A program made the position numbers and the translations under genes. A stretch of DNA of 64,000 nt. It comes from an uncultured Erysipelotrichaceae bacterium. GTDB lineage: Bacteria > Bacillota_I > Bacilli_A > Erysipelotrichales > Erysipelotrichaceae. Positions 1-64,000 of the stretch are shown here, piece by piece. The first letter of the stretch is position 1. Each line of letters opens with the position of its first letter. The notes below the pieces were generated by a model. The model had not been told where the DNA came from. It was given only the letters and a program-made list of their open reading frames with translations, and searched no databases. The stretch lies in the NCBI GenBank assembly GCA_947167125.1, contig CAMVGT010000004.1:1-64000 (forward strand), read 5' to 3'.

Positions 1-55
1 TATGTGAACACGGAGGAGAAGGTTATAATCCTCTGAAAGATATTGTTTATACCAT

Positions 56-247
56 TCAGTATTTTCTTTCTTTAGCATAGAAATAATAATCATTTTCCAG
101 CAGGGAATAGATCAGTGTATCGTTCCATGCTCCTTTGCTGAAACAATCCGGCCGGAAATGTGCTTCTTTTATAAAACCGCATCTTTCCAGCAGTTTGACG
201 GAGTCAAGATTTCTTGCGTCCAGTTCTGCGAATACCCAGTGTGCTTT
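56..247 (-). pseudogene. C-terminal fragment of a GNAT acetyltransferase
   Basis: The minus strand reads AHWVFAELDARNLDS and then LLERCGFIKEAHF, ending at a TGA at 56-58. This is the typical end of a RimJ-like N-acetyltransferase, where the N-x-x-S-x-x-L-L-E-R-x-G-F motif lines the acetyl-CoA site. The frame is closed by a stop directly upstream of the homologous part (about 247), so the first two thirds of the enzyme are missing. The upstream DNA encodes an unrelated reading frame, so this looks like a deletion or recombination junction. Confidence 0.7.
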
Positions 248-551
248 TCATAATAGTCTCAGAGTCAAGTTTTGATTCTGGCATTTTTCCAAAGTGTATT
301 ACAAACTTTCCCTTAGTATTGACTGTGACTGCAGATAGTATATTCACCTGATCTTTTAAAGCTTCATCATTAACTATAAAAGTCGGAATCTCCTCTGTCG
401 CTTTGGGAATTCTTCCTTTAATATGTATTTTGTTTTTCATATCAACAAATCCATAATCCAATTTGGTCGATGAGGAAGTTTGATTATAAGAAAAGATGGT
501 TTGAAGCAAGCGGTAAAAAATCTGTGCTTTGATACCATTCTCTGATACCAT
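204..551 (-). CDS. Hypothetical protein, probably a chimeric remnant
   Basis: A 115-residue reading frame of unrecognised family. Its first seven codons (MVSENGI) lie inside repeat copy 1, and its last 13 residues are the GNAT fragment read out of frame, so both ends look accidental. The middle (about residues 35-100) has alternating hydrophobic residues compatible with beta strands but no motif I can name. The ribosome-binding site is weak. It is most likely a gene remnant created by the rearrangement at about position 247. A short expressed protein cannot be excluded. Confidence 0.3.
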   Translation of the reverse strand: MVSENGIKAQIFYRLLQTIFSYNQTSSSTKLDYGFVDMKNKIHIKGRIPKATEEIPTFIVNDEALKDQVNILSAVTVNTKGKFVIHFGKMPESKLDSETIMKSTLGIRRTGRKKS

Positions 552-676
552 TTTGCTACCATGCAGATCGTAAACGTGGTAGATGTGAGTGAAAACCGTA
601 GATATAAATACATGAAATATACTAAAACGTAAATTATTTACTTTACGTACAGGAAACCATTATTGAGTGGGAATAG
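531..676. repeat. Dispersed repeat, copy 1 of 3 (long form)
   Basis: Bases 561-676 match 6076-6190 and 6899-7014 with few substitutions. Bases 531-560 are shared only with copy 3. The conserved core holds a palindrome, ACGTAAA (627-633) and TTTACGT (642-648), around the near-perfect GTAAAT-T-ATTTAC. The right edge is a conserved GAGTGGG block. On the minus strand copies 1 and 3 read MVSENGI or MVPENGI from an ATG, so the unit could derive from the upstream region and start of a gene. There are no transposase-like ends. Confidence 0.75.
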
Positions 677-717
677 CTTTTTGTGAAGTACGAGCAAAAA
701 TCCTGACAGTATTCAAT

Positions 718-779
718 TTGAAAAAGCTTCATAGAGCAATTATAGACAGAGTGGAATGGGTAATACCATCCACTTTTTT
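718..779 (+). promoter_or_regulatory. Promoter-like hexamers followed by a hairpin and T run
   Basis: TTGAAA (718-723), a 17-base gap and TATAGA (741-746) form a plausible sigma-A promoter. It is followed at once by GTGGAATGG (751-759) pairing with CCATCCAC (766-773, one bulged A) and six T residues. The hairpin could be an attenuator, a terminator for the repeat unit or an operator. The region 677-991 otherwise holds no recognisable gene. An in-frame ATG at 869 precedes glvA but has no ribosome-binding site. Confidence 0.35.
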
Positions 780-899
780 AAGGTTATAAAATCTGTGAAA
801 AGTGAAGTAATTCAAAACCGACATAATTGTGTGTAAAATATTCGCGGTAATGGAATTTATATGAACATTTGGAAGCTTTGCCAACGATATTGGGAATTA

Positions 900-928
900 T
901 TTACTTTGCTTCATGGATGCAATATAGT
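900..928 (+). promoter_or_regulatory. Candidate promoter of the glv operon
   Basis: TTTACT (900-905), a 17-base spacer and TATAGT (923-928) give a start near 935 and a leader of about 57 bases before the AGGAGGAAAGG ribosome-binding site of glvA. Two RpiR regulators downstream are the likely control proteins. No clear palindrome overlaps the hexamers. Confidence 0.4.
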
Positions 929-991
929 TTGAATGTACCTGATAAAAAGCTCAATGGCCACAGAGTTTTACGGAAGAATAGGAGGAAAGGT

Positions 992-2317
992 ATGAAGAAG
1001 TATAACGTATGTATCGTCGGCGGAGGAAGCACTTATACGCCGGGTTTCCTGAAATCGTTTGTAAGACTGCAGAATGAATTCCCTATGAATAAACTGGTCC
1101 TGTTTGATATTGATGCTGAAAGACAGCAACCGATCGGAGAATTTGGAAAGATCCTGTTCTCCGAAAGATTTCCGGAGCTGGATTTCTCCTATACAACAGA
1201 TCCTGCTGAAGCGTATAAAGACATGGACTTCATCTTCATGCAGATGAGAGCGGGTGGTCTGCAAATGCGCAGAGAAGATGAACACATTCCTCTGCATCTT
1301 GGCAGAATCGGCCAGGAAACATGCGGGGCTGGGGGAATGGCATATGGCCTGAGATCCTGTGTTGACATGATCGAGGCAATTCATCAGATCCGTCAGTATT
1401 CTCCCAATGCATGGATTTTGAACTATTCCAACCCGGCTGCAATTGTAGCGGAAGCCCTCAGAAGGGAATTCCCGGATGACAACCGGATTCTGAATATCTG
1501 CGATCAGCCGGAAAACATCATGCGTTCTGTTTCCAGACTGCTGAATGTTTCCTGGGAGGAACTTGATCCGGTTTACTTCGGTCTGAATCACTATGGCTGG
1601 TTCACACACGTTTATGACAGAAAAACCGGTAAGGATCTGCTTCCTGAGATCAAAAAGATCATCAAAGAAAAAGGATTCCTTCCTCAGGATGCAGAGCAGC
1701 GTGATCAGTCCTGGCTCGATACATACGGCTTCGTACAGACTATGATGGAAGACTTTCCGGACTTTCTTCCGAATACATACGATGGATACTACCTTTATCC
1801 GGATTACAAGTTCTCTCATCTGAATCCCGACTACACAAGAGCAGATGAAGTGATTGACGGCAGGGAAAAGAGAGTCTTTGCCGAGTGCAGGGAAGTCATT
1901 GCCAGAGGCGAACTGGGTGACAGATTTGATACCATCTCAGACGCTCATGCCGAGATGATGATCAAAGTCGCGGAAGCAATCGCTTACAACAAAAATACAA
2001 GATTCATCGTTATTGTTAAAAATGAAGGCGCGATTGCCAACATGCAGGATGACGCCATGGTTGAGCTCGTCTGTGAACTCGGTATCAACGGTCCGAGAAG
2101 AATGGCTGTCGGCAACATTCCGCAGTTCTATCTTGGTCTGCTAGTCCAGCAGGTTTCCAGTGAGAAGCTGCTGGTTGACGCCTACTATGAGCATTCATAC
2201 CAGAAAGCCCTCGAAGCATTCACACTCAACCGTCTGATCAACGACGCTAAGAAGGCGCGTCAGATTCTGGACGCCATGATTGAAGTAAACAAAGGCATGT
2301 GGCCTGAACTGAAATAA
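992..2317 (+). CDS. glvA: 6-phospho-alpha-glucosidase (GH4, maltose-6'-phosphate glucosidase)
   Basis: Cytoplasmic NAD+- and metal-dependent GH4 enzyme that splits maltose 6'-phosphate and related phospho-alpha-glucosides delivered by the PTS. The 441-residue protein has the N-terminal dinucleotide motif VGGGSTYTPG (9-18), the CGAGG block (111-115), NYSNPAA (144-150), metal-site Cys170-Asp171 in NICD and His200 in GLNH. The CGxGG and NICD motifs and overall pattern follow GlvA rather than beta-specific GH4 enzymes. The start at 992 follows AGGAGGAAAGGT; the open frame upstream to 869 adds 41 residues foreign to the family. First gene of a PTS operon with EIICB 12 bases downstream. Confidence 0.88.
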   Translation: MKKYNVCIVGGGSTYTPGFLKSFVRLQNEFPMNKLVLFDIDAERQQPIGEFGKILFSERFPELDFSYTTDPAEAYKDMDFIFMQMRAGGLQMRREDEHIPLHLGRIGQETCGAGGMAYGLRSCVDMIEAIHQIRQYSPNAWILNYSNPAAIVAEALRREFPDDNRILNICDQPENIMRSVSRLLNVSWEELDPVYFGLNHYGWFTHVYDRKTGKDLLPEIKKIIKEKGFLPQDAEQRDQSWLDTYGFVQTMMEDFPDFLPNTYDGYYLYPDYKFSHLNPDYTRADEVIDGREKRVFAECREVIARGELGDRFDTISDAHAEMMIKVAEAIAYNKNTRFIVIVKNEGAIANMQDDAMVELVCELGINGPRRMAVGNIPQFYLGLLVQQVSSEKLLVDAYYEHSYQKALEAFTLNRLINDAKKARQILDAMIEVNKGMWPELK

Positions 2318-2329
2318 GAGGTGGCGGAA

Positions 2330-3856
2330 ATGAAGAAAAGCAGTATTATGGATTTCTTCTCAGCACTGGGAAGAAGCCTGATGATGCCGATCGCAGCCCT
2401 GGCTGCCTGCGGTATTGTGCTTGGTCTTACCTCTGCTCTGATGAAGGCGCAGGTTGTCGCTGCCGCCCCGTTCCTGGGTGAAGGACTTATCGGATTCATT
2501 ATTCTGGTTCTGAACAAGGTTTCGGGCGTTGTCTTCACTCTTCTTCCGGTTCTGTTTGCGATTTCCATCGCGATGGGCCTGGCGAAAGAAGAAAAGGAAG
2601 TCGCAGCGTTTGCCGGCTTCATCGGTTACTACACATTCCTCGTGGCAAGCTCTCTTGTCATCAACACCGGCGTCATGGACTTCTCTGTCATGAAGATTTC
2701 CACCATTCTCGGTGTCGAAACTCTCGACATGGGAGCCGTGGCCGGCATTCTGATCGGTGTGCTCACTGCAAATCTTCATAACAAATACCACAAAGTCGTT
2801 TTCCCCGCTGCTGTTGCTTTCTATGGCGGCAAGAGATTCGTCGCTCTGATCGTTACCCTGGCAGCTGCTGCCCTTGGTATCATCAGTCCGTTTGTCTGGC
2901 AGCCGTTATCAACCGGCATCAACGGACTCGGTAGTCTGATCCACAGCATGGGCGTTGCCGGCGTCGGCCTGTTCGGTCTGCTGGAAAGAGCTCTTATCCC
3001 GACCGGTCTTCATCATGTGCTCAACGGCTTATTCCGTACAACTCCCCTCGGCGGCACATATGAAGGCGTGGAAGGCTGCCTGAATATCTTCCTGCAGTTT
3101 GTCGACAAGGTTCCACTCAAGGAACTGGCTCCGTTCACACAGTTCCTCGGCCAGGGCAAGATGCCGTTCATGATGTTCGGTCTGCCGGCTGCCGCTCTTG
3201 CAATCTACCAGACTTCTCCTGAAGAAAAGAAGGCAAAGGTCAAGGCACTCATGATTGCAGGTGTTGCGGCCAGCCTTGTCTCAGGCATTACCGAACCGCT
3301 TGAATTCTCCTTCATGTTCATCGCACCTGCACTGTTCGGCTTTCATGCCATCATGGGTGGAATCTCCTTCGCACTGATGGCAGCTCTCGGCGTCATTATC
3401 GGAAACACTGGCGGCGGTTTGATCGACTTCTTCATCTGGGGTGTCTTCCAGCCGGGTTCCAACTGGTACTGGGTCATTGTCGTCGGCATTGCCTACGCGT
3501 TTATCTACTACTTTGTCTTCCGCTGGTATCTCTCAAAGAACAATATTTCTGTGGACGTATCGGATGATGATGACGAAGCAGATAGCTCTGTTTCTGTCGA
3601 TGAAAAGATGCAGAAAACAGCTTCCGTCATCATTGAAGGATTAGGCGGCTATGACAATATCGTTGCTGTAAACAACTGTATTTCCAGACTTCGTGTGGAC
3701 GTTAAAGATATGAGTAAAGTCAATGAGGAGATGCTGAAAAAGACAGGCTCTCTCGGCATTATCAAACCCAGCGAAACACATATCCAGGTTATTTACGGAC
3801 CGAAGGTGGAACAGGTCGCGGATGCTGTGCGCCAGGTTATGAAAATGTACGAATAA
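2330..3856 (+). CDS. glvC: PTS alpha-glucoside transporter, EIICB
   Basis: Membrane permease that imports and phosphorylates maltose-type alpha-glucosides. The 508-residue protein has a glucose-family EIIC domain with about ten membrane segments (1-410), a short acidic linker, and a C-terminal EIIB domain with the phosphorylated cysteine in NNCISRLR (Cys450). No EIIA domain is attached; the next gene supplies it. The ATG at 2330 lies 5 bases after GAGGTGG; a GTG at 2321 is an alternative start with poor spacing. Its pairing with a GH4 6-phospho-alpha-glucosidase fixes the substrate class, although the exact sugar is inferred. Confidence 0.88.
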   Translation: MKKSSIMDFFSALGRSLMMPIAALAACGIVLGLTSALMKAQVVAAAPFLGEGLIGFIILVLNKVSGVVFTLLPVLFAISIAMGLAKEEKEVAAFAGFIGYYTFLVASSLVINTGVMDFSVMKISTILGVETLDMGAVAGILIGVLTANLHNKYHKVVFPAAVAFYGGKRFVALIVTLAAAALGIISPFVWQPLSTGINGLGSLIHSMGVAGVGLFGLLERALIPTGLHHVLNGLFRTTPLGGTYEGVEGCLNIFLQFVDKVPLKELAPFTQFLGQGKMPFMMFGLPAAALAIYQTSPEEKKAKVKALMIAGVAASLVSGITEPLEFSFMFIAPALFGFHAIMGGISFALMAALGVIIGNTGGGLIDFFIWGVFQPGSNWYWVIVVGIAYAFIYYFVFRWYLSKNNISVDVSDDDDEADSSVSVDEKMQKTASVIIEGLGGYDNIVAVNNCISRLRVDVKDMSKVNEEMLKKTGSLGIIKPSETHIQVIYGPKVEQVADAVRQVMKMYE

Positions 3857-3875
3857 GACTTCGCCGGAGATCTGT

Positions 3876-4364
3876 ATGGGATTATTTGACAGATTCAGAA
3901 CAAAGGAAGCAGACACCTCAGAAGACTGGATTGCCGCAATGGCGGATGGCGAACTGATTGATGTGACTTCCGTCAGTGATCCGGTATTCGCCCAGAAGAT
4001 GATGGGGGAAAGCGTCGCGTTCCGCTATGAGGGCGATACTGTAACGGTCTGCGCGCCTGCTTCAGGTACATTGAGTGTAATGTTCCCGACCGGCCATGCC
4101 TTTGGGATCACCATGAAAAACGGTATGGAACTTCTGGTGCATATCGGCATCAATACTGTGGAAGCGAATGGCAGAGGATTCAAAGTTTTCAAAAAACAAG
4201 GTGACAAAGTCGCAGCCGGTGAACCGGTTGTGGAAGCTGATCTGAAACTGCTCTCACAGAACTATGACATGAGCACTATGTTGATTGTGACCAACGCAAA
4301 CGGCAGGAGCATCTCCTTCATTCCGCCCCGGCATGTTTCAAAAGGCATGCCGGTGATCCGCTGA
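3876..4364 (+). CDS. PTS glucose-family EIIA component
   Basis: Cytoplasmic phosphocarrier of 162 residues that passes phosphate from HPr to the EIIB cysteine. The EIIA-Glc fold is marked by CAPASGTL, His74 in PTGHAFG and the phosphorylated His89 in ELLVHIGINTVE, followed by KxGDxVxAGEP. It is separate from EIICB, unlike the fused EIICBA proteins common in this family, and ends the three-gene operon 20 bases downstream of the permease. An intrinsic terminator follows at once. It could also serve the other EIIA-less permeases of the cell. Confidence 0.88.
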   Translation: MGLFDRFRTKEADTSEDWIAAMADGELIDVTSVSDPVFAQKMMGESVAFRYEGDTVTVCAPASGTLSVMFPTGHAFGITMKNGMELLVHIGINTVEANGRGFKVFKKQGDKVAAGEPVVEADLKLLSQNYDMSTMLIVTNANGRSISFIPPRHVSKGMPVIR

Positions 4365-4374
4365 TCGAAGATAA

Positions 4375-4424
4375 AAGGTTTCATCCGGATGTATCAAGTA
4401 CATCTGAATGAAACCTTCTTTTTC
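4375..4424 (+). terminator. Terminator of the glv operon (bidirectional)
   Basis: AAGGTTTCAT (4375-4384) pairs with ATGAAACCTT (4408-4417), with further pairing inside, then CTTTTT. It lies between the converging glv and RpiR genes and can serve both. Confidence 0.75.
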
Positions 4425-4436
4425 GTATTCCCGCTT

Positions 4437-5183
4437 CTATTCTTCAGCAGACACGTCTTTGCGGCTGAGCAGCTCTATGAGAATCTGGACAATCAGCAGG
4501 GCGGAAATCTTTCCCGGACTGTGATGGGGATCCGCCTGATCATCCGTCTGGATGACGATGTCCGCAAAGCGTAAATCACTTTCCACTTCAGATCCGCACA
4601 GCCAGATCACACGGGCTCCGTGATTTTTGAAACTTTGGATGATCGGACCATATTCTTTATGAGCGTGGTCAGAGATCATCAATAATACTGTGCCTTCACG
4701 GGCAGAACCGGAAATCGCCGAAAGCGCGTCCATCCAGTCAATCAGGATACATGGCATATCCACCGACATTAACATGTCGTACATATATCCGGCAGGAACA
4801 GCGGAAAGATTTCTTCCGTAAATATAGAATGATTCCGCCTGACGGATCAGCTGACAGATTTTCAGGATTTCCTCCTCATTGAGAGAAGCGCACATATCAC
4901 TGAGGGAAGCCAGCTGACGGGGAATGATTCCATAGACCGGCCTGCGTGATTCTTTTCTGTCAGAACGCAGCACATATTTCAGTTCATTGAACCCCTTAAG
5001 ACCGATGTGCTGGCAGAATCGGACAATGCTTGCGTTAGAGACATAAAGCTCATGGCACAGATCTTCCAGCGTCATCCATGCAGTCCGGGAAGAATTCTGT
5101 TGAATATAATCATAGATTCTCCGGTCGGTTTCAGAGAGGGAGGAAAGATCAACGGTACTCAGATATTCATTCATCCGGTTCAT
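4437..5183 (-). CDS. RpiR/MurR-family regulator, second of a coupled pair
   Basis: A 248-residue DNA-binding sugar-phosphate sensor. Residues 15-75 form the HTH_6 domain (SLSETDRRIYDYI, then VSNASIVRFCQHIGLKGFNELK), and the rest is a SIS phosphosugar-binding domain with the YIYGRNLSA segment. Its start overlaps the end of the upstream paralogue by 17 bases, so the two are translationally coupled. B. subtilis glv genes are controlled by the RpiR-type GlvR, which makes regulation of the converging alpha-glucoside operon the likely role. The effector is unknown. Confidence 0.8.
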   Translation of the reverse strand: MNRMNEYLSTVDLSSLSETDRRIYDYIQQNSSRTAWMTLEDLCHELYVSNASIVRFCQHIGLKGFNELKYVLRSDRKESRRPVYGIIPRQLASLSDMCASLNEEEILKICQLIRQAESFYIYGRNLSAVPAGYMYDMLMSVDMPCILIDWMDALSAISGSAREGTVLLMISDHAHKEYGPIIQSFKNHGARVIWLCGSEVESDLRFADIVIQTDDQADPHHSPGKISALLIVQILIELLSRKDVSAEE

Positions 5184-5955
5184 CTCCTCTCTTCAGCATT
5201 TGGTAGAAAGCGATCAATGTGTCAATGGTATAGAAAATACACAGCCTTGAAGTATATTCTGTTCCGTTGTTCTCTTTCGGATGTGTGAAAAAACGCAGAT
5301 TGTATCGGCAGTTCGCCGCAACCGGATTATTTGTATAAGGAGTGATTCCGACAGTAATAAGGTTATGAAGGCTGGCATTACGGGCAAGACTGACAGTTTT
5401 CCCCCATGTTCCGGAAGCACTGATGAAAATGATAATTGCATCATGAGGAATTGTATTGATCAAATGTTCAGTCATATTACCAGAATGAAGCTGAAAGACT
5501 TTCGGTCTGCCGCTGATCATCAGAAGTTTTTCAAGATAACGGACAAGACTGTCCGTTATGCCGCTGGGATAATAAAGGTATAAGGGGATATCTGAAAGCA
5601 GCAGGTTTGCAATCCTGTAAATATCATCATTCTCGAGAAGATTTGCTGTGCCTCGAATATCGGTTGTTATATCCGAAAGAATTGTTTCGAACGACAAATT
5701 TCCATCCGTTATGACCTCTTTTTCTTTAGGACTATCACTTTTGCCAAGTGCATATTTCAATTCGGAAAAGCCTGAAAATCCTATTTTCCGACAGAATCGA
5801 ATCACTGATGAGGGAGCACACGAAACTTCTGCTGCAAACTGCTGCACACTCATGTTGCAGATATCAGTTCCCCTCCCATAAATGTATTTCAGAATCTGGT
5901 TATCGCTTTCGTTCAGCCGGCGAAGTAGGTTGTCATCAATTTTCAAACTGATCAT
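5167..5955 (-). CDS. RpiR/MurR-family regulator, first of a coupled pair
   Basis: A 262-residue protein with an HTH_6 domain (LNESDNQILKYIYG, CAPSSVIRFCRKIGFSGF) and a SIS domain (PLYLYYPSG, then IIIFISASGTWGKT). I place the start at 5955 (MISLKIDDN) behind a GGCGGAG site; the frame is open to 6009 but those codons lack a ribosome-binding site. It is distinct in sequence from its downstream partner, so this is not a recent duplication. The pair may form heteromers or read two different phosphosugars for the glv genes. Confidence 0.8.
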   Translation of the reverse strand: MISLKIDDNLLRRLNESDNQILKYIYGRGTDICNMSVQQFAAEVSCAPSSVIRFCRKIGFSGFSELKYALGKSDSPKEKEVITDGNLSFETILSDITTDIRGTANLLENDDIYRIANLLLSDIPLYLYYPSGITDSLVRYLEKLLMISGRPKVFQLHSGNMTEHLINTIPHDAIIIFISASGTWGKTVSLARNASLHNLITVGITPYTNNPVAANCRYNLRFFTHPKENNGTEYTSRLCIFYTIDTLIAFYQMLKRGDEPDE

Positions 5956-6075
5956 ATCTTTGCTCCGCCTATATAGTATCATTTTTGCTCGCAGCAAAGC
6001 CCGGATCATGTAAAGTTTTCCATAAGGAATTATCCTATCTTAGATTTTTGGGCTTATGGCATCGCTCACTGTGTC

Positions 6076-6190
6076 ATGCGGACGGTAAACGAGGTAGATG
6101 TGAGTGAAAACCGTAGATATAAATACATGAAATATACTAAAACGTAAACTATTTACTTTACGTGCAGGAAATCATTATTGAGTGGGGGAT
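6076..6190. repeat. Dispersed repeat, copy 2 of 3 (short form)
   Basis: Almost identical to 561-676, including the ACGTAAA/TTTACGT palindrome and the GAGTGGG right edge. The 30-base left extension of copies 1 and 3 is absent. It lies immediately upstream of the phd-doc promoter, and copy 3 lies immediately after doc, so the toxin-antitoxin pair is bracketed by direct repeats. Confidence 0.75.
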
Positions 6191-6229
6191 AAAAATAGGA
6201 TTAATACATCCTATTTTTTATGTTAAAAT
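6191..6229 (+). promoter_or_regulatory. phd-doc promoter with overlapping palindromic operator
   Basis: AAAAATAGGAT (6191-6201) and ATCCTATTTTT (6208-6218) form a perfect 11-base inverted repeat. It covers a weak -35 (TTAATA, 6201-6206); 17 bases on lies an extended -10, TGT-TAAAAT (6221-6229). The palindrome matches what Phd/YefM antitoxins bind to repress their own operon. It could alternatively act as a terminator for transcription coming from the left. Confidence 0.55.
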
Positions 6230-6253
6230 GATAATGAATCAAGGAGGAATAGT

Positions 6254-6496
6254 ATGCTGATTGATACAGAATACATTGTTTCTATGACTGAAGCAAATCA
6301 GAATTTTTCTCATGTGGCCAGGCTGGTAGACAAAAACGGTTCTGCAATAATAATGAAGAATAATAAGCCAAGGTATCTGGTTATTGATTTTTCTGAAGTT
6401 GAAACAAGGCAGATGGCATCTGATACAGATGTCCTGAATATCTCGAAGGATCTGATCAGAAAGAACAAAGAAGCCTATAAGGAACTTGCTAAATGA
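6254..6496 (+). CDS. phd: Phd/YefM-type antitoxin
   Basis: An 80-residue antitoxin that neutralises Doc and represses its own operon. The N-terminal half has the Phd/YefM dimer and DNA-binding pattern (VSMTEANQNFSHVARLVDKNG, then IIMKNNKPRYLVI), and the charged C-terminal tail is the expected toxin-binding helix. It follows a consensus AAGGAGGAA site. Its stop overlaps the doc start in an ATGA. Base composition is visibly more AT-rich than the metabolic genes around it, in keeping with acquisition by transfer. Confidence 0.88.
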   Translation: MLIDTEYIVSMTEANQNFSHVARLVDKNGSAIIMKNNKPRYLVIDFSEVETRQMASDTDVLNISKDLIRKNKEAYKELAK

Positions 6497-6870
6497 TCAT
6501 TCTTTCCAAAGAACAGATTCTCCTGATGCATGATCAGCTGATTGAAGAAACCGGAGGAAGCAAAGGTCTGAAAGATGAGGGGATGCTTGAATCTGCTCTG
6601 GCAGCTCCTTTTCAGAGTTTTGACGGTAAAGATCTTTTTCCGTCAGTCTATCAGAAAGCAGCCAGACTCGGGTATGGACTGGCAAGCAATCATGCTTTTG
6701 TTGACGGCAATAAAAGAATAGGCGCACATGCAATGCTTGTTTTTCTGGCACTCAACAGGATTCGGCTGGATTACACTCAGGAAGAATTAAGTGATTTGTT
6801 TCTGGGAGTTGCAGCCAATGAGAGAAGTTATTCAGATGTTCTGAACTGGCTTGTGATTCATCTTGACTGA
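6493..6870 (+). CDS. doc: Doc-type Fic-fold toxin
   Basis: A 125-residue toxin of the Doc family, which phosphorylates elongation factor Tu and so blocks translation. The catalytic loop HAFVDGNKRIG is intact (HxFxxxNKR), as is the following helix of small hydrophobic residues, so the toxin is probably active. It overlaps the antitoxin gene by 4 bases, the usual coupling for this module. The stop lies against repeat copy 3. Confidence 0.9.
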   Translation: MIILSKEQILLMHDQLIEETGGSKGLKDEGMLESALAAPFQSFDGKDLFPSVYQKAARLGYGLASNHAFVDGNKRIGAHAMLVFLALNRIRLDYTQEELSDLFLGVAANERSYSDVLNWLVIHLD

Positions 6871-7014
6871 TTCCGTTCTCTGGTACCATTTTGCTGCCAT
6901 GCGGATCGCATACGTGGTAGACGTGAATGAAAACTGTAGATTTAAATATACGAAATATACCAAAACGTAAATTATTTACTTTACGTTCAAGAAATCATTA
7001 TCGAGTGGGAATAG
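6869..7014. repeat. Dispersed repeat, copy 3 of 3 (long form)
   Basis: Matches copy 1 over its full 146 bases but is the most diverged of the three; the ACGTAAA/TTTACGT palindrome and GAGTGGGAATAG edge are kept. AGTGG at the edge can pair with CCACT at 7019-7023 to give a small hairpin before a T-rich stretch. Its left edge meets the doc stop codon. Confidence 0.75.
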
Positions 7015-7109
7015 AATTACCACTTTCTTCTTTGAAAGTCGCATAATACTATAAAAAGTCGCTTGGAAAAGTGTGCTTTATTGTTGGAATGTCGCTGGAA
7101 AAAGTGCAG

Positions 7110-7141
7110 GCTGATTGATTGCAGAAAATCAATCAGCTTTT
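7110..7141. terminator. Strong intrinsic terminator after repeat copy 3
   Basis: GCTGATTGATT (7110-7120) and AATCAATCAGC (7127-7137) form a perfect 11-base stem with a 6-base loop, then TTTT. It probably ends phd-doc transcription and sits against the 3' end of the acetyltransferase pseudogene on the other strand. Confidence 0.75.
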
Positions 7142-7145
7142 ACTC

Positions 7146-7600
7146 TCAAATTTTCTTTAACAGCTTTGCATATTTCCCTTGTTTATCTTCGCCGATAAAC
7201 AGTATTTTGTTAAATCGGAAATCAGCATACAGTTTCAATGCAGGATAGTTGTCCAGGTCCACACCGATTGACATTTCAGAATATCCCATTCCTTTTGCCT
7301 TACTGGCGCGTACTCTGATAACCTTCTGCCGATGCCGTTTCGTCTTTCTTCGGGTTTGACAATCAGACGGGAAACATAGAAGCGCTGCTGATCAATTGCG
7401 CGGTCCGGATCGTTCATATTAAAAACCAAAGAAATTTCGCCGGTGAATTCATCATCCTGTTTGTATACATAGGTGATACGGTTGCCTGAAATGAGTTCGC
7501 TGTAAAACTGCTCAGCTGACTTTTCCTGCTGCTTCATATTCCGGATATTACCGCATTTTTCGAATTCAGCAGGAGATAATTCAATTATTTCAAAATCCAT
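7146..7600 (-). pseudogene. Frameshifted GNAT acetyltransferase
   Basis: The gene starts at the ATG at 7600 behind AAAGGTGATCC and reads a GNAT N-terminus up to VKPEERRNGIGRR, the acetyl-CoA binding loop. At about 7320-7330 the frame is lost. In the next frame the protein continues as RVRASKAKGMGY, MSIGVDLDNYPALKLYADF and ends at a TGA at 7146-7148, the normal GNAT C-terminus with its N-x-x-A-x-x-L-Y motif. A single-base indel would restore a protein of about 150 residues. Either the gene is dead or the assembly has an error here. Confidence 0.75.
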
Positions 7601-7829
7601 TGGATCACCTTTTTGTCTCTTTTTTATGATTCTTCTTGTACTCTGCAGCAAGCATATCTGAAAGAAAGATTGAATTTAAAGACGGCTGCCCCCTCCTGAG
7701 CCTGGCAGCCTTATGAATCAAATCAATCGTTGATGGATGGACCGGACTTTGCCGGCATGTTCAATATACAGAAAAATTCCAAGTTAACCTGATGATAAAA
7801 CGCATCCTGTCCGCAATGCGATCATACAC

Positions 7830-7870
7830 AAAAGCTGTCCATGGTCTTATAAAACCCTGGACAGCTTTTT
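7830..7870. terminator. Intrinsic terminator
   Basis: AAAGCTGTCCATGG (from 7831) pairs with CCCTGGACAGCTTT (7855-7868), ending in a T run. It lies downstream of the minus-strand gene at 7897. The gap 7601-7829 holds no gene that I can see, only a GGCTGCC/GGCAGCC inverted repeat near 7683-7710. Confidence 0.65.
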
Positions 7871-7896
7871 CATGGAGTAATGATTACTGAAATATT

Positions 7897-8343
7897 TTAT
7901 TTGACTGTGATGTCAAAGTAGAAAGTGAAACTGTCGCCCTCAAGAGAATAATCTTCGACTTCTTCGGAAGGAACTTCTTCACCGTTGATGATCAGAGTTA
8001 CAGGATCGTTGAAGATATAGCCCGGGCCTGCCTTTACTTTGCCGAATACTGTATATGATTTGCCTGCTTCAAATCTGACATCAGAATAGTATTCAAGAGT
8101 ATTGTATGTTTTCCAGTAAGCTTCCGGTCTTTCATTGGTTCTTTCGATATCATAATGATCATTCTTCGAAATGATTTCAGGGACAGGGGTCTGATCAATA
8201 CCGGACGGGTCTTTGCAGGTAATGAGTGTTCCTGCTTCCGGAATCGCAATTGTCAGCTCAACAGTTTCAAGTACTTCTCCTGAGCGTTCGTATTCTTCAC
8301 ATTCCTCTGTATCTTCCATGGTTTCTCTTAATTCTTCATTCAT
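7897..8343 (-). CDS. Uncharacterised protein with a surface-repeat-like domain
   Basis: A 148-residue acidic protein. After a Glu-rich stretch (1-25) it has one beta-rich module: VELTIAIPEAGT, FEAGKSYTVFGKVKAGPGYIF, then VTLIINGEE. This resembles the repeat modules of Bacillota cell-surface proteins (aGk-Y-v-v-a-GY-F, then v-v-iNG). Here it stands alone, with no signal peptide, membrane segment or sorting motif, so an intracellular location is predicted. Function unknown. The start follows AAGGCAGG. Confidence 0.6.
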   Translation of the reverse strand: MNEELRETMEDTEECEEYERSGEVLETVELTIAIPEAGTLITCKDPSGIDQTPVPEIISKNDHYDIERTNERPEAYWKTYNTLEYYSDVRFEAGKSYTVFGKVKAGPGYIFNDPVTLIINGEEVPSEEVEDYSLEGDSFTFYFDITVK

Positions 8344-8383
8344 AAAATAACCTGCCTTTTTTGCTATTATTCTGTCAATCTTT

Positions 8384-8411
8384 CAGCTGATTGGCAACAG
8401 CCAATCAGCTG
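8384..8411. other. Perfect 12-base inverted repeat
   Basis: CAGCTGATTGGC (8384-8395) and GCCAATCAGCTG (8400-8411) are exact complements around AACA, with no T run on either side. It lies just upstream of a TTGACA (minus strand, 8378-8373) ahead of the gene at 7897. This suggests an operator or an mRNA leader hairpin rather than a terminator. Confidence 0.55.
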
Positions 8412-8510
8412 CAGACTCACCATTCCGGAATGACAGACATCCAAAGCCGTCACCGGATTGAAATTCATGCATGCAAAATGTTTAACTTGCATGGATTTCT
8501 TTACACAATG

Positions 8511-8541
8511 AAAAAGCTGCGAGTTGTCTTTCTCACAGCTT
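8511..8541 (-). terminator. Terminator of the GH1 gene
   Basis: On the minus strand AAGCTGTGAG pairs with CTCGCAGCTT across a short loop, followed by TTTTT, just after the GH1 stop. Confidence 0.7.
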
Positions 8542-8548
8542 CAATGCA

Positions 8549-10063
<1,515 letters not shown>

Positions 10064-10094
10064 TTAGCATTGCGGAAGTTCACATGCATGGTGC

Positions 10095-11282
10095 TCATTC
10101 CATATTCAATGCTTTGCGGATATCTTCATGTCTTGGCTTGGCAGCTTCGGACCAGTGCGGACCGTTGGCATACATCTCAGAGAGTTCTGCCAGGGCTTTG
10201 GGCACATCGATGGACTGCGGGCAGGCATGGGAGCACTGGCCGCACTGTATACATGCGGAAGGCAGTTCGCTTTCGGAAAGACCGTCCAGACGCATGCCGG
10301 CAACTGCGCTCGGTGCATATTTGTAGTCATTGTAGACGGAAAGAAGATACGGAATGTTCAGACCGACCGGGCATCCGTCGCAGCAGTATCTGCATGCGGT
10401 GCAGGGAACGCCGGATTTCATTCCTTCGGCGATTTCAAACAATGTGTTTCTTTCTTCTTCCGAAAGCGGTCTGTGTGTTTCAAATGTATTCAGATTGTCT
10501 TCCACCTGGCTGACTTCGTTCATGCCGGAAAGGATCACCTTGATGTTGGGCAGATCCTGCAGGAAGCGGAAGGAATAGGAAGCGTCGCTGGCTGTTTCAG
10601 AGAATTTCTTCAGTTTTGCACTTTCCTCTTCGCGCAGCACTGCCAGCTTTCCGCCGCGGCAGGGTTCCATGATCCAGACACCGAGACCGTGCTTTGTGAT
10701 GATGTCATACTTCTTCTTCGCATTCTGCAGTGTCCAGTCAAGATAGTTTGCCTGGATCTGCACGAATTCGAATTCGCCTTCATGTCTTGTCAGGAATTCT
10801 TCGAGAAGATCCGGTCCGCCATGGAAGGAAAAGCCGAGATGGCGGATCTTTCCTTCTTCTTTCATTCTGAGAATATCGGGAATGATGTGATATTCGTCGC
10901 TTTCGTAAATCTTTACCGACCATTCGGTAATGTTGTGGAGCAGATAGAAATCAAAATAATCCGTTCTGCACTTTTCCAGTGACAGATGGAACAGGGCAAT
11001 ATTGTCAATCGGTCCGGGAAGGGAATGGCCGGGGAATTTGTCGGCGATGTAATAGCTCTCACGCGGATATTTTTTCAAAGCTTCCGCCATGGCAATTTCA
11101 GACTTTCCGCTCAGATATGGATAGGCTGTATCAAAATAATTGACGCCTTTTTCAATGGCGAGATCAAACATCGCATTGACCTTGGCCTGATCGATTTCAC
11201 CGGTCGCAGGGTCATTCGCAAAACGCATGCATCCAAAGCCGAGCCTGGAAAGCTTCAGCCCTTTAAAATCACTGTAAATCAT
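10095..11282 (-). CDS. Aldo-keto reductase with two C-terminal [4Fe-4S] motifs
   Basis: A 395-residue oxidoreductase. Residues 1-270 are an aldo-keto reductase barrel (LGFGCMRF, then NYFDTAYPY with the catalytic Asp and Tyr). The C-terminus carries two ferredoxin-type clusters, CTACRYCCDGCP and CIQCGQCSHACP. This is the anaerobe-type ferredoxin/AKR fusion, which probably passes electrons between ferredoxin and a carbonyl substrate. The start lies behind AGGAGG. The substrate is unknown; linkage to the GH1 gene suggests an aglycone or a sugar derivative. Confidence 0.82.
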   Translation of the reverse strand: MIYSDFKGLKLSRLGFGCMRFANDPATGEIDQAKVNAMFDLAIEKGVNYFDTAYPYLSGKSEIAMAEALKKYPRESYYIADKFPGHSLPGPIDNIALFHLSLEKCRTDYFDFYLLHNITEWSVKIYESDEYHIIPDILRMKEEGKIRHLGFSFHGGPDLLEEFLTRHEGEFEFVQIQANYLDWTLQNAKKKYDIITKHGLGVWIMEPCRGGKLAVLREEESAKLKKFSETASDASYSFRFLQDLPNIKVILSGMNEVSQVEDNLNTFETHRPLSEEERNTLFEIAEGMKSGVPCTACRYCCDGCPVGLNIPYLLSVYNDYKYAPSAVAGMRLDGLSESELPSACIQCGQCSHACPQSIDVPKALAELSEMYANGPHWSEAAKPRHEDIRKALNME

Positions 11283-11514
11283 AAGTCCTCCTGTGTATTT
11301 ATTTTAACGGTTTTCTGGATGATACAGAAGTATCATGACTGATCCGGAAATAAGGAAAATCCTGCATCTGCGCTGTACATGGATGTTTTCCTGATGCATG
11401 TAAGTACAGTTGTGCAATCAGTCGGATTTAAGTGACAAAAAAGCAGAAAATTGATAGCCATAGGCAGGGACTGTTCCTGTATGATTAAAGAAAGAAGAGG
11501 AGATCATCAGTTTT

Positions 11515-12444
11515 ATGAAACAATATCTTGTTTATGACCTTGGCGGCACCTTTATTAAATTTGCTTTAATGAATGAAAATTATGAAATCCTGGATCAGGA
11601 TAAAGTTCCTTCACCGATAGACACAATGGATAATCTTCTGGCTGCGATGAAAGGAATCGCGGACCGTTATGAAGGAAAGTTTGAAGCGGCGGCTGTTTCC
11701 ATGCCGGGAAGAATCAACACGGCTGAAGGAATTGCATATACCGGCGGCGCATATTCATTTATTCAGAATGCACCGTTCGCAAAGAAGCTTGAGGAAACAA
11801 TCGGCTGCAGGGCAGTCATTGCCAATGACGGAAAATGTGCCGCAAAAGCGGAAGTCGCAAAAGGCGCATTAAAGGATGTACAGAACGGTGCAGTGATTGT
11901 ACTGGGTTCCGGAACCGGCGGCGGAATTGTTCTGAATCATGAAGTATGGATGGGTACCACAGGCGGCGCAGGTGAACTGTCAGCTCTTGTATGTGATTTA
12001 AAGACAATTGCGAAAAACGGCTACGGCATGTTTGATTTCGGCAGTATCTATGCCGGATACGGAAGCGCGACCGGACTGGTTCTGCTCTATGCGTCCAAGA
12101 AGGGCATTCCTGTAAACGAAGCATTCAGAACCATCAACGGTGTCACATTCTTTGAAGCATATGATGCAGGTGAAAAGGAAGCAATTGAAACACTGGAGGA
12201 GTACGGTCTCAATGCGGCAATCGGCATCAACTCCGTACAGTGTGTTCTCGATCTTGAACGCTATGCAATCGGCGGCGGCATCAGTGCGAGAAAAGAAGTG
12301 ACAGACTCCATCCGCAAGGGCATGGACAGACTGCACGCAGGCGGATTCCCGCTTCCGTTCTCAAAGCCTGAGATCGTCACATGCGAATTCCGCAATGACG
12401 CAAACCTCATCGGTGCTCTCGGCTTCCTGCTCAGCGCTGAATAA
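11515..12444 (+). CDS. ROK-family sugar kinase
   Basis: A 309-residue cytoplasmic kinase with the ATP-binding DLGGTFIKFA near the N-terminus, MPGRI, VIANDGKCAA with the catalytic Asp, and VLGSGTGGGIV. It has no DNA-binding N-terminus, so it is a kinase and not a NagC-like repressor. The zinc-binding CxCGxxGC of many ROK enzymes is absent; GELSALVCDL stands in its place. It is a single gene with its own terminator. Beta-glucoside or glucose kinase activity is possible but cannot be read from sequence. AGGAG lies about 12 bases from the ATG, rather far. Confidence 0.8.
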   Translation: MKQYLVYDLGGTFIKFALMNENYEILDQDKVPSPIDTMDNLLAAMKGIADRYEGKFEAAAVSMPGRINTAEGIAYTGGAYSFIQNAPFAKKLEETIGCRAVIANDGKCAAKAEVAKGALKDVQNGAVIVLGSGTGGGIVLNHEVWMGTTGGAGELSALVCDLKTIAKNGYGMFDFGSIYAGYGSATGLVLLYASKKGIPVNEAFRTINGVTFFEAYDAGEKEAIETLEEYGLNAAIGINSVQCVLDLERYAIGGGISARKEVTDSIRKGMDRLHAGGFPLPFSKPEIVTCEFRNDANLIGALGFLLSAE

Positions 12445-12469
12445 GATTTAAAAATTTCATCGGAAACTG

Positions 12470-12499
12470 AAAACGGGTACCTCAGCGGTATCCGTTTTT
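12470..12499 (+). terminator. Terminator of the ROK kinase gene
   Basis: AAAACGGGTACC pairs with GGTATCCGTTTT across TCAGC, ending in TTTTT. It also suits the convergent esterase gene. Confidence 0.7.
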
Positions 12500-12511
12500 G
12501 CGTCGGGTCAT

Positions 12512-13387
12512 TCAGAATTCTGACAGCAGTGTTTCAATAAAGGACTGAATGAGAATGTGGTCTGTTTCTTCCTTCTCTTTCCGCAGTGCCAGATACAGAT
12601 CATCATCTTTCTTTAATGAATCAAACAGCTTCTCTGCCGGAAGAAGATCATCTTTCTTCAGATCCGCATTTTCATTGAGCCTGCGGATCATCCGGATCAG
12701 CTCTTCCGGTTCTGCTTTATCATCATTGCCCATTGATTCATACGCGGAATAATATTCTCTGATCATTCTGTTCAGCTTATGGGCAAGTGCGGTATGGCTT
12801 TCTTCTGTCAGATGCACACCGTCAGCGGAAGATACTTCCGTAAACGGATCGATGTCCAGAAACAGCGATCCGGTCTTTTCCGCAATTTTTGCATAAAGCT
12901 TTGCGAGCTTTTTGGAATTCATGACGGAGTCATAGCCGAATGTGTCTGAAAAATCCCCGCTCAGAACACTCATGCTCAAAGATGCGGGAGACATCAGGAG
13001 TACCTGCGGCGCAAATCCCTGCTTGAGAAGAAGATAGTCATGAATCTCGATAATCATTCTTTCAATTGAGGATGCGATCATTTCAGCGCTTTTATGATAA
13101 GCCGTTTTCAGATCGTTGGTGCCCAGCATCAGGATGACAAAATCAACCGGACGGTGGGTATGCAGGGATGTATCAAGATAAGCCGTGCCGTTTTTGAAAT
13201 GTTCGTCAGGCGGATCTGCTTCCGCAGTTCTGCCGCTGCATCCTTCATCAATGATGATGTAATCATCACCCAGCAATGTCTGCAGCTGGCAGGTCCAGCG
13301 GATAAAGGATGAATAGCGTCTTCCCATTCCGCCGGCAATATAGCCGTATGTATTGGAATCCCCGTAACAAAGAATCCGTTTTCTCAT
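12512..13387 (-). CDS. SGNH/GDSL hydrolase (carbohydrate or aryl esterase type)
   Basis: A 291-residue esterase. Block I is LCYGDSNTYGY (nucleophile Ser), followed by CSGRT, block III MLGTNDLK and the Asp-x-x-His pair in SADGVHLT, in the order of the SGNH fold. There is no signal peptide, so it acts in the cytoplasm, for example on acetylated sugars or acyl esters after import. The last 70 residues are a charged, helical extension not found in minimal family members. It is followed, 27 bases away on the same strand, by the AraC gene as its upstream partner. Confidence 0.78.
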   Translation of the reverse strand: MRKRILCYGDSNTYGYIAGGMGRRYSSFIRWTCQLQTLLGDDYIIIDEGCSGRTAEADPPDEHFKNGTAYLDTSLHTHRPVDFVILMLGTNDLKTAYHKSAEMIASSIERMIIEIHDYLLLKQGFAPQVLLMSPASLSMSVLSGDFSDTFGYDSVMNSKKLAKLYAKIAEKTGSLFLDIDPFTEVSSADGVHLTEESHTALAHKLNRMIREYYSAYESMGNDDKAEPEELIRMIRRLNENADLKKDDLLPAEKLFDSLKKDDDLYLALRKEKEETDHILIQSFIETLLSEF

Positions 13388-13414
13388 TGTGTGTACCTCT
13401 CTTCCGGTTCTGCT

Positions 13415-14470
13415 TTAAAGAATATATTCATGTGTGGAATCCCGGCGGTACTGCGTCGGGCTTTTCTGATACCGTTTCCGGAATGTGCGGATGAAGTTTT
13501 CGGTATTCACATATCCGGTCCGGTAAGCAATTTCAGATACCGGAAGATTGGTTGATTTCAGAAGGGAAACGGCATGTTTCATCCTGGCGTCTGTCAGGAT
13601 GTCCATGAATGTTCTTCCGGTTGTCTGCTTGATCATGCGGGAAGTATATTCGGCTGTGTAATGATATCTGTCCGCGATTTGCTGCAGTGTCGCATCAGTA
13701 TGATGTTCCTGAATCCAGGTTGTGATCTCCAGTGCCTTTTCTGCTTTTTCGCCGTTCATCAAAGGACGTTCGATTGTCTTTTCATAATGGCGGATCAGGT
13801 TGGCAAAAAAGATTGAAAAATAAGCGGAGAGAATCGCGTCGTATTCCCTGTATTTGTTCGTGCTTTCCAGCATCATCCGGATCAGGATATCCCGTAAGTC
13901 GCTGTCATTGCCGGTATGAAAGGTAAGAAAATCATTGCCGGAAGTAAAGCGCAGATTCTTGAGGAAGAATTCAGACAGCAGATTGTTTTTGTAATAGGTC
14001 GGATTGCGGAATGTATTTTCAATGACGCCGGATGAAAGAATCATCACGATGACAATGGACTGGCTCTGCACAGAGATCCTGTGGGAAACACCAGGGGGAA
14101 TGATGCAGAAATCACCGAGATGCAGTTCTGTTTTCACACCGCCGACTTCATGTTCGCATGTGCCTTCATAGACATAGAAGGCTTCGAAGTAAGTGTGAAA
14201 ATGATCGAAGGCAGGCGAGTAGCAGTTGTGTTTCTGAATGACCATTCCGGCATCGCTGTCCGAATAAAAATATTCATCCCGCATGCTCGGCGGCATGGTT
14301 TCCTTCTTTTCCGGAATAATCAGATGTTTCCTCAGGCAGTCATCCAGATCCAGATGATCCAGAAACGCACGGAAGCGTTCGGGATCTTCTTTTGCGTTCT
14401 GATAGCTCCGGTAAAACAGTTCGGTTTCATTCAGTTCATAGAGATCATGAAGAAGTTCAGCTTTGTTCAT
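13415..14470 (-). CDS. AraC-family regulator with N-terminal cupin
   Basis: A 351-residue regulator. Residues 90-160 form a cupin sensor (HFHTYFEAFYVYEG, LHLGDFCIIPPGVSH). The C-terminal 100 residues hold two helix-turn-helices (TLQQIADRYHYTAEYTSRM, then PVSEIAYRTGYVNTENFIRTFRKRYQKSPTQYR in two parts). I chose the ATG at 14470, eight bases after AGGAG; an upstream in-frame ATG (14491) lacks a site. It is transcribed away from the sugar ABC operon across an AT-rich gap and is its probable activator. Confidence 0.83.
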   Translation of the reverse strand: MNKAELLHDLYELNETELFYRSYQNAKEDPERFRAFLDHLDLDDCLRKHLIIPEKKETMPPSMRDEYFYSDSDAGMVIQKHNCYSPAFDHFHTYFEAFYVYEGTCEHEVGGVKTELHLGDFCIIPPGVSHRISVQSQSIVIVMILSSGVIENTFRNPTYYKNNLLSEFFLKNLRFTSGNDFLTFHTGNDSDLRDILIRMMLESTNKYREYDAILSAYFSIFFANLIRHYEKTIERPLMNGEKAEKALEITTWIQEHHTDATLQQIADRYHYTAEYTSRMIKQTTGRTFMDILTDARMKHAVSLLKSTNLPVSEIAYRTGYVNTENFIRTFRKRYQKSPTQYRRDSTHEYIL

Positions 14471-14635
14471 CTCAAATTCTCCTGAAAGCATTCATTGAAA
14501 TCAAAAATCATCATATTGATAGATCTATTTTAATATTCAAATCATAAATTATCAATGTAAGCGGTATCATTTGACAATTAAGATTTGTTTTCTAAATGGC
14601 TAATATGAAATCAGATACAGCTGATGAGGTGTTGT

Positions 14636-16129
14636 ATGGATACAATCGTTGAAATCAGACAGATGTCAAAATCATTCGGACCGACAGTTGCCCTGGATCA
14701 TGTGGACCTGACGGCCTATGGCGGAGAGATTCTCGGACTGATCGGTGAAAACGGATCAGGGAAATCCACAGCCACGTCCATTTATGCAGGAATGCAGAAC
14801 TGCGATGAAGGGGAAATGCTCTTCAGAGGAGAAAAATGGAATCCTTCCAGCATGAATGACGCATTGAAAAAAGGCGTCGGAATGATCGTGCAGGAAAACG
14901 GAACGGTTCCCGGAATCAGTGCTGCTGAAAATATCTTTCTCGGCGAAACCAAAGAGTTCATGTCCGGACTGTTTGTAAACCGGAAGAAGATGATCAAAGA
15001 CGCCCAGGACGCGCTGAACAGAATCGGCGCGGATCATATCAATGCCGCGGCAATGACCGGAAGCCTGGATTTCCAGGACCGCAAGCTGATTGAAATCGCC
15101 CGTGTCATGACCGGCAGTCCTTCGGTTCTTGTTGTGGATGAAACAACAACAGCCCTTTCCCAGAAGGGAAGGGATATCATCTACCGGATCATGCAGGAAA
15201 TGAAGGAAGAAGGAAAATGTGTCATCTTCATCTCCCATGACCTGGATGAAATCATGAACAAATGCGACCGTCTCACCGTACTGAGAGACGGAAAGATTAT
15301 AAGAACCTTCAGCCACGATGAATTTGAAGAAGGCGCCATCAAGGCGGCAATGATCGGACGCGAGCTCAAAGGAAGCTACTACCGTGATGATTATGACGGA
15401 ACAGTCTCAAAGGAGACTGTTCTGGAAGCCGATAACCTGAACCTGAGCAATCAGCTCAAAGATTTCTCCTTCTCACTGCACAAAGGTGAAATCCTCGGCA
15501 TCGGCGGTCTTTCCCACTGCGGCATGCACACACTTGGAAAAGTTCTCTTCGCAGCTGAAAAGGCGGAAAGCGGAACATTCACCGTCAATGGCCATACCGT
15601 ACGCAATGAAGCGGAAGCCATGAAATATAACATCGGCTATGTGGCAAAGGACAGAGATGTTGAATCTCTGTGCCTGGAAGCGAGCATCAAAGACAATATC
15701 GCAATAGCCGGTCTTGATAAGTTTGCAGTAAACAATTTCCTGATTCTTCCGAAAAGGGAAAAGCAGTATGTAAATGAGCAGGTTGAATCCCTGAGCATCA
15801 AATGCCATGACGCTGATCAGTATGTCAGCACATTATCCGGCGGCAACAAGCAGAAAGTCGCATTCGGAAAATGGATCGGCAGGGATTCGGAAATCCTGAT
15901 TCTCGACTGTCCGACAAGAGGCGTTGATATCGGCGTCAAGCAGGCGATGTATCAGCTGATGTACCGGATGAAGCAGGAAGGAAAATCCATCATTCTGATT
16001 TCGGAAGAGCTGGCAGAGCTGATCGGAATGAGCGACCGTCTGATCATCATGAAGGACGGACATCTGGCAAAGGAATTCGCCCGCAGTCCGCAGCTGAGCG
16101 AAGCGGACGCGATTGAATATATGATCTGA
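14636..16129 (+). CDS. Sugar ABC transporter, double ATPase (RbsA/MglA type)
   Basis: A 497-residue protein with two nucleotide-binding domains energising import of a monosaccharide or small glycoside. The first domain has Walker A GENGSGKST (37-45) and VLVVDETTTALS. Its signature loop is changed (DFQDRKLIEIARV). The second has a degenerate Walker A (GGLSHCGMHTLGK) but a normal LSGGNKQK signature and CPTRGVD. One intact site built from both halves is usual in this subfamily. Two in-frame starts exist; 14636 lies behind GAGGTG. The operon continues with permease, binding protein and a second permease. Confidence 0.85.
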   Translation: MDTIVEIRQMSKSFGPTVALDHVDLTAYGGEILGLIGENGSGKSTATSIYAGMQNCDEGEMLFRGEKWNPSSMNDALKKGVGMIVQENGTVPGISAAENIFLGETKEFMSGLFVNRKKMIKDAQDALNRIGADHINAAAMTGSLDFQDRKLIEIARVMTGSPSVLVVDETTTALSQKGRDIIYRIMQEMKEEGKCVIFISHDLDEIMNKCDRLTVLRDGKIIRTFSHDEFEEGAIKAAMIGRELKGSYYRDDYDGTVSKETVLEADNLNLSNQLKDFSFSLHKGEILGIGGLSHCGMHTLGKVLFAAEKAESGTFTVNGHTVRNEAEAMKYNIGYVAKDRDVESLCLEASIKDNIAIAGLDKFAVNNFLILPKREKQYVNEQVESLSIKCHDADQYVSTLSGGNKQKVAFGKWIGRDSEILILDCPTRGVDIGVKQAMYQLMYRMKQEGKSIILISEELAELIGMSDRLIIMKDGHLAKEFARSPQLSEADAIEYMI

Positions 16130-16139
16130 GGAAGCAGCT

Positions 16140-17114
16140 ATGGAAAAGAAGGAAAATAAAAGGAAATTCACATCCGGAAAGCTTCTGAATCTTGCCCCGG
16201 TAATCGGAATGATTCTGATGGCTGCAGTCTTCCTTGCGATTGCGTATATGAAGGATGTCAACATTCCTTACAGTTTCAAAAATATTCTGAACCAGTCCAT
16301 CATCACGATGGTTGTCGCCACCGGTGCCGTATTCATCTACACCCTCGGCGCATTCGATATTTCACTCGGTGCATCCATGTGCGTCAGCGCTCTGGTCGGA
16401 GCGATGGCATACAACAGAACCGGCAGTCTTCTGATCATGCTGGGAGTCTGTGTGGGATGCGCGGTGCTGGTGTCATTGATCAGCTCCGTGCTGGCGTCGG
16501 TATTCAACCTGCCGGTATTTGTCACCACAATCGCGATGCTGTCGCTGCTGAACGCGTTTGCGCTTGTGCTGATCAAGGCAAACGGAACCGGCGATGTCGT
16601 ACAGGTTCCCGCCAATGCGGTCAGAGGAATCAATACCGTCTGGTTCAAACTGATTGTGCTGATACTGTTCCTGGCCTTCTGCATCTTTGCATTCAGCTTC
16701 ATGAAGCTGGGAAGACAGGAAAAGTTCGTCGGCGGCAATCCCATCTGTGCCGCTTTGTCCGGACTGAATGCTTCAAAGCTTTCGATTATCGGATTCATGA
16801 TGGCAGGACTTGGCGTCGGACTCGGCGCGTTCCTGACCATCACATATGCACCGACTCTTTCACGAAACACAGCCGGAAGCGTCGGTATGGATGTCATTAT
16901 TTCAATCGTATTCGGCGGAATGCCGGTTTCCGGCGGCGCACGCAGCAGAATCTATTCAGCTGCCGTCGGCTCGCTTTCGATGACGCTGCTTTCCCAGATC
17001 ATGTTAATGCTGAACTTTGATTCCGGCATCAGCCAGATGGTGAAAGCTGTAATCTTCCTGCTTGTTGTCTATGTCTCGATGCTGAACAGCAGGAAAACAA
17101 TACTGCCCAGATAA
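16140..17114 (+). CDS. Sugar ABC transporter permease 1 (RbsC family)
   Basis: A 324-residue membrane protein with about nine hydrophobic segments. The family loop of the BPD_transp_2 group is visible: GAFDISLGASMCVSALVGAMA near residue 60, then the coupling segment LGRQEKFVGGNPICAALSGLN. It starts 10 bases after the ATPase stop behind GAGGAAGC and should pair with the permease at 18366 as a heterodimer. Confidence 0.83.
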   Translation: MEKKENKRKFTSGKLLNLAPVIGMILMAAVFLAIAYMKDVNIPYSFKNILNQSIITMVVATGAVFIYTLGAFDISLGASMCVSALVGAMAYNRTGSLLIMLGVCVGCAVLVSLISSVLASVFNLPVFVTTIAMLSLLNAFALVLIKANGTGDVVQVPANAVRGINTVWFKLIVLILFLAFCIFAFSFMKLGRQEKFVGGNPICAALSGLNASKLSIIGFMMAGLGVGLGAFLTITYAPTLSRNTAGSVGMDVIISIVFGGMPVSGGARSRIYSAAVGSLSMTLLSQIMLMLNFDSGISQMVKAVIFLLVVYVSMLNSRKTILPR

Positions 17115-17140
17115 AACTGAGAAGAAGGAGGGAAATCAAA

Positions 17141-18334
17141 ATGAAACTGATTAAAAAATTCTTGGTTATGCAATTATCACTTCTCATGGCAATCTGCCTG
17201 AGCGCATGTTCTTCCGGCGGCGGATCTTCCGCAGAAGACCCCACTGCCAAAACGGTTAAAATCGGTGTTCTCGTATCTGACACAACAAGTGCCGAAGCAC
17301 TCTCATTCCGTTCCTATTATGAGAATTACATCAAGTCCGTCTATAATGTTGACTTCATGTATTCCGATGAACTGAAAGACGCCGCAGCTGAGCAGAGCGC
17401 GATTGACAACTTCATTGCCAACAACTGCCAGGCAATCATCTCATTTGCGTCCGCGGACAGACCTGCACAGATTGAAAAGTGCGAAACAGAAGGAATCTAT
17501 TATGCTGTTGCGACAGGTACACTGACCGATGAGCAGTATGAACAGTTCAAATCCTACAAATACTATGTCGGCGCGATCGGACCGGATCTTGCCATTGAAT
17601 ACCAGGCTGGATATGACATGGCAAAGTTCTATCTGGATCAGGGATATACAAAATTCGGCATGTTCACAGGCGCTTCCGTCTATTTCACTGAAATGCATAT
17701 CTACCGTGCTGCCGGCATGATTGCGGCAATGTGCGAAGCAGGAAACGGTGATTATGAAGGCGCAAAGGGAATGGATATTGTCGGTAAGATCATGAGCGAA
17801 GGCGGCAATGTCAATACAGGAAAAATCGGCAGTGTTGAGCTGAATGGCGTTGTTGCAGGATATGACTTTGATGACGCATGGTTCGGAAAGCTGGCAGCTG
17901 TTGCCAACGATCCCAATGTCGAAGTTCTGCTGGCAGTCGGCTCCGGTCAGACCGCATTTGCAGGATTCAAGCCGGAAGGCAAGATGCTCGGCGACATCGA
18001 CTGCTATACAGCTGATTCTGTAGGTCTCATGAAGGCCGGCACACTCAACTATCTTGCAGGCAAGTTCTCCGCTTCCATCGGCCCGATCTTTGCGGCAACA
18101 CTTTCCGCAGTCTATGGCAAGCCGATCCGCACAGCAGACGGAAACGCATTCGCTCTGTCCCAGGGCTATTGGATTGCGACAGACGCGGAAACAGCTGAAA
18201 AATACTTTGAAGTTGACTCTTCCACAACAGCTCCGGCTTATACAAAAGAAAAACTGGATACACTGATCGGCGCGTCCTATGACGATTTCGCTAAATTCGT
18301 ATCCGCATATTCATTCGAAGATATTCAGAAATAA
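17141..18334 (+). CDS. Sugar-binding lipoprotein of the ABC transporter
   Basis: A 397-residue surface lipoprotein. The N-terminal signal ends in the lipobox LSAC with Cys23 as the lipidated residue, then a Ser/Gly linker. The mature part has the periplasmic-binding-protein start VKIGVLVSDTTS and alternating alpha/beta pattern. It is longer than ordinary ribose-type binding proteins (about 290) and diverged from them, so ligand prediction is unsafe. The adjacent GH78-type enzyme suggests a rhamnoside or rhamnose-containing ligand. It sits between the two permease genes. Confidence 0.8.
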   Translation: MKLIKKFLVMQLSLLMAICLSACSSGGGSSAEDPTAKTVKIGVLVSDTTSAEALSFRSYYENYIKSVYNVDFMYSDELKDAAAEQSAIDNFIANNCQAIISFASADRPAQIEKCETEGIYYAVATGTLTDEQYEQFKSYKYYVGAIGPDLAIEYQAGYDMAKFYLDQGYTKFGMFTGASVYFTEMHIYRAAGMIAAMCEAGNGDYEGAKGMDIVGKIMSEGGNVNTGKIGSVELNGVVAGYDFDDAWFGKLAAVANDPNVEVLLAVGSGQTAFAGFKPEGKMLGDIDCYTADSVGLMKAGTLNYLAGKFSASIGPIFAATLSAVYGKPIRTADGNAFALSQGYWIATDAETAEKYFEVDSSTTAPAYTKEKLDTLIGASYDDFAKFVSAYSFEDIQK

Positions 18335-18365
18335 GAAGAAACGCATTTGACTTAAGAGGTGACTC

Positions 18366-19322
18366 ATGGAAAAAGGAAAGAAGATACTGAGCGCGGCAGC
18401 GCTGCCGGTGATTGTGCTGGCAGTATGTCTGCTGATCACCTCAGTAAACGGAATCACATTGTTTGATTCGCAGCTGAGCTGGATTACATTCACCCGGGCT
18501 GCTGTCAACGTGCTCCTGGTGACATACGCGCTGTCCATCAACCTGAATTCAGGAAGGTTCGATTTCTCAATCGGATCCACGGCACTGCTGTCATCGGTCA
18601 TCAGCGCGATGATTGCCACAAAGTATAATCTGAGCCCGGTGCTGATGCTGATGATTTCGGTTGTCACCGGCGGACTGCTCGGCCTTCTTTCCGGATTCGT
18701 CTATGTGACAGTCAAACTCCCGCCGATCATTGTCTCGCTTGCGATGGCTCTGTTCTATGAAGGAATGGCATTCACTCTGACGGGCGGACACGGCGTCTCC
18801 TTTGCGAGCAATGCGGCACTCATGGAATTCGGAACGATTCCGAATTTCCTGATCATCGCCGCAATCGCGGCAGTGATGATGATCGCGGTATTTGACCACA
18901 CAAAGTTCGGCTATGAGTACAAGGCACTTGTATCCGGACAGAAGGTGGCAGTCAATACCGGCATCAGAGAAGTTCCCAACGCTCTGATCTGCTATCTGAT
19001 CGCAGGACTGCTGATGGGAGCGCAGGGTTTCATCTCCGCCACCAGCAACGGCTCGATCACAATGTCACTGAACTTCGGATCCATTTCCCCGATGTTCATG
19101 GCGTTCCTTCCGATGTTTGTCGGCGGATTCATCGGCAGATTCATCAACGACAAGTTCGGATATCTGCTCGGTGCCGTATGCAGCGCACTCATCTCGCTGG
19201 TCTATGTCAGAATGAACGCTGCTTCCTCAACACAGCAGATTGTATCTGCGTTGCTGATGGTATCATTCCTGATTTATCTGAATAATGAAGGCAAGCTGAA
19301 ACATCTGCTGAAAAGATCATAA
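18366..19322 (+). CDS. Sugar ABC transporter permease 2 (RbsC family)
   Basis: A 318-residue membrane protein with about nine segments and the family block LNSGRFDFSIGSTALLSSV. It starts behind AAGAGGTGAC, 31 bases after the binding-protein gene. Together with permease 1 it gives a transporter with two different membrane subunits, as in autoinducer-2 (LsrCD) and some pentose systems. Confidence 0.82.
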   Translation: MEKGKKILSAAALPVIVLAVCLLITSVNGITLFDSQLSWITFTRAAVNVLLVTYALSINLNSGRFDFSIGSTALLSSVISAMIATKYNLSPVLMLMISVVTGGLLGLLSGFVYVTVKLPPIIVSLAMALFYEGMAFTLTGGHGVSFASNAALMEFGTIPNFLIIAAIAAVMMIAVFDHTKFGYEYKALVSGQKVAVNTGIREVPNALICYLIAGLLMGAQGFISATSNGSITMSLNFGSISPMFMAFLPMFVGGFIGRFINDKFGYLLGAVCSALISLVYVRMNAASSTQQIVSALLMVSFLIYLNNEGKLKHLLKRS

Positions 19323-19331
19323 ACACACAGC

Positions 19332-19386
19332 AGAGAGGGAAAAGAAATACGCATTGCATGTGGATTTTGCGATCCCTCTCTTTCTT
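19332..19386 (+). terminator. Hairpin between ABC operon and GH78 gene
   Basis: AGAGAGGGA (19332-19340) pairs with TCCCTCTCT (19373-19381), then TTCTTT. With its long loop it may end the ABC transcript partially, lowering GH78 expression. Confidence 0.55.
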
Positions 19387-19420
19387 TATGCATTTTTACA
19401 GCTGAATCATGGAGGTTTAT

Positions 19421-20872
19421 ATGATCAATGAATATTTTCTTGAAAAAGCGGAAAGTCTGAAACCGCATCTGTTCCATACAGAGATCACAGAGAAAGGCGA
19501 TGGGAAACCGCTGAAAGAGGGGGAATCTGTCATCTTTGACTTCGGCAATCATTATGTCGGCTATCCCAGGATACGCTTTTCATCCGTCGGGCATCATCCT
19601 GACGCGCCGCTGCTGTTCACTGTTCAGTTTGCGGAAATTGAAAGTGAATTCAATCAGAATCCGGCAGAGTATCACGGCTGGATTTCAAAAAGCTGGATCC
19701 AGGAGGAAACCGTTCATCTGGATGCGATTCCCGGTGTTTACAGATTTGAAAGAAGATATGCATTCCGCTATATCAAAATCACAATCGTGAGCGCTTCAAA
19801 TAACTATACGCCGGTGATTGAATCCGTGTCCGCCGATACCGTGACAAGCGCGGATGATTCTGCAGCGGAAGAAAAGAATTTCAATGAAGCAGACAGAAAA
19901 CTGGATGCCGTCAGCCTGCGCACGCTCCGCAATTGCATGCAGGATGTATTTGAGGACGGACCCAAACGTGACAGAAGACTCTGGCTCGGGGATTTAAGGC
20001 TGGAAGCACTCGCGAATTATCAGACCTACCGGAATTATGATCTGGTAAAAAGATGTCTGTATCTTTTTGCCGGCACAACGCTGGAAGAGGGCAGACTGGC
20101 AAACAATGTTTTCACAGCTCCCGAAGCGGAATGCGATTTTCAGACAATGTTTGACTACACATTATTCTTCATCAATACCTTATGGGATTATTACTGTGCT
20201 TCCAGAGATGAAGAAACACTGCGTGAGCTGGAACCTGTATGCATGAAGCAGTATGAACTGCTGCGTGAATGCTTTGATGAACAGCATCTTCTGGATGTAA
20301 AGAAAGCAGGCAATATCTTTATTGACTGGAATTTTGAACTGGACAAACAGGCACCGGGCCAGGCAGTTTATCTTTACGGTCTGAAAGACCTTGTGAAGAT
20401 CGAAGAAGCACTTGGAAAAAACTGTGAAGAACTGAAGGAAGAGATCCGTCTGAAAACAGAAGCCGCAGAGAAACTGTATGATGCTGAAAAAGGATTCTTC
20501 ATCAGCGGGGAAAACGGACAGATTTCATGGGCTTCGCAGATCTGGATGATTCTGGCAGGAGTGACAGACAAAGATACGGCTGAAGATATCCTGAACCGTC
20601 TGCCTTCTGAAGAAAATGCTGTGAAAATGAACAGTCCCTATGCATATCATCATTACATTCAGGCATTGATTGATACCGGCATGAAGGAAGAAGCCTACAG
20701 GGCAATGCATGCATACTGGGGCGGCATGATTGCGCAGGGCGCAGATACATTCTGGGAACTGTACAATCCGGAAGACCCGTATGTATCTCCATACGGCGGC
20801 CTCATTGTTCACAGTTTCTGCCATGCATGGAGCTGCACACCTGCATATTTCCTGAGAAAGTATTATTACTGA
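19421..20872 (+). CDS. GH78-type alpha-L-rhamnosidase-like protein
   Basis: A 483-residue cytoplasmic protein. An N-terminal beta-sandwich (residues 25-130) is followed by an alpha/alpha-barrel. EDGPKRDRRLWLGDLRLEAL corresponds to the GH78 catalytic block C-P-x-R-x-E/D-r-x-W-x-G-D, and the C-terminal HSFCHAWSCTP is typical too. It is about half the length of multi-domain GH78 enzymes. No signal peptide, so it would hydrolyse rhamnosides imported by the preceding ABC transporter. The start at 19421 lies behind GGAGG. The rhaBD operon elsewhere in this window could use the product. Confidence 0.72.
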   Translation: MINEYFLEKAESLKPHLFHTEITEKGDGKPLKEGESVIFDFGNHYVGYPRIRFSSVGHHPDAPLLFTVQFAEIESEFNQNPAEYHGWISKSWIQEETVHLDAIPGVYRFERRYAFRYIKITIVSASNNYTPVIESVSADTVTSADDSAAEEKNFNEADRKLDAVSLRTLRNCMQDVFEDGPKRDRRLWLGDLRLEALANYQTYRNYDLVKRCLYLFAGTTLEEGRLANNVFTAPEAECDFQTMFDYTLFFINTLWDYYCASRDEETLRELEPVCMKQYELLRECFDEQHLLDVKKAGNIFIDWNFELDKQAPGQAVYLYGLKDLVKIEEALGKNCEELKEEIRLKTEAAEKLYDAEKGFFISGENGQISWASQIWMILAGVTDKDTAEDILNRLPSEENAVKMNSPYAYHHYIQALIDTGMKEEAYRAMHAYWGGMIAQGADTFWELYNPEDPYVSPYGGLIVHSFCHAWSCTPAYFLRKYYY

Positions 20873-20879
20873 AATGATT

Positions 20880-20909
20880 GACTCCGCACATTATACTGCG
20901 GAGTTTTTC
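20880..20909 (+). terminator. Terminator of the GH78-type gene
   Basis: ACTCCGCA (from 20881) and TGCGGAGT pair, followed by TTTTTC. Confidence 0.75.
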
Positions 20910-20954
20910 TTTTCGCTGATGGATGATACCATAGAAACAGGAAGGTAAATATGG

Positions 20955-21911
20955 ATGAAAGCATATCGTTTTAAAATCACACTGAAAGGCAGCCATCCTC
21001 CGGTCTGGAGAAGAATCATTGTGCCGGCTACTGCGGGTTTTGATGAATTTTCCAAAATGATTCAGGATCTGTTCGGTTTTGAAGGATATCATCTGGCGGA
21101 ATTCAGATTCCCCGGCCTGAACAGGACAATGTGGGAAATGCAGAATGAAGACAGCTGGGATTCGCATCTGATCATGGGCAGACACTGTCTCGAGGAGTTT
21201 GAGGAATATACAAAGTTCACCTATACCTATGATTTCGGGGATGACTGGGAGTTTTCAATCCAGCAGGAAGAGATCATGGAATACTATGCATTCAACTACC
21301 CGACACTTTTAAAGCATAAGGGCGACAACCTGATTGAGGATGTCGGAGGTGTCTGGGGCTATCAGGAGATCCGCAGGGCATGGGCAGATCCGAAAGCGGA
21401 TGTTGAAGAATTTCTGATGGAAATGGCAGGCGAGGAAGATCTGCATCGCTTTGAACCGGAATCGGCACAGTCCATGCTTGAATTCTACATGTTCCCGGAC
21501 ACATTCACGCCGGATGAAACTGCGGATGAAGAAGACGATGACGATGAGGAAGAGCCGGATGGCTGGCGCGATGATGTTTTTTCGCAGCTGGAGCGGATGA
21601 TGGCAGGATATGACCCGGAAGACGGACCGGATGAATATCCCGATGCAGAAGAAGATGTTGATGATGATATAACAGTTCTGAATGCGGTTCAGGAAATTCT
21701 GGAACGGAAGAGGCTTCCGGAAAATTTCAATGAACTTGCCGGGGTCATAGCTCTGGTTCAGCTGCAGGCGCTCACAGAAGCCGCAGTCAGAGTTTCAGAC
21801 GCATACGGCATTCCGATTGAAGATCTGATTGTGAAAATTGCGGAGTCAAATGAAGAAATGGAAGCCATTAAATGGTTTCATGATGAGTCAAAGAATCAGG
21901 GAATGAGCTGA
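20955..21911 (+). CDS. PRiA4 ORF-3-like protein
   Basis: A 318-residue protein whose first 180 residues match the plasmid pRiA4b ORF-3-like family: AYRFKITLKGSHPPVWRRI, then YTYDFGDDWEFSI and the GGVWGYQ block. The family is common in bacteria and on mobile DNA, with no settled biochemical role. A highly acidic stretch (about 185-235, runs of Asp/Glu) links to a helical C-terminus. It is a single gene between two terminators. The start lies behind AGGAAGGT. Confidence 0.75.
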   Translation: MKAYRFKITLKGSHPPVWRRIIVPATAGFDEFSKMIQDLFGFEGYHLAEFRFPGLNRTMWEMQNEDSWDSHLIMGRHCLEEFEEYTKFTYTYDFGDDWEFSIQQEEIMEYYAFNYPTLLKHKGDNLIEDVGGVWGYQEIRRAWADPKADVEEFLMEMAGEEDLHRFEPESAQSMLEFYMFPDTFTPDETADEEDDDDEEEPDGWRDDVFSQLERMMAGYDPEDGPDEYPDAEEDVDDDITVLNAVQEILERKRLPENFNELAGVIALVQLQALTEAAVRVSDAYGIPIEDLIVKIAESNEEMEAIKWFHDESKNQGMS

Positions 21912-21923
21912 TCAGGAAAAATG

Positions 21924-21966
21924 AAAATCCGGATTTCTGCGGATGGTGCAGAAACCCGGATTTTTT
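21924..21966. terminator. Long terminator between convergent genes
   Basis: AAAATCCGGATTTCTGC (from 21924) and GCAGAAACCCGGATTTT (ending near 21964) form a 17-base stem with one mismatch, then T residues. It serves both the PRiA4-like gene and the GcvT-like operon. Confidence 0.8.
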
Positions 21967-21983
21967 CAATGCCTGATAAAGGA

Positions 21984-23018
21984 TCAGCGGTTCAGCCAGT
22001 TCTTTTCGGTAATGACACACTTTGTGCCGTGAATAGTGATGTGATCGCCGATATGCAGTTTGTCTTTTTTGGCAAGAATATAGCCGATGTTGAGATTGTT
22101 TACATAGGAATAGACAAGCTTGGAAACTCTGCCGACTTCCTCTTCCTCGCCATCGATATAAACCGGTTCGCCCGGTCCGCCGTACTGCTTGGAGCGGATA
22201 TAGAAGTCTTCATTTTCATCGCAGACTTCAAAGCCGACCATTTCTCTTTCCGGACCGTTTTCTTTGATTTTCAGCAATGCGTCCTTGCCGATGAAATCCT
22301 TGTCCCAGTTGATATTCTTTTCAAGACCGACTTCAAACGGATTGGTGCGGTTGAGATCGCGCATGTAATAGAAACCGGCTTCGGTCGGAAGGGTCCATGC
22401 GAATACCTGGAATTCCGTGATTTCCTTTCCGCCTGCTTCCTTGACTGCCGCATCGATGACTTCCTGAATTGCATCAGCATCATCCGCTGCGCAGTATACT
22501 TCATATCCGAATTTTTCACCGGTGAAGCCGCCGCGGTTGAGAATGACATCAATGCCGTTGATGACGGAAGATTTGTTCATGAAGAATTTCATGTCATCCA
22601 CGCCGCCTTCAGCGATTTTGTTCATGACATCTTTGGACTTGGGTCCCTGAATCGAGAACATATGCCAGTCTTCGGTGATCTCATATGTTTCCACATCATA
22701 GTTTTCACTGTGTTCATAGAACCAGTCATCGGTTTTGGTGCCGTAAAGGGTGGATACCCAGTATTTCTCTTCATCCATGCGCATGATGACAACGTCATCC
22801 AGGATTTCTCCTTTTTCATTCAGCATGGTTGTATAGCGGTCTCTGCCGACTTTCAGATTGGAGATGTTATTGGGATAGAGGTAATCCAGGAACTCACATG
22901 CCTGCGGACCGGTGACTTCCATGATCTGGTGGGTGAAGAGATAATAGCCGACACATTCTCTGACAGCCATGTGCTCAGCCCGTTTCCATTCATCATATTT
23001 GAATATATTCTTATTCAT
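21984..23018 (-). CDS. GcvT-like folate-dependent aminomethyl/methyl transferase
   Basis: A 344-residue member of the glycine-cleavage T-protein fold. Family blocks are MLNEKGEILDDVVI, RGGFTGEKFGYEVY, NPFEVGLEKNI and DFIGKDALLKIKE. No other glycine-cleavage genes are here, and the protein is diverged, so a tetrahydrofolate-dependent demethylase (as in LigM- or DmdA-type members of this fold) is more likely than glycine cleavage. It is the last gene of an operon with a short-chain dehydrogenase and a Cys-rich protein. The start follows AGGGAGA. The methyl donor is unknown. Confidence 0.72.
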   Translation of the reverse strand: MNKNIFKYDEWKRAEHMAVRECVGYYLFTHQIMEVTGPQACEFLDYLYPNNISNLKVGRDRYTTMLNEKGEILDDVVIMRMDEEKYWVSTLYGTKTDDWFYEHSENYDVETYEITEDWHMFSIQGPKSKDVMNKIAEGGVDDMKFFMNKSSVINGIDVILNRGGFTGEKFGYEVYCAADDADAIQEVIDAAVKEAGGKEITEFQVFAWTLPTEAGFYYMRDLNRTNPFEVGLEKNINWDKDFIGKDALLKIKENGPEREMVGFEVCDENEDFYIRSKQYGGPGEPVYIDGEEEEVGRVSKLVYSYVNNLNIGYILAKKDKLHIGDHITIHGTKCVITEKNWLNR

Positions 23019-23029
23019 ACGAGTCTCCC

Positions 23030-24259
23030 TTACATGAATTTATCGATCTTCTTCGCGATTTTGATTCTCATCTTTCCCTTCGGAGAATCTTCTTCCCAGA
23101 CCGACCACTGCGCGTTGACAAGCGTCTTGACCATGCCCTGCCACATGTAGAGATGTGCTTCAACCAGTGACTGGCAGCCGGTAATGGCAAGTCCGCCTCT
23201 GTCGATCACATAGATGACTTCATTTTCATTGAATGCTTCAATCTCATATCTGCATACAAGGGACTGCAGCAGCATTTCAATCAGACCGCCGAGGATTCTT
23301 CCGTCCTCCTTGATGGAATCAGGAACGCCAAGCCATTCGCGGCAGGCTTTGATTGCATAGCGCTCACCGAACATGGCTTTTCCGGCCGCTTCCAGGACGC
23401 ACTTCTTGATCCATTCAGCCTGCTGTTCAGTTGTATATCCCAGACGGACAGCGTTTGCGATTGCAGGTAAGAGATAGAGGGAAGCAGCTGTGGAAAGGTT
23501 GATCATCTGGTTGGAGGAATCCGTTTCGTTGTTGGTGCCGTTGACAAAGCGGTAGTCACATTCTTCACGGAACATCATCGGTTCATCGACGCAGTCTTCC
23601 TCTTCCGTATATTTTTTATATTCGTCGGAAACAGCCGGACCGAAGGATTCCCAGAGTTCATGGGCAGGAGCAGGATATTTTTCTCTGCTTTCGGCAATGA
23701 TGCGGCAGTGTCTGTCGCCGCAGCCTTTTGCCTCAACCATCATGTAGTCCAGTTTCTTTCCTTTTCTGTGGCGGGATTCAGTCGCGTCAGCCTGACCCTG
23801 CAGGGACATGGTTGTCGCACGGCAGAGTTCCGATCCGCAGATGTCCCAGTCGCAGACATCCAGTTCCTTTTCGCAGCGGTATGTACCGAAGTCCTGGCAT
23901 CTGCCGCACATCAGCAGGGCGTCATCGCCTTTATCGCCGATCAGAGCGCCGGGATAGGAACCGCACATGAACGGATGAATGCCGAAGCCGTCATCATTCG
24001 GATAATTCATGCCGGTATACAGAAGTCTTCCATATGCTTCCTTGCACATTTCGGAAGCTCTGGTCGCATAGTCGGGAATGATGATTCTGTATGCCTGGCC
24101 AACAGCAGCGCTCAATACTGCTTCAAATCTTGATGCATAATGCAGGGCATCCTTGTAGGAAAGCAGTCTGTTCCAGGGGGACTGCACTGCATTGTATTTT
24201 GTAAAACCGGCATCGTTGCCGGAATCGGCAGGAATTCTTTCATTGATTTTCTTTGTCAT
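23030..24259 (-). CDS. Cys-rich protein of unknown function
   Basis: A 409-residue soluble protein that I cannot assign to a family. It has 16 cysteines, eight of them between residues 118 and 185 (C118, C121, C129, C136, C141, C146, C180, C185), in segments such as MCGRCQDFGTYRC, CDWDICGSELC and GCGDRHC. This spacing suggests a metal or iron-sulphur site or redox thiols, but it is not a ferredoxin pattern. No signal peptide or membrane segment. It lies 3 bases downstream of the dehydrogenase and 11 bases upstream of the GcvT-like gene, so the three products probably act in one pathway. Confidence 0.6.
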   Translation of the reverse strand: MTKKINERIPADSGNDAGFTKYNAVQSPWNRLLSYKDALHYASRFEAVLSAAVGQAYRIIIPDYATRASEMCKEAYGRLLYTGMNYPNDDGFGIHPFMCGSYPGALIGDKGDDALLMCGRCQDFGTYRCEKELDVCDWDICGSELCRATTMSLQGQADATESRHRKGKKLDYMMVEAKGCGDRHCRIIAESREKYPAPAHELWESFGPAVSDEYKKYTEEEDCVDEPMMFREECDYRFVNGTNNETDSSNQMINLSTAASLYLLPAIANAVRLGYTTEQQAEWIKKCVLEAAGKAMFGERYAIKACREWLGVPDSIKEDGRILGGLIEMLLQSLVCRYEIEAFNENEVIYVIDRGGLAITGCQSLVEAHLYMWQGMVKTLVNAQWSVWEEDSPKGKMRIKIAKKIDKFM

Positions 24260-24262
24260 TAT

Positions 24263-25171
24263 TTACTCCTCCTCAGGCGGATACTGGTCGATTGCCGGCT
24301 GATAGCTGACAATATTATGGGTCGCTCCGCCGTCGACCATTACAACTTCTCCGGTAATGCCGTCGGCCATCGGTGTGCAGAATGCATAGGCCGTAATGCC
24401 GATCTGGTCAACTTCCATCTGACCGTCTGTCTGCCAGACCATCAGCTCATCATAGAATTCATCCTGCTGCTCTTCCGTCAGGCTTTCGCTGGCAAGGTTG
24501 CCTGCGGATCCCGGGGTAACCATTCCGCCCGGGGCAATGGAGTTGACCATGATGCCGAAGCGCTTGAGTTCCTTTGCGGTTTCCACAGTCAGACCCATGA
24601 TCGCGGCTTTGGAGGAAGCGTAATGCGGATAGCCTCCGAATACCGGATAGGGCATCACAGGGCAGTTGGAGGAAATCAGAACGATCTTTCCCTTCACGCC
24701 GTTTTCCTTCATATAGCGGCTGACATACTTGATGCCGTAGAAAGCGCCGTATACATTGACTTCAAATACTTTTTTCAGATCCTCCTGCGGCAGGTCATAG
24801 ATTTTTGCGTAGTTCCATGTGGCGGCGCAGTTGACATAAATATCGACCGAGCCGTAGGTTTCCACAGTTGTATTGACCAGACGTTCCATCTCTTCCTCTT
24901 TGGAAACATCTGTGGTGCAGAAGGATACGGAACCGGCAAATCCCTGTTCTTCCAGAAGCGGGATCGCGGTTTCTTTTTCCAGCTGCGAGTAGGAAGCGAT
25001 CATGACCTTCGCGCCGCCCTGCAGCAGACGCAGTGTAATGTCAAAACCAAGTCCGGAAGAACCGCCGGTAACGATTGCGGTCTTTCCTTTGACTGAGAAC
25101 ATGTCCGCCATCGGACGTGCTTTGCGGATGTAGCCTTCCAGCATGGATTTATCGCCGGGTGTAAATGGCAT
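24263..25171 (-). CDS. Short-chain dehydrogenase/reductase
   Basis: A 302-residue NAD(P)-dependent oxidoreductase. The Rossmann motif TGGSSGLG, NCAAT, catalytic Ser in LISSN and YASSK (Tyr and Lys) are all present. VNSIAPGGMVTPG and MVDGGATH complete the classical SDR pattern. A 27-residue N-terminal extension precedes the fold. It starts behind AAGGAGGT and heads the operon with the Cys-rich and GcvT-like genes, divergent from a PucR-type regulator. The substrate is unknown. Confidence 0.82.
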   Translation of the reverse strand: MPFTPGDKSMLEGYIRKARPMADMFSVKGKTAIVTGGSSGLGFDITLRLLQGGAKVMIASYSQLEKETAIPLLEEQGFAGSVSFCTTDVSKEEEMERLVNTTVETYGSVDIYVNCAATWNYAKIYDLPQEDLKKVFEVNVYGAFYGIKYVSRYMKENGVKGKIVLISSNCPVMPYPVFGGYPHYASSKAAIMGLTVETAKELKRFGIMVNSIAPGGMVTPGSAGNLASESLTEEQQDEFYDELMVWQTDGQMEVDQIGITAYAFCTPMADGITGEVVMVDGGATHNIVSYQPAIDQYPPEEE

Positions 25172-25326
25172 AATGCAATACCTCCTTTTATGTATTGATG
25201 ATTGGATTGCGCAGTAATTCTGATCTTATTGTATAAGCCGCATACTGCGGCAGAAAGTCGATGAAATTCGGGTTTTCAGCAGTACTGATCCGACTGTTTG
25301 GCGGTACGTGCTGACGGCAGGCATGA

Positions 25327-25343
25327 TTGAAAGATCCTTTCAA
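25327..25343. promoter_or_regulatory. Inverted repeat in the divergent control region
   Basis: TTGAAAG and CTTTCAA are perfect complements around ATC, centrally placed in the 282-base gap between the SDR operon and its divergent regulator. It is a candidate operator for the PucR-type protein. The rest of the gap shows no gene. Confidence 0.4.
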
Positions 25344-25400
25344 TAAAGGGGATTATCAAAACGGGCTGACAATGTGAAGTGAATTTCTTTCTCTGACACC

Positions 25401-25429
25401 TGCAAAATGACGGGTGATATGCATATAAT
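25401..25429 (+). promoter_or_regulatory. Candidate promoter of the PucR-type regulator
   Basis: A consensus TATAAT lies at 25424-25429 with TG two bases upstream; the -35 (TGCAAA, 17-base gap) is poor, so activation by a regulator is plausible. Confidence 0.35.
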
Positions 25430-25453
25430 GAAATCAGCAGGACGGGCAATCTT

Positions 25454-26962
25454 ATGAAACTGAACGCGGATATCATTTATGATTCTCTTTCAAAACAGTA
25501 CAACGCCGTGATCGGCGGGCCTGTTGTGAAGGAAATGACACTGGGCAGACCGGAATTCTATATGGAGGATTCAACGGCTTTTACTGCCGGCCATCTGTAT
25601 CTTGCGACTGTGGAACATCTTCCCCACAGGCCATCCATTCAAAGAGGAGCAGTTCTGGTATGCATCGGTGAAAACGCATATCTGAAATATTACCGCGACC
25701 GTATGACGGTGATTGTGATCCGCAACAAGGCGGACTTCTTCAAGGCATATCATGCCCTGCAGGAAATCTTTGACCGCTATGATGAATGGGAAAGAAATCT
25801 GTACCGCAATCTGATCGACGGCGCTGATTTTGATACATTCCTGGCTGATTCAAAAGATATTTTCCGCAATCCGCTCTTCGTTCTGGACCGCTCATTCCGT
25901 TCCATTGCCGTAACCGAAGAAAATCCCGACTGGCTTTCTCTGAAAGGGGAATCGCTGGACCCGGTTTCCTTAAATAAATACATGAATTCCTTTGCCATGA
26001 TGACAGAGAAAAAAGGCGCTTTCCGGATCAGCCCGGACGGCAATGACACCATCTTTGTCAATCTGTTTGATAAAGAAGGACAGTATGAAGGCTGCCTGTG
26101 CGTGATGGCAAAAGAAGAACCTTTTGCCGCAGGAACGGAAAAACTGGCGGAAGTGCTGGCGGAAATGCTGGAAAACGCGGCTTCACGCAATCCGGATATG
26201 ATTCAGGATGAGCAGTCATCAGTCAAAGGTCTGATGATGACACTCATGAATGAACTGCCGATTTCCCAGGCACAGCGGATGCTGCTGGGGGCTTCCAACA
26301 ACAAAGTTCCCTATCTTGCGGTATGCCTGCGCTTTTCTTCGCAGTCCTCCCAGATTCCGTCGGGCTATATCTGCGACATGTTTGAAGAAACATTTGCGGA
26401 TTCCTGTGCTTTTCCCATGGATAACGGCATTGCCGGCTTTATTGCGGTGCAGGATGGCAGGCAGATGGAACAGACGGAGAATAAACTGGAAGATTTTGTT
26501 TCAGGTCTTTACCTGCAGGCAGGAATCTCCAATGAATTCACCGATCTGTTTGATATCAGGATTCACTATTCGCAGGCGGAAAGCGCGCTGGAAAACGGAG
26601 ATCTGCTGAATCCGGGCAAAAATGTATGCCGCTTTTCCGATTACGCGCTGGCGGAGATGATCATCAATTCACTCGGCGGAATGCCGGCGGAAGCCTATTT
26701 CCCGGCCGGCTTTAAGGAAGTTCTGAAACATGATGCTGTTTCCGGGGTTTCGTATCTTGAAACACTGAAAGTATTCCTGGAGGAAAACATGTCATTTTCT
26801 TCAGCTGCCAAGCGTTTATATGTCCACCGTTCCACATTGATTGACAGGGTGGAACGGATTGAAAAAGAGCTGAAGCTGGATCTTTCCGATCCCGATCAGC
26901 GGCTGTTATTGAATATGCTTATCAAAGCGATCGAGCTGGAAAAATCACTCCGTTCGCAATAA
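25454..26962 (+). CDS. PucR/CdaR-family transcriptional regulator
   Basis: A 502-residue regulator. Its C-terminus has the PucR helix-turn-helix (LETLKVFLEENMSFSSAAKR, then LYVHRSTLIDRVERIEKEL). The N-terminal 110 residues resemble the PucR sensing domain, and the middle has a GGDEF-like linker pattern typical of these proteins. It is transcribed away from the SDR/Cys-rich/GcvT operon and is the natural candidate to sense that pathway's substrate. Confidence 0.8.
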   Translation: MKLNADIIYDSLSKQYNAVIGGPVVKEMTLGRPEFYMEDSTAFTAGHLYLATVEHLPHRPSIQRGAVLVCIGENAYLKYYRDRMTVIVIRNKADFFKAYHALQEIFDRYDEWERNLYRNLIDGADFDTFLADSKDIFRNPLFVLDRSFRSIAVTEENPDWLSLKGESLDPVSLNKYMNSFAMMTEKKGAFRISPDGNDTIFVNLFDKEGQYEGCLCVMAKEEPFAAGTEKLAEVLAEMLENAASRNPDMIQDEQSSVKGLMMTLMNELPISQAQRMLLGASNNKVPYLAVCLRFSSQSSQIPSGYICDMFEETFADSCAFPMDNGIAGFIAVQDGRQMEQTENKLEDFVSGLYLQAGISNEFTDLFDIRIHYSQAESALENGDLLNPGKNVCRFSDYALAEMIINSLGGMPAEAYFPAGFKEVLKHDAVSGVSYLETLKVFLEENMSFSSAAKRLYVHRSTLIDRVERIEKELKLDLSDPDQRLLLNMLIKAIELEKSLRSQ

Positions 26963-26986
26963 AAAAAGGTCGTCATGACCTTTTTT
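26961..26986. terminator. Bidirectional terminator
   Basis: AAAAAAGGTC and GACCTTTTTT pair around GTCAT, between convergent genes. Confidence 0.7.
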
Positions 26987-26988
26987 CA

Positions 26989-27204
26989 TTAACGGGAGCA
27001 GGCTCTGAGATCTCTGTCGAGTTCTTCTGCGTGAGCAGCTACTTCTGCGGATTCAGGATAGCTCAGCAGCTTGCGGTAGGTAAGTCCGCCGACGAGCTTC
27101 ATGCGCGGATCTTTTGTGGATCCCGGAGCGTATTTTTCCATAACTTCTCTTCCTTCCGGCGATCTCATGATGTCTCTGATTTTGGAATCCAATGATAATG
27201 CCAT
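26989..27204 (-). CDS. Small conserved-looking protein
   Basis: A 71-residue protein starting MALSLDSKIRDIM behind a consensus AGGAGG; the frame extends upstream but without a site. SPEGREVMEKYAPGS and LTYRKLL resemble the short helical domain (L-x-s-x-l-x-d-l-l-x-d-P-x-a-x-x-v-l-x-k-y-x-P-G) found at the C-terminus of some carbohydrate-active proteins of Bacillota. That likeness is from memory and unverified. Here it stands alone. No function can be given. Confidence 0.65.
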   Translation of the reverse strand: MALSLDSKIRDIMRSPEGREVMEKYAPGSTKDPRMKLVGGLTYRKLLSYPESAEVAAHAEELDRDLRACSR

Positions 27205-27412
27205 AATTACCTCCTGTATGATTATCTGATCATGGCCGGGGTTCATCCCCGTATCTTCAGCTTTATAATAATGGTGAACATTTTGAACGCATATCCTATG
27301 AATTACTGTTTTTCAGCAGGGGAAAACCAACAAATAAATTGATATCTTTTGTATTTTTTCTGTAAGAAGGATGAAGAAACAGCGTCATGATGGGTGAAAG
27401 GGGGAATGGAAT

Positions 27413-27973
27413 ATGGAGGACAGAGAGATTGTTGAACTGTTCTTTGCGCGCGATGAACAGGCACTGAAGGAAGTTTCCCGGAAATACGGCTCCTACTGTC
27501 ACAGCATTGCGGACCATATTCTCGGCAATCATTCAGACGCGCAGGAGTGCGTGAATGATACCTGGATAAAGGCATGGAATTCGATCCCTCCGCAGAGACC
27601 TGAAAACATGTCTTCATTCCTCGGCAGGATTGCGAGAAACACCGCCCTGGACAGATGGAGACATGAAACCAGACAGAAAAGAGGCGGGATGAACTTTGAC
27701 GCCGTGCTGGATGAACTGGCAGAATGTGTTTCCGGTTCATCCGATCCCGAAGGCGAAGTCAGCAGGAAACTGCTTGCGGAAGAAATCGGAAAATTCCTGA
27801 GGAGCCTTGCAAAAACGGACCGCGTTCTGTTTGTGCTGCGCTATTGGCACGCATACAGTATTCCGGAAATTGCTGAAAAGACCGGAATTTCTGAAAACAA
27901 CATCTCTGTACGCTTAAGCCGCGTCAGAGGAAAACTCAGAACCTATCTGAAGAAAAGAGGGTATGACTTATGA
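27413..27973 (+). CDS. ECF RNA polymerase sigma factor
   Basis: A 186-residue sigma-70 factor of the ECF type. Region 2 covers about residues 20-80 (DAQECVNDTWIKAWNSIPP, then FLGRIARNTALDRWR), and region 4 covers 125-180 (SIPEIAEKTGISENNISVRLSRVRGKLR in two parts), with a short linker and no region 3. It starts behind AAGGGGG. Its stop overlaps the start of the membrane-anchored serpin gene in an ATGA, the position normally held by the anti-sigma factor. I saw no convincing ECF-type promoter upstream. Confidence 0.87.
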   Translation: MEDREIVELFFARDEQALKEVSRKYGSYCHSIADHILGNHSDAQECVNDTWIKAWNSIPPQRPENMSSFLGRIARNTALDRWRHETRQKRGGMNFDAVLDELAECVSGSSDPEGEVSRKLLAEEIGKFLRSLAKTDRVLFVLRYWHAYSIPEIAEKTGISENNISVRLSRVRGKLRTYLKKRGYDL

Positions 27974-29436
27974 AAAAGGAAGATCTGTTTGAAACAATCG
28001 GCGGACTGGATGAAAAGATTGTTCAGGAAGCCGAACAATATGAAAAGAAGAAAAACGGAAGCCTGATGAAATTCGCAATTCCTGCTTTATGCATGGCTCT
28101 TGCGGCAGCGGCAGTGATTGTTTTCCCGCGTCTGAATCAGAAAAATACAGAAGGACCGGCAGCGCAGAATTCAGCGAACCAGCCGGCCGCAGGAGGACTT
28201 CTGTATACAGTTAACGCGGTATGTCCGGAAGTGGAAGGGGAAAATATGGATAAGATGGAATATCTTTCTTCCGATGAACATTGGCAATGGATGCAGGAAA
28301 GACGGCAGTATTCTGAACAGTCGATGCTCATGCAGGGAGATATGGAAGGATATTACCGGGAAATGATGAATCTGATCTTGGCGGACAGTGAGGATAATAC
28401 AGTCTGCTCGCCATTGAACATCTGGTTTGCGCTGGCAATGCTTGGGGAAGTGACGGACGGAAATACCAGGCAGCAGATCCTGGATGTGCTGAATATCAAA
28501 GATACGCAGCAACTGCAGAATGCGGCAGAGATGCTGTTTATGAGCAGCTATGCGGATACGCCTGCTCTGACCAGCAGACTGGCGGATTCCTTCTGGCTCA
28601 ATCAATCGGTCAGCTATAAGGAAGAGACACTGAATACACTTGCACAGAAGTATTTCGCTTCTTCGCATGTCGGAACACCCGGCTCTCCGGAAATGGATGA
28701 AGCACTGCAGAAATGGACGGATTTCAATACCGGCGGAGAATTGAGCGAATATGCAAAGAATCTCAAACTGGATGAATCCACCGTGCTCGCGCTTGTGTCC
28801 GCAATTTACTACAAAGCTTCATGGATGGATGAATTTGAGCAGCAGAATACAACAAGGAATATATTCCACGGCACAAAGGGCGATACGGAAACACTGATGA
28901 TGAACGGCATGAGGAGCATGGGCGTTCTGGAAAAGGATTCATTCAGAGCTGTCCGCTTCCCGCTGACCGACAGCGGCTATATGTATTTCTTCCTGCCGTC
29001 TGAAAACAATCCGGATGCGCTTGTGAATGATCCGGAAGTATACCGGACATTGCGGGAAGAATGCACGGATGCGGAATGGACATACGCCATGGTTGATTTC
29101 AAAATCCCGAAATTCCGTGTTTCCGCGGATACGGATCTGCTTGAAGTTCTTCAAAAAGCAGGAATCACGGATGCGCTGGATCCGGCAAAGTCGGATTTCA
29201 CACCGCTGACAGATGACAGTGATGAAATCTATGTATCCGGCGGGGAACATGCGGCTATGGTGGAAATCGATGAACAGGGTGTGACCGGAGCCGCGTTTAC
29301 ACTGATGGCAAACGCGATGGGCGGGATTTTCAATAATCAGGTGATTGAATTCCATGTGGACAGACCGTTCTTCTTCGCTGTCACTTCTGTGGATCATTCA
29401 ATTCTCTTCTCCGGAATCATCCGCAATCTGCCGTAA
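27970..29436 (+). CDS. Membrane-anchored serpin in the anti-sigma position
   Basis: A 488-residue protein. The first 32 residues are cytoplasmic and charged, residues 33-53 form one membrane segment, 54-115 are a linker, and 115-488 are a serpin protease inhibitor exposed outside the cell. Serpin marks are SPLNIWFALAMLGEVTDG, NYSNP-like breach residues around SAIYYKASW, the hinge EQGVTGAAF (about 435-443) and FHVDRPFFFAV (461-471). The short residues at the hinge fit an inhibitory serpin. The reactive loop appears about four residues longer than usual, so the P1 residue cannot be placed safely. It is translationally coupled to the sigma factor. Confidence 0.83.
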   Translation: MKKEDLFETIGGLDEKIVQEAEQYEKKKNGSLMKFAIPALCMALAAAAVIVFPRLNQKNTEGPAAQNSANQPAAGGLLYTVNAVCPEVEGENMDKMEYLSSDEHWQWMQERRQYSEQSMLMQGDMEGYYREMMNLILADSEDNTVCSPLNIWFALAMLGEVTDGNTRQQILDVLNIKDTQQLQNAAEMLFMSSYADTPALTSRLADSFWLNQSVSYKEETLNTLAQKYFASSHVGTPGSPEMDEALQKWTDFNTGGELSEYAKNLKLDESTVLALVSAIYYKASWMDEFEQQNTTRNIFHGTKGDTETLMMNGMRSMGVLEKDSFRAVRFPLTDSGYMYFFLPSENNPDALVNDPEVYRTLREECTDAEWTYAMVDFKIPKFRVSADTDLLEVLQKAGITDALDPAKSDFTPLTDDSDEIYVSGGEHAAMVEIDEQGVTGAAFTLMANAMGGIFNNQVIEFHVDRPFFFAVTSVDHSILFSGIIRNLP

Positions 29437-29452
29437 TTCAATGACTGATCGG

Positions 29453-29480
29453 GAAACCGGCAACAGACCGGTTTCTTTTT
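29453..29480 (+). terminator. Terminator of the sigma-serpin operon
   Basis: GAAACCGG (29453-29460) and CCGGTTTC (29468-29475) pair, followed by TTTTTC. Confidence 0.78.
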
Positions 29481-29542
29481 CTTTTGTCTGAAAACAGATA
29501 CAATAATAACAGTGGATGATGGAAACATCTGAAGAGTGCAAT

Positions 29543-31336
29543 ATGAAAGAATCATTATTATATCCATGCGTCAACGCATGCAGAAGTTTTGCAAGTCTCG
29601 ACGGAATGTGGAAAATGCAGTTCGACCCGGAACAGAAGGGCACAGAAGAAAAATGGCAGAACGGTCTGCCGGATTCCTTTATGATTCCGGTGCCTTCCAG
29701 CTTCGCCGATCTGTTTACCGAACATGAAAAGCGGGATTACTGCGGCGATTTCTGGTATGAAACAAAATTCTTTATGGACGCCGATTCATCAAAGCGGGCA
29801 GTGCTCAGGTTCTGCAGTGTGACACACCGCTGCGATGTTTACCTGAACGGGGAAAAGATCGGATCGCACGAGGGCGGATTCACGCCGTTTGCGATTGATA
29901 TTTCGGACTGTGTCCGTTATGGAGAAAGAAACCGTCTTTCTCTCCGCGTGAACAATGAGCTCAATGCAATGTCGATTCCATGCGGTTCGACATCAATTCT
30001 TTCCGATGGCAGAAAAATCGCGAAACCGTATTTTGATTTCTTCAATTATTCCGGTATCCAGAGAAGCGTTTACCTGCTGAGAATTCCGCACGAATCGATC
30101 ATTGATTACGATACGGAAATTGAATTGAGCGGAAAAGACGCTGAAATCAGATACCGTGTAGAGACGGATGGCGAAAACGAAGTCATTGCCGAAATCTTTA
30201 CAAAGGACGGGAAAAAAGCAGGGGAGCGCACAGGCAAAGAAGGCACGATCCGCATTCAGGATGCGCGTCTCTGGGATATCGATGATCCGTATCTTTATTC
30301 CGTTGTTTTCCGGATTGTCAAAGACGGTCAGGATATTGACAAGTATCCGGCAAAGCTCGGTGTGCGTACGGTGAGAATTTCCGGAAACAGAATCCTTCTG
30401 AACGGAAAGGAAATCTATCTTAAGGGATATGGAAAACACGAAGACTTTGAAGTCATCGGCAGAACATTCAATCCATCTTTAGCGGTCCGCGATTTTGAAC
30501 TGATGAAATGGACCGGCGCCAACTGCTTCCGCACCAGTCACTATCCCTATGCGGAAGAATGGTATCAGCTGGCAGATGAATACGGATTCCTGATTATTGA
30601 TGAAGTCCCTGCAGTCGGCATGATGCGCTCTTTAATGAACTTTGCGGCAGCCGGAGCCGGCGGGAAAGATACAAGATTCTTTGTATCGGACACCGTAAGC
30701 CTTCTGCAGGAAAATCACAGAAATGCGCTGGAAGAAATGATCATCCGCGATAAGAATCATCCTTCCGTCATTGCCTTCAGCATCTTCAATGAACCTGAAA
30801 CAACCTATCCGGAAGCACGTGAATACTTTGCGCCGCTGTTTGATTTTGCCAAATCACTGGACGTGCAGAAGCGTCCGCTGACCGGCGCGCTGCTGCTGAA
30901 CAGCACACCGGACAAATGCTGCTGCTATGAACTGTGTGATTTCATCAGTCTGAACCGGTATTACGGCTGGTATATTTCCGGCGGCAGCGACATCGGCGAA
31001 GCTGAACGGATGTTCAGAAGAGAAATGGATGCCTGGGCGGAGATCTGTGCAGACAAGCCTTTGATTTTCACCGAATTCGGTGCCGACACATCTGCATTTG
31101 AACATAAGCTTCCTTCTGTCATGTGGAGTCAGGAATACCAGAATGAATATTACGAAATGAACTTCCGGGTCATGGACAGCTATGACTTTGTATGCGGTGA
31201 GCTTGTCTGGAATTTTGCGGATTTCCAGACGACCGAAGGCATTATGCGCGTTAACGGAAATAAAAAAGGCATCTTCACCAGAAACCGGCAGCCGAAGGAT
31301 GCGGCATATCTGCTGAGAAGACGCTGGAAACAGTAA
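29543..31336 (+). CDS. uidA: Beta-glucuronidase (GH2), Loop-1 type
   Basis: A 597-residue cytoplasmic GH2 enzyme releasing glucuronate from conjugates. Catalytic residues are Glu417 in IFNEPET (acid/base) and Glu511 in FTEFGAD (nucleophile). GNKKGIFTRNRQPK gives the N-x-K motif (Asn573, Lys575) that reads the glucuronate carboxylate and separates this enzyme from beta-galactosidases. The segment AVGMMRSLMNF to the helix ending QENH has the length of the E. coli active-site loop. I prefer the start at 29543 (MKESLLYP); the ATG at 29516 is less well placed. Single gene, facing an RpiR regulator. Confidence 0.9.
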   Translation: MKESLLYPCVNACRSFASLDGMWKMQFDPEQKGTEEKWQNGLPDSFMIPVPSSFADLFTEHEKRDYCGDFWYETKFFMDADSSKRAVLRFCSVTHRCDVYLNGEKIGSHEGGFTPFAIDISDCVRYGERNRLSLRVNNELNAMSIPCGSTSILSDGRKIAKPYFDFFNYSGIQRSVYLLRIPHESIIDYDTEIELSGKDAEIRYRVETDGENEVIAEIFTKDGKKAGERTGKEGTIRIQDARLWDIDDPYLYSVVFRIVKDGQDIDKYPAKLGVRTVRISGNRILLNGKEIYLKGYGKHEDFEVIGRTFNPSLAVRDFELMKWTGANCFRTSHYPYAEEWYQLADEYGFLIIDEVPAVGMMRSLMNFAAAGAGGKDTRFFVSDTVSLLQENHRNALEEMIIRDKNHPSVIAFSIFNEPETTYPEAREYFAPLFDFAKSLDVQKRPLTGALLLNSTPDKCCCYELCDFISLNRYYGWYISGGSDIGEAERMFRREMDAWAEICADKPLIFTEFGADTSAFEHKLPSVMWSQEYQNEYYEMNFRVMDSYDFVCGELVWNFADFQTTEGIMRVNGNKKGIFTRNRQPKDAAYLLRRRWKQ

Positions 31337-31352
31337 ACATCTTAACAATCAC

Positions 31353-31382
31353 AATGCCCGGATCTGATGAGACCCGGGCATT
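31353..31382. terminator. Hairpin between convergent genes
   Basis: AATGCCCGG (31353-31361) and CCGGGCATT (31374-31382) pair perfectly. The T run is poor on both strands, so termination may be weak. Confidence 0.55.
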
Positions 31383-31395
31383 GATGTTCATACGG

Positions 31396-32139
31396 CTATT
31401 CTTTTCCCATATAAGAAGTGACAATATCGTTGAACATCAGGAAGGCAAATGTATCTGACAGAATTGTTTTTCCTGTAGAATCCGTAAGCGATGCGGTCGG
31501 CAGGACAATCACTTCATCAAAGTTATGGCGCAGAGAATGCTTCGCATTGGTTGTGATCAGAACAAGATACGGTCTGCCGTCTTCATTTTTGCGGATGGAA
31601 CGGAGCATGTCCTGATGTGAGACGCCGCCGAGAGCTGAGTAAATGATGATCATATCGTTTCTGCTGAAACGGTGCGGCATCAGATCCGGTGCAGGTTTCT
31701 GGGCAGAGATTCTGCTGTTGAAATGCGTTGCGATCAGAAGCTCTTCCGCAGGGAGTCTGGAGAGATTGGAACCGAGGATATACACGTGTTCAGCTTTTTC
31801 CATTCTTTCAACAAGATTCCCGACAGTTTCTTCGCTGACTGTCTCAGCAGTCTGTTTCAGAACACGGGCGTATATATCCGCATGGCTTTCTTTTTTTTCT
31901 GCATCCTGGTAAGTGCGGATATCCTGCTGGAACTGATACTGGAATTCGACGAATCCGGCAAAGCCCAGCTTCTGCGCAAAGCGTGTAAGTGCGGATTTTG
32001 TGAAACCGGCATGATCGGAGAGATCGGTGATCGAGTCATAGGCAAACCGATCGGGGAATTTCCGGATTCCTTCATAGATTGCACGGTCGTTTTTGGAAAA
32101 GGAGGATACTTTGGAGTCCATCAGTTCAAACAGATTCAT
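31396..32139 (-). CDS. RpiR/MurR-family regulator
   Basis: A 247-residue phosphosugar-responsive regulator with HTH_6 (SFSKNDRAIYEGIRKFPDRFA in part, then FTKSALTRFAQKLGFAGFVEF) and SIS (VYILGSNLSRLPAEE, then DMIIIYSALGGVS) domains. The start at 32139 follows AAAGGG; 20 further codons upstream lack a site. It is divergent from the EIIC-chbG operon, whose promoter carries a TTTCGAAA palindrome in its spacer, so it is the likely repressor. Confidence 0.82.
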   Translation of the reverse strand: MNLFELMDSKVSSFSKNDRAIYEGIRKFPDRFAYDSITDLSDHAGFTKSALTRFAQKLGFAGFVEFQYQFQQDIRTYQDAEKKESHADIYARVLKQTAETVSEETVGNLVERMEKAEHVYILGSNLSRLPAEELLIATHFNSRISAQKPAPDLMPHRFSRNDMIIIYSALGGVSHQDMLRSIRKNEDGRPYLVLITTNAKHSLRHNFDEVIVLPTASLTDSTGKTILSDTFAFLMFNDIVTSYMGKE

Positions 32140-32215
32140 ATGGGTTGCCCTTTCTTTTACAAACTCATTATACCGTATAAAAAATAAAATGTGTTTCAAA
32201 AACGCAAAAATAATA

Positions 32216-32244
32216 TTGACACACGTTTCGAAAGTGACTATATT
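32216..32244 (+). promoter_or_regulatory. Strong promoter of the EIIC-chbG operon with overlapping operator
   Basis: TTGACA (32216-32221), 17 bases, TATATT (32239-32244). The spacer contains TTTCGAAA, a perfect 8-base palindrome, where a bound RpiR protein would block polymerase. A related TTTCAAAAA lies just upstream. Confidence 0.7.
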
Positions 32245-32257
32245 ATGAGTGTGTGAT

Positions 32258-32271
32258 AAAAAGCGCTTTCA
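32258..32271 (+). promoter_or_regulatory. Candidate catabolite-response (cre) element
   Basis: AAAAAGCGCTTTCA fits the CcpA consensus TGWAANCGNTNWCA except for the first two bases, with the central AAAGCGCTTT a perfect palindrome. Lying 7-20 bases after the predicted start, it would repress when glucose is available. Confidence 0.6.
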
Positions 32272-32330
32272 CAACGGGGAACCGGAACCGATCAGTCCGG
32301 CTCCGGATCTAAAAAACAGGGAGATTAAAA

Positions 32331-33599
32331 ATGGAAAAATTCTTAGACAAACTGATCGCGATTTCCAGTAAATTCGCGCAGAACAGATTTCTCAACATCA
32401 TTCAGGGCGCATTCATGATGCTCATGCCGATTACCATGATCGGCGGTTTCACAGCTTTATTCAACGGTCTGGGCATTGAAGCATATCAGGCCTTCATCGC
32501 TTCCACCGGAATCAAGTCCGTTCTGACAGTCATCTATCAGTGGACAATTGGAATGTTCGGTGTGTATGTCGCATTCCTGGTTGCTTACCAGTTCGCAAAG
32601 GTTTACAGATGCGCAAAATCCGATATCGCTGTAGGTCTTGTTTCAATGGCCTGCTTCCTGATTGTCACACCGTATGTGATTCCGGAAGAACCGTATGCGG
32701 CAGCTTCCCTGCCGGTTTCCTGGCTTGGATCCAGCGGTCTGTTCACAGCGATTATTACCGGCTTCGTTGTCGGCTTCATCTTCAAGTTCTGCACAGAAAA
32801 GAACATTGTCATCAAGCTTCCTGAACAGGTTCCGCCGATGGTTTCCGCTCAGTTCACAAGTATTATTCCGGGTGCATTCGCAATGATTCTCTTCGGAATT
32901 CTCGGCGCTGTCTTCGCAAAGACATCCTTCGGTTCCCTGCACCAGGTTATCTATACTCTTGTTTCCACACCGCTGAACGCAGTCGGTTCCAACGTCTTCG
33001 GCTACTGGATCCTCATGATTGTGCTCTACGGTCTCTGGTTCTGCGGTATCCACGGCGGTATGACAGTCGGACCGATCATCATGATGCTCTTCATGCAGCT
33101 GCAGATGGACAACATGACTGCTTACCAGGCAAACCAGCCGCTTCCTCATCAGTTCATCGGCGATGCTCTGAGCTTCGGCACAGGTTCCATCCCGCTGGTT
33201 ATCGCAGCACTCATCTTCTGCAAGTCCGAATCCAACAAGTCCATCACAAGACTTGGTTTCCTTCCGGCATTCTTCGGTGTTGACGAACCTGTATACTTCG
33301 GTCTGCCGATGATCCTGAACCCGATCTTCTTCATCCCGTGGGTTATCATCGCTCCGACAGTATCCGTCTTCGGAACACACCTGCTGAAACTGATCGGCCT
33401 GCTCGGACCTGCAAACGGCACTGCCGGTTCAAACGCTTCCAACCTTCCGTTCTTCGTCGGCAACATGATGAACTACGGCGTTGCCGGACTGATCTGGGGC
33501 TTCGTCCTGTTCGCAATCATCGTTGCAGCTTATATTCCTTTCGTTAAGGCATATGACAGGCAGATGCTTGAACAGGAATCAAATTCAGACAATAATTAA
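32331..33599 (+). CDS. PTS EIIC, lactose/cellobiose family
   Basis: A 422-residue membrane transporter with about ten segments, starting MEKFLDKLIAISSKFAQNRFL, with VDEPVYFGLPMILNPIFFIPW, the phosphosugar-binding region of the Lac family (GxxEPxxFGxPxxxNP). No EIIA or EIIB gene is adjacent, so partner proteins must be encoded elsewhere. Followed by a ChbG-type deacetylase, which suggests an N-acetylated disaccharide such as diacetylchitobiose. Confidence 0.85.
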   Translation: MEKFLDKLIAISSKFAQNRFLNIIQGAFMMLMPITMIGGFTALFNGLGIEAYQAFIASTGIKSVLTVIYQWTIGMFGVYVAFLVAYQFAKVYRCAKSDIAVGLVSMACFLIVTPYVIPEEPYAAASLPVSWLGSSGLFTAIITGFVVGFIFKFCTEKNIVIKLPEQVPPMVSAQFTSIIPGAFAMILFGILGAVFAKTSFGSLHQVIYTLVSTPLNAVGSNVFGYWILMIVLYGLWFCGIHGGMTVGPIIMMLFMQLQMDNMTAYQANQPLPHQFIGDALSFGTGSIPLVIAALIFCKSESNKSITRLGFLPAFFGVDEPVYFGLPMILNPIFFIPWVIIAPTVSVFGTHLLKLIGLLGPANGTAGSNASNLPFFVGNMMNYGVAGLIWGFVLFAIIVAAYIPFVKAYDRQMLEQESNSDNN

Positions 33600-33666
33600 T
33601 CTTGAAAAGGATGGTGCGGAGGGGAAACCTTCCGCACTTTGCACATATTAGAAAGAGGAAAATTCA

Positions 33667-34458
33667 ATGAAATTACTTGTACAGAGCGATGACTACGGTA
33701 TTACAAGAGCTGCGGCTCTCGGCTGCATTCACGGAATCAAAAACGGAATTGTAAGAAATACAGGCATGTTTGCCAACATGCCCTGGATTGAAGAATGCGT
33801 TGAATGGATCAGGCCGTATCTCGATCAGATTGCCTTCGGCATTGATCTCAACGCTTCCACAGGTCCTTCCATTCTCGGCCATGAAAAGCTTCCGACTCTG
33901 ACTCATGAAGACGGAACATTCCTGGGATCCAGAGAAAACAGAGCGCTGGATACAGATGAAAATGATCATGACCATCTGGCTGCCCACCGCGATGAACTCT
34001 ATGCCGAATTCAAGGCACAGATTGAAAAGTACATCGAACTGATCGGCCATAAGCCTGATTACATTCACAATCATGCCTACGGCACAAAGACAACCGATGA
34101 AGTCACCAGAACACTTGCAAAGGAATACGGCATTCTCTGCTCTGTTGCATTCATGGACAGACCGGAAGTCAAGGAAGCCGGCATGGGCTGGTATGTCTGG
34201 GGCGGACCGGAAGCACAGCTGAATGAAGATCCCATCAGCTACATCACAGAAGACAAAGGCGGTATCCTGAAATGCGAATACGGCTATATCGTTTCCCATT
34301 GCGGATATGCGGACGCTGATCTCTTCAAGCTGACAAGCTTCACTCTCTGCCGTCCGAAGGACCTTGAGGCAATGACAAGCGACGCAGTGAAGAACTGGGT
34401 CAAAGAAAACAATATCGAACTGGCAAGCTTCAAAGACCTTCCAAAGGAATGGATCTGA
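33667..34458 (+). CDS. chbG: ChbG/YdjC-family carbohydrate deacetylase
   Basis: A 263-residue cytoplasmic enzyme of the YdjC fold. VQSDDYGIT near the N-terminus carries the metal-binding Asp pair, DYIHNHAYG replaces the family's D-x-H-x-H block, and VSHCGYAD is the C-terminal His loop. Characterised ChbG removes one acetyl group from chitobiose 6-phosphate, which lets the inducer form. It follows an EIIC gene by 67 bases and starts behind AGAAAGAGGAA. Substrate is inferred from the neighbour. Confidence 0.75.
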   Translation: MKLLVQSDDYGITRAAALGCIHGIKNGIVRNTGMFANMPWIEECVEWIRPYLDQIAFGIDLNASTGPSILGHEKLPTLTHEDGTFLGSRENRALDTDENDHDHLAAHRDELYAEFKAQIEKYIELIGHKPDYIHNHAYGTKTTDEVTRTLAKEYGILCSVAFMDRPEVKEAGMGWYVWGGPEAQLNEDPISYITEDKGGILKCEYGYIVSHCGYADADLFKLTSFTLCRPKDLEAMTSDAVKNWVKENNIELASFKDLPKEWI

Positions 34459-34478
34459 AACTGCATCAGAAAATACAG

Positions 34479-34512
34479 CGGACAGGCTATATCAATGGCC
34501 TGCCCGTTTTTT
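34479..34512 (+). terminator. Terminator of the EIIC-chbG operon
   Basis: CGGACAGGC (34479-34487) pairs with GCCTGCCCG (34498-34506), then TTTTTT. Confidence 0.78.
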
Positions 34513-34514
34513 CT

Positions 34515-35384
34515 TTAGCGTAATGTCTGGTTTCTTGTGATTGCGGCTTTGCGGTATTTCAGCGGACTCATGCCCGCCATTGCCGAAAAGCGCGTGCTGA
34601 AGGAAGCGTCATCGGAAAATCCTGTTTCCATGGCAATCTCATGAACCGATTTATCCGTCACTTCGAGATATTCCTTTGCCTTGGTGATGCGAAGGGAAAG
34701 AATGTAATTGTATGGCGTTGTACCGATATACTGCCTGAACAGACGCATGTAATATGCTTTTGACATATTGGCGATTGAAAGCAGTTCATTCAGTTCAATC
34801 GGCTCGCAGTAATGATCATGAATATAATCAGCGCTTTTCATGATCAGCTTCTGATTGGAACTCCATAAGGAAGGCTGGCGTACCGTCAGGTCGGTCAGGA
34901 TCTGATGGATGCTGAGACTGATCATCAGCACGGTTTCAGCTGACGCGCTTTCCAGATTCTTCAGCATGATATCAAACTGATTCTGAATGGAATTGCCGGA
35001 TACCGGAAAAGCCGCAATCCTGCGTTCCGGAATCAGAAGACTTTCCATGGCCGAAAGGCCTGTGCCTTCGATGTGCGCCCAGTAGTGGTGCCATTTTCCG
35101 ACCGAGGGATCGGTGCTGTAGGACTGGGGAGAGCGGCAGTTCATCAGCAGTGCCTGTCCCGGCAGAACACGCACTGTCACATCATTCTGACGGATGATGC
35201 CGCAGCCTTCCAGGGTATAGAAAAGAAGCCAGCTGTCCTTGAAATCACGGGATGTATTGAAATTTTCACGGGCATAGAAAATGCCTGCTTCCGTACAGAT
35301 GTAGGGCTGTTTCAAAGCGAATTCAGAAGGGGTTGTACGCAGCCAGAGACTGCCCTGTTCAATGTCGAGATTGTATGTCAGCAT
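34515..35384 (-). CDS. AraC-family regulator, probably of the rhamnose operon
   Basis: A 289-residue regulator. A cupin-like N-terminus (LLFYTLEGCGIIR, VRVLPGQALLMNC) precedes two helix-turn-helices (LNELLSIANMSKAYYMRLFRQ, in part, and VHEIAMETGFSDDASFSTRF). The start at 35384 follows GGAGAATAAGG; the longer frame to 35513 overlaps the divergent gene. Its position opposite rhaB parallels RhaS/RhaR control of rhamnose genes in other bacteria. Confidence 0.82.
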   Translation of the reverse strand: MLTYNLDIEQGSLWLRTTPSEFALKQPYICTEAGIFYARENFNTSRDFKDSWLLFYTLEGCGIIRQNDVTVRVLPGQALLMNCRSPQSYSTDPSVGKWHHYWAHIEGTGLSAMESLLIPERRIAAFPVSGNSIQNQFDIMLKNLESASAETVLMISLSIHQILTDLTVRQPSLWSSNQKLIMKSADYIHDHYCEPIELNELLSIANMSKAYYMRLFRQYIGTTPYNYILSLRITKAKEYLEVTDKSVHEIAMETGFSDDASFSTRFSAMAGMSPLKYRKAAITRNQTLR

Positions 35385-35503
35385 ATTCCTTATTCTCCAG
35401 TAGACTTTTTCAAAAAAACGGCAGACTTTCCGCAATGGAATTATACCTTGATTCCTTCTATATTGATAATGCGGATCACAAAAAAGAGAAAAGGAGAATT
35501 GGC

Positions 35504-36928
35504 ATGACAGCATATCATCTTGCGGTGGACATCGGTGCTTCTTCAGGAAGACATATCATCGGCTGGCTGGAAAACGGAAAGCTTCAGCTGAAGGAAATCT
35601 ACCGTTTCGAAAACAGACTGATTGAAAAGAACGGACATCTCTGCTGGGATATCGACGGACTGGCGGAACATGTGATTCAGGGAATTACCGCATGCGCAGA
35701 AGCAGGATTCGCTCCGGCAACGATGGGAATCGACACCTGGGCTGTGGACTTTGTTCTTCTGGATCAAAACGGAAACAGAATTTCAGACGCGGTTGCCTAC
35801 CGCGATGAAAGAACCAATACAGTCCGCAGGGAACTGGAAGAAAAAGGAATTCTTTCCTTTGAGGAACATTATGAAAAAACCGGCATTCAGTATCAGAAAT
35901 TCAATACTGTCTATCAGCTGACGGCATTGAAAAATGAACATCCCGAACAGCTGGAACAGGCAGAATGCATGTTAATGATTCCGGATTATCTCAATTATCT
36001 TCTGACCGGTAAGAAAGCACAGGAATACACCAACGCGAGCACAACCGCACTGGTGAATGCATATACAAAAAACTGGGATCAGGATCTGATTCATAAACTC
36101 GGTCTTCCCGGAAAGATCTTCCTGCCGATTGCGGAAGCAGGAACGGTCCTTGGCGAATTCAGTGAAGAAATCAGGGAAAGAACCGGACTGAACATGAAGG
36201 TGATCCTGCCGGCAACACATGATACCGGCAGCGCGTTCCTGGCGGTTCCGGCAAAAGATGAAAACGCGGTCTTCCTTTCTTCCGGCACATGGTCTTTGCT
36301 CGGTGTGGAAAACCGTGAACCGATCACAAGTGTTTCGAGCATGGAACAGAATTTCACCAACGAAGGCGGATATGAATACCGTTACCGCTATCTGAAAAAC
36401 ATCATGGGTCTCTGGATGATTCAGAACATCCGCAAAGAACTCGCAGATGAAAACGGAAACCGTCCTTCCTTCCCGAAGCTGATTGAAGAAGCGGAAAACG
36501 CAAAGGAATTCACCGCACTGCTCGATGTGGATGAAGACAGATTCCTGGCACCGGAATCCATGATTGAGGAAGTAAAGAAGGCATGCGCTGACAGCGGCCA
36601 GGCAGTTCCTCAGACAACCGGTGAAGTCATGCGCACCGTATATATTTCCCTGGCGGATGATTACCGCAGGGCAGTGGCTTCGCTTGAAAAGCTGACCGGA
36701 AAGAAATACACATCCATGAACATTGTCGGCGGCGGAAGCCAGGACATGTATCTGAACCAGATGACCGCCAACGCGACAGGGCTTACAGTCTATGCCGGTC
36801 CGACAGAAGGAACTGCACTGGGCAATCTGCTGGTGCAGATGATTGAAGAAAAAGAAATCGACTCTCTTCAGAGCGCAAGAAATATCATTCGCGACAGTTT
36901 TGAAATCAAGGAGGTAAAACCGCAATGA
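35504..36928 (+). CDS. rhaB: Rhamnulokinase
   Basis: A 474-residue FGGY-family kinase that phosphorylates L-rhamnulose at O1. The N-terminus AVDIGASSGRHIIGWLENG and the FGGY core (GIDTWAVDFVLLD, ATHDTGSAFLAVP, NIVGGGSQDMYLNQM) match rhamnulokinases. The start at 35504 lies behind AAAGGAG; a longer frame from 35333 reads through the divergent regulator's start and is rejected. Its stop overlaps the rhaD start by 4 bases. Confidence 0.88.
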   Translation: MTAYHLAVDIGASSGRHIIGWLENGKLQLKEIYRFENRLIEKNGHLCWDIDGLAEHVIQGITACAEAGFAPATMGIDTWAVDFVLLDQNGNRISDAVAYRDERTNTVRRELEEKGILSFEEHYEKTGIQYQKFNTVYQLTALKNEHPEQLEQAECMLMIPDYLNYLLTGKKAQEYTNASTTALVNAYTKNWDQDLIHKLGLPGKIFLPIAEAGTVLGEFSEEIRERTGLNMKVILPATHDTGSAFLAVPAKDENAVFLSSGTWSLLGVENREPITSVSSMEQNFTNEGGYEYRYRYLKNIMGLWMIQNIRKELADENGNRPSFPKLIEEAENAKEFTALLDVDEDRFLAPESMIEEVKKACADSGQAVPQTTGEVMRTVYISLADDYRRAVASLEKLTGKKYTSMNIVGGGSQDMYLNQMTANATGLTVYAGPTEGTALGNLLVQMIEEKEIDSLQSARNIIRDSFEIKEVKPQ

Positions 36929-37758
36929 GTATTCTCGATGTAAAGTTTGTACAGGGATTTATCAGATTATGCAATGACGGCTGGCTGCAGGGCTGGCATG
37001 AAAGAAACGGCGGCAACCTTTCCTACCGCATCAAGCCGGAAGAGGTTGAAGAAGTGAAGGAATACTTCCATGAGCCTTCCGAATGGAAAGAAATCGGAAC
37101 ATCCGTTCCGGATCTTGCCGGTGAATATTTCATGGTGACAGGTTCGGGAAAATATTTCCGCAATGTCATTCTGGATCCGGAAGACACATCCTGCATCATT
37201 GAGCTGGATGACAAAGGCGAGAACTACAGAATTCTCTGGGGTTTATGCAATGGCGGCAGACCGACAAGCGAACTGCCTTCCCACCTGATGAACCATGAAG
37301 TGAAGAAAAAGGCAAGCAGCGGCACACACAGAGTCATCTACCATGCCCATACAACCAATACGATCGCACTGACATTTGTTCTTCCTCTGAATGACGCAGT
37401 GTTCACAAGAGAGCTCTGGGAAATGGCAACGGAATGTCCGGTTGTCTTCCCGGACGGCGTCGGGGTTGTCGGCTGGATGGTGCCGGGCGGCAGAGATATC
37501 GCAGTTGCGACAAGCGAACTGATGAAGAAATATGATGTTGCGATCTGGGCGCATCACGGCATGTTTGCCAGCGGTCCGGATTTCGATACAACCTTCGGTC
37601 TGATGCATACAGTTGAAAAGAGCGCGGAGATTCTTGTCAAGGTTATGTCCATGGCACCGCGCAAGCTGCAGACGATCACACCGCAGAATTTCCGCGATCT
37701 GGCAAAGGATTTCAATGTCAGTCTGCCGGAAGAGTTCTTATTTGAGAAAGGAGAATGA
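36925..37758 (+). CDS. rhaD: Rhamnulose-1-phosphate aldolase
   Basis: A 277-residue zinc-dependent class II aldolase that splits L-rhamnulose 1-phosphate into dihydroxyacetone phosphate and L-lactaldehyde. WLQGWHERNGGNLSYRI, VTGSGKYFRNV, LWGLCNGGRPTSELPSH, metal ligands in YHAHTTN and WAHHGMF, and VVFPDGVGVVGWMVPG follow E. coli RhaD closely. Coupled to rhaB by an ATGA overlap. Confidence 0.9.
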   Translation: MSILDVKFVQGFIRLCNDGWLQGWHERNGGNLSYRIKPEEVEEVKEYFHEPSEWKEIGTSVPDLAGEYFMVTGSGKYFRNVILDPEDTSCIIELDDKGENYRILWGLCNGGRPTSELPSHLMNHEVKKKASSGTHRVIYHAHTTNTIALTFVLPLNDAVFTRELWEMATECPVVFPDGVGVVGWMVPGGRDIAVATSELMKKYDVAIWAHHGMFASGPDFDTTFGLMHTVEKSAEILVKVMSMAPRKLQTITPQNFRDLAKDFNVSLPEEFLFEKGE

Positions 37759-37760
37759 TC

Positions 37761-39182
37761 ATGTTAGTTGAAACCAAAGCAAGAGTCGGCGTCTTCTCAA
37801 TCGCGCTCGGCGCATATCTTCCTCAGTTCCCGTCCCTGGTTCCTGAATTTGAAGGCCAGTATGAAGCATTCAAAAAGACAATTCCGGACAGTGTTGAACT
37901 GATTGACGGCGGCATTGTCACAACCAAGGAACAGTCCATGGCGGCAGGTGACAAATTCCGCGCTGCCGATGTCGACCTGGTCATCATGCAGCTGCTGACA
38001 TACGCGACCAGCTATAACATGCTGCCGGCAGTCAGAGACCTTGATGTTCCGGTTGTTCTTGTCAATGTGCAGAAGCTGAAGGCTCCTGATTACGCACATA
38101 CAGACAACGCGAAGTGGCTTGGCGAACTCTATGCCTGCGGCGCGGTCGGTGAAATGACAGCAGACCTCAACAGAGCAGGAAAAAGATGCGCAGTTGTCAC
38201 AGGCGTTGTCGAAGGCGGCGATCCTGCAGTTGCTAAGGAAATTGAGGAATGGTGCAAAGCTGCACAGGTCAGAAGAAGATTCCGCGATACCAACATTGCC
38301 CAGATCGGCAGACCCTATCCGGGCATGATGGACCTCTACATCGATGAAACCAATCTCTATCACAGAATGTGGCTGTATACAAAGCAGTTCGACTGGGAAA
38401 AGATGTGGGCAATCGCTGACAATATCACAGATGAAGACGCAATCCGCGCAAAGGCGGAAGACATCCTTGATACATTTGAAATCGAAGGCGGCGGCACAGT
38501 TGAAAAAGTCTGGGATATGGCAAAGTATGTTGTTGCCTTTGAACAGTGGGTCAAAGATGAAAAGCTCGGACTTGTCGCTTCCCATTATGACGGATTCGCG
38601 CAGGGAGTTGCCGGAAAACTGGATTCCATGTTAATCCCGGCATTCTCGATGCTGATCAAGCAGGGAACTGCATGCGCAGTTGAAGGCGACATCAAAGTCG
38701 CGATGGCAATGTCCATTCTCAAGACATTCGCCGGAACAGGCCAGCTTTCCGAAATGTATTCGATCGACTTCAACGAAGATATCTGCATCATCGGCCACAG
38801 CGGAAGCGGTGATGCGGACATCTCTCAGGCGCATAAGCCGACAATGAAGATTGTTCCGGTATTCCATGGAAAAACAGGCGGCGGCTATCTGACACAGTTC
38901 TATCCGCCGGTCGGCCCTGTTACCTATCTTGCAATCACCCAGGACAGAGACGGACATTTCAAGTTTGTCTGTGCTGAAGGTGTCAATGAAGAAGGCCCGA
39001 TCTTCACATTCGGCGATACCAACATGAGAACCAGATTCTCAATCGGCGCAAGAGAATTTGTCAATAAGTGGTCCGAAGCAGGTCCTACCCATCATATGGC
39101 AGCTGCCATCGGCAGACATATTGACACAATCGTCAAGGTAGCGAAGATCTTCAACATTCCGGTTGAAATCATTACACGGTAA
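37761..39182 (+). CDS. L-arabinose/L-fucose isomerase-fold protein, probable rhamnose isomerase substitute
   Basis: A 473-residue member of the AraA/FucI superfamily. The N-terminal domain (VGVFSIALGAYLPQFP) and the central VDLVIMQLLTYATS are Rossmann-like. VEGDIKVAMAM, IIGHSGSGD and THHMAAAIGRH hold candidate metal ligands (Glu, His, His). It closes the rhaB-rhaD operon where rhaA would be expected, yet is unlike RhaA. I infer it isomerises L-rhamnose or a related 6-deoxysugar. I chose the third codon ATG (37761), 7 bases after AGGAG, over the ATG at 37755. Confidence 0.7.
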   Translation: MLVETKARVGVFSIALGAYLPQFPSLVPEFEGQYEAFKKTIPDSVELIDGGIVTTKEQSMAAGDKFRAADVDLVIMQLLTYATSYNMLPAVRDLDVPVVLVNVQKLKAPDYAHTDNAKWLGELYACGAVGEMTADLNRAGKRCAVVTGVVEGGDPAVAKEIEEWCKAAQVRRRFRDTNIAQIGRPYPGMMDLYIDETNLYHRMWLYTKQFDWEKMWAIADNITDEDAIRAKAEDILDTFEIEGGGTVEKVWDMAKYVVAFEQWVKDEKLGLVASHYDGFAQGVAGKLDSMLIPAFSMLIKQGTACAVEGDIKVAMAMSILKTFAGTGQLSEMYSIDFNEDICIIGHSGSGDADISQAHKPTMKIVPVFHGKTGGGYLTQFYPPVGPVTYLAITQDRDGHFKFVCAEGVNEEGPIFTFGDTNMRTRFSIGAREFVNKWSEAGPTHHMAAAIGRHIDTIVKVAKIFNIPVEIITR

Positions 39183-39191
39183 AAAAGAAAA

Positions 39192-39209
39192 GATGCCTCC
39201 CGGCATCTG
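39192..39209 (-). terminator. Terminator for the LysR gene
   Basis: On the minus strand AGATGCC pairs with GGCATCT and is followed by TTTTCTTTTTT. Confidence 0.65.
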
Positions 39210-39215
39210 ATTAAG

Positions 39216-39246
39216 ACATTGGCAGGTGTGTCAGTGTCTTTTTTAT
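39216..39246 (+). terminator. Terminator of the rhamnose operon
   Basis: GACATTG (39216-39222) pairs with CAGTGTC (39233-39239, one G-T pair), then a T run that overlaps the end of the convergent LysR gene. Confidence 0.6.
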
Positions 39247-40127
39247 TCGGTTTCACCGACCTGTTTTTCAAGCGTATCCAGGAAAAGCTGCGCCTGCCGC
39301 GAAAAGATCTGAAACTTTCTGTGAATGATAAACATGCGGGTTGTCAGCGGCGGGACAATCGGACGGAATACAATACTGCCGTCTTCAGAACTGTCCGCGA
39401 GATGTTCAAAAGACAGACAGTATCCGAATCCTTCCTCCGCAAGAAGAATCGAATTATGTGCAAGGTCATAGGTCGAAACGATGTGCATCCGGTGTGCGTC
39501 ATCACCGAAGAAGCGCCCGAGATCTTTCTGCATTGCCTGCCTTGAAACATGAAGAGGCAGATCAAGAAGATCGCTTTTTGCAACGCTGTTTTTTTCCGCA
39601 AGAGGATCATCTTTCCTCATCCAGACACCCCATCTGTCTTCCAGGGGCAGGGCGAGCGAGCGGTACTTTGCATGGTCCGGATCTTCCGCTATGACAAGAT
39701 AATCCAGAAAGCCGCTGTCGAGTTTTTCCTTGAGCATTTCCGTATCGCCGGTATACATGTGATAGCGGATCAATGGATACTCATCTTTCAGCGCATTCAT
39801 AGTCTGCCCGAGAATTCTCACAGGTTCGCCTTCCGCCGCCCCGATCCGGATATCTCCTTCAACCGTTTCTTCGTTTCTTCTGAATTCATCCAGGGTCTGA
39901 TCGGCCATTGAGACGATATCTTCTGCCCTTAAACGCAGACGGATGCCGTCATTGGTCAGACGGACAGAATAATTTGAACGTACAAACAGTTTGGTTCCGA
40001 GTTCTTCTTCGAGCTCTTTCATTGCACGGGAAAGAGACGGCTGGGAAATATGCAGAGAACGTGCAGCGCGGGTGATGCTTTCATCACGGGCTACCTGAAT
40101 AAAATAGCGAAGTACACGGATATCCAT
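39243..40127 (-). CDS. LysR-family transcriptional regulator
   Basis: A 294-residue regulator with the N-terminal winged helix (MDIRVLRYFIQVARDES, then ITRAARSLHISQPSLSRAMKELEEEL) and a periplasmic-binding-like effector domain. The start at 40127 lies behind GGAGGTATACT; the frame open to 40277 has no site. It diverges from the small protein and GH1-AEC-AKR-GH1 operon across about 90 AT-rich bases with several ATATC/GATAT palindromic stretches, so it probably controls that operon. Confidence 0.85.
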   Translation of the reverse strand: MDIRVLRYFIQVARDESITRAARSLHISQPSLSRAMKELEEELGTKLFVRSNYSVRLTNDGIRLRLRAEDIVSMADQTLDEFRRNEETVEGDIRIGAAEGEPVRILGQTMNALKDEYPLIRYHMYTGDTEMLKEKLDSGFLDYLVIAEDPDHAKYRSLALPLEDRWGVWMRKDDPLAEKNSVAKSDLLDLPLHVSRQAMQKDLGRFFGDDAHRMHIVSTYDLAHNSILLAEEGFGYCLSFEHLADSSEDGSIVFRPIVPPLTTRMFIIHRKFQIFSRQAQLFLDTLEKQVGETE

Positions 40128-40215
40128 AGTATACCTCCATAGATATTCTAGCATTGAATAACTAACTATGTATATTCGATATTTGATATATCTTGTTCCT
40201 GCATTTAGATTATAG

Positions 40216-41909
<1,694 letters not shown>

Positions 41910-41916
41910 TAAAAGC

Positions 41917-41942
41917 AGACTGCCGGCATTGACCGGCAGTCT
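41917..41942 (+). other. Intercistronic hairpin
   Basis: AGACTGCCGG and CCGGCAGTCT form a perfect 10-base stem around CATTGA. Only TTTG follows, so it may act as an mRNA-processing or partial-termination site between GH1 and the carrier gene. Confidence 0.6.
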
Positions 41943-41969
41943 TTGAATGCGGAAGAAAGGGACAAAGAT

Positions 41970-42902
41970 ATGAATGTTCTGACTACATTATTTCCGGTAT
42001 TCTTTATGATGGCACTCGGCGCAGTGTCAAGAATACGCGGATGGATTACCCCGGTGCAGAAGGAAGGCGCCAGAAGTCTTGTCTTCGGTGTCCTGTTTCC
42101 GGTATTGATTTTCAATGCAATCTTTACATCGAAACTTTCCGGTACAACTGCGCTGATTATTCTCTATGTCACATGTGCATTCATTCTGGCATACCTGATC
42201 GGAAAACTCGTTTCAAAGTTTACAGGTGACAGATACGGCCATCTGACTCCGTATCTGATGACAACATGCGAAGGCGGCAATGTGGCACTTCCGTTATATT
42301 CGACGATTGTCGGAGCAGGGTACGCGATCAATGTGGTCACATTCGATATGGCAGGAACGATTATCGCGTTCATCCTGATTCCTGCTCTGATTACAGCGAA
42401 GACTTCCGGGTCCATGGACACAAAGCAGATGCTGAAAAAGATCTTTACCAACTCATTTGTGGTCGCAGCAGGACTCGGTCTTCTCTGCAATCTGAGCGGT
42501 CTGTACGGCATTCTGGAAACATCTGCGCTTTTCGATCTTTACACCGGAACCGTCAATACGATTCTTGCGCCGATTTCCGGCGTGATCCTCTTTACACTCG
42601 GCTACGATCTTAATGCTTCGGCGGAAATGATCGGCCCGATCGCAAAAGCAGCACTGGTCAGAATCTTCTGCGGCGCACTCACAATCGGAGGCTTCTTCCT
42701 TCTCTTCCCGTCTTTGATGACTGATCCCATCTATCGGACAGCAGTGATTCTCTATTTCATGAGTCCGACCGGATTTGCGCTGCCGACCCAGCTCAAGCCG
42801 CTGGTCAAAGATGAATCGGAAGAAGCGTTCATGTCTTCCTTCATTTCAATCTTCATGATCATTACCCTGATCGTCTATGTTATTGTTGCATTAACCTATT
42901 GA
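41970..42902 (+). CDS. AEC-family carrier
   Basis: A 310-residue membrane protein with about ten hydrophobic segments of the auxin-efflux-carrier/MleP-MdcF family (LFPVFFMMALGAVSR, TCEGGNVALPLYS, PTGFALPTQLKPL). Members move organic anions. Here it lies between two GH1 genes and an aldo-keto reductase, so it may export an acidic aglycone or fermentation product. The start at 41970 follows AAAGGGACAAAG. Substrate unknown. Confidence 0.78.
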   Translation: MNVLTTLFPVFFMMALGAVSRIRGWITPVQKEGARSLVFGVLFPVLIFNAIFTSKLSGTTALIILYVTCAFILAYLIGKLVSKFTGDRYGHLTPYLMTTCEGGNVALPLYSTIVGAGYAINVVTFDMAGTIIAFILIPALITAKTSGSMDTKQMLKKIFTNSFVVAAGLGLLCNLSGLYGILETSALFDLYTGTVNTILAPISGVILFTLGYDLNASAEMIGPIAKAALVRIFCGALTIGGFFLLFPSLMTDPIYRTAVILYFMSPTGFALPTQLKPLVKDESEEAFMSSFISIFMIITLIVYVIVALTY

Positions 42903-42911
42903 TGACAGATT

Positions 42912-45208
<2,297 letters not shown>

Positions 45209-45334
45209 CCGGCATTCATTTCGAAAGCACGGTACGGTTTTAAAGACATACCGTATTCCATGAGGAATATGCGGGAAAACAATCGGTGTCCGGGATTCCA
45301 CCGGCACTGCCGCAAATAATCTGAAAAAGTAAGA

Positions 45335-45373
45335 TCTGTCTCTTTGCGGAATACCGCAGGGAGACAGGTTTTT
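45335..45373 (+). terminator. Terminator of the GH1-AEC-AKR-GH1 operon
   Basis: CTGTCTC/GAGACAG and the inner TGCGG/CCGCA form a long stem followed by TTTTTG. It lies about 130 bases after the GH1 stop; the gap 45209-45507 holds no gene that I can see. Confidence 0.72.
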
Positions 45374-45507
45374 GTTATACCCGGTTCATCTGCTGTCTGC
45401 GGCATGGTGAGTGGCTGAATGAAGTGCAGAAGAAAACGCGTTGCTGCCACTGCATGCGGTTTTCACGGAGCAGACAGACGATATGCTTATGTACATATCA
45501 TTTTTCT

Positions 45508-45535
45508 TTGCCGGCATTTATTGATTTGGTATATT
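45508..45535 (+). promoter_or_regulatory. Candidate promoter of the lectin-like gene
   Basis: TTGCCG (45508-45513), 16 bases, TATATT (45530-45535), about 27 bases before the start codon. Confidence 0.45.
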
Positions 45536-45561
45536 CTGAAGGAAGAAAGGATACCGATAAT

Positions 45562-46170
45562 ATGATGATTGATGAAATGAATGTGACAGCTGTTCATACA
45601 AGAGCTTCTGATGTTTTGCTGAACGGCGAAAAGGTCCTGCGTGTTGAGAAACATGAAAAACTGGATATCTTTGATGAAAACACATACGTACTTGTGAACG
45701 GTGTTCAGTTTCATAACGGGACGATTGAAGTGAAAATGCTGAGCCGTCTGCTTCCGGATGCACCGGATTTTGCAAGGGGATTTATCGGCATTGTTTTCCG
45801 TGTAAATGAAAACGGATCGGAATTTGAGTCCTATTATGTCCGGCCTACAAACGGAAGGCATCCCGATCCGGTCCGTGCTTCTCACGGCAGCCAGTATTTT
45901 TCCTATCCCGGATATACATTTGCCTATTTCCGTGAACACGGAATTACCGGTTATGAAGCACCCTGTGACATCGGATTGGATGAATGGATCGATCTGAAAG
46001 CTGTGATTCATGATGAAAATGCAGAATTCTATGTCAATGATATGGAAAATCCGGTTCTGTGTGTGAACGGAATGAAGCACGGCAAAGGAATCAAAGGCGG
46101 ACTTGGATTCTATGTGGATACAGGCACAGAAGCTTTCTATAAAGACCTGAAAGTAACCGCGGATGATTGA
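45562..46170 (+). CDS. Concanavalin-A-like lectin/glucanase-fold protein
   Basis: A 202-residue soluble protein built of beta strands, with the LamG/DUF1080-type pattern: GVQFHNGTIEVKML, FIGIVFRVNENGSEFESYYVRP, then GLDEWIDLKAVIHDENAEFYVN and GLGFYVDTGTEAFYKDLKV. The fold binds or cleaves glycans. It has no signal peptide, so it would act inside the cell on an imported saccharide. No catalytic motif can be claimed. The start is the ATG at 45562 or the next codon (45565). Confidence 0.65.
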   Translation: MMIDEMNVTAVHTRASDVLLNGEKVLRVEKHEKLDIFDENTYVLVNGVQFHNGTIEVKMLSRLLPDAPDFARGFIGIVFRVNENGSEFESYYVRPTNGRHPDPVRASHGSQYFSYPGYTFAYFREHGITGYEAPCDIGLDEWIDLKAVIHDENAEFYVNDMENPVLCVNGMKHGKGIKGGLGFYVDTGTEAFYKDLKVTADD

Positions 46171-46236
46171 AAAGATCGCCCATACTGACTGTTTTTGTCT
46201 ATAATAAGTTCCGTAACAATACGGAGCTTTTTTCAG

Positions 46237-47043
46237 ATGAAATATATATTTTTAACTGCTGCTGCTTTCGCGGTCTGTATCGCCGCCGGATTTCTGCTGA
46301 CAAAACTGATCTGGCGGAACGCAAATCTTTCACGGAAAAAGCTGGTGCTTCGTTCCATCCTTCTCGCTATGGCTGCAGCAATTGCAGTAACAGGATCGTA
46401 TTTATCGGTTTACTATCATGCCGACCCGGAATGCGAAACCTGTCTCATAAGTTCGGATTCGGTAAATGTTGAAGAAATCAGATCCGGATATTTCTTTGAC
46501 GGAAAGGGTACAGAGCAGGCTTTGATTTTCTACCCCGGCGCAAAAGTCGATACAAAGGCTTATGCACCGTTAATGTATGAAATTGCGGAAAACGGAACGG
46601 ATTGTTTTCTGATTAAAATGCCGGCGCATATGGCGGTACTTGGCATCAATAAAGCAGAGGCTGTCATGAATGAGTATTCCTATGACAGCTGGTATCTCAG
46701 CGGCCATTCATTGGGCGGAACAGCTGCTTCTCTGTTTGCAGTGAATCATCCCGAAAAAGTGGACGGTCTGATACTTCTGGCATCCTATCCGACAAAGGAA
46801 ATCAGCGACAGCATCGGACTGCTGTCTGTTTACGGAGAAAACGACGGATGCCTGGAAAAAGAAGTCTATGAAGAAAATAAAAAATTCTGGCCGTCTGATT
46901 CTGCAGAATATGTAATCGAAGGCGGCAATCATGCGGACTTCGGTTTATATGGTGCACAAAGAGGAGACGGACAGGCGGAAATCACCCCGGAAGAACAGAT
47001 CAGGGAAACAGCAGATCAGATTCTGACATTTACCGGAAACTGA
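46237..47043 (+). CDS. Membrane-anchored alpha/beta hydrolase
   Basis: A 268-residue protein with two N-terminal hydrophobic segments (4-24, 38-58) and an outward-facing alpha/beta-hydrolase domain. The catalytic triad is Ser in SGHSLGGTA, Asp in VYGENDGC and His in EGGNHADF, as in the family related to dienelactone hydrolase-like esterases. The substrate is unknown. GGAG lies rather far (12 bases) before the ATG; the CCGT/ACGG hairpin with T run at 46210-46232 may instead end the previous transcript. Confidence 0.78.
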   Translation: MKYIFLTAAAFAVCIAAGFLLTKLIWRNANLSRKKLVLRSILLAMAAAIAVTGSYLSVYYHADPECETCLISSDSVNVEEIRSGYFFDGKGTEQALIFYPGAKVDTKAYAPLMYEIAENGTDCFLIKMPAHMAVLGINKAEAVMNEYSYDSWYLSGHSLGGTAASLFAVNHPEKVDGLILLASYPTKEISDSIGLLSVYGENDGCLEKEVYEENKKFWPSDSAEYVIEGGNHADFGLYGAQRGDGQAEITPEEQIRETADQILTFTGN

Positions 47044-47126
47044 TATGATATATGTACAGGCAGCTCCGTAATGATGATTCTTATATGTTTTCAGGCTGGT
47101 GAATGATAATGCAAAGGAGGAAAAAC

Positions 47127-47294
47127 ATGAATCCGGACAGAACTGAAACAAAGATTGAAGAAACAGAACGCAAAGAAGCGGAAACTCTCAGCATGGAAGA
47201 TCTTGAAAAGGTTGACGGTGCAGGCAATCCTTTTGCCGATGTGCCGCGTGTACCGTTAAAGGAGATTGATGATAAAATCCGCAATAACGGCTGA
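47127..47294 (+). CDS. Small peptide with a double-glycine-like leader
   Basis: A 55-residue peptide behind a consensus AAAGGAGG site (6-base spacing), which supports real translation. Residues 1-33 are charged and end in LSMEDLEKVDGAG, close to the L-s-x-e-E-L-x-x-V-x-G-G/A leader end of exported bacteriocins and RiPP precursors. The rest (NPFADVPRVP to IRNNG, 22 residues) has no Cys, Ser or Thr, so it cannot be a lanthipeptide. No peptidase-ABC transporter is adjacent; a MATE pump gene lies next door on the other strand. Role unknown: signal, bacteriocin-like peptide or other secreted factor. Confidence 0.7.
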   Translation: MNPDRTETKIEETERKEAETLSMEDLEKVDGAGNPFADVPRVPLKEIDDKIRNNG

Positions 47295-47347
47295 ACCGAC
47301 AGCCGTATTGATCCAATCATGTAAACGGAAATCATAATTGAGAAACA

Positions 47348-47379
47348 GAAAAAAGTGCGTGCAGATGCAGGCACTTTTC
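47348..47379. terminator. Terminator between convergent genes
   Basis: AAAAGTGC plus TGC pairs with GCA plus GCACTTTT, giving A and T tracts that suit both directions. Confidence 0.7.
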
Positions 47380-47404
47380 ATATGGAAATCTGTTTTTATA
47401 ACGC

Positions 47405-48760
47405 TCAGTATCCGCCCTGTTCTGAATAGCGTTTCTGCTGGCGGATATAATATGTCACCATCAGAAGGCATGTGACCATCCATCCGACCGGATAGCCGAA
47501 GCCGACTGTAACCGGGGTGTTGGAGATGAAGCGGGTCATGATGAAGAGATAGGTCTGACGGATTGCGACAAATCCTGTCAGCATCAGGATCATCGGTCCT
47601 CTTGAATCGCCGCGTCCTCTTAAAGCTGCGGCAAGCACCTGGTTGATGCAGTTGGTAAGCATGAAGAAGACGTTTGTTCTTAAGAAGATGGCTCCCCAGC
47701 TGACAACTTCCGGATCGTTTGTAAACAGGGAAACAGAAGGGGAGGCGAAGATGAAGATGACTGCCGCGATGCCACCTGTGACAAGAAGCGTCAGCACGTT
47801 GGCTGTGATGGTACCCTGGTGGGCACGCTTGAATTTGCCGGCACCGATATTCTGGGAAACAAATGTTGTGGCAGCCATTGCCATGGAACTCATCGGCAGC
47901 ATGATAAACATATCGATCTTGTTGTAGCAGCTCCATCCTGCCATGACAGCGGAACCGAAGTAGTTGATATACGACTGCACAAAGACATTGGAGAAGCTTG
48001 TAATCACTGACTGAATGGCAGTCGGCAGACCGACACCGAACACCCGTCCGAGAATTTCCGTATCAATCTTCATGTCCCTGAGTGTGAATTTATAGACATC
48101 ATCTGTACGGATCAGAAGAATCAGTACAAGCGCTGCCGAGATGAACTGCGCAATGATTGTCGCAAGAGCGACACCGGCAATTCCAAGATGGAAAATCAAT
48201 ACAAAGGCAAGGTCGAGAACGATATTGACGATGCTTGTCAGAATCAGGAAATACAGAGGTCTTATTGTATCGCCGACCGCTCTCAGGATGCCGCTGCCGA
48301 TGTTGTAGATCATCAGACCGGAAATGCCGGCAAAATAAATGCGAAGGTAAGTAACAGCGCTGGAAAAGACATCATCCGGTGTGCTCATCATGTGAAGCAT
48401 CGGTTTTACCAGTGCTATGCTCAGTGCCGTAAAGACCACGCACAGGATAAAAGTGGATGTCATGACGGTTTCCACTGCATCATGGAGACGTTCCATATTC
48501 TTCGAGCCGAAGAACCGGCCGATAATAACGCCGGCACCGACGGAAAACCCGTTAAAGAAGAATACAAACAGATTGACAATCATTGTCGTTGATCCGACTG
48601 CGGCCAGGGCCTGTGTGCCGACGAAGTTTCCGACAACGATGGAGTCAACGGTGTTATAAAGCATCTGGAAAATATTGCCCAGCATCAGAGGCAGGGAAAA
48701 CATAATGATCTGTTTCGCGATATTGCCGCTGGTCAGATCTTTCGCGGTTGTTTTTGCCAT
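47405..48760 (-). CDS. MATE-family efflux transporter
   Basis: A 451-residue membrane protein with 12 segments in two MatE halves (FSLPLMLGNIFQMLYNTVDSI; AAIQSV-type second half VGLPTAIQSVITSFSNVF). It expels organic cations or drugs using Na+ or H+. The start at 48760 follows AAAGGAAC; an extended frame to 48907 overlaps the divergent HAD gene and lacks a site. Confidence 0.87.
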   Translation of the reverse strand: MAKTTAKDLTSGNIAKQIIMFSLPLMLGNIFQMLYNTVDSIVVGNFVGTQALAAVGSTTMIVNLFVFFFNGFSVGAGVIIGRFFGSKNMERLHDAVETVMTSTFILCVVFTALSIALVKPMLHMMSTPDDVFSSAVTYLRIYFAGISGLMIYNIGSGILRAVGDTIRPLYFLILTSIVNIVLDLAFVLIFHLGIAGVALATIIAQFISAALVLILLIRTDDVYKFTLRDMKIDTEILGRVFGVGLPTAIQSVITSFSNVFVQSYINYFGSAVMAGWSCYNKIDMFIMLPMSSMAMAATTFVSQNIGAGKFKRAHQGTITANVLTLLVTGGIAAVIFIFASPSVSLFTNDPEVVSWGAIFLRTNVFFMLTNCINQVLAAALRGRGDSRGPMILMLTGFVAIRQTYLFIMTRFISNTPVTVGFGYPVGWMVTCLLMVTYYIRQQKRYSEQGGY

Positions 48761-48923
48761 ATTGTTCCTTTCCGATTCCGCAGACTGCGGCTTTGCAAAA
48801 GAATCATATAACAATTCCGGCATGCACGGGGAAAAAAACGAACCGCAGGCATGTAGGAAATCCATCCTTCCTGCAGGTATAATAATCTGTAATAGAAGTG
48901 AAACCACTGGCGGAGGAAACCTT

Positions 48924-49700
48924 ATGAAACTGATTGCGTCGGATTATGACGGAACACTGCGGTTTGCGGAGAAAATGGAACAGCGTGACCTTGAAGCGAT
49001 TGAACGCTGGCGGAAAAACGGAAATCTGTTTGTGATTGATACCGGACGTTCCATGGAATCCATTCAGATGGAGGCGGATAAGAACGGCCTCAAAGCGGAT
49101 TATTTCATTACCAACAACGGCGGAATGGTCTATGACGCTGATCAGAATGTGATGGCATCCTCTTATATGGATCCCGATCTTGCCAGAGAAATTATGGACT
49201 ATGCGCATACGCAGGAACATATGGTCTGCTTTGTGGCAAATGACGGATACTACCGCCACAGGATCATGATTCATCCGGATCTTGAAGAAAAGCGGTATCT
49301 GACCCTGGAGCCGGATCTTACGGAAGAAGAACTGCGGCAGACAGGAAAATACGCGCAGATCGTTCTTTCCTTTGATGATACGGAATCCGCTTCAGCCGCT
49401 GCTGAATATATTACAGATATTTATCCCGAACTGATCTGCTATGCCAACCGCTATGTGGCCGATGTTGTGCGCAGGGATGTTTCCAAAGCAAACGGACTGA
49501 AGATGCTGATGGAAAAGATCGGAATCGGTGTCAATGATGTCTATACATTCGGGGACGCGGACAATGATATTCCTCTGATCCGTTTCGGCGTGCATGGGGC
49601 ATGCGTGAGCTCAGCGCTTCCCCATGTAAAGGAGAATGCGCGCATCGTATGCGAGCATATCGCAGAGCTGATTGAGCTGATTGAGCACTCAGAGATCTGA
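48924..49700 (+). CDS. HAD-superfamily (Cof-type) phosphatase
   Basis: A 258-residue soluble phosphatase. Motif I is SDYDGTL (nucleophile Asp7 region), motif II DTGRS, motif III Lys in DVSKANGLKML, motif IV FGDADNDIPLI. The large C2 cap marks the Cof/YbiV group that dephosphorylates sugar phosphates and cofactors. The start follows GGAGGAAACC. Confidence 0.85.
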   Translation: MKLIASDYDGTLRFAEKMEQRDLEAIERWRKNGNLFVIDTGRSMESIQMEADKNGLKADYFITNNGGMVYDADQNVMASSYMDPDLAREIMDYAHTQEHMVCFVANDGYYRHRIMIHPDLEEKRYLTLEPDLTEEELRQTGKYAQIVLSFDDTESASAAAEYITDIYPELICYANRYVADVVRRDVSKANGLKMLMEKIGIGVNDVYTFGDADNDIPLIRFGVHGACVSSALPHVKENARIVCEHIAELIELIEHSEI

Positions 49701-49836
49701 TCAAAAGCAGTATTCTTGCAAAAAGACGGCAATCAAAGAATGTTTGATCCCTTATCTTAAGAAATATGTAGTATGATTTTATTGTAATCAATCACGTAAC
49801 AAATCATTGCATAGGATCAGTAAGGAGAGAAAAAAA

Positions 49837-51135
49837 ATGAAAACTATTACCTATGAAATCACCAGCCCGCTTGGAATGCATGCACGTCCTGCCGCTTTCG
49901 TTGCGCAGGCATGTGTTTCCCTGCCTTCACAGATTGTCATCAAATGCGGTGACAAAGTCGCAAACGGCGACAACGTTCTTCAGATTCTCGCACTGGACGC
50001 TCAGCAGGGATCCATTCTTGAGATCTCCGCAGAAGGCGGCGATGAAGACCACGCTCTGGCAGTCATCAAGGATGAACTGGATCACAGACTGAAGAGATAC
50101 GAGGAAGTTCCTGTTCTCAAGATCGCTTTCTTCGGTGCCAAGGACTATGACAGAATTTTCTTCAGTGAACTGGCAAGAGACGTAGGCGAAGGCGCGTACA
50201 ACTGCGATATCAAGTATTTCAATGCACGTCTGACTCCTGAAACAGCAGGCCTCGCAAAGGGCTTTGATGCTGTATGTATTTTCGTCAATGACGAATGCCC
50301 GAGAGCCGCTGTTGAAAAACTCCATGAATGCGGCATCAAGCTGATCCTGCTCCGCTGCGCAGGCTTCAACAATGTCGATCTGCAGGCTGCCAAGGAATGC
50401 GGAATCAGAGTTGCACGTGTACCGGCATACTCCCCTTACGCAGTCGCAGAACATGCAATCACTCTTGCGATGACCTGCAACCGCCGTATGCACAAGGCTG
50501 TATACAAGGTTAGGGACAACAACTTCGCTCTTTCCGGTCTGCTCGGTGTTGACCTCCATAACAAGGTTGCCGGCATCATGGGTACCGGCAAGATCGGCCA
50601 GTGCATGGCTCACATCTGCAAAGGCTTCGGCATGACAGTCATCGGCTGGGATGCTTATCCGAACCAGAAGCTGGTTGATGAAGGCCTGCTGACTTATGTT
50701 TCCAAGGACGAACTGCTGGCAAGATCCGACCTGATCTCCCTGCACGCTCCGCTGATCATGGGCCCGAACGGCACATATCATATGATCGATGCAGACGCGA
50801 TTTCCAAGATGAAGGATACAGCTATCCTCGTCAATACAGCCCGCGGCGGACTGATTGACACAGAAGCTCTGATCGAAGCTCTGAAGCAGGGCAAGTTCCA
50901 CGCTGTCGGTCTTGACGTATACGAAGGCGAAGATGCCAACGTCTACACAGACCACTCCGATGACTTCCTGGTCAATGACATCACTGCAAGACTGCAGATG
51001 TTCCCGAACGTTGTTCTGACATCGCACCAGGCATTCTTCACAAGAGAAGCACTGCAGGCAATCGCAGCAGTTACTCTTGAAAATGCACGCAACTTCAACA
51101 ACGGCGTTGACCTCGGCGCAGCTGAGTGCAAATAA
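49837..51135 (+). CDS. HPr-like domain fused to D-lactate dehydrogenase
   Basis: A 432-residue cytoplasmic fusion. Residues 1-85 are an HPr phosphocarrier domain with SPLGMHARPAAF, His15 and Arg17 in canonical positions; the regulatory Ser46 is Asn46. Residues 88-432 are a D-2-hydroxyacid dehydrogenase that reduces pyruvate to D-lactate: GIMGTGKIGQ (NAD, from 247), Arg336 in NTARGG and catalytic His397 in SHQAFFT. The site TAAGGAG precedes the ATG directly, and no stop or frameshift separates the parts. It is a single gene with its own terminator. The fusion suggests that PTS phosphorylation of His15 tunes lactate formation (inference). Confidence 0.88.
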   Translation: MKTITYEITSPLGMHARPAAFVAQACVSLPSQIVIKCGDKVANGDNVLQILALDAQQGSILEISAEGGDEDHALAVIKDELDHRLKRYEEVPVLKIAFFGAKDYDRIFFSELARDVGEGAYNCDIKYFNARLTPETAGLAKGFDAVCIFVNDECPRAAVEKLHECGIKLILLRCAGFNNVDLQAAKECGIRVARVPAYSPYAVAEHAITLAMTCNRRMHKAVYKVRDNNFALSGLLGVDLHNKVAGIMGTGKIGQCMAHICKGFGMTVIGWDAYPNQKLVDEGLLTYVSKDELLARSDLISLHAPLIMGPNGTYHMIDADAISKMKDTAILVNTARGGLIDTEALIEALKQGKFHAVGLDVYEGEDANVYTDHSDDFLVNDITARLQMFPNVVLTSHQAFFTREALQAIAAVTLENARNFNNGVDLGAAECK

Positions 51136-51163
51136 GAAACAGATTTGCATAAACATCTGACTG

Positions 51164-51187
51164 AAAAACTTCCGGAAGGAAGTTTTT
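51164..51187 (+). terminator. Terminator of the HPr-D-LDH gene
   Basis: AAAAACTTCC and GGAAGTTTTT pair perfectly around GGAA, followed by CTTT. Confidence 0.8.
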
Positions 51188-51265
51188 CTTTGTCCTGCGG
51201 AAGGGGCAGTATTTCAGGCTGTATTCTTTTTAAGGGAATGAACGGAAAGAAGGGGTTTATATTCA

Positions 51266-51294
51266 TTTTCAAAGGAATGCAAAGATTGTAAAAT
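51266..51294 (+). promoter_or_regulatory. Candidate promoter of the sensor phosphatase
   Basis: TTTTCA (51266-51271), 17 bases, TAAAAT (51289-51294), about 48 bases before the start. Confidence 0.4.
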
Positions 51295-51342
51295 ATAAGA
51301 ACAGGAAAAGCGGAAATACCTGACTGCTTTCAGAAAACAGAA

Positions 51343-54300
51343 ATGAGCAGATTCATATCCACATACAAAACGGTATTCAGAAAAATATGCAGAATCCTTG
51401 TCTGCATGATTCTTTCATGCGCCTTTATTGTGAACTTTGATATTCCGGCAGCTGCCGATGACTGGCTGACGGAAGAAGGAAATATCCAGAATGAGCAGCT
51501 GACCGGCGAACTGATGGGCTACAGCGACGGTTATTCCGCAATTCTCTATGACAATTCCAACGGACTTCCGACTTCAGAAGCCAATACCATCATCCAGTCG
51601 AAGGAAGGTTTCCTTTGGATCGGAAGCTATGCCGGACTTGTCCGCTATGACGGAAATACATTTGAAAGAATCGATTCCTTTTCCGGAATCACAACCGTCA
51701 AATGTCTTCATGAAGATTCCAAAGGCAAGCTGTGGATCGGCACCAATGAGAACGGCCTGTTTGTCATGGACCGGGATAAGACAAAGCATTTCACTACTGA
51801 AGACGGAATCGGTTCCTCATCCGTGCGCTCCATTGCGGAAGACAATCATGGAAGAGTCTATGTCGGAACCACTGCGGGTCTGTCTGTTTATGATGAAGAA
51901 TTCAATCAGTATTATGTCAATGATCCCCGTGTGTACAGGGTTTTTGTCCAGTCTCTCAGTGCAGGGGAAAACGGGGATATCTTCGGCATCACAAATGAAG
52001 GCGACGGATTCATCATCCGCGACGGAAGAATCCATTATTACTTCAGCCATGAAGACTCCAGATACGGCAATATCACCTGTCTTTCTGAAGATCCGTTCAA
52101 CCCCGGCTATGTTTATCTTGAAAGAGATACAGGTCTTCTGCTGCACTTTGCGTATGAAGATTATGCAAATACGCTGAGCCTTGTCGAGACTTACGGTCTT
52201 GTGCAGGCGCAGTACATCGCGCATGTCAATAACAAACTGTGGTTCTGTTTCAGAAACGGCATCGGCATTCTGAATGGCGACAGTGTCCAGCCGCTTAAAA
52301 ACCTGCCGATGGACAATTCGATTTACAAGATGACCGTGGACTATGAAGGCAACCTCTGGTTTGCCTCAACCAGACAGGGAATCATGAAAATCGTCCCGAA
52401 CCAGTTCTCGGATATTTTCCGGAAATACGATCTGGAAAGAGATGTAGTCAATTCCACATGCATCATGGATGACCAGCTGTTCATCGCAACGGATTCCGGC
52501 CTGAAAGTGATCGGGAGCGACGGAAGCGTTCTGCAGGAACTGCCGGTCACTTCAATCCGTTATCCTTCCGGGGAATATGTTTCAGATCAACCGGCCAATC
52601 TTCTGTCCATGCTTGACGGGGTCCGTATCCGTTCACTGATGCTTGACAGTCAGGGAAGACTATGGATTGCGGCATGGAGACAGTACGGCATCATCCGCTA
52701 TGATCATGGCGATATTGTGATTTACTCGGATGAAAACGGACTGTATTCCAAGAATGCGCGCCGCGTTGAGGAATGCGATGACGGAACATACCTTGCGGCT
52801 GTAACAGGCGGCGTCAATGTGATCAAAGGCGATGAGGTCGTTGCCGGCTACAGCTCGGAAGACGGAATTGCCAATACCGAGATCCTCTGTGTGGAAAACG
52901 GGGATAAGGGCGAAATCCTTTGCGGCACTGACGGCGGAGGCATCTATATTCTCAAAGACGGGAAAACCATCCATATCGGAGAAAACGAAGGACTGACCTC
53001 AGGATCGGTCATGCGGATCAAATATGATCCGGATTATGCGCTTTACTGGGTTGTGACAGGAAACTCCCTGGCATGGATTTCCGCAAATGACTATCAGCTT
53101 CATACCGTTGATCATTTCCCGTATTCCAATAACTTCGATCTTTATAAAAACAAAGACGATATCATGTGGATCCTCTCCAGCAACGGCATCTATGCCGTGC
53201 CGACGATCCAGCTGATCAACAACAAGGCAATCGATCCGCTTTACTACGGAATCTCCAACGGACTTCCCTGCATCGCAACCGCAAACTCCTACAGCTGGCT
53301 GACAGAGGAAGGCAATCTGTATATTGCCGGTGCGAGCGGTGTCGCAAGGATCAATATCAATACGCCGTATGTCAATATTACCAATCTGAAAGCATCCGTT
53401 CCCTATATCGAAGCGGATGATCAGCGGATCTGGCCGGATGCGGACGGGAATTTCAAGATTGATTCCAGTGTCAGGAAACTGACGATTCACACCTATGTAT
53501 ATAACTATTCTCTGATTGATCCGCAGGTAACATACCGTCTGAAAGGCTTCGACAATTCTTTCACGACAGTCAGAAGAAGCGATCTCGGACCCATCAGCTA
53601 TACAAACCTGAAGGGCGGAGAGTACAGCTTTATCATCCAGCTGGTTGACCAGATGGGCGGCGGCAACAAAGTCATGTCCGTGAAGATCACCAAAACCAAA
53701 GCAATCACCGAATACGTCTGGTTCTATGTCACCGTGATTTCCGCTGCTCTGCTTCTGATGATACTGGGAGTCAGAAGCTATATCCGCTACACAATCAGAA
53801 AAATGGAAAAGAAGCACAAAATTGAAACGGAAAATGAGCGGATCAGAATGGAACTGAATACGGCAAGCGGCATCCAGCACAGTATGGTTCCGCATGATTT
53901 CCCGCCGTATTCCGATCAGAACGAATTCAATATCTTTGCCGTAATGGATCCGGCAAGAGAAGTGGGCGGAGATTTCTATGATTACTTCATGATCGACGAT
54001 GATCATCTCTGCCTTGTAATCGCCGATGTTTCCGGAAAGGGAATTCCGGCAGCGCTGTTTATGATGATGTCCAAAATCGTCGTGCAGAGCTACGCCTCCA
54101 TGGGCCCTTCGCCGGCAGATATTCTCACCCGTACAAATGAAAAACTGTGTGAGAACAATCCGGTTGAGATGTTTGTGACAGTATGGCTGGGAATTCTGGA
54201 AATCAGCACCGGAAAACTGACAGCGGCCAATGCCGGACATGAATATCCGTTCATCATGAAAAACGGACAGTTCTCGCTGCTGAAGGACAAGCATGGATTT

Positions 54301-54585
54301 GTCATCGGCGGCATGTCGGGAATCAAATATAAGGAATATGATCTGACCCTTGAACCGGGTGATAGATTATTCATTTATACCGACGGCGTTCCGGAAGCGA
54401 CAGACGCGAACAAGAATATGTTCGGTGAAGAAAATCTCCTGAAAGCACTGAACAGGAATCCGGGAGGAACTCCGGAAGACATCCTGGAAAATGTCATCAA
54501 GGCGGTCAATGATTTTGTCAAAGACGCTGAGCAGTTCGACGATCTGACCATGCTGTGTCTGGAATATAACGGAAAACAGAAATGA
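51343..54585 (+). CDS. Beta-propeller sensor with Y_Y_Y and SpoIIE phosphatase domains
   Basis: A 1080-residue transmembrane protein. After a signal-anchor (15-38) come two runs of Reg_prop beta-propeller repeats outside the cell (GFLWIGSYAGLVRYDG, GKLWIGTNENGLF, RLWIAAWRQYGIIRYD and others), a Y_Y_Y domain (about 690-785), one membrane segment (790-813), a coiled-coil linker, and a PP2C/SpoIIE serine phosphatase (860-1075; DPAREVGGDFYDY, IADVSGKGIPAALF, NAGHEYP, LFIYTDGVPEATD, QFDDLTML). Metal-binding aspartates are all present. The sensor half is that of hybrid polysaccharide-sensing kinases, but with phosphatase output. No anti-sigma or antagonist gene is adjacent. Confidence 0.87.
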   Translation: MSRFISTYKTVFRKICRILVCMILSCAFIVNFDIPAAADDWLTEEGNIQNEQLTGELMGYSDGYSAILYDNSNGLPTSEANTIIQSKEGFLWIGSYAGLVRYDGNTFERIDSFSGITTVKCLHEDSKGKLWIGTNENGLFVMDRDKTKHFTTEDGIGSSSVRSIAEDNHGRVYVGTTAGLSVYDEEFNQYYVNDPRVYRVFVQSLSAGENGDIFGITNEGDGFIIRDGRIHYYFSHEDSRYGNITCLSEDPFNPGYVYLERDTGLLLHFAYEDYANTLSLVETYGLVQAQYIAHVNNKLWFCFRNGIGILNGDSVQPLKNLPMDNSIYKMTVDYEGNLWFASTRQGIMKIVPNQFSDIFRKYDLERDVVNSTCIMDDQLFIATDSGLKVIGSDGSVLQELPVTSIRYPSGEYVSDQPANLLSMLDGVRIRSLMLDSQGRLWIAAWRQYGIIRYDHGDIVIYSDENGLYSKNARRVEECDDGTYLAAVTGGVNVIKGDEVVAGYSSEDGIANTEILCVENGDKGEILCGTDGGGIYILKDGKTIHIGENEGLTSGSVMRIKYDPDYALYWVVTGNSLAWISANDYQLHTVDHFPYSNNFDLYKNKDDIMWILSSNGIYAVPTIQLINNKAIDPLYYGISNGLPCIATANSYSWLTEEGNLYIAGASGVARININTPYVNITNLKASVPYIEADDQRIWPDADGNFKIDSSVRKLTIHTYVYNYSLIDPQVTYRLKGFDNSFTTVRRSDLGPISYTNLKGGEYSFIIQLVDQMGGGNKVMSVKITKTKAITEYVWFYVTVISAALLLMILGVRSYIRYTIRKMEKKHKIETENERIRMELNTASGIQHSMVPHDFPPYSDQNEFNIFAVMDPAREVGGDFYDYFMIDDDHLCLVIADVSGKGIPAALFMMMSKIVVQSYASMGPSPADILTRTNEKLCENNPVEMFVTVWLGILEISTGKLTAANAGHEYPFIMKNGQFSLLKDKHGFVIGGMSGIKYKEYDLTLEPGDRLFIYTDGVPEATDANKNMFGEENLLKALNRNPGGTPEDILENVIKAVNDFVKDAEQFDDLTMLCLEYNGKQK

Positions 54586-54617
54586 GGTGCCACTCCCCAT
54601 CGGGAATGACACCTTTT
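54585..54617 (+). terminator. Terminator of the sensor phosphatase gene
   Basis: AGGTG-CA-TCCC pairs with GGGA-TG-CACCT, ending in TTTTG; it begins at the stop codon. Confidence 0.72.
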
Positions 54618-54627
54618 GTTTTCGCTG

Positions 54628-55440
54628 TTATATATTTCCAAGATACACATGCCGCAGATATTTTTCCGCAATTTCTTTCAGCCTGAAGAGAATCTGCGGA
54701 TCGGTCGGCGGAATGTGATAGCGGTAGCGGGGGAAATAGCGTGAAAGATGCAGGATCAGATCCGGATCCAGCGAAGCCAGCCATGAGGCATGTTCCTCCA
54801 TCAGTTCATCCGAATCATTTTTCCCGGGGATGATCAATGATGTTACTTCTGTATGTGTGCGCGGCACACAATAGGCAATGCATTTCTTTACGGTATTATA
54901 ATCCCCGGCAAGTTCCTGATAGAAAGCGCGGTCTCCTTTCAGATCGATATTCATCGCATCCGTATAAGGAATCAGCTTTTCCAGAATCTCCATACTGACG
55001 CATCCGTTTGTGACAAGCACGGTTTTCAGACCGTGCTTTTTCAGCAGGCGGGCACAGTCGAGAACATATTCATAGCTGATACACGGTTCATTATAGGTAA
55101 ATGCGATACCGATGCTTTCCGGATGGCGAAGGGCAATGGAAAGCAGCTGCTCAGGGCTGATGTACATTGTTTCTATATCATCTCTGGCGGAGATGGAATA
55201 ATTCTGACAGAAGGGACAGGCAAGATTGCAGCCGAAGCTCCCGACGGAGAGAATCTTTGAACCGGGATAGAATCCGTACAGCGGTTTCTTTTCAACCGGA
55301 TCAACCGCGACCGAGGTGAGTTTCCCGTAATTGCGGCATACATTTTTCCCGTTTTCATTCATCCTGGCTTTGCAGAAACCTGTCTGCCCGTCGTTCAGAT
55401 GGCAATGATGCGGACAGACTTCACAGATGATTTCAGACAT
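54628..55440 (-). CDS. amrS: AmmeMemoRadiSam system radical SAM enzyme
   Basis: A 270-residue radical SAM protein. The N-terminal CEVCPHHC is a first Cys group; FGCNLACPFCQNYSIS carries the CxxxCxxC that binds the SAM cluster. TYNEPCISYEYVLDCARL and VLVTNG are typical of this family, related to pyruvate formate-lyase activating enzymes but named for its constant linkage to Memo and AMMECR1 proteins. It overlaps the upstream AmrBA gene by 8 bases. The modification made is unknown. Confidence 0.87.
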   Translation of the reverse strand: MSEIICEVCPHHCHLNDGQTGFCKARMNENGKNVCRNYGKLTSVAVDPVEKKPLYGFYPGSKILSVGSFGCNLACPFCQNYSISARDDIETMYISPEQLLSIALRHPESIGIAFTYNEPCISYEYVLDCARLLKKHGLKTVLVTNGCVSMEILEKLIPYTDAMNIDLKGDRAFYQELAGDYNTVKKCIAYCVPRTHTEVTSLIIPGKNDSDELMEEHASWLASLDPDLILHLSRYFPRYRYHIPPTDPQILFRLKEIAEKYLRHVYLGNI

Positions 55441-56818
55441 GGCGGATTACCTCAAAGCGCTCGATGACCAGATCATCCGCATCCGGATCAAAGCCTCCTT
55501 TGGAACAGGCAATGGAGATCTGCTGTTCAACCGTATCAACACCTTCCAGATCCGGTAACAATAATCCTCTTCTGCCTCTGGAGGAACAGATGACACCGTA
55601 CTTCTTTGCGTCAAGCTGCGACCGGTCGTTCACAGGCTCTGCTTTCCCCAGCACATCGACATTGATTTCCAGGAAGGGAAGCTCCTCTTCTGAAACCGGG
55701 CTGAATCTTGGATCGCGTGAACATGCACTGACCGCATTGTCGATGATTTCCTTTGCCAGCGAATTCTTCACGGCTGAAATGGTGCCGATGCAGCCGCGCA
55801 GATTGCCGTGTTCATGGATTGACACAAAGCATCCTGCCCGGTTTGTCTTCAGTTCTTCAGGAAGCCCATCCGGCATCGGAAGAACCAGTCCGGTGCGGAC
55901 ATGGTATTCAACGGATTGTCTTGCCAGCTGAACATAAGGATCGGATGAAGCAGATGAAGACTGTATTCTGGACTTTTCTTTGTCTTCATACTGTTTCAAA
56001 AAATGCCTGTTTTCATCTTTACCGCCGATCTCATATGTAATGATTCCGTAGCCGACACCGAAAGTCGCTTCATGCGAAAGAACGTGCGGGGTGACTGAAA
56101 TACCATCCAGGATTCCTGCCAGAATCACAAAGGCCCTGTGTCCGCATTCCATGCAGGCATCCAGGAAAGAAGGGGAGTAGCCGAACAGTTCATCAAACCG
56201 TCCGCTGCCCATTGTCTTCATGATCTTTTCATCATATTCAGGACCTTCCGGCTTGAATCCATAAGGACCGTCTGTCTTCTGGCAATGTGCCAGATCGCCG
56301 CTGGCGATCACTGCGATTCTGCGGTTCAGCAGTTCAGCTGTTTTAGCGATATACTGACCGAAGCGGTAGTGCATCGGCAGGGACAGTCCGCTGAGTCCGA
56401 TCCGCACAATCGGACAGTCGGGCAGGTAAGGCTTCAGGAAATAAAGCGGCACCATCGTTCCATGGTCAAGATCCGGATCCTTGTCATATTCAGTTCCGCC
56501 GGGAAAACCGGCCTGTTCCAGCATCTCTGTCAGCGTGTGTGTAAATTCTTCATCATATTCTTTTTCAAATTCCACCCGCGGCGCACGGAAACGGGCCATA
56601 TCTCCATATGCCTTTGAACCTTTGGAAATGTTGAACCAGTCTCTGTACATTAATGCGTGCGGAGAAAGAATGACAACAGTATCCGGATTTGCGCCGGCTA
56701 TTTCCTTCATTGCCTGATCATAGGCCTGCAATGTATCGGAAATCTTCTGTTCCTCACCTTTTCCGACTTCATGCAATGCAATCGGAGGATGGGGAACCAT
56801 GACAGCTTTTACAATCAT
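55433..56818 (-). CDS. AmmeMemoRadiSam proteins B and A fused (Memo-AMMECR1)
   Basis: A 461-residue fusion. Residues 1-270 are a Memo/LigB-type dioxygenase-fold domain (VMVPHPPIALHEVG, ILSPHALMYRDWF, LDHGTMVPLYFL, ASGDLAHC), with His residues that could bind a metal. Residues 290-461 are an AMMECR1 domain with GCFVSIHEHGNLRGCIGTI. The start at 56818 follows AGGAGG. With AmrS it makes the complete three-part system in two genes. Biological role in bacteria unsettled. Confidence 0.87.
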   Translation of the reverse strand: MIVKAVMVPHPPIALHEVGKGEEQKISDTLQAYDQAMKEIAGANPDTVVILSPHALMYRDWFNISKGSKAYGDMARFRAPRVEFEKEYDEEFTHTLTEMLEQAGFPGGTEYDKDPDLDHGTMVPLYFLKPYLPDCPIVRIGLSGLSLPMHYRFGQYIAKTAELLNRRIAVIASGDLAHCQKTDGPYGFKPEGPEYDEKIMKTMGSGRFDELFGYSPSFLDACMECGHRAFVILAGILDGISVTPHVLSHEATFGVGYGIITYEIGGKDENRHFLKQYEDKEKSRIQSSSASSDPYVQLARQSVEYHVRTGLVLPMPDGLPEELKTNRAGCFVSIHEHGNLRGCIGTISAVKNSLAKEIIDNAVSACSRDPRFSPVSEEELPFLEINVDVLGKAEPVNDRSQLDAKKYGVICSSRGRRGLLLPDLEGVDTVEQQISIACSKGGFDPDADDLVIERFEVIRHV

Positions 56819-56904
56819 AAGAGCCTCCTGTTTCATCGATTATCTTTACATCATTTCGTCAATTTCATTATACCTGTGTGCAGAAAACGCAGGACACATA
56901 AAAC

Positions 56905-56932
56905 TTGCAAACGAAAGAAAAAGGAGTAAAAT
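56905..56932 (+). promoter_or_regulatory. Promoter of the small membrane protein gene
   Basis: TTGCAA (56905-56910), 16 bases, TAAAAT (56927-56932), about 28 bases ahead of the AAAGGAGG site. Confidence 0.55.
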
Positions 56933-56966
56933 ACTCTACTGCACGCAAAAGGAGGTACAGTAGAAA

Positions 56967-57071
56967 ATGTCATACTTATATTTCGCTTTATTCATGTTCA
57001 CGCAGTACGCAGTACTTCATATGACCCTTGCGTACTCCATGAATTACGGAAAGCTCAGCTTAAAGCACTGA
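56967..57071 (+). CDS. Small hydrophobic protein (34 residues)
   Basis: A short open frame reading MSYLYFALFMFTQYAVLHM and on to a TGA at 57069. It has a consensus AAAGGAGG site, a good promoter upstream and a T8 terminator downstream, so it looks like a complete small transcription unit. The first 25 residues could form one membrane helix; the tail NYGKLSLKH is basic. It is not recognisable as a type I toxin by sequence, though size and layout would allow it. Confidence 0.6.
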   Translation: MSYLYFALFMFTQYAVLHMTLAYSMNYGKLSLKH

Positions 57072-57132
57072 GTATTAAAGAAATGATCCGCAGGCATCCG
57101 CTTTAACAAAATGAATAAATATCCGTCTGATG

Positions 57133-57166
57133 AGATTCCGCGCACTGCCTGCAGAATCTTTTTTTT
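57133..57166 (+). terminator. Terminator of the small membrane protein gene
   Basis: AGATTC (57133-57138) and GAATCT (57154-57159) pair, followed by eight T residues. Confidence 0.6.
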
Positions 57167-57176
57167 ACCGACTTAA

Positions 57177-57201
57177 AAAGGGAACCGCCCGGGTTCCCTT
57201 T
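57177..57201. terminator. Terminator of the minus-strand membrane protein gene
   Basis: AAAGGGAACC and GGTTCCCTTT pair perfectly around GCCCG; on the minus strand the stem is followed by TT and lies at the stop of the next gene. Confidence 0.75.
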
Positions 57202-57204
57202 CAG

Positions 57205-57957
57205 TTACTGTTCAGTTCCTGCCGCCTCTGCGTCAGGCAGCCAGGCAATGAACGAAAATGCTTCGTCAATATGTTTTGTGGTCGCAATGATTCCGGCATA
57301 GACTTCACCGTCAAAGCCGGCATTCCTGAACGGCGCGAAGGAAGATACATTCACTCCGTTGCTGAAATCCTCCGTGACCGATTCGTAGGTATCAGCCTGG
57401 TTCAGACTGTATTCCACAGAGTTGTCGCTGACAATCACGTTATTTTTCTCGAAATAGGGTGACATTGTCTGATAAAACTGCGGATTGATTTCTTTTGAAG
57501 CCTCAAGATCGAGCAGGAAACCGCTTGATGACATCAGATCATATGCGCCTTTGTTCATCAGAACCACATCCAGCTGCTTTGCGCTGATCGCACCGATGAT
57601 TTTCATTTTTGAAGCATATGCGTAATCGTGATCCGCACCGGTTTCATCATCGGTTATATAAAGATCACGGTAAACAAGAACTTCCTGCCTTTTGGAATTT
57701 TTCCCGGATGTTTCGATATACCCGTCGGTAAGCAGCTGATTCAGCGTATCGCTGACTTCGATGTTCGCATAAGCGGTATAGAGAACCGGATCTTTTTTGA
57801 TAACGTTATAGACGATCAATGAAATGATAAATGCCGTCACAGCGAATGCTGTGAAAATCGGCAGCTTGTAGTAGGCGAACACATAGGAAATCTTTTCCTT
57901 GGTGTTCATTTTTTTGAAAGCTCTTCTGTTGGCTTCCCGTTGTTTTTTTGTCGGCAT
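57205..57957 (-). CDS. Membrane-anchored protein of unknown function
   Basis: A 250-residue protein with a basic cytoplasmic N-terminus (MPTKKQREANRRAFKK), one membrane segment (33-54) and an outward domain of about 190 residues rich in Asp and Tyr. LDVVLMNKGAYDLMSSSGFLLDL resembles a solute-binding-protein lobe, which would make it a tethered binding domain. Such proteins are frequent in Bacillota without an assigned role. No operon partner is clear. Confidence 0.65.
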   Translation of the reverse strand: MPTKKQREANRRAFKKMNTKEKISYVFAYYKLPIFTAFAVTAFIISLIVYNVIKKDPVLYTAYANIEVSDTLNQLLTDGYIETSGKNSKRQEVLVYRDLYITDDETGADHDYAYASKMKIIGAISAKQLDVVLMNKGAYDLMSSSGFLLDLEASKEINPQFYQTMSPYFEKNNVIVSDNSVEYSLNQADTYESVTEDFSNGVNVSSFAPFRNAGFDGEVYAGIIATTKHIDEAFSFIAWLPDAEAAGTEQ

Positions 57958-58088
57958 CGCTTATTCCTCACTGACCGCAGATGGGCGGAATATACTGATC
58001 AGAAGATCAGATGACAGCGCTGTACGGAACCTTCGTCAAAACTGACAGGTGCCGTAAACCATCAAATATTACAAGGTGGATTGCAGGT

Positions 58089-58700
58089 TTATTTTGCCTG
58101 TTCGGGCATGAGCTTAAAGGAAACCATCCGGTCGAAGAACTGAGTGAACGGTCCGAGGCACAGCGCACACAGCAATGTACCGATACCGATCAGTCCGCCC
58201 AGCAGCCATGCAGCAAGGGCACACATGGAATCGGTGAAGATGCGGCATGCGAAATAGGGGAAATGCATGTGATCGCGCAGACCGAGTGCGAGATAGTCAT
58301 ACGGTCCGACACCGAGATCCGCTGTCTGATACAGGGAGATGCCGAGCGAAATGACAATGACTGCAGGAACCAGCCAGATCAGCCGGATCGCCAGGGATGC
58401 AGGATCGCCGAAAGCACCGTGGATCAGTTTGAAGAAGAAATCTACAATGTAGCCGAGCAGGACACCGTTCAGGATCGTACCGATGTTGATGTACTTTCTT
58501 CCCCAGATCAGAGGGAAGATGAGATAGATGCAGTTCATCAGCACGGTCACTGTTCCAAGAGAAATACCGGTCCGTTCGGAAATGGTGATGTTCAGGGCGG
58601 TGAAAGCGTCATTGCCGCAGGCTGACTGCTTGAACAAAGCACAGCCAAGGCCGATGATCACAACACCGAGGAAGCAGAAGATAATACGTTTGGTTTTCAT
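58089..58700 (-). CDS. YczE/YitT-like membrane protein
   Basis: A 203-residue protein with about five membrane segments of the YczE/YyaS/YitT group: LGCALFKQSACGNDAFTAL, then LGISLYQTADLGVGPYDYL, the repeated G-x-a-l-x-x-x-a-x-x-G-x-x-p-x-D block. Start at 58700 behind GGAG; an in-frame ATG upstream overlaps the phosphoesterase gene. Function unknown. Confidence 0.75.
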   Translation of the reverse strand: MKTKRIIFCFLGVVIIGLGCALFKQSACGNDAFTALNITISERTGISLGTVTVLMNCIYLIFPLIWGRKYINIGTILNGVLLGYIVDFFFKLIHGAFGDPASLAIRLIWLVPAVIVISLGISLYQTADLGVGPYDYLALGLRDHMHFPYFACRIFTDSMCALAAWLLGGLIGIGTLLCALCLGPFTQFFDRMVSFKLMPEQAK

Positions 58701-58735
58701 ATAGTTTCTCCGTTTCTGTTCAGGAAGAGGAATAT

Positions 58736-59290
58736 TCATAGTTTCTGCAGGGCACGGATCAGTTTCATCAGCCATCCGTCCTCTTTGAGTGAAGGGGTAC
58801 TGCTGTGATACTGCATAACCTGCACATTGATATTGTTTTCACTCAGATGCACCAGCATGTAAGTCGGCGCGGAGCCATCCCGGTTATGCAGAAGGGAACC
58901 GGGATTGAGAATCCGGATTCCGTCAACCGTTTCATCATGAACGGTATGGACATGGCCGAAGAAAACAAGATCGCAGTTTTTCGCGGCAGCTCTTGCGGCC
59001 ATCGGTCTGTAGTGAAAATAGGAAATAAAATCCATATGTCCATGGCAGATATAGATCCTGTGGCCGGCAGCTTCCAGAATCTGCTGGTCAGGCACTGCGC
59101 TTCCGTATTGGAAATCATTGTTGCCGCAGACACAGATCCATCCTTCCATATCCTTTGCAGACATGATCGAGTCGCCGCAGTGTACGAAGTAATCATAATC
59201 GCTGTATGTATCGCGCAGATACCGAAGCGATTCACTGTCGCCATGGTTGTCGGATGCCAATACAATCCGGACCGTTCCTGTTTCACTCAT
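58736..59290 (-). CDS. YfcE-like metallophosphoesterase
   Basis: A 184-residue calcineurin-like phosphoesterase with all metal motifs: ASDNHGD, HCGDS, VCGNND, ICHGHMD and FFGHVHT. The size fits the YfcE/MJ0936 group that hydrolyses small phosphodiesters. It lies upstream of the YczE-like gene on the same strand, 35 bases apart, so cotranscription is likely. Confidence 0.87.
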   Translation of the reverse strand: MSETGTVRIVLASDNHGDSESLRYLRDTYSDYDYFVHCGDSIMSAKDMEGWICVCGNNDFQYGSAVPDQQILEAAGHRIYICHGHMDFISYFHYRPMAARAAAKNCDLVFFGHVHTVHDETVDGIRILNPGSLLHNRDGSAPTYMLVHLSENNINVQVMQYHSSTPSLKEDGWLMKLIRALQKL

Positions 59291-59414
59291 ATGATGATTC
59301 TAACATGAAAAATGTTATCCTGAGGCAAATGGTGCAGGCAGTGCGTTTCCTGTTTCGGTGCATTATAATATGGATGAAGGATTCATCCGTATTTAATATC
59401 ATCTGGAGGTCATT

Positions 59415-60434
59415 ATGAGCAGAATTCTGTTGCTGCATACAGGCGGTACAATCGGTATGACCCGGACCGAGAAGGGTTACAGGCCGGACGGAAAATATTT
59501 CCGGGAAGCGGTTTTTCATATGGATTCCCTGAAGACAAAAGATATGCCGGAATGGGAATTCATGGAAACACCGAAGCTGCTGGATTCCAGCCGCATGAAA
59601 GCTTCGGACTGGAACCTGATCGGATCTGCAATCGCTGAAAATTACGATCGTTTTGACGGATTTGTCGTTCTGCACGGAACCGACACAATGGCTTATACAG
59701 CTTCCGCTCTTTCCTTTATGCTGAAGGGACTCAGCAAGCCGGTGATTCTGACCGGTTCGCAGATTCCGCTCTGCGAAACAAGAAGCGATGGAAGAGACAA
59801 TCTGATTACTTCCATGATGATTGCCGGCGACGCGAAGGTAAAGGAAGTATGCATTTATTTCGGCGGCCTGCTTTTAAGAGGAAACCGGGCAACTAAATAT
59901 TCAGCCGACGGGATGCAGGCATTTGTATCCCCGAACTATGCGCCGCTGGCTACAGCAGGGATTTCAATTCAGTACAATGAGAATTCATTCCTTGCCCACC
60001 GCAGCGGAAAGTTTGAATGCCGTCCGTTTGCGGAAGTTCCGATTGCGGTCATGAAAGTATTCCCGGGCATTCAGAAGGAAGTATTCGAATCCATTTTTAC
60101 CGATAAGCTGAAAGGAATTGTTCTGGAAACATTCGGCAGCGGCAATATGCCGGGCGATCCGGAAACATTGCTGCCGATCTTTGCAAAAGCGGCTGATAAC
60201 GGCACAGTCATTACCGTCTGCTCGCAATGCCTGCAGGCAACGGTGGATATGAATGCATATGAGGCAGGCAGCCTGCTTCGCTCAGCCGGCGCGGTCAGCG
60301 GCAGGGATATGACAACGGAAGCTGCGGTTGCCAAACTGCATTACCTGTTCAGTGTTTATCAGGATGCGGATCAGGTGCGCTTCAATATGGAGCGGGATAT
60401 CCGCGGTGAGATGAGCCAGAAGCTTGATTTATAA
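59415..60434 (+). CDS. ansA: L-asparaginase, type I
   Basis: A 339-residue cytoplasmic enzyme hydrolysing asparagine to aspartate and ammonia. The nucleophile Thr is in LLHTGGTIGMT, and the second active-site motif is VLHGTDTMAYTAS with Thr, Asp and the following Lys region. No signal peptide, matching type I. Start behind TGGAGGTC. A TATAAT at 59364-59369 is the likely -10, with no good -35. Confidence 0.88.
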   Translation: MSRILLLHTGGTIGMTRTEKGYRPDGKYFREAVFHMDSLKTKDMPEWEFMETPKLLDSSRMKASDWNLIGSAIAENYDRFDGFVVLHGTDTMAYTASALSFMLKGLSKPVILTGSQIPLCETRSDGRDNLITSMMIAGDAKVKEVCIYFGGLLLRGNRATKYSADGMQAFVSPNYAPLATAGISIQYNENSFLAHRSGKFECRPFAEVPIAVMKVFPGIQKEVFESIFTDKLKGIVLETFGSGNMPGDPETLLPIFAKAADNGTVITVCSQCLQATVDMNAYEAGSLLRSAGAVSGRDMTTEAAVAKLHYLFSVYQDADQVRFNMERDIRGEMSQKLDL

Positions 60435-60443
60435 GAGAGCACG

Positions 60444-60475
60444 GAACCGGATCGGAATGAACCGGTTCTTTTTTT
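60444..60475 (+). terminator. Terminator of ansA
   Basis: GAACCGG (60444-60450) and CCGGTTC (60462-60468) pair, then TTTTTTT. Confidence 0.78.
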
Positions 60476-60529
60476 ATGCGAAGCCTTCAGTTGTGAGTTA
60501 TACTGAACTAACCGGAAAGACTGGCGAAA

Positions 60530-60557
60530 ATGGAAAAGAAATTTCATATTGAAAAGA
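60530..60557 (+). pseudogene. Original 5' end of the methyltransferase gene, cut off by the IS
   Basis: ATG at 60530 reads MEKKFHIEKR before the insertion sequence. Removing the IS and one copy of the 8-base duplication joins this in frame to NTIQETLVIPLFARK of the gene resuming at 62309, which gives MEKKFHIEKNTIQ. This confirms both the gene start and the insertion point. Confidence 0.85.
60550..60557. repeat. Target-site duplication, left copy
   Basis: TGAAAAGA, identical to 62309-62316; the 8-base length is usual for the ISL3 family. Confidence 0.85.
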
Positions 60558-60616
60558 GACTCTTCTAACATAGTTGTGGGTAAAAACTTGTAGCTGAATG
60601 GTCAAAAGTTCTGATT

Positions 60617-61978
60617 TTATGCAGACTTTTTGACCATAGATGCTCTGTTGGAAAGCGGTATAACAATATTTGAACAAACAAGCATAATCAGATCCACAAG
60701 GTTGGTCAGATTTCTGAATCCAAAGGACCTGTGGATCAGAAGGCTGATCTTGTTGTTATTCGCTTCCACTCTGGCATTACTGATACCCGTTCGTATGAAG
60801 TTCATGATGAATTCCTTATGCCGCTTGATCTTCCGTCCCAGTTCGACAAATGTTGGTATCCTGCATCTCTGTGCCCATGACAGCCAATGATTCAGTTCCA
60901 TCTCTGCTTTGATCGGATCTTTGGTCTTCAGCAGAAGTCTCAATGATTCCTTCATCATATATGCACGGTACAGGCGATTGTCATTTGCCTGTATCATTGC
61001 CAGCTTCACTTCCTGATTCTCTGTCAGATTCTCAGGTGCTTTGCCTAATGCGTAACGGCTGTTCTTGATCTCTTTGGCCCTTTCCTTAGCGGTTGACAGG
61101 ATCTTTGATGCCTGATCATTTTCTGCCGGTCTTCCACGTCCGCGTTTGATTTCTTTCTTCAGTGTTTTGAGTTCATTGTTGGCTTCTCTCCAGGCTTCCT
61201 TGCGCAGCTCATCCAAAGCCTGCGTTGCCCATTCAACGACATGAAAAGGATCCGTACACCTGCAGGCATTATTGCAGTATTCATCAACACAGGCTGTGAT
61301 CCATCTTGCACCGTCTCCGGATACCACTTCAATGGCATCCCTCTGTTCCTGTGTGAGCTGCTGAAAGAAAGCCTCCAGCACAGATTTTCCATGGCCTTCA
61401 GCCACCCACACAACGGTATTGGTGTCATGATTTACTACGGTTGTGATGTACTTATGTCCTTTGGAATATGAGGTTTCATCAATTCCTATCCGCTTGAGCT
61501 CATCCAGTCTCGATGAAGTATCCGGCTCAAGATATTCTCTGGCCCTGGATACACATCTGCCGACTGTTTCCCAGGATATCCGCATATAGGAGGATACTGC
61601 ACTCTTGTTCAGTCTTCTGGCCATCCAGGCAACAGTCAGATCAAAATCCTTGGTAAATCTGCTTTTTGGAAAAGCCCATGGAACCGCAGCTGTGACTACT
61701 CCATGCACAGGGCATGTTACTCTGGGAGATTCACTCTCGATCTCAACGAGAAGTCCGCCGAAGTCAAGTGCGCGCCAATGACTCAGCTCATGGGAAGAAT
61801 CGTAGATAGGCAGCCGCCTGCCATTATCGCAATACGGGCATCTGCACTGCTTATTCTTATGCGGTCTTGCGTGGACGATCAGCTTGGATTCGCCTTTCGC
61901 TGTTTTAGTCAATTCCATGGAATTGACAACCATACTCTTGACACCAAGAGCTTTCTTCACTACCGTATTAACTGTCAT
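60617..61978 (-). CDS. ISL3-family transposase
   Basis: A 453-residue transposase. An N-terminal zinc ribbon (QCRCPYCDNGRRL, then TCPVHG) is followed by a helix-turn-helix (LNKSAVSSYMRISWETVGR), and a DDE core starting IGIDETSYSKGHKYITTVV, with the second Asp in TDPFHVVEWATQAL and the Glu in VEANNNKISLL. The protein is full length, so the element may still be mobile. Confidence 0.92.
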   Translation of the reverse strand: MTVNTVVKKALGVKSMVVNSMELTKTAKGESKLIVHARPHKNKQCRCPYCDNGRRLPIYDSSHELSHWRALDFGGLLVEIESESPRVTCPVHGVVTAAVPWAFPKSRFTKDFDLTVAWMARRLNKSAVSSYMRISWETVGRCVSRAREYLEPDTSSRLDELKRIGIDETSYSKGHKYITTVVNHDTNTVVWVAEGHGKSVLEAFFQQLTQEQRDAIEVVSGDGARWITACVDEYCNNACRCTDPFHVVEWATQALDELRKEAWREANNELKTLKKEIKRGRGRPAENDQASKILSTAKERAKEIKNSRYALGKAPENLTENQEVKLAMIQANDNRLYRAYMMKESLRLLLKTKDPIKAEMELNHWLSWAQRCRIPTFVELGRKIKRHKEFIMNFIRTGISNARVEANNNKISLLIHRSFGFRNLTNLVDLIMLVCSNIVIPLSNRASMVKKSA

Positions 61979-62063
61979 TTCAATATGTCTTTCTATTGAT
62001 TTAGCAGTTAATAAGATACGACTATTGAAATGACTTTTTCAATTGGTTATCCCTAGCCCCGTT

Positions 62064-62235
62064 CCGTCCGCCGGACCCGGACGGCAAAACAAACAAATAC
62101 GATTCTGTAACAGATTTATTCCTCAGCCATATTGACACAGGGGCCTCATTCCCCGCACCCCTAAAGACGAAGGTGTCCTCAGAACTAATGCCCGTTGGCA
62201 ACACCTTCGCACAAGTGTACACGGGGAATGCCCTG
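62064..62235. other. Structured non-coding leader inside the IS
   Basis: Between the IS end and the transposase start lie nested complementary segments. CCGTCCG (62064-62070) pairs with CGGACGG (62078-62084). CATTCCCCG (62147-62155) pairs with CGGGGAATG (62222-62230), extended outward by CAGGG (62138-62142) and CCCTG (62231-62235) across a 4-base bulge. Inside it CGAAGGTGT (62168-62176) pairs with ACACCTTCG (62201-62209). This GC-rich, folded block contrasts with the AT-rich IS ends. A structured RNA is likely; its function is unknown. Confidence 0.6.
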
Positions 62236-62294
62236 TATAAATACGGCTTCCGGCATAAAACCTGTTACTTGTTCAAAGATTTTTACCCACACTT

Positions 62295-63128
62295 ATGTTT
62301 GAAGGATCTGAAAAGAATACAATTCAGGAAACTCTTGTAATCCCGCTGTTTGCGCGGAAAATCTGCTCTGAAGAATTTCCGCAGCTGTTTGATGATCCCG
62401 AAGCAGAAAGAATCTGCGGCATGCTGGATTATGATTTTGCGTCGCGTGAGAAAAAGATGAGAAGTGCTGCCGGACTGTTCGGAGCGATTGAAGCTGCGCA
62501 GCGGCAGTATGATCTTGCATGGGAAGTGCAGGAGTATCTTTCTTCCCATCCCAAAGCGGCTGCAGTGAATCTTGGCTGCGGCCTGGACGATACCTTTTCA
62601 AAAGTAAATAACGGTAAATGCTTCGGATATAATCTGGACTTTCCGGATGTGATCGCAATCAGAAATCAGATTCTTCCGGCAAAGGAAAGGGAAAAGAATA
62701 TCGCATGCGATCTGAATGATTTTTCATGGATGGATGAAATCGACGCGTCGGAAGGAGCTGTCTTCTTTGCGGCAGGTGTTTTCTATTATTTCAGAACGGA
62801 AGATATGAAAAAGCTGTTTTGCGCAATGGCAGAGAAGTTTCCCGGTGCCGTGCTTGTTTTTGATTCCTGCAACCGGAAGGGGGCAGATCTGATGCGTAAA
62901 ACATGGCTGAAAGATGCCGGCATAACAGATGTTGAAGCATATTTCTCCCTGGAGGATCCGGATGAGCTGAAAGGATGGTCAGAAGATTTTGAATCCGTCA
63001 CATCCAGAAGCTATATGAGCGGCTACCGCGATCTGCGTAAAAAAGTCAGAATGCTTTACAGAATCCTGATCCGCTTCTGCGATTCCTTTGTGAAGATGCG
63101 GATTGTCAGAATTGTATTCGGCAAATGA
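62295..63128 (+). CDS. LCM-type SAM methyltransferase, 5' end replaced by the IS
   Basis: The present frame of 277 residues has the leucine-carboxyl-methyltransferase/polyketide O-methyltransferase pattern: TLVIPLFARK, AVNLGCGLDDTF (SAM site), NLDFPDVIAIR, CDLNDFSWMD and VFFAAGVFYYF. The original start is at 60530, cut off by the IS. By chance the IS right end supplies an in-frame ATG (62295, MFEGSEKN), so all but the first nine native residues could still be made. There is no ribosome-binding site before that ATG, so expression is doubtful. Confidence 0.78.
   Translation: MFEGSEKNTIQETLVIPLFARKICSEEFPQLFDDPEAERICGMLDYDFASREKKMRSAAGLFGAIEAAQRQYDLAWEVQEYLSSHPKAAAVNLGCGLDDTFSKVNNGKCFGYNLDFPDVIAIRNQILPAKEREKNIACDLNDFSWMDEIDASEGAVFFAAGVFYYFRTEDMKKLFCAMAEKFPGAVLVFDSCNRKGADLMRKTWLKDAGITDVEAYFSLEDPDELKGWSEDFESVTSRSYMSGYRDLRKKVRMLYRILIRFCDSFVKMRIVRIVFGK
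62309..62316. repeat. Target-site duplication, right copy
   Basis: TGAAAAGA, matching 60550-60557. Confidence 0.85.
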
Positions 63129-63132
63129 AAAC

Positions 63133-63158
63133 GAACCGGAAAATCCGGTTCATTTTTT
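63133..63158. terminator. Terminator between convergent genes
   Basis: GAACCGGA (63133-63140) and TCCGGTTC (63144-63151) pair, then ATTTTTT. Confidence 0.75.
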
Positions 63159-64000
63159 CAGCGGGATACTTGCCTTTAATTTGATTGCCACAATCAGGAT
63201 TGCAGCGTCATTGATGTTTCTTGGATCCAGTCCGCATGTACGTCCGATCCTGTCCAGACGGTACTGCAGAGTATTTTTATGGATGAAAAGTTCATCGGAA
63301 GCCGCTTTCAGCGACATATTGTTCCGGTAGTAAATTCTGAGAAGACGGATGTCATCATCGCTCAGGCCGCCTGCTGTTTTCTGCAGGAACCGTTCTTTTG
63401 CATAACTGGGAAGCTGTGAGAAAAGCAGCTCAATATCCAGGCTGTCAAATTCATTGAAGGGCTCATCCGACGCATGCAATGCAAGCAGAGCGTCATCATA
63501 GGAGCGGTGAATATGATTCAAAGTCTGTACACTTCCGGCTGCGATCCGGGAAGGAACAGCAGTCATTTCTTTCAATGAATCCCTGCATCTTTCATAGGAT
63601 TCCTGACTGACAATCAGGATGTATTTATCCGGATAGTCAAATGCGTAAAAGGATTTCGGGATTCCGGAAAGAAATGTCTCAAACCGGTTTTCATAAGCAG
63701 TGACATTGCGCGAGCGGTCGCTGATCTGCATATGGATGATCACAGCTCTGCAATCTTCATGATAATCAAGATTCTTCTGTACAAGAAAGGACTGCAGATA
63801 TTCAAAGCTGACCGGCTCATTCTGTGTCAGTGCACGGGCAATATAGGAAAATTCAGCACGTCTTAATTCTCTGGACGCGTCCATGTCCCGCTCCCTCAGC
63901 AGCATCCTCATAATGCGCAGCGCGAGTCTTGCATAGCGGCGGACTTCTTCCGGCTCCCCGGTAATGCCGATGACCCCTATGACCTGGCCATGGTGGGTGA
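63150..64000 (-). CDS. CdaR-family sugar-diacid-type regulator, truncated by the window edge
   Basis: The frame is open to the right edge of the window: before the first in-window Met it reads THHGQVIGVIGITGEPEEV and RRYARLALRIM, the sugar-diacid recognition domain of CdaR proteins. So at least 283 residues are here and the N-terminus lies outside. The C-terminus is the PucR-type helix-turn-helix (NNMSLKAASDELFIHKNTLQ, then YRLDRIGRTCGL). CdaR members respond to glycerate or sugar diacids; the target here is unknown. Confidence 0.83.
   Translation of the reverse strand, partial: THHGQVIGVIGITGEPEEVRRYARLALRIMRMLLRERDMDASRELRRAEFSYIARALTQNEPVSFEYLQSFLVQKNLDYHEDCRAVIIHMQISDRSRNVTAYENRFETFLSGIPKSFYAFDYPDKYILIVSQESYERCRDSLKEMTAVPSRIAAGSVQTLNHIHRSYDDALLALHASDEPFNEFDSLDIELLFSQLPSYAKERFLQKTAGGLSDDDIRLLRIYYRNNMSLKAASDELFIHKNTLQYRLDRIGRTCGLDPRNINDAAILIVAIKLKASIPLKK

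What the first reader, a model, noticed from the sequence alone, without database searches (positions are those of the whole stretch)
27413..29436. ECF sigma factor coupled to a membrane-anchored serpin
The gene overlapping the ECF sigma factor, where an anti-sigma factor is normal, encodes a short cytoplasmic segment, one membrane helix and an extracellular serpin. A serpin changes shape irreversibly when a protease attacks it. That could carry a signal inward and free the sigma factor, making a sensor of host or rival proteases. Alternatively the sigma factor simply controls a defence serpin, as with gut siropins.
Basis: partly seen in the sequence, partly recalled or inferred. Interest (0 to 1): 0.75.

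Follow-up and report, generated by a model that had tools for sequence, protein, structure and literature searches.

The report
Serpin as anti-sigma sensor domain
In gut and rumen bacteria a gene switch (an ECF sigma factor) is repeatedly paired with a membrane protein whose inner tip looks like the switch's own off-clamp and whose outer part is a protease trap (a serpin), suggesting these bacteria may sense attacking proteases with the same protein that traps them; the sensing step is still untested.

Summary
ECF sigma gene 27413-27973 overlaps by 4 bp (ATGA) gene 27970-29436, which encodes a 32-residue cytoplasmic tip, one membrane helix and an extracellular serpin (Pfam 6.9e-61; model matches serpins at Z 40). 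A terminator follows, so the unit has two genes.

The new evidence concerns the tip, a short module that no Pfam family describes. In the same genus it lies directly behind an ECF gene at 25 of 29 hits, mostly on proteins without a serpin. Tip sequences track their ECF partner (partial r 0.50, p 2e-4), not the serpin in the same polypeptide (-0.07). Among 217 serpin genes, tip-plus-helix serpins lie next to an ECF gene and lipoprotein serpins do not (Fisher 1e-29). The fused state changed at least 13 times on the serpin tree. All 29 fused serpins of this module type keep the mobile hinge, mostly with predicted P1 Ala/Gly.

Best reading: the serpin protein is the membrane anti-sigma factor (about 0.85), and protease attack frees sigma by regulated proteolysis (about 0.5). 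Nothing shows the sensing step. Known relatives in design are RsiV and RsgI. I found no serpin anti-sigma in the open literature searched.

The parts
27413..27973 (+). ECF sigma factor, 186 aa (sigma2 and sigma4)
   Evidence: Pfam Sigma70_r2 2.9e-13, Sigma70_r4_2 9.3e-13; TIGR02937 1.9e-23
27970..29436 (+). whole serpin/putative anti-sigma gene, 488 aa, 4-bp ATGA overlap with the sigma gene
27970..28065 (+). residues 1-32: cytoplasmic ECF-partner module (MKKEDLFETIGGLDEKIVQEAE...), two short helices then a basic stretch
   Evidence: shared by ECF-overlapping non-serpin proteins; helices in models; tracks the ECF partner
28066..28131 (+). residues 33-54: single membrane helix
   Evidence: hydropathy 2.3 at 35-53; helix 33-54 in model
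28132..28203 (+). residues 55-78: extracellular juxtamembrane linker, mostly disordered
   Evidence: pLDDT under 50 at 51-75
28204..29433 (+). residues 79-488: extracellular serpin domain
   Evidence: Pfam 136-485 at 6.9e-61; fold Z 40
29272..29328 (+). residues 435-453: reactive-loop hinge EQGVTGAAFTLMANAMGG; P1 by spacing Gly451
   Evidence: loop disordered in model. P1 is inferred from spacing only
29451..29477 (+). intrinsic terminator ending the two-gene unit
   Evidence: 10-pair stem with T tail; fold z -3.4

Best explanation
The serpin protein is the membrane anti-sigma factor of the ECF sigma factor encoded in front of it. Its 32-residue inner tip holds sigma at the membrane (strongly inferred from gene order, modular reuse and co-variation; binding not shown). 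The outer serpin is both trap and sensor: elastase- or subtilisin-like proteases in the gut attack its reactive loop. Loop cleavage and insertion makes the protein a substrate for a site-1 protease and then the site-2 protease present in this genome, freeing sigma to transcribe its own operon and unknown protective genes (inferred, by analogy with RsiV and lysozyme).
For: Architecture and overlap. The tip module follows an ECF gene directly at 25 of 29 hits in 40 genomes of the genus, mostly without a serpin; three ECF paralogues in this genome have such a partner. Mantel tests on 24 non-redundant fused pairs: tip vs ECF r 0.53, partial given serpin 0.50, p 2e-4; tip vs serpin given ECF -0.07, p 0.72. 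Tip-plus-helix serpins go with an adjacent ECF, signal-peptide and lipoprotein serpins do not: 42/12 vs 3/154, Fisher 1e-29, and the 3 are miscalls; phylogenetically independent pairs about 10 concordant, 0 discordant, p 0.002. The fused state changes at least 13 times on starred branches. The mobile hinge is kept in 29 of 29 fused serpins of this module type, with predicted P1 Ala or Gly in 23. A site-2 protease (PF02163, 4.2e-55) is in the genome. RsiV is a precedent: sensor and inhibitor of lysozyme in one anti-sigma factor (PMC5014341).
Against: No binding, inhibition or induction data. The tip matches no known anti-sigma domain in Pfam. The AlphaFold model of a read-through ECF + tip chain of relative L227 gives tip helices at pLDDT about 76-81 but no interface information, and the linker is artificial. 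P14 is Val, not Thr/Ser. Fused serpins of the other module types mostly lack a recognisable hinge (4 of 16 have one), so inhibition cannot be essential in all of them. Tip-ECF co-variation could partly reflect co-inheritance of neighbouring DNA. No conserved sigma promoter motif was found.
Confidence: 0.5

Rival explanations
1. The tip is a real anti-sigma segment, but the serpin is only the effector: another signal (envelope stress, site-1 protease state) frees sigma, sigma raises the operon, and fusion merely anchors the defence serpin and ties its dose to sigma.
For: Operons of ECF, separate anti-sigma-like membrane protein and lipoprotein serpin are common (23 serpin genes; partner proteins), including the same module in L025/L029; bacterial gut serpins inhibit host elastase-like proteases (PMC5127057 title and abstract; PMC7822027).
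Against: Repeated fusion (at least 13 changes) leaves no other extracellular sensor in the unit; the module family puts varied domains in that place, as expected for sensors.
Confidence: 0.28
2. Exhaustion sensor: intact serpin shields the cell by inhibiting proteases; only when it is consumed is the disordered linker clipped by the same proteases, which act as site-1 protease. The serpin sets the threshold and its shape change carries no signal itself.
For: Disordered exposed linker of about 25 residues; in B. breve, SerU-dependent autoregulation is proposed to make more serpin when proteolysis exceeds inhibition (PMC7822027).
Against: No cleavage data; linker composition was not tested for sites.
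Confidence: 0.12
3. The serpin domain senses a ligand rather than a protease, as in non-inhibitory carrier serpins.
For: Fused serpins of the other module types mostly lack a canonical hinge (4 of 16 have one); carrier serpins are among the structural matches, though this reflects fold only.
Against: 29 of 29 fused serpins of the window's module type keep the hinge.
Confidence: 0.06
4. Adjacency is incidental and the tip does not touch sigma.
For: No binding data.
Against: Fisher 1e-29, independent pairs, module reuse and ECF-tip co-variation.
Confidence: 0.04

Closest known systems
RsiV / SigV of Bacillus subtilis and Clostridioides difficile
   Same: ECF operon; short cytoplasmic segment, one membrane helix, extracellular domain that (in RsiV) binds and inhibits the attacking host enzyme; would act through regulated proteolysis
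   Different: Extracellular domain is a serpin, not the RsiV lysozyme-binding domain; ligand would be a protease; activation not tested here
RsgI anti-sigma-I family of Clostridium thermocellum and relatives
   Same: One membrane anti-sigma design with interchangeable extracellular sensor domains, some of them enzyme-like
   Different: RsgI pairs with SigI, has its own N-terminal domain and senses polysaccharide; no RsgI match in Pfam here
Class II-type short anti-sigma segments (CnrY)
   Same: Cytoplasmic ECF-binding part under 50 residues in front of a membrane helix
   Different: No sequence relation shown; complex with sigma not established
Gut serpins: siropins (Eubacterium siraeum) and bifidobacterial serpins under SerRK control
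   Same: Gut bacterial serpin; elastase-type targets; in B. breve serpin expression is protease-responsive and autoregulated
   Different: Control in B. breve is by a two-component system; a serpin fused to an ECF-partner module is not described in the papers searched

Membership tests
ECF sigma factors | sigma2 and sigma4 without sigma3, about 150-200 aa | tested here: met
   Pfam and NCBIfam matches; fold search of a relative's ECF
Serpin superfamily | PF00079 above cut-off and serpin fold | tested here: met
   206.9 bits vs cut-off 27; Z 40
Inhibitory serpins | hinge with P15 Gly and small P12-P10 | tested here: met
   EQG-V-T-G-A-A-F: Gly at P15, G-A-A at P12-P10; P14 is Val rather than Thr/Ser
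Inhibitory serpins | covalent SDS-stable complex with a protease | not testable with these tools
   needs purified protein
Membrane anti-sigma factors of ECF sigmas | gene directly downstream or overlapping, N-terminus inside, one membrane helix | tested here: met
   inside orientation inferred from basic residues before the helix
Membrane anti-sigma factors of ECF sigmas | binds and inhibits its sigma | not testable with these tools
   only indirect: co-variation with ECF; the read-through model gives no interface data
Class I anti-sigma factors (ASDI) | N-terminal anti-sigma domain over 50 aa with four helices | tested here: not met
   about 32 cytoplasmic residues with two short helices; no Pfam anti-sigma match. 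Definition from PMC7406223
Class II anti-sigma factors (CnrY type) | short (under 50 aa) cytoplasmic segment related to CnrY | tested here: inconclusive
   length fits; no sequence or complex comparison with CnrY was made
RsiV family | RsiV-type extracellular lysozyme-binding domain | tested here: not met
   only Serpin matched
RsgI family | RsgI N-terminal anti-sigma-I domain | tested here: not met
   only Serpin matched
ECF-partner tip-module family defined here | N-terminal module MKKEDLxxAxxDIDxxxVxEA directly after an ECF gene | tested here: met
   (window hit 3.4e-22, but the window is itself a row of the profile)

The most novel reading that the evidence does not exclude
A modular family of ECF anti-sigma factors in gut and rumen Bacillota has repeatedly recruited serpins as extracellular domains, giving bacteria an irreversible, single-use protease sensor that is also the inhibitor, so host or rival protease attack is read out directly as transcription.
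Probability: 0.48. Interest if true: 0.88.

Novelty: new variant of a known kind. Interest (0 to 1): 0.73.

Why it matters
It would explain what many membrane serpins of gut bacteria are for, and give a transcriptional route by which commensals detect inflammation-type proteases such as elastase. It would also be a signalling use of the serpin shape change in bacteria. The set of natural fusions, unfused operons and single serpins makes the question directly testable.

Tried and rejected
First crude TM/lipobox classifications mixed classes and were replaced. AlphaFold input from mixed ECF, tip and serpin rows failed because MAFFT laid the tips on the ECF N-terminus; a reduced row set cured this. 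The resulting model was of relative L227, in which sigma and serpin genes are in frame, read through the stop with an artificial 8-residue linker; coordinates and interface scores were not available, so no claim about the interface is made. A search for a shared ECF promoter motif gave nothing beyond T-rich and ribosome-site-like patterns. Pfam found no domain above its cut-off in the module-bearing partners without serpins. Chance adjacency was rejected. The large ECF reclassification paper (doi 10.1093/nar/gkaa1229) is not held, so prior notice of a serpin partner there cannot be excluded. Searches for serpin with anti-sigma returned no paper that couples them, as far as the hits opened or their titles and abstracts show.

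Full report
What is there. The window holds a two-gene unit: an ECF sigma gene (27413-27973) and, overlapping by ATGA, a 488-residue gene (27970-29436), followed by a strong intrinsic terminator at 29451-29477. The neighbours are a small gene of no known family on the other strand and a glycoside hydrolase family 2 gene, so no other anti-sigma candidate adjoins. The second protein has two short helices in residues 3-25, a membrane helix 33-54, a disordered linker and a serpin domain at high model confidence. The serpin assignment rests on Pfam 6.9e-61, solved-structure sequence matches and fold matches at Z 40.

Is the pairing meaningful? I surveyed serpins in the window's genus and class and in two Clostridia families reached through the two nearest named relatives and fetched their surroundings. 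Of 217 non-redundant serpin genes, those with an inner tip before the membrane helix sat directly behind an ECF gene in 42 of 54 cases; other serpins did so in 3 of 157, and on reading those 3 are also tip-type (a cysteine inside the helix, or a wrong start). Fisher p is 1e-29. Related loci are not independent, so I also used the serpin tree: about 10 concordant and no discordant independent pairs, p 0.002; the fused state needs 21 changes, at least 13 forced by well-supported branches. That is a FastTree topology with some long branches, so the exact number is soft. Loci fetched were chosen by open-frame length, not by the presence of an ECF gene. That choice inflates the share of fused cases but does not create the association.

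What is the tip? A profile of the tip found 34 places in 40 genomes of the genus, and 29 of them were held as loci. 25 of the 29 lie directly behind an ECF gene; the others are a contig edge, a locus with a truncated ECF, one unexplained case (L245) and one membrane-helix false hit (L259). Some profile rows come from these genomes, so hits on those rows are expected; the ECF adjacency of the rest is not built in. Most of these proteins carry no serpin. Three of four further ECF genes in this genome have such a partner, the fourth being at a contig end. Across 24 non-redundant fused pairs, tip distances follow ECF distances (r 0.53; partial 0.50; p 2e-4) and not serpin distances once ECF is held fixed (-0.07; p 0.72). 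So the unit that travels together is ECF plus tip, and the serpin is the exchangeable part. This is what an anti-sigma segment with a replaceable outer domain would look like. The tip matches no Pfam family. By length it resembles class II-type anti-sigma segments, and membership there is untested.

Two gene designs. Besides fusions, there are operons of ECF, a separate short-tipped membrane protein of 164-294 residues and a lipoprotein serpin (23 serpin genes; partner sequences; L025 and L029 carry the window's own module type). Module types also follow the sigma clade: partner ECFs of the 'EYTAEVLRR' kind are only 13-22% identical to the L227 sigma, those of the window's module type mostly 33-49%. 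Fusion therefore probably arose more than once from neighbouring genes, though the tree cannot tell gain from loss.

Is the serpin still a protease trap? In all 29 fused serpins of the window's module type the mobile hinge is recognisable (Gly at P15 and small residues at P12-P10), and P1 by fixed spacing is Ala or Gly in 23, as for elastase-type targets. In the window P1 would be Gly451. P14 is Val, not the usual Thr/Ser. In fused serpins of the other module types only 4 of 16 have a recognisable hinge, so there the domain may have lost inhibition. Activity was not tested.

Mechanism. Shown here: gene order, modular reuse, co-variation, conserved hinge, presence of a site-2 protease gene. Inferred: sigma binding, protease as signal, release by two-step proteolysis. 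The model is RsiV, an anti-sigma factor that binds and inhibits lysozyme and is then cut by signal peptidase and RasP (PMC5014341). I put about 0.85 on the anti-sigma role and about 0.5 on the serpin being the protease sensor.

Novelty. Membrane anti-sigma factors with exchangeable sensor domains are known (RsgI; RsiV). I found no report of a serpin in this role in the open papers searched, but subscription papers and the main ECF reclassification paper were not available. I therefore call it a new variant of a known kind.

Noticed in passing
L217 1498-3000 and 3755-5221: Tandem pair of fused serpins behind one ECF; the second copy has lost the tip consensus but keeps the basic stretch and membrane helix.
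   Followed up: partly
L181 2931-3617 and 1492-2913: Short tip-bearing gene (228 aa, still scoring as serpin-like) directly followed by a lipoprotein serpin: may be a broken fusion with another serpin behind it.
   Followed up: partly
L026 849-1301 and 1501-2904: ECF gene truncated (150 aa) 199 bases in front of an intact fused serpin.
   Followed up: no
window 27413-27475 and 27970-28035: The first 20 residues of the ECF (MEDREIVELFFARDEQALKE) resemble the tip (MKKEDLFETIGGLDEKIVQEA) enough that MAFFT repeatedly aligned tips to ECF N-termini; could be chance or mimicry.
   Followed up: no
L055, L056, L061, L069, L080: Fused ECF-serpins of other families of the class, with quite different tips and mostly unrecognisable hinges, suggesting other ECF groups joined to serpins independently.
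   Followed up: partly
window 54628-56836: By reading only: adjacent radical-SAM and AmmeMemo-like genes (AmmeMemoRadiSam-type pair).
   Followed up: no
window 51343-54585: By reading only: 1080-aa protein that looks like a propeller sensor joined to a SpoIIE-type phosphatase.
   Followed up: no
window 60617-61978: By reading only: ISL3-like transposase.
   Followed up: no

What the first reader, a model, noticed from the sequence alone, without database searches (positions are those of the whole stretch)
49837..51135. HPr phosphocarrier domain fused to a D-lactate dehydrogenase
One unbroken gene encodes an HPr domain with His15 and Arg17 exactly in place, followed by a full D-2-hydroxyacid dehydrogenase with NAD, Arg and His motifs. 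Ser46, the HPr-kinase site, is Asn46. The enzyme could therefore read PTS phosphate flux through His15 while escaping Ser46 control, directly linking sugar uptake to the choice of lactate fermentation. I know of no described regulatory protein of this form.
Basis: partly seen in the sequence, partly recalled or inferred. Interest (0 to 1): 0.78.

Follow-up and report, generated by a model that had tools for sequence, protein, structure and literature searches.

The report
Sugar-uptake phosphocarrier fused to lactate dehydrogenase
Many gut and rumen bacteria carry their D-lactate-making enzyme permanently joined to a small protein domain (HPr) that normally relays phosphate during sugar uptake, with the phosphate-accepting histidine preserved in every one of 80 copies examined, which suggests an undescribed direct link between sugar import and lactate production.

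Summary
Observation confirmed. Window 49837-51135 (+) is one intact 432-aa gene: an HPr domain (aa 4-79, Pfam E 6.8e-19) followed by a complete LdhA-type D-lactate dehydrogenase (aa ~94-425). It is no artefact: 80 distinct full-length proteins share the fusion, across Erysipelotrichales and, probably by horizontal transfer, in Lachnospiraceae- and Oscillospiraceae-like MAGs. They form one group in the dehydrogenase tree (100/100). Although the HPr domain diverges far more than the enzyme, Gly13, His15, Ala16 and Arg17 are invariant (80/80), with synonymous codon changes beneath. The HPr-kinase site Ser46 is replaced, mostly by Asn (72/80; Ser in 1/80), whereas 31/31 free-standing HPrs of the same family keep it. 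Catalytic Arg/Glu/His and the NAD motif are invariant. Fused genomes usually lack NAD-dependent L-LDH (2/17 have it, versus 87/129 unfused). Best explanation: EI phosphorylates His15 from PEP, and the phosphorylation state sets D-LDH activity (inferred; sign unknown, dephospho form more likely the active one). Main rival: HPr docks the enzyme on EI, where PTS pyruvate is released. Phosphotransfer and any effect on LDH are untested. No description of this architecture was found in the open-access literature searched.

The parts
49837..51135 (+). HPr-D-lactate dehydrogenase fusion gene (432 aa)
   Evidence: ORF and translation; Pfam; 80 distinct full-length proteins
49846..50073 (+). HPr domain (aa 4-79): predicted b-a-b-b-a-b-a, pLDDT about 90 or more
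   Evidence: Pfam PF00381 E 6.8e-19; solved HPr matches E 2e-14; AF2 model
49879..49887 (+). codons of His15-Ala16-Arg17, the phospho-acceptor loop, invariant in 80/80
49972..49974 (+). codon of Asn46 in place of the HPr-kinase serine (N 72/80, D 4/80, S 1/80 in fused proteins; S 31/31 in canonical HPrs of the family)
50089..50115 (+). short variable linker (about aa 85-93)
   Evidence: column variability; AF2 secondary structure
50116..51111 (+). LdhA-type D-lactate dehydrogenase (aa 94-425): NAD motif G249xGxxG254, catalytic R336/E363/H397
   Evidence: assignment of the catalytic residues by motif from own knowledge of the family
50179..50193 (+). five-residue insertion (aa 115-119) of the fused clade, absent from the 15 closest unfused D-LDHs compared
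50758..50766 (+). three-residue insertion (aa 308-310) of the fused clade, absent from the 15 closest unfused D-LDHs compared
49767..49779 (+). conserved upstream element TGTAGTATNATTT, putative promoter (-10-like TATGAT)
   Evidence: 15 exact matches in 756 kb of homologous loci, all 54-73 nt upstream of the fused gene; one exact match in the window
51163..51188 (+). putative intrinsic terminator
   Evidence: consensus match only

Best explanation
A D-lactate dehydrogenase that carries its own PTS sensor. Shown by sequence: an intact HPr domain with the phospho-acceptor loop and a catalytically complete LdhA-type D-LDH are one old, conserved protein. EI was found in all 17 fused genomes of the family sample, free HPr in nearly all of them, and HPr kinase in the window's genome. 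Inferred: EI phosphorylates His15 from PEP, and the phosphate is drained by EII/EIIA proteins or back through EI, so the His15 phosphorylation state follows the PEP/pyruvate ratio and PTS sugar flux. Inferred: that state shifts the D-LDH between less and more active forms. The likelier sign is that the dephospho form (PTS sugar flowing, pyruvate and NADH in excess) is the more active one. Loss of Ser46 removes the HPr-kinase site, so only the PEP branch is read. In most of these genomes NAD-dependent L-LDH is absent, so this enzyme would be a main route of pyruvate reduction to lactate.
For: G13, H15, A16 and R17 invariant in 80 distinct fused proteins while the HPr domain varies much more than the enzyme (mean column entropy 1.43 versus 0.62 bits). 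Synonymous codon change under H15 and R17. S46 lost in 79/80 fused proteins but kept in 31/31 canonical HPrs of the same family. Fused proteins form one group, support 100/100. EI in 17/17 fused genomes of the sample (not discriminating, 142/146 have a hit). Own genome has free HPr, EI, HprK and PTS EII genes in the window. Catalytic and NAD residues invariant. Fused genomes rarely keep L-LDH: 2/17 versus 87/129, p=1.4e-5; none above the cut-off in 17 Clostridia-like MAGs. The closest enzymes with solved structures are tetrameric allosteric D-LDHs, two of three activated by fructose 1,6-bisphosphate (PMC4230899). Dephospho-HPr binds and stimulates pyruvate kinase A in V. vulnificus (PMC5987630).
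Against: No biochemical data. Conservation of His15 shows that it is needed, not what for; docking or plain phosphotransfer would conserve it too. The AF2 monomer (pLDDT 84.7, pTM 0.72) does not establish an HPr-enzyme interface, and 220-233 and 363-368 in the enzyme are of low confidence. Many HPr residues at positions 20-28 and 44-58 differ from canonical HPr of the same family, so EI affinity is not assured. The L-LDH contrast is not corrected for phylogeny, and K. vitulina and Floccifex porci keep L-LDH.
Confidence: 0.55

Rival explanations
1. Docking or channelling: the HPr domain tethers the dehydrogenase to EI, whose reaction releases pyruvate each time it takes phosphate from PEP. The fusion protein then takes both products of EI, the phosphoryl group (His15) and the pyruvate (active site), without allosteric control.
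For: The same His15/Arg17 conservation; short linker of nearly constant length; EI present in fused genomes; the EI reaction releases pyruvate (established PTS biochemistry, own knowledge).
Against: Tethering alone would not obviously need strict His15 conservation in every lineage; pyruvate diffuses fast and pyruvate kinase is another large source (general knowledge).
Confidence: 0.2
2. Bifunctional protein: the HPr domain is simply an extra phosphocarrier for EIIs, and the dehydrogenase works independently.
For: Phospho-acceptor loop intact; loss of Ser46 would free it from HPr-kinase inhibition of carrier function.
Against: A free canonical HPr is also found in nearly all fused genomes of the sample (G115 showed no canonical-strength copy); neighbours are not PTS genes and are not conserved; no reason for a lasting fusion specifically to D-LDH.
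Confidence: 0.12
3. The HPr domain is a structural or solubility module whose histidine is vestigial.
For: The domain is otherwise variable.
Against: The variable domain keeps exactly the phosphorylation loop: 6 of 84 non-start columns are invariant and include H15 and R17 (about 0.004 by chance placement, arithmetic); synonymous substitutions under those codons.
Confidence: 0.05
4. The dehydrogenase acts mainly on another 2-keto acid (for example 2-ketobutyrate), so the link is not to lactate.
For: The closest solved relative, F. nucleatum D-LDH (5z21), has a 2-fold higher kcat/S0.5 for 2-ketobutyrate than for pyruvate (PMC4230899).
Against: The E. coli and P. aeruginosa relatives are narrow for pyruvate; lack of L-LDH in most fused genomes fits a lactate role.
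Confidence: 0.08

Closest known systems
LdhA-type tetrameric allosteric D-lactate dehydrogenases (E. coli, Salmonella, P. aeruginosa, F. nucleatum; PDB 5z1z, 4cuj, 5z20, 5z21)
   Same: Whole enzyme part aligns at 46-50% identity, Z 30-32; catalytic and NAD residues kept
   Different: These have no HPr domain; the fused enzymes are a separate group (100/100) with insertions at aa 115-119 and 308-310
HPr family phosphocarriers (PF00381, TIGR01003)
   Same: Fold, His15, Arg17; scores above the curated cut-offs
   Different: Fused to an oxidoreductase; Ser46 replaced; diverged from the canonical HPr that the same genome also encodes
Dephospho-HPr activation of pyruvate kinase A in Vibrio vulnificus (PMC5987630)
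   Same: HPr phosphorylation state sets the activity of an enzyme at the pyruvate node (precedent)
   Different: There HPr is free and binds in trans; here it is covalently part of the next enzyme, lactate dehydrogenase, and the effect is not shown
Crh of Bacillus (HPr-like regulator; own knowledge)
   Same: HPr-like domain specialised for regulation
   Different: Opposite specialisation: Crh keeps Ser46 and lacks His15; here His15 is kept and Ser46 lost
Multidomain PTS proteins with HPr (FPr/DTP, EI-HPr-EIIA fusions; own knowledge)
   Same: HPr as part of a larger polypeptide
   Different: Partners there are PTS phosphotransfer domains, not a metabolic dehydrogenase

Membership tests
HPr phosphocarrier family | HMM match over the curated cut-off | tested here: met
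   PF00381 68.1 bits versus 23; TIGR01003 57.7 versus 47.9
HPr phosphocarrier family | Active-site His15 with Arg17 | tested here: met
   80/80 fused proteins
HPr phosphocarrier family | Open-faced b-sandwich, order b-a-b-b-a-b-a | tested here: met
   AF2 E2-7 H16-27 E32-37 E40-43 H47-51 E60-66 H70-84; a prediction, not a solved structure
HPr phosphocarrier family | Phosphorylated by EI with PEP | not testable with these tools
   Needs purified protein
Gram-positive HPr regulated by HPr kinase | Ser46 | tested here: not met
   N 72/80, S 1/80, versus S 31/31 in canonical HPrs of the family
D-2-hydroxyacid dehydrogenases, LdhA-type D-LDH | NAD motif GxGxxG and catalytic Arg/Glu/His | tested here: met
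   G249/G251/G254, R336, E363, H397 invariant in 80
D-2-hydroxyacid dehydrogenases, LdhA-type D-LDH | Fold and closest relatives | tested here: met
   5z21 Z 32.2, rmsd 4.8 over 314 residues, 50% identity; sequence E 7e-95
D-2-hydroxyacid dehydrogenases, LdhA-type D-LDH | Pyruvate to D-lactate activity; allosteric tetramer | not testable with these tools
   Needs assay and size analysis
Crh | His15 replaced, Ser46 kept | tested here: not met
   Opposite pattern

The most novel reading that the evidence does not exclude
A one-protein fermentation switch: a widespread, horizontally spread lactate dehydrogenase with a covalently attached PTS phosphorelay domain, so that the PEP/pyruvate and sugar-uptake state is read directly by His15 phosphorylation and sets lactate output without a transcription factor or diffusible effector, in place of the separate L-LDH of relatives.
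Probability: 0.5. Interest if true: 0.85.

Novelty: new variant of a known kind. Interest (0 to 1): 0.72.

Why it matters
If true, it is a one-protein link between sugar import and the fermentation product, in bacteria of ruminant, pig and other guts where lactate output affects acidosis and methane yield. PMC5069950 reports a highly expressed Sharpea D-LDH in low-methane sheep; whether that gene is this fusion was not checked. The idea is directly testable because cultured carriers exist (Kandleria vitulina DSM 20405, Floccifex porci), and it offers a modular design for PTS-controlled metabolic enzymes.

Tried and rejected
Assembly or frameshift artefact joining two genes: rejected by 80 distinct homologues from many assemblies. 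cre site at the promoter: none of the cre-like matches in the window lies near the gene. Rex-operator-like sites upstream: only 8 loci of those scanned, with up to 3 mismatches, not at a consistent place. Conserved operon partner: neighbours not conserved across relatives (the upstream hydrolase was translated out of frame and repeated correctly). Description of the architecture in papers: no hit. The HPr domain folded alone from a single sequence gave only a moderate model; the family-alignment model was used instead. EI presence was tried as a discriminator, but nearly all genomes of the family have it. Three of four sampled genomes of genus g19, which have an unfused D-LDH, had no convincing EI hit: suggestive, but one genus only.

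Full report
Check of the observation. The window holds one intact ORF, ATG 49837 to TAA 51135 on the + strand, 432 aa, with a ribosome-binding-site-like sequence just upstream and a terminator-like hairpin just downstream. Pfam gives PTS-HPr at aa 4-79 (E 6.8e-19) and the two D-2-hydroxyacid dehydrogenase domains at 122-423 and 209-399. The enzyme part is LdhA-type: the best solved relatives are D-LDHs of F. nucleatum, E. coli, Salmonella and P. aeruginosa, and the AlphaFold2 model aligns with them at Z about 30-32 and 46-50% identity. The HPr part is predicted with the canonical order b-a-b-b-a-b-a at high confidence and matches solved HPrs at E 2e-14.

It is a real, old and widespread fusion. 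In 146 genomes sampled from the window's family 17 carry it (one split over two contigs). A sample of 295 genomes of the order adds many more, in two families and many genera. A scan of 84,980 species genomes returned about 70 loci with it, including cultured Kandleria vitulina DSM 20405 and Floccifex porci. All 52 members scanned carry all three Pfam domains. Relatives without HPr fall at about 54% identity or lower. In the dehydrogenase tree the 80 distinct fused proteins lie on one side of a branch with 100/100 support, so one origin of the fusion is consistent with the data; the fork order among deep branches is uncertain because several unfused rows are long. Carriers labelled Lachnospiraceae and Oscillospiraceae share only 53-55% RpoB identity with the window's genome but 60-80% identity in the fusion protein, and their RpoB sequences lie apart from those of the Erysipelotrichales. 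That pattern indicates horizontal transfer between classes, with the usual caveat of MAG binning.

The phosphorylation site is under selection. Over 80 distinct fused proteins the HPr domain is much more variable than the enzyme (mean entropy 1.43 versus 0.62 bits), yet G13, H15, A16 and R17 never vary, and the codons under H15 and R17 do vary synonymously. The HPr-kinase site is gone in nearly all: Asn in 72, Asp in 4, Ser in 1 of 80. In 31 free-standing HPrs from the same bacterial family Ser46 is universal. R336, E363, H397 and the glycines of the NAD motif are invariant. The fused enzymes share a five-residue insertion at 115-119 and a three-residue one at 308-310, absent from the 15 closest unfused enzymes compared; whether these touch HPr is not known.

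Genomic context. The window's genome also encodes a canonical HPr, EI, HPr kinase and PTS permeases in the window itself, so the machinery to phosphorylate His15 exists. It has no NAD-dependent L-LDH. Across the family sample L-LDH is present in 2 of 17 fused and 87 of 129 unfused genomes (Fisher p 1.4e-5). The same contrast is seen inside the window's own genus (fused without L-LDH: G000, G103; L-LDH without fusion: G031, G076, G126, G142). Shared ancestry inflates the p value, and K. vitulina and F. porci keep both. Among 17 Clostridia-like carriers none had L-LDH above the curated cut-off, though three had weaker matches over most or all of the model. Neighbouring genes are not conserved, so the gene stands alone. 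In the window's close relatives a 13-base element TGTAGTATNATTT lies 54-73 nt before the start codon; 15 of 15 exact occurrences in 756 kb of loci are at that place. It contains a -10-like TATGAT and is probably the promoter, under unusually strong constraint.

How it most likely works. Shown: both halves are intact, fused and constrained at the functional residues over a wide range. Inferred from established PTS biochemistry: EI would load His15 from PEP, and sugar flow would unload it. Inferred: the loaded or unloaded state changes D-LDH activity. Precedents are the stimulation of pyruvate kinase A by dephospho-HPr in V. vulnificus (PMC5987630) and the allosteric nature of the closest D-LDHs, two of which are activated by fructose 1,6-bisphosphate (PMC4230899). 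On that basis I favour activation in the dephospho state, but the sign is open. The main rival is docking to EI, where PTS-derived pyruvate is released. Both predict a conserved His15 and need the biochemistry listed under next steps.

Known or new. Both halves belong to known families. The combination was not found in the papers searched, a library that lacks most subscription journals, so absence there is weak evidence of novelty. I rate it a new variant of a known kind (PTS phosphorylation state controlling a metabolic enzyme), in an unusual covalent form.

Noticed in passing
window 49767-49779 and 15 homologous loci: Element TGTAGTATNATTT 54-73 nt upstream of the fused gene, exact and exclusive to this gene in 756 kb of loci; conserved though the flanking DNA is not. 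Putative promoter with extra constraint; not seen in the more distant carriers.
   Followed up: partly
L049-L112 (Lachnospiraceae/Oscillospiraceae-labelled MAGs): Fusion protein 60-80% identical to the window's while RpoB is only 53-55% identical: likely transfer between classes of Bacillota.
   Followed up: partly
G018, G068, G096, G119 (genus g19): Relatives with an unfused LdhA-type D-LDH; three of the four show no convincing EI hit. Possibly no PTS, hence no use for the fusion.
   Followed up: no
window 54628-56836 (-): AMMECR1 and LigB-like domains in one gene (55433-56836) next to a radical SAM gene (54628-55440): an AmmeMemoRadiSam-type set of unknown function.
   Followed up: no
window 51343-54585: 1080-aa protein with two-component-regulator propeller repeats and a C-terminal SpoIIE phosphatase.
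   Followed up: no
window 60617-61978 (-): ISL3-family transposase.
   Followed up: no
PMC5069950 (paper, not in the window): Reports that the Sharpea azabuensis D-LDH gene is highly expressed (12-fold up) in low-methane sheep; whether it is this fusion was not tested.
   Followed up: no
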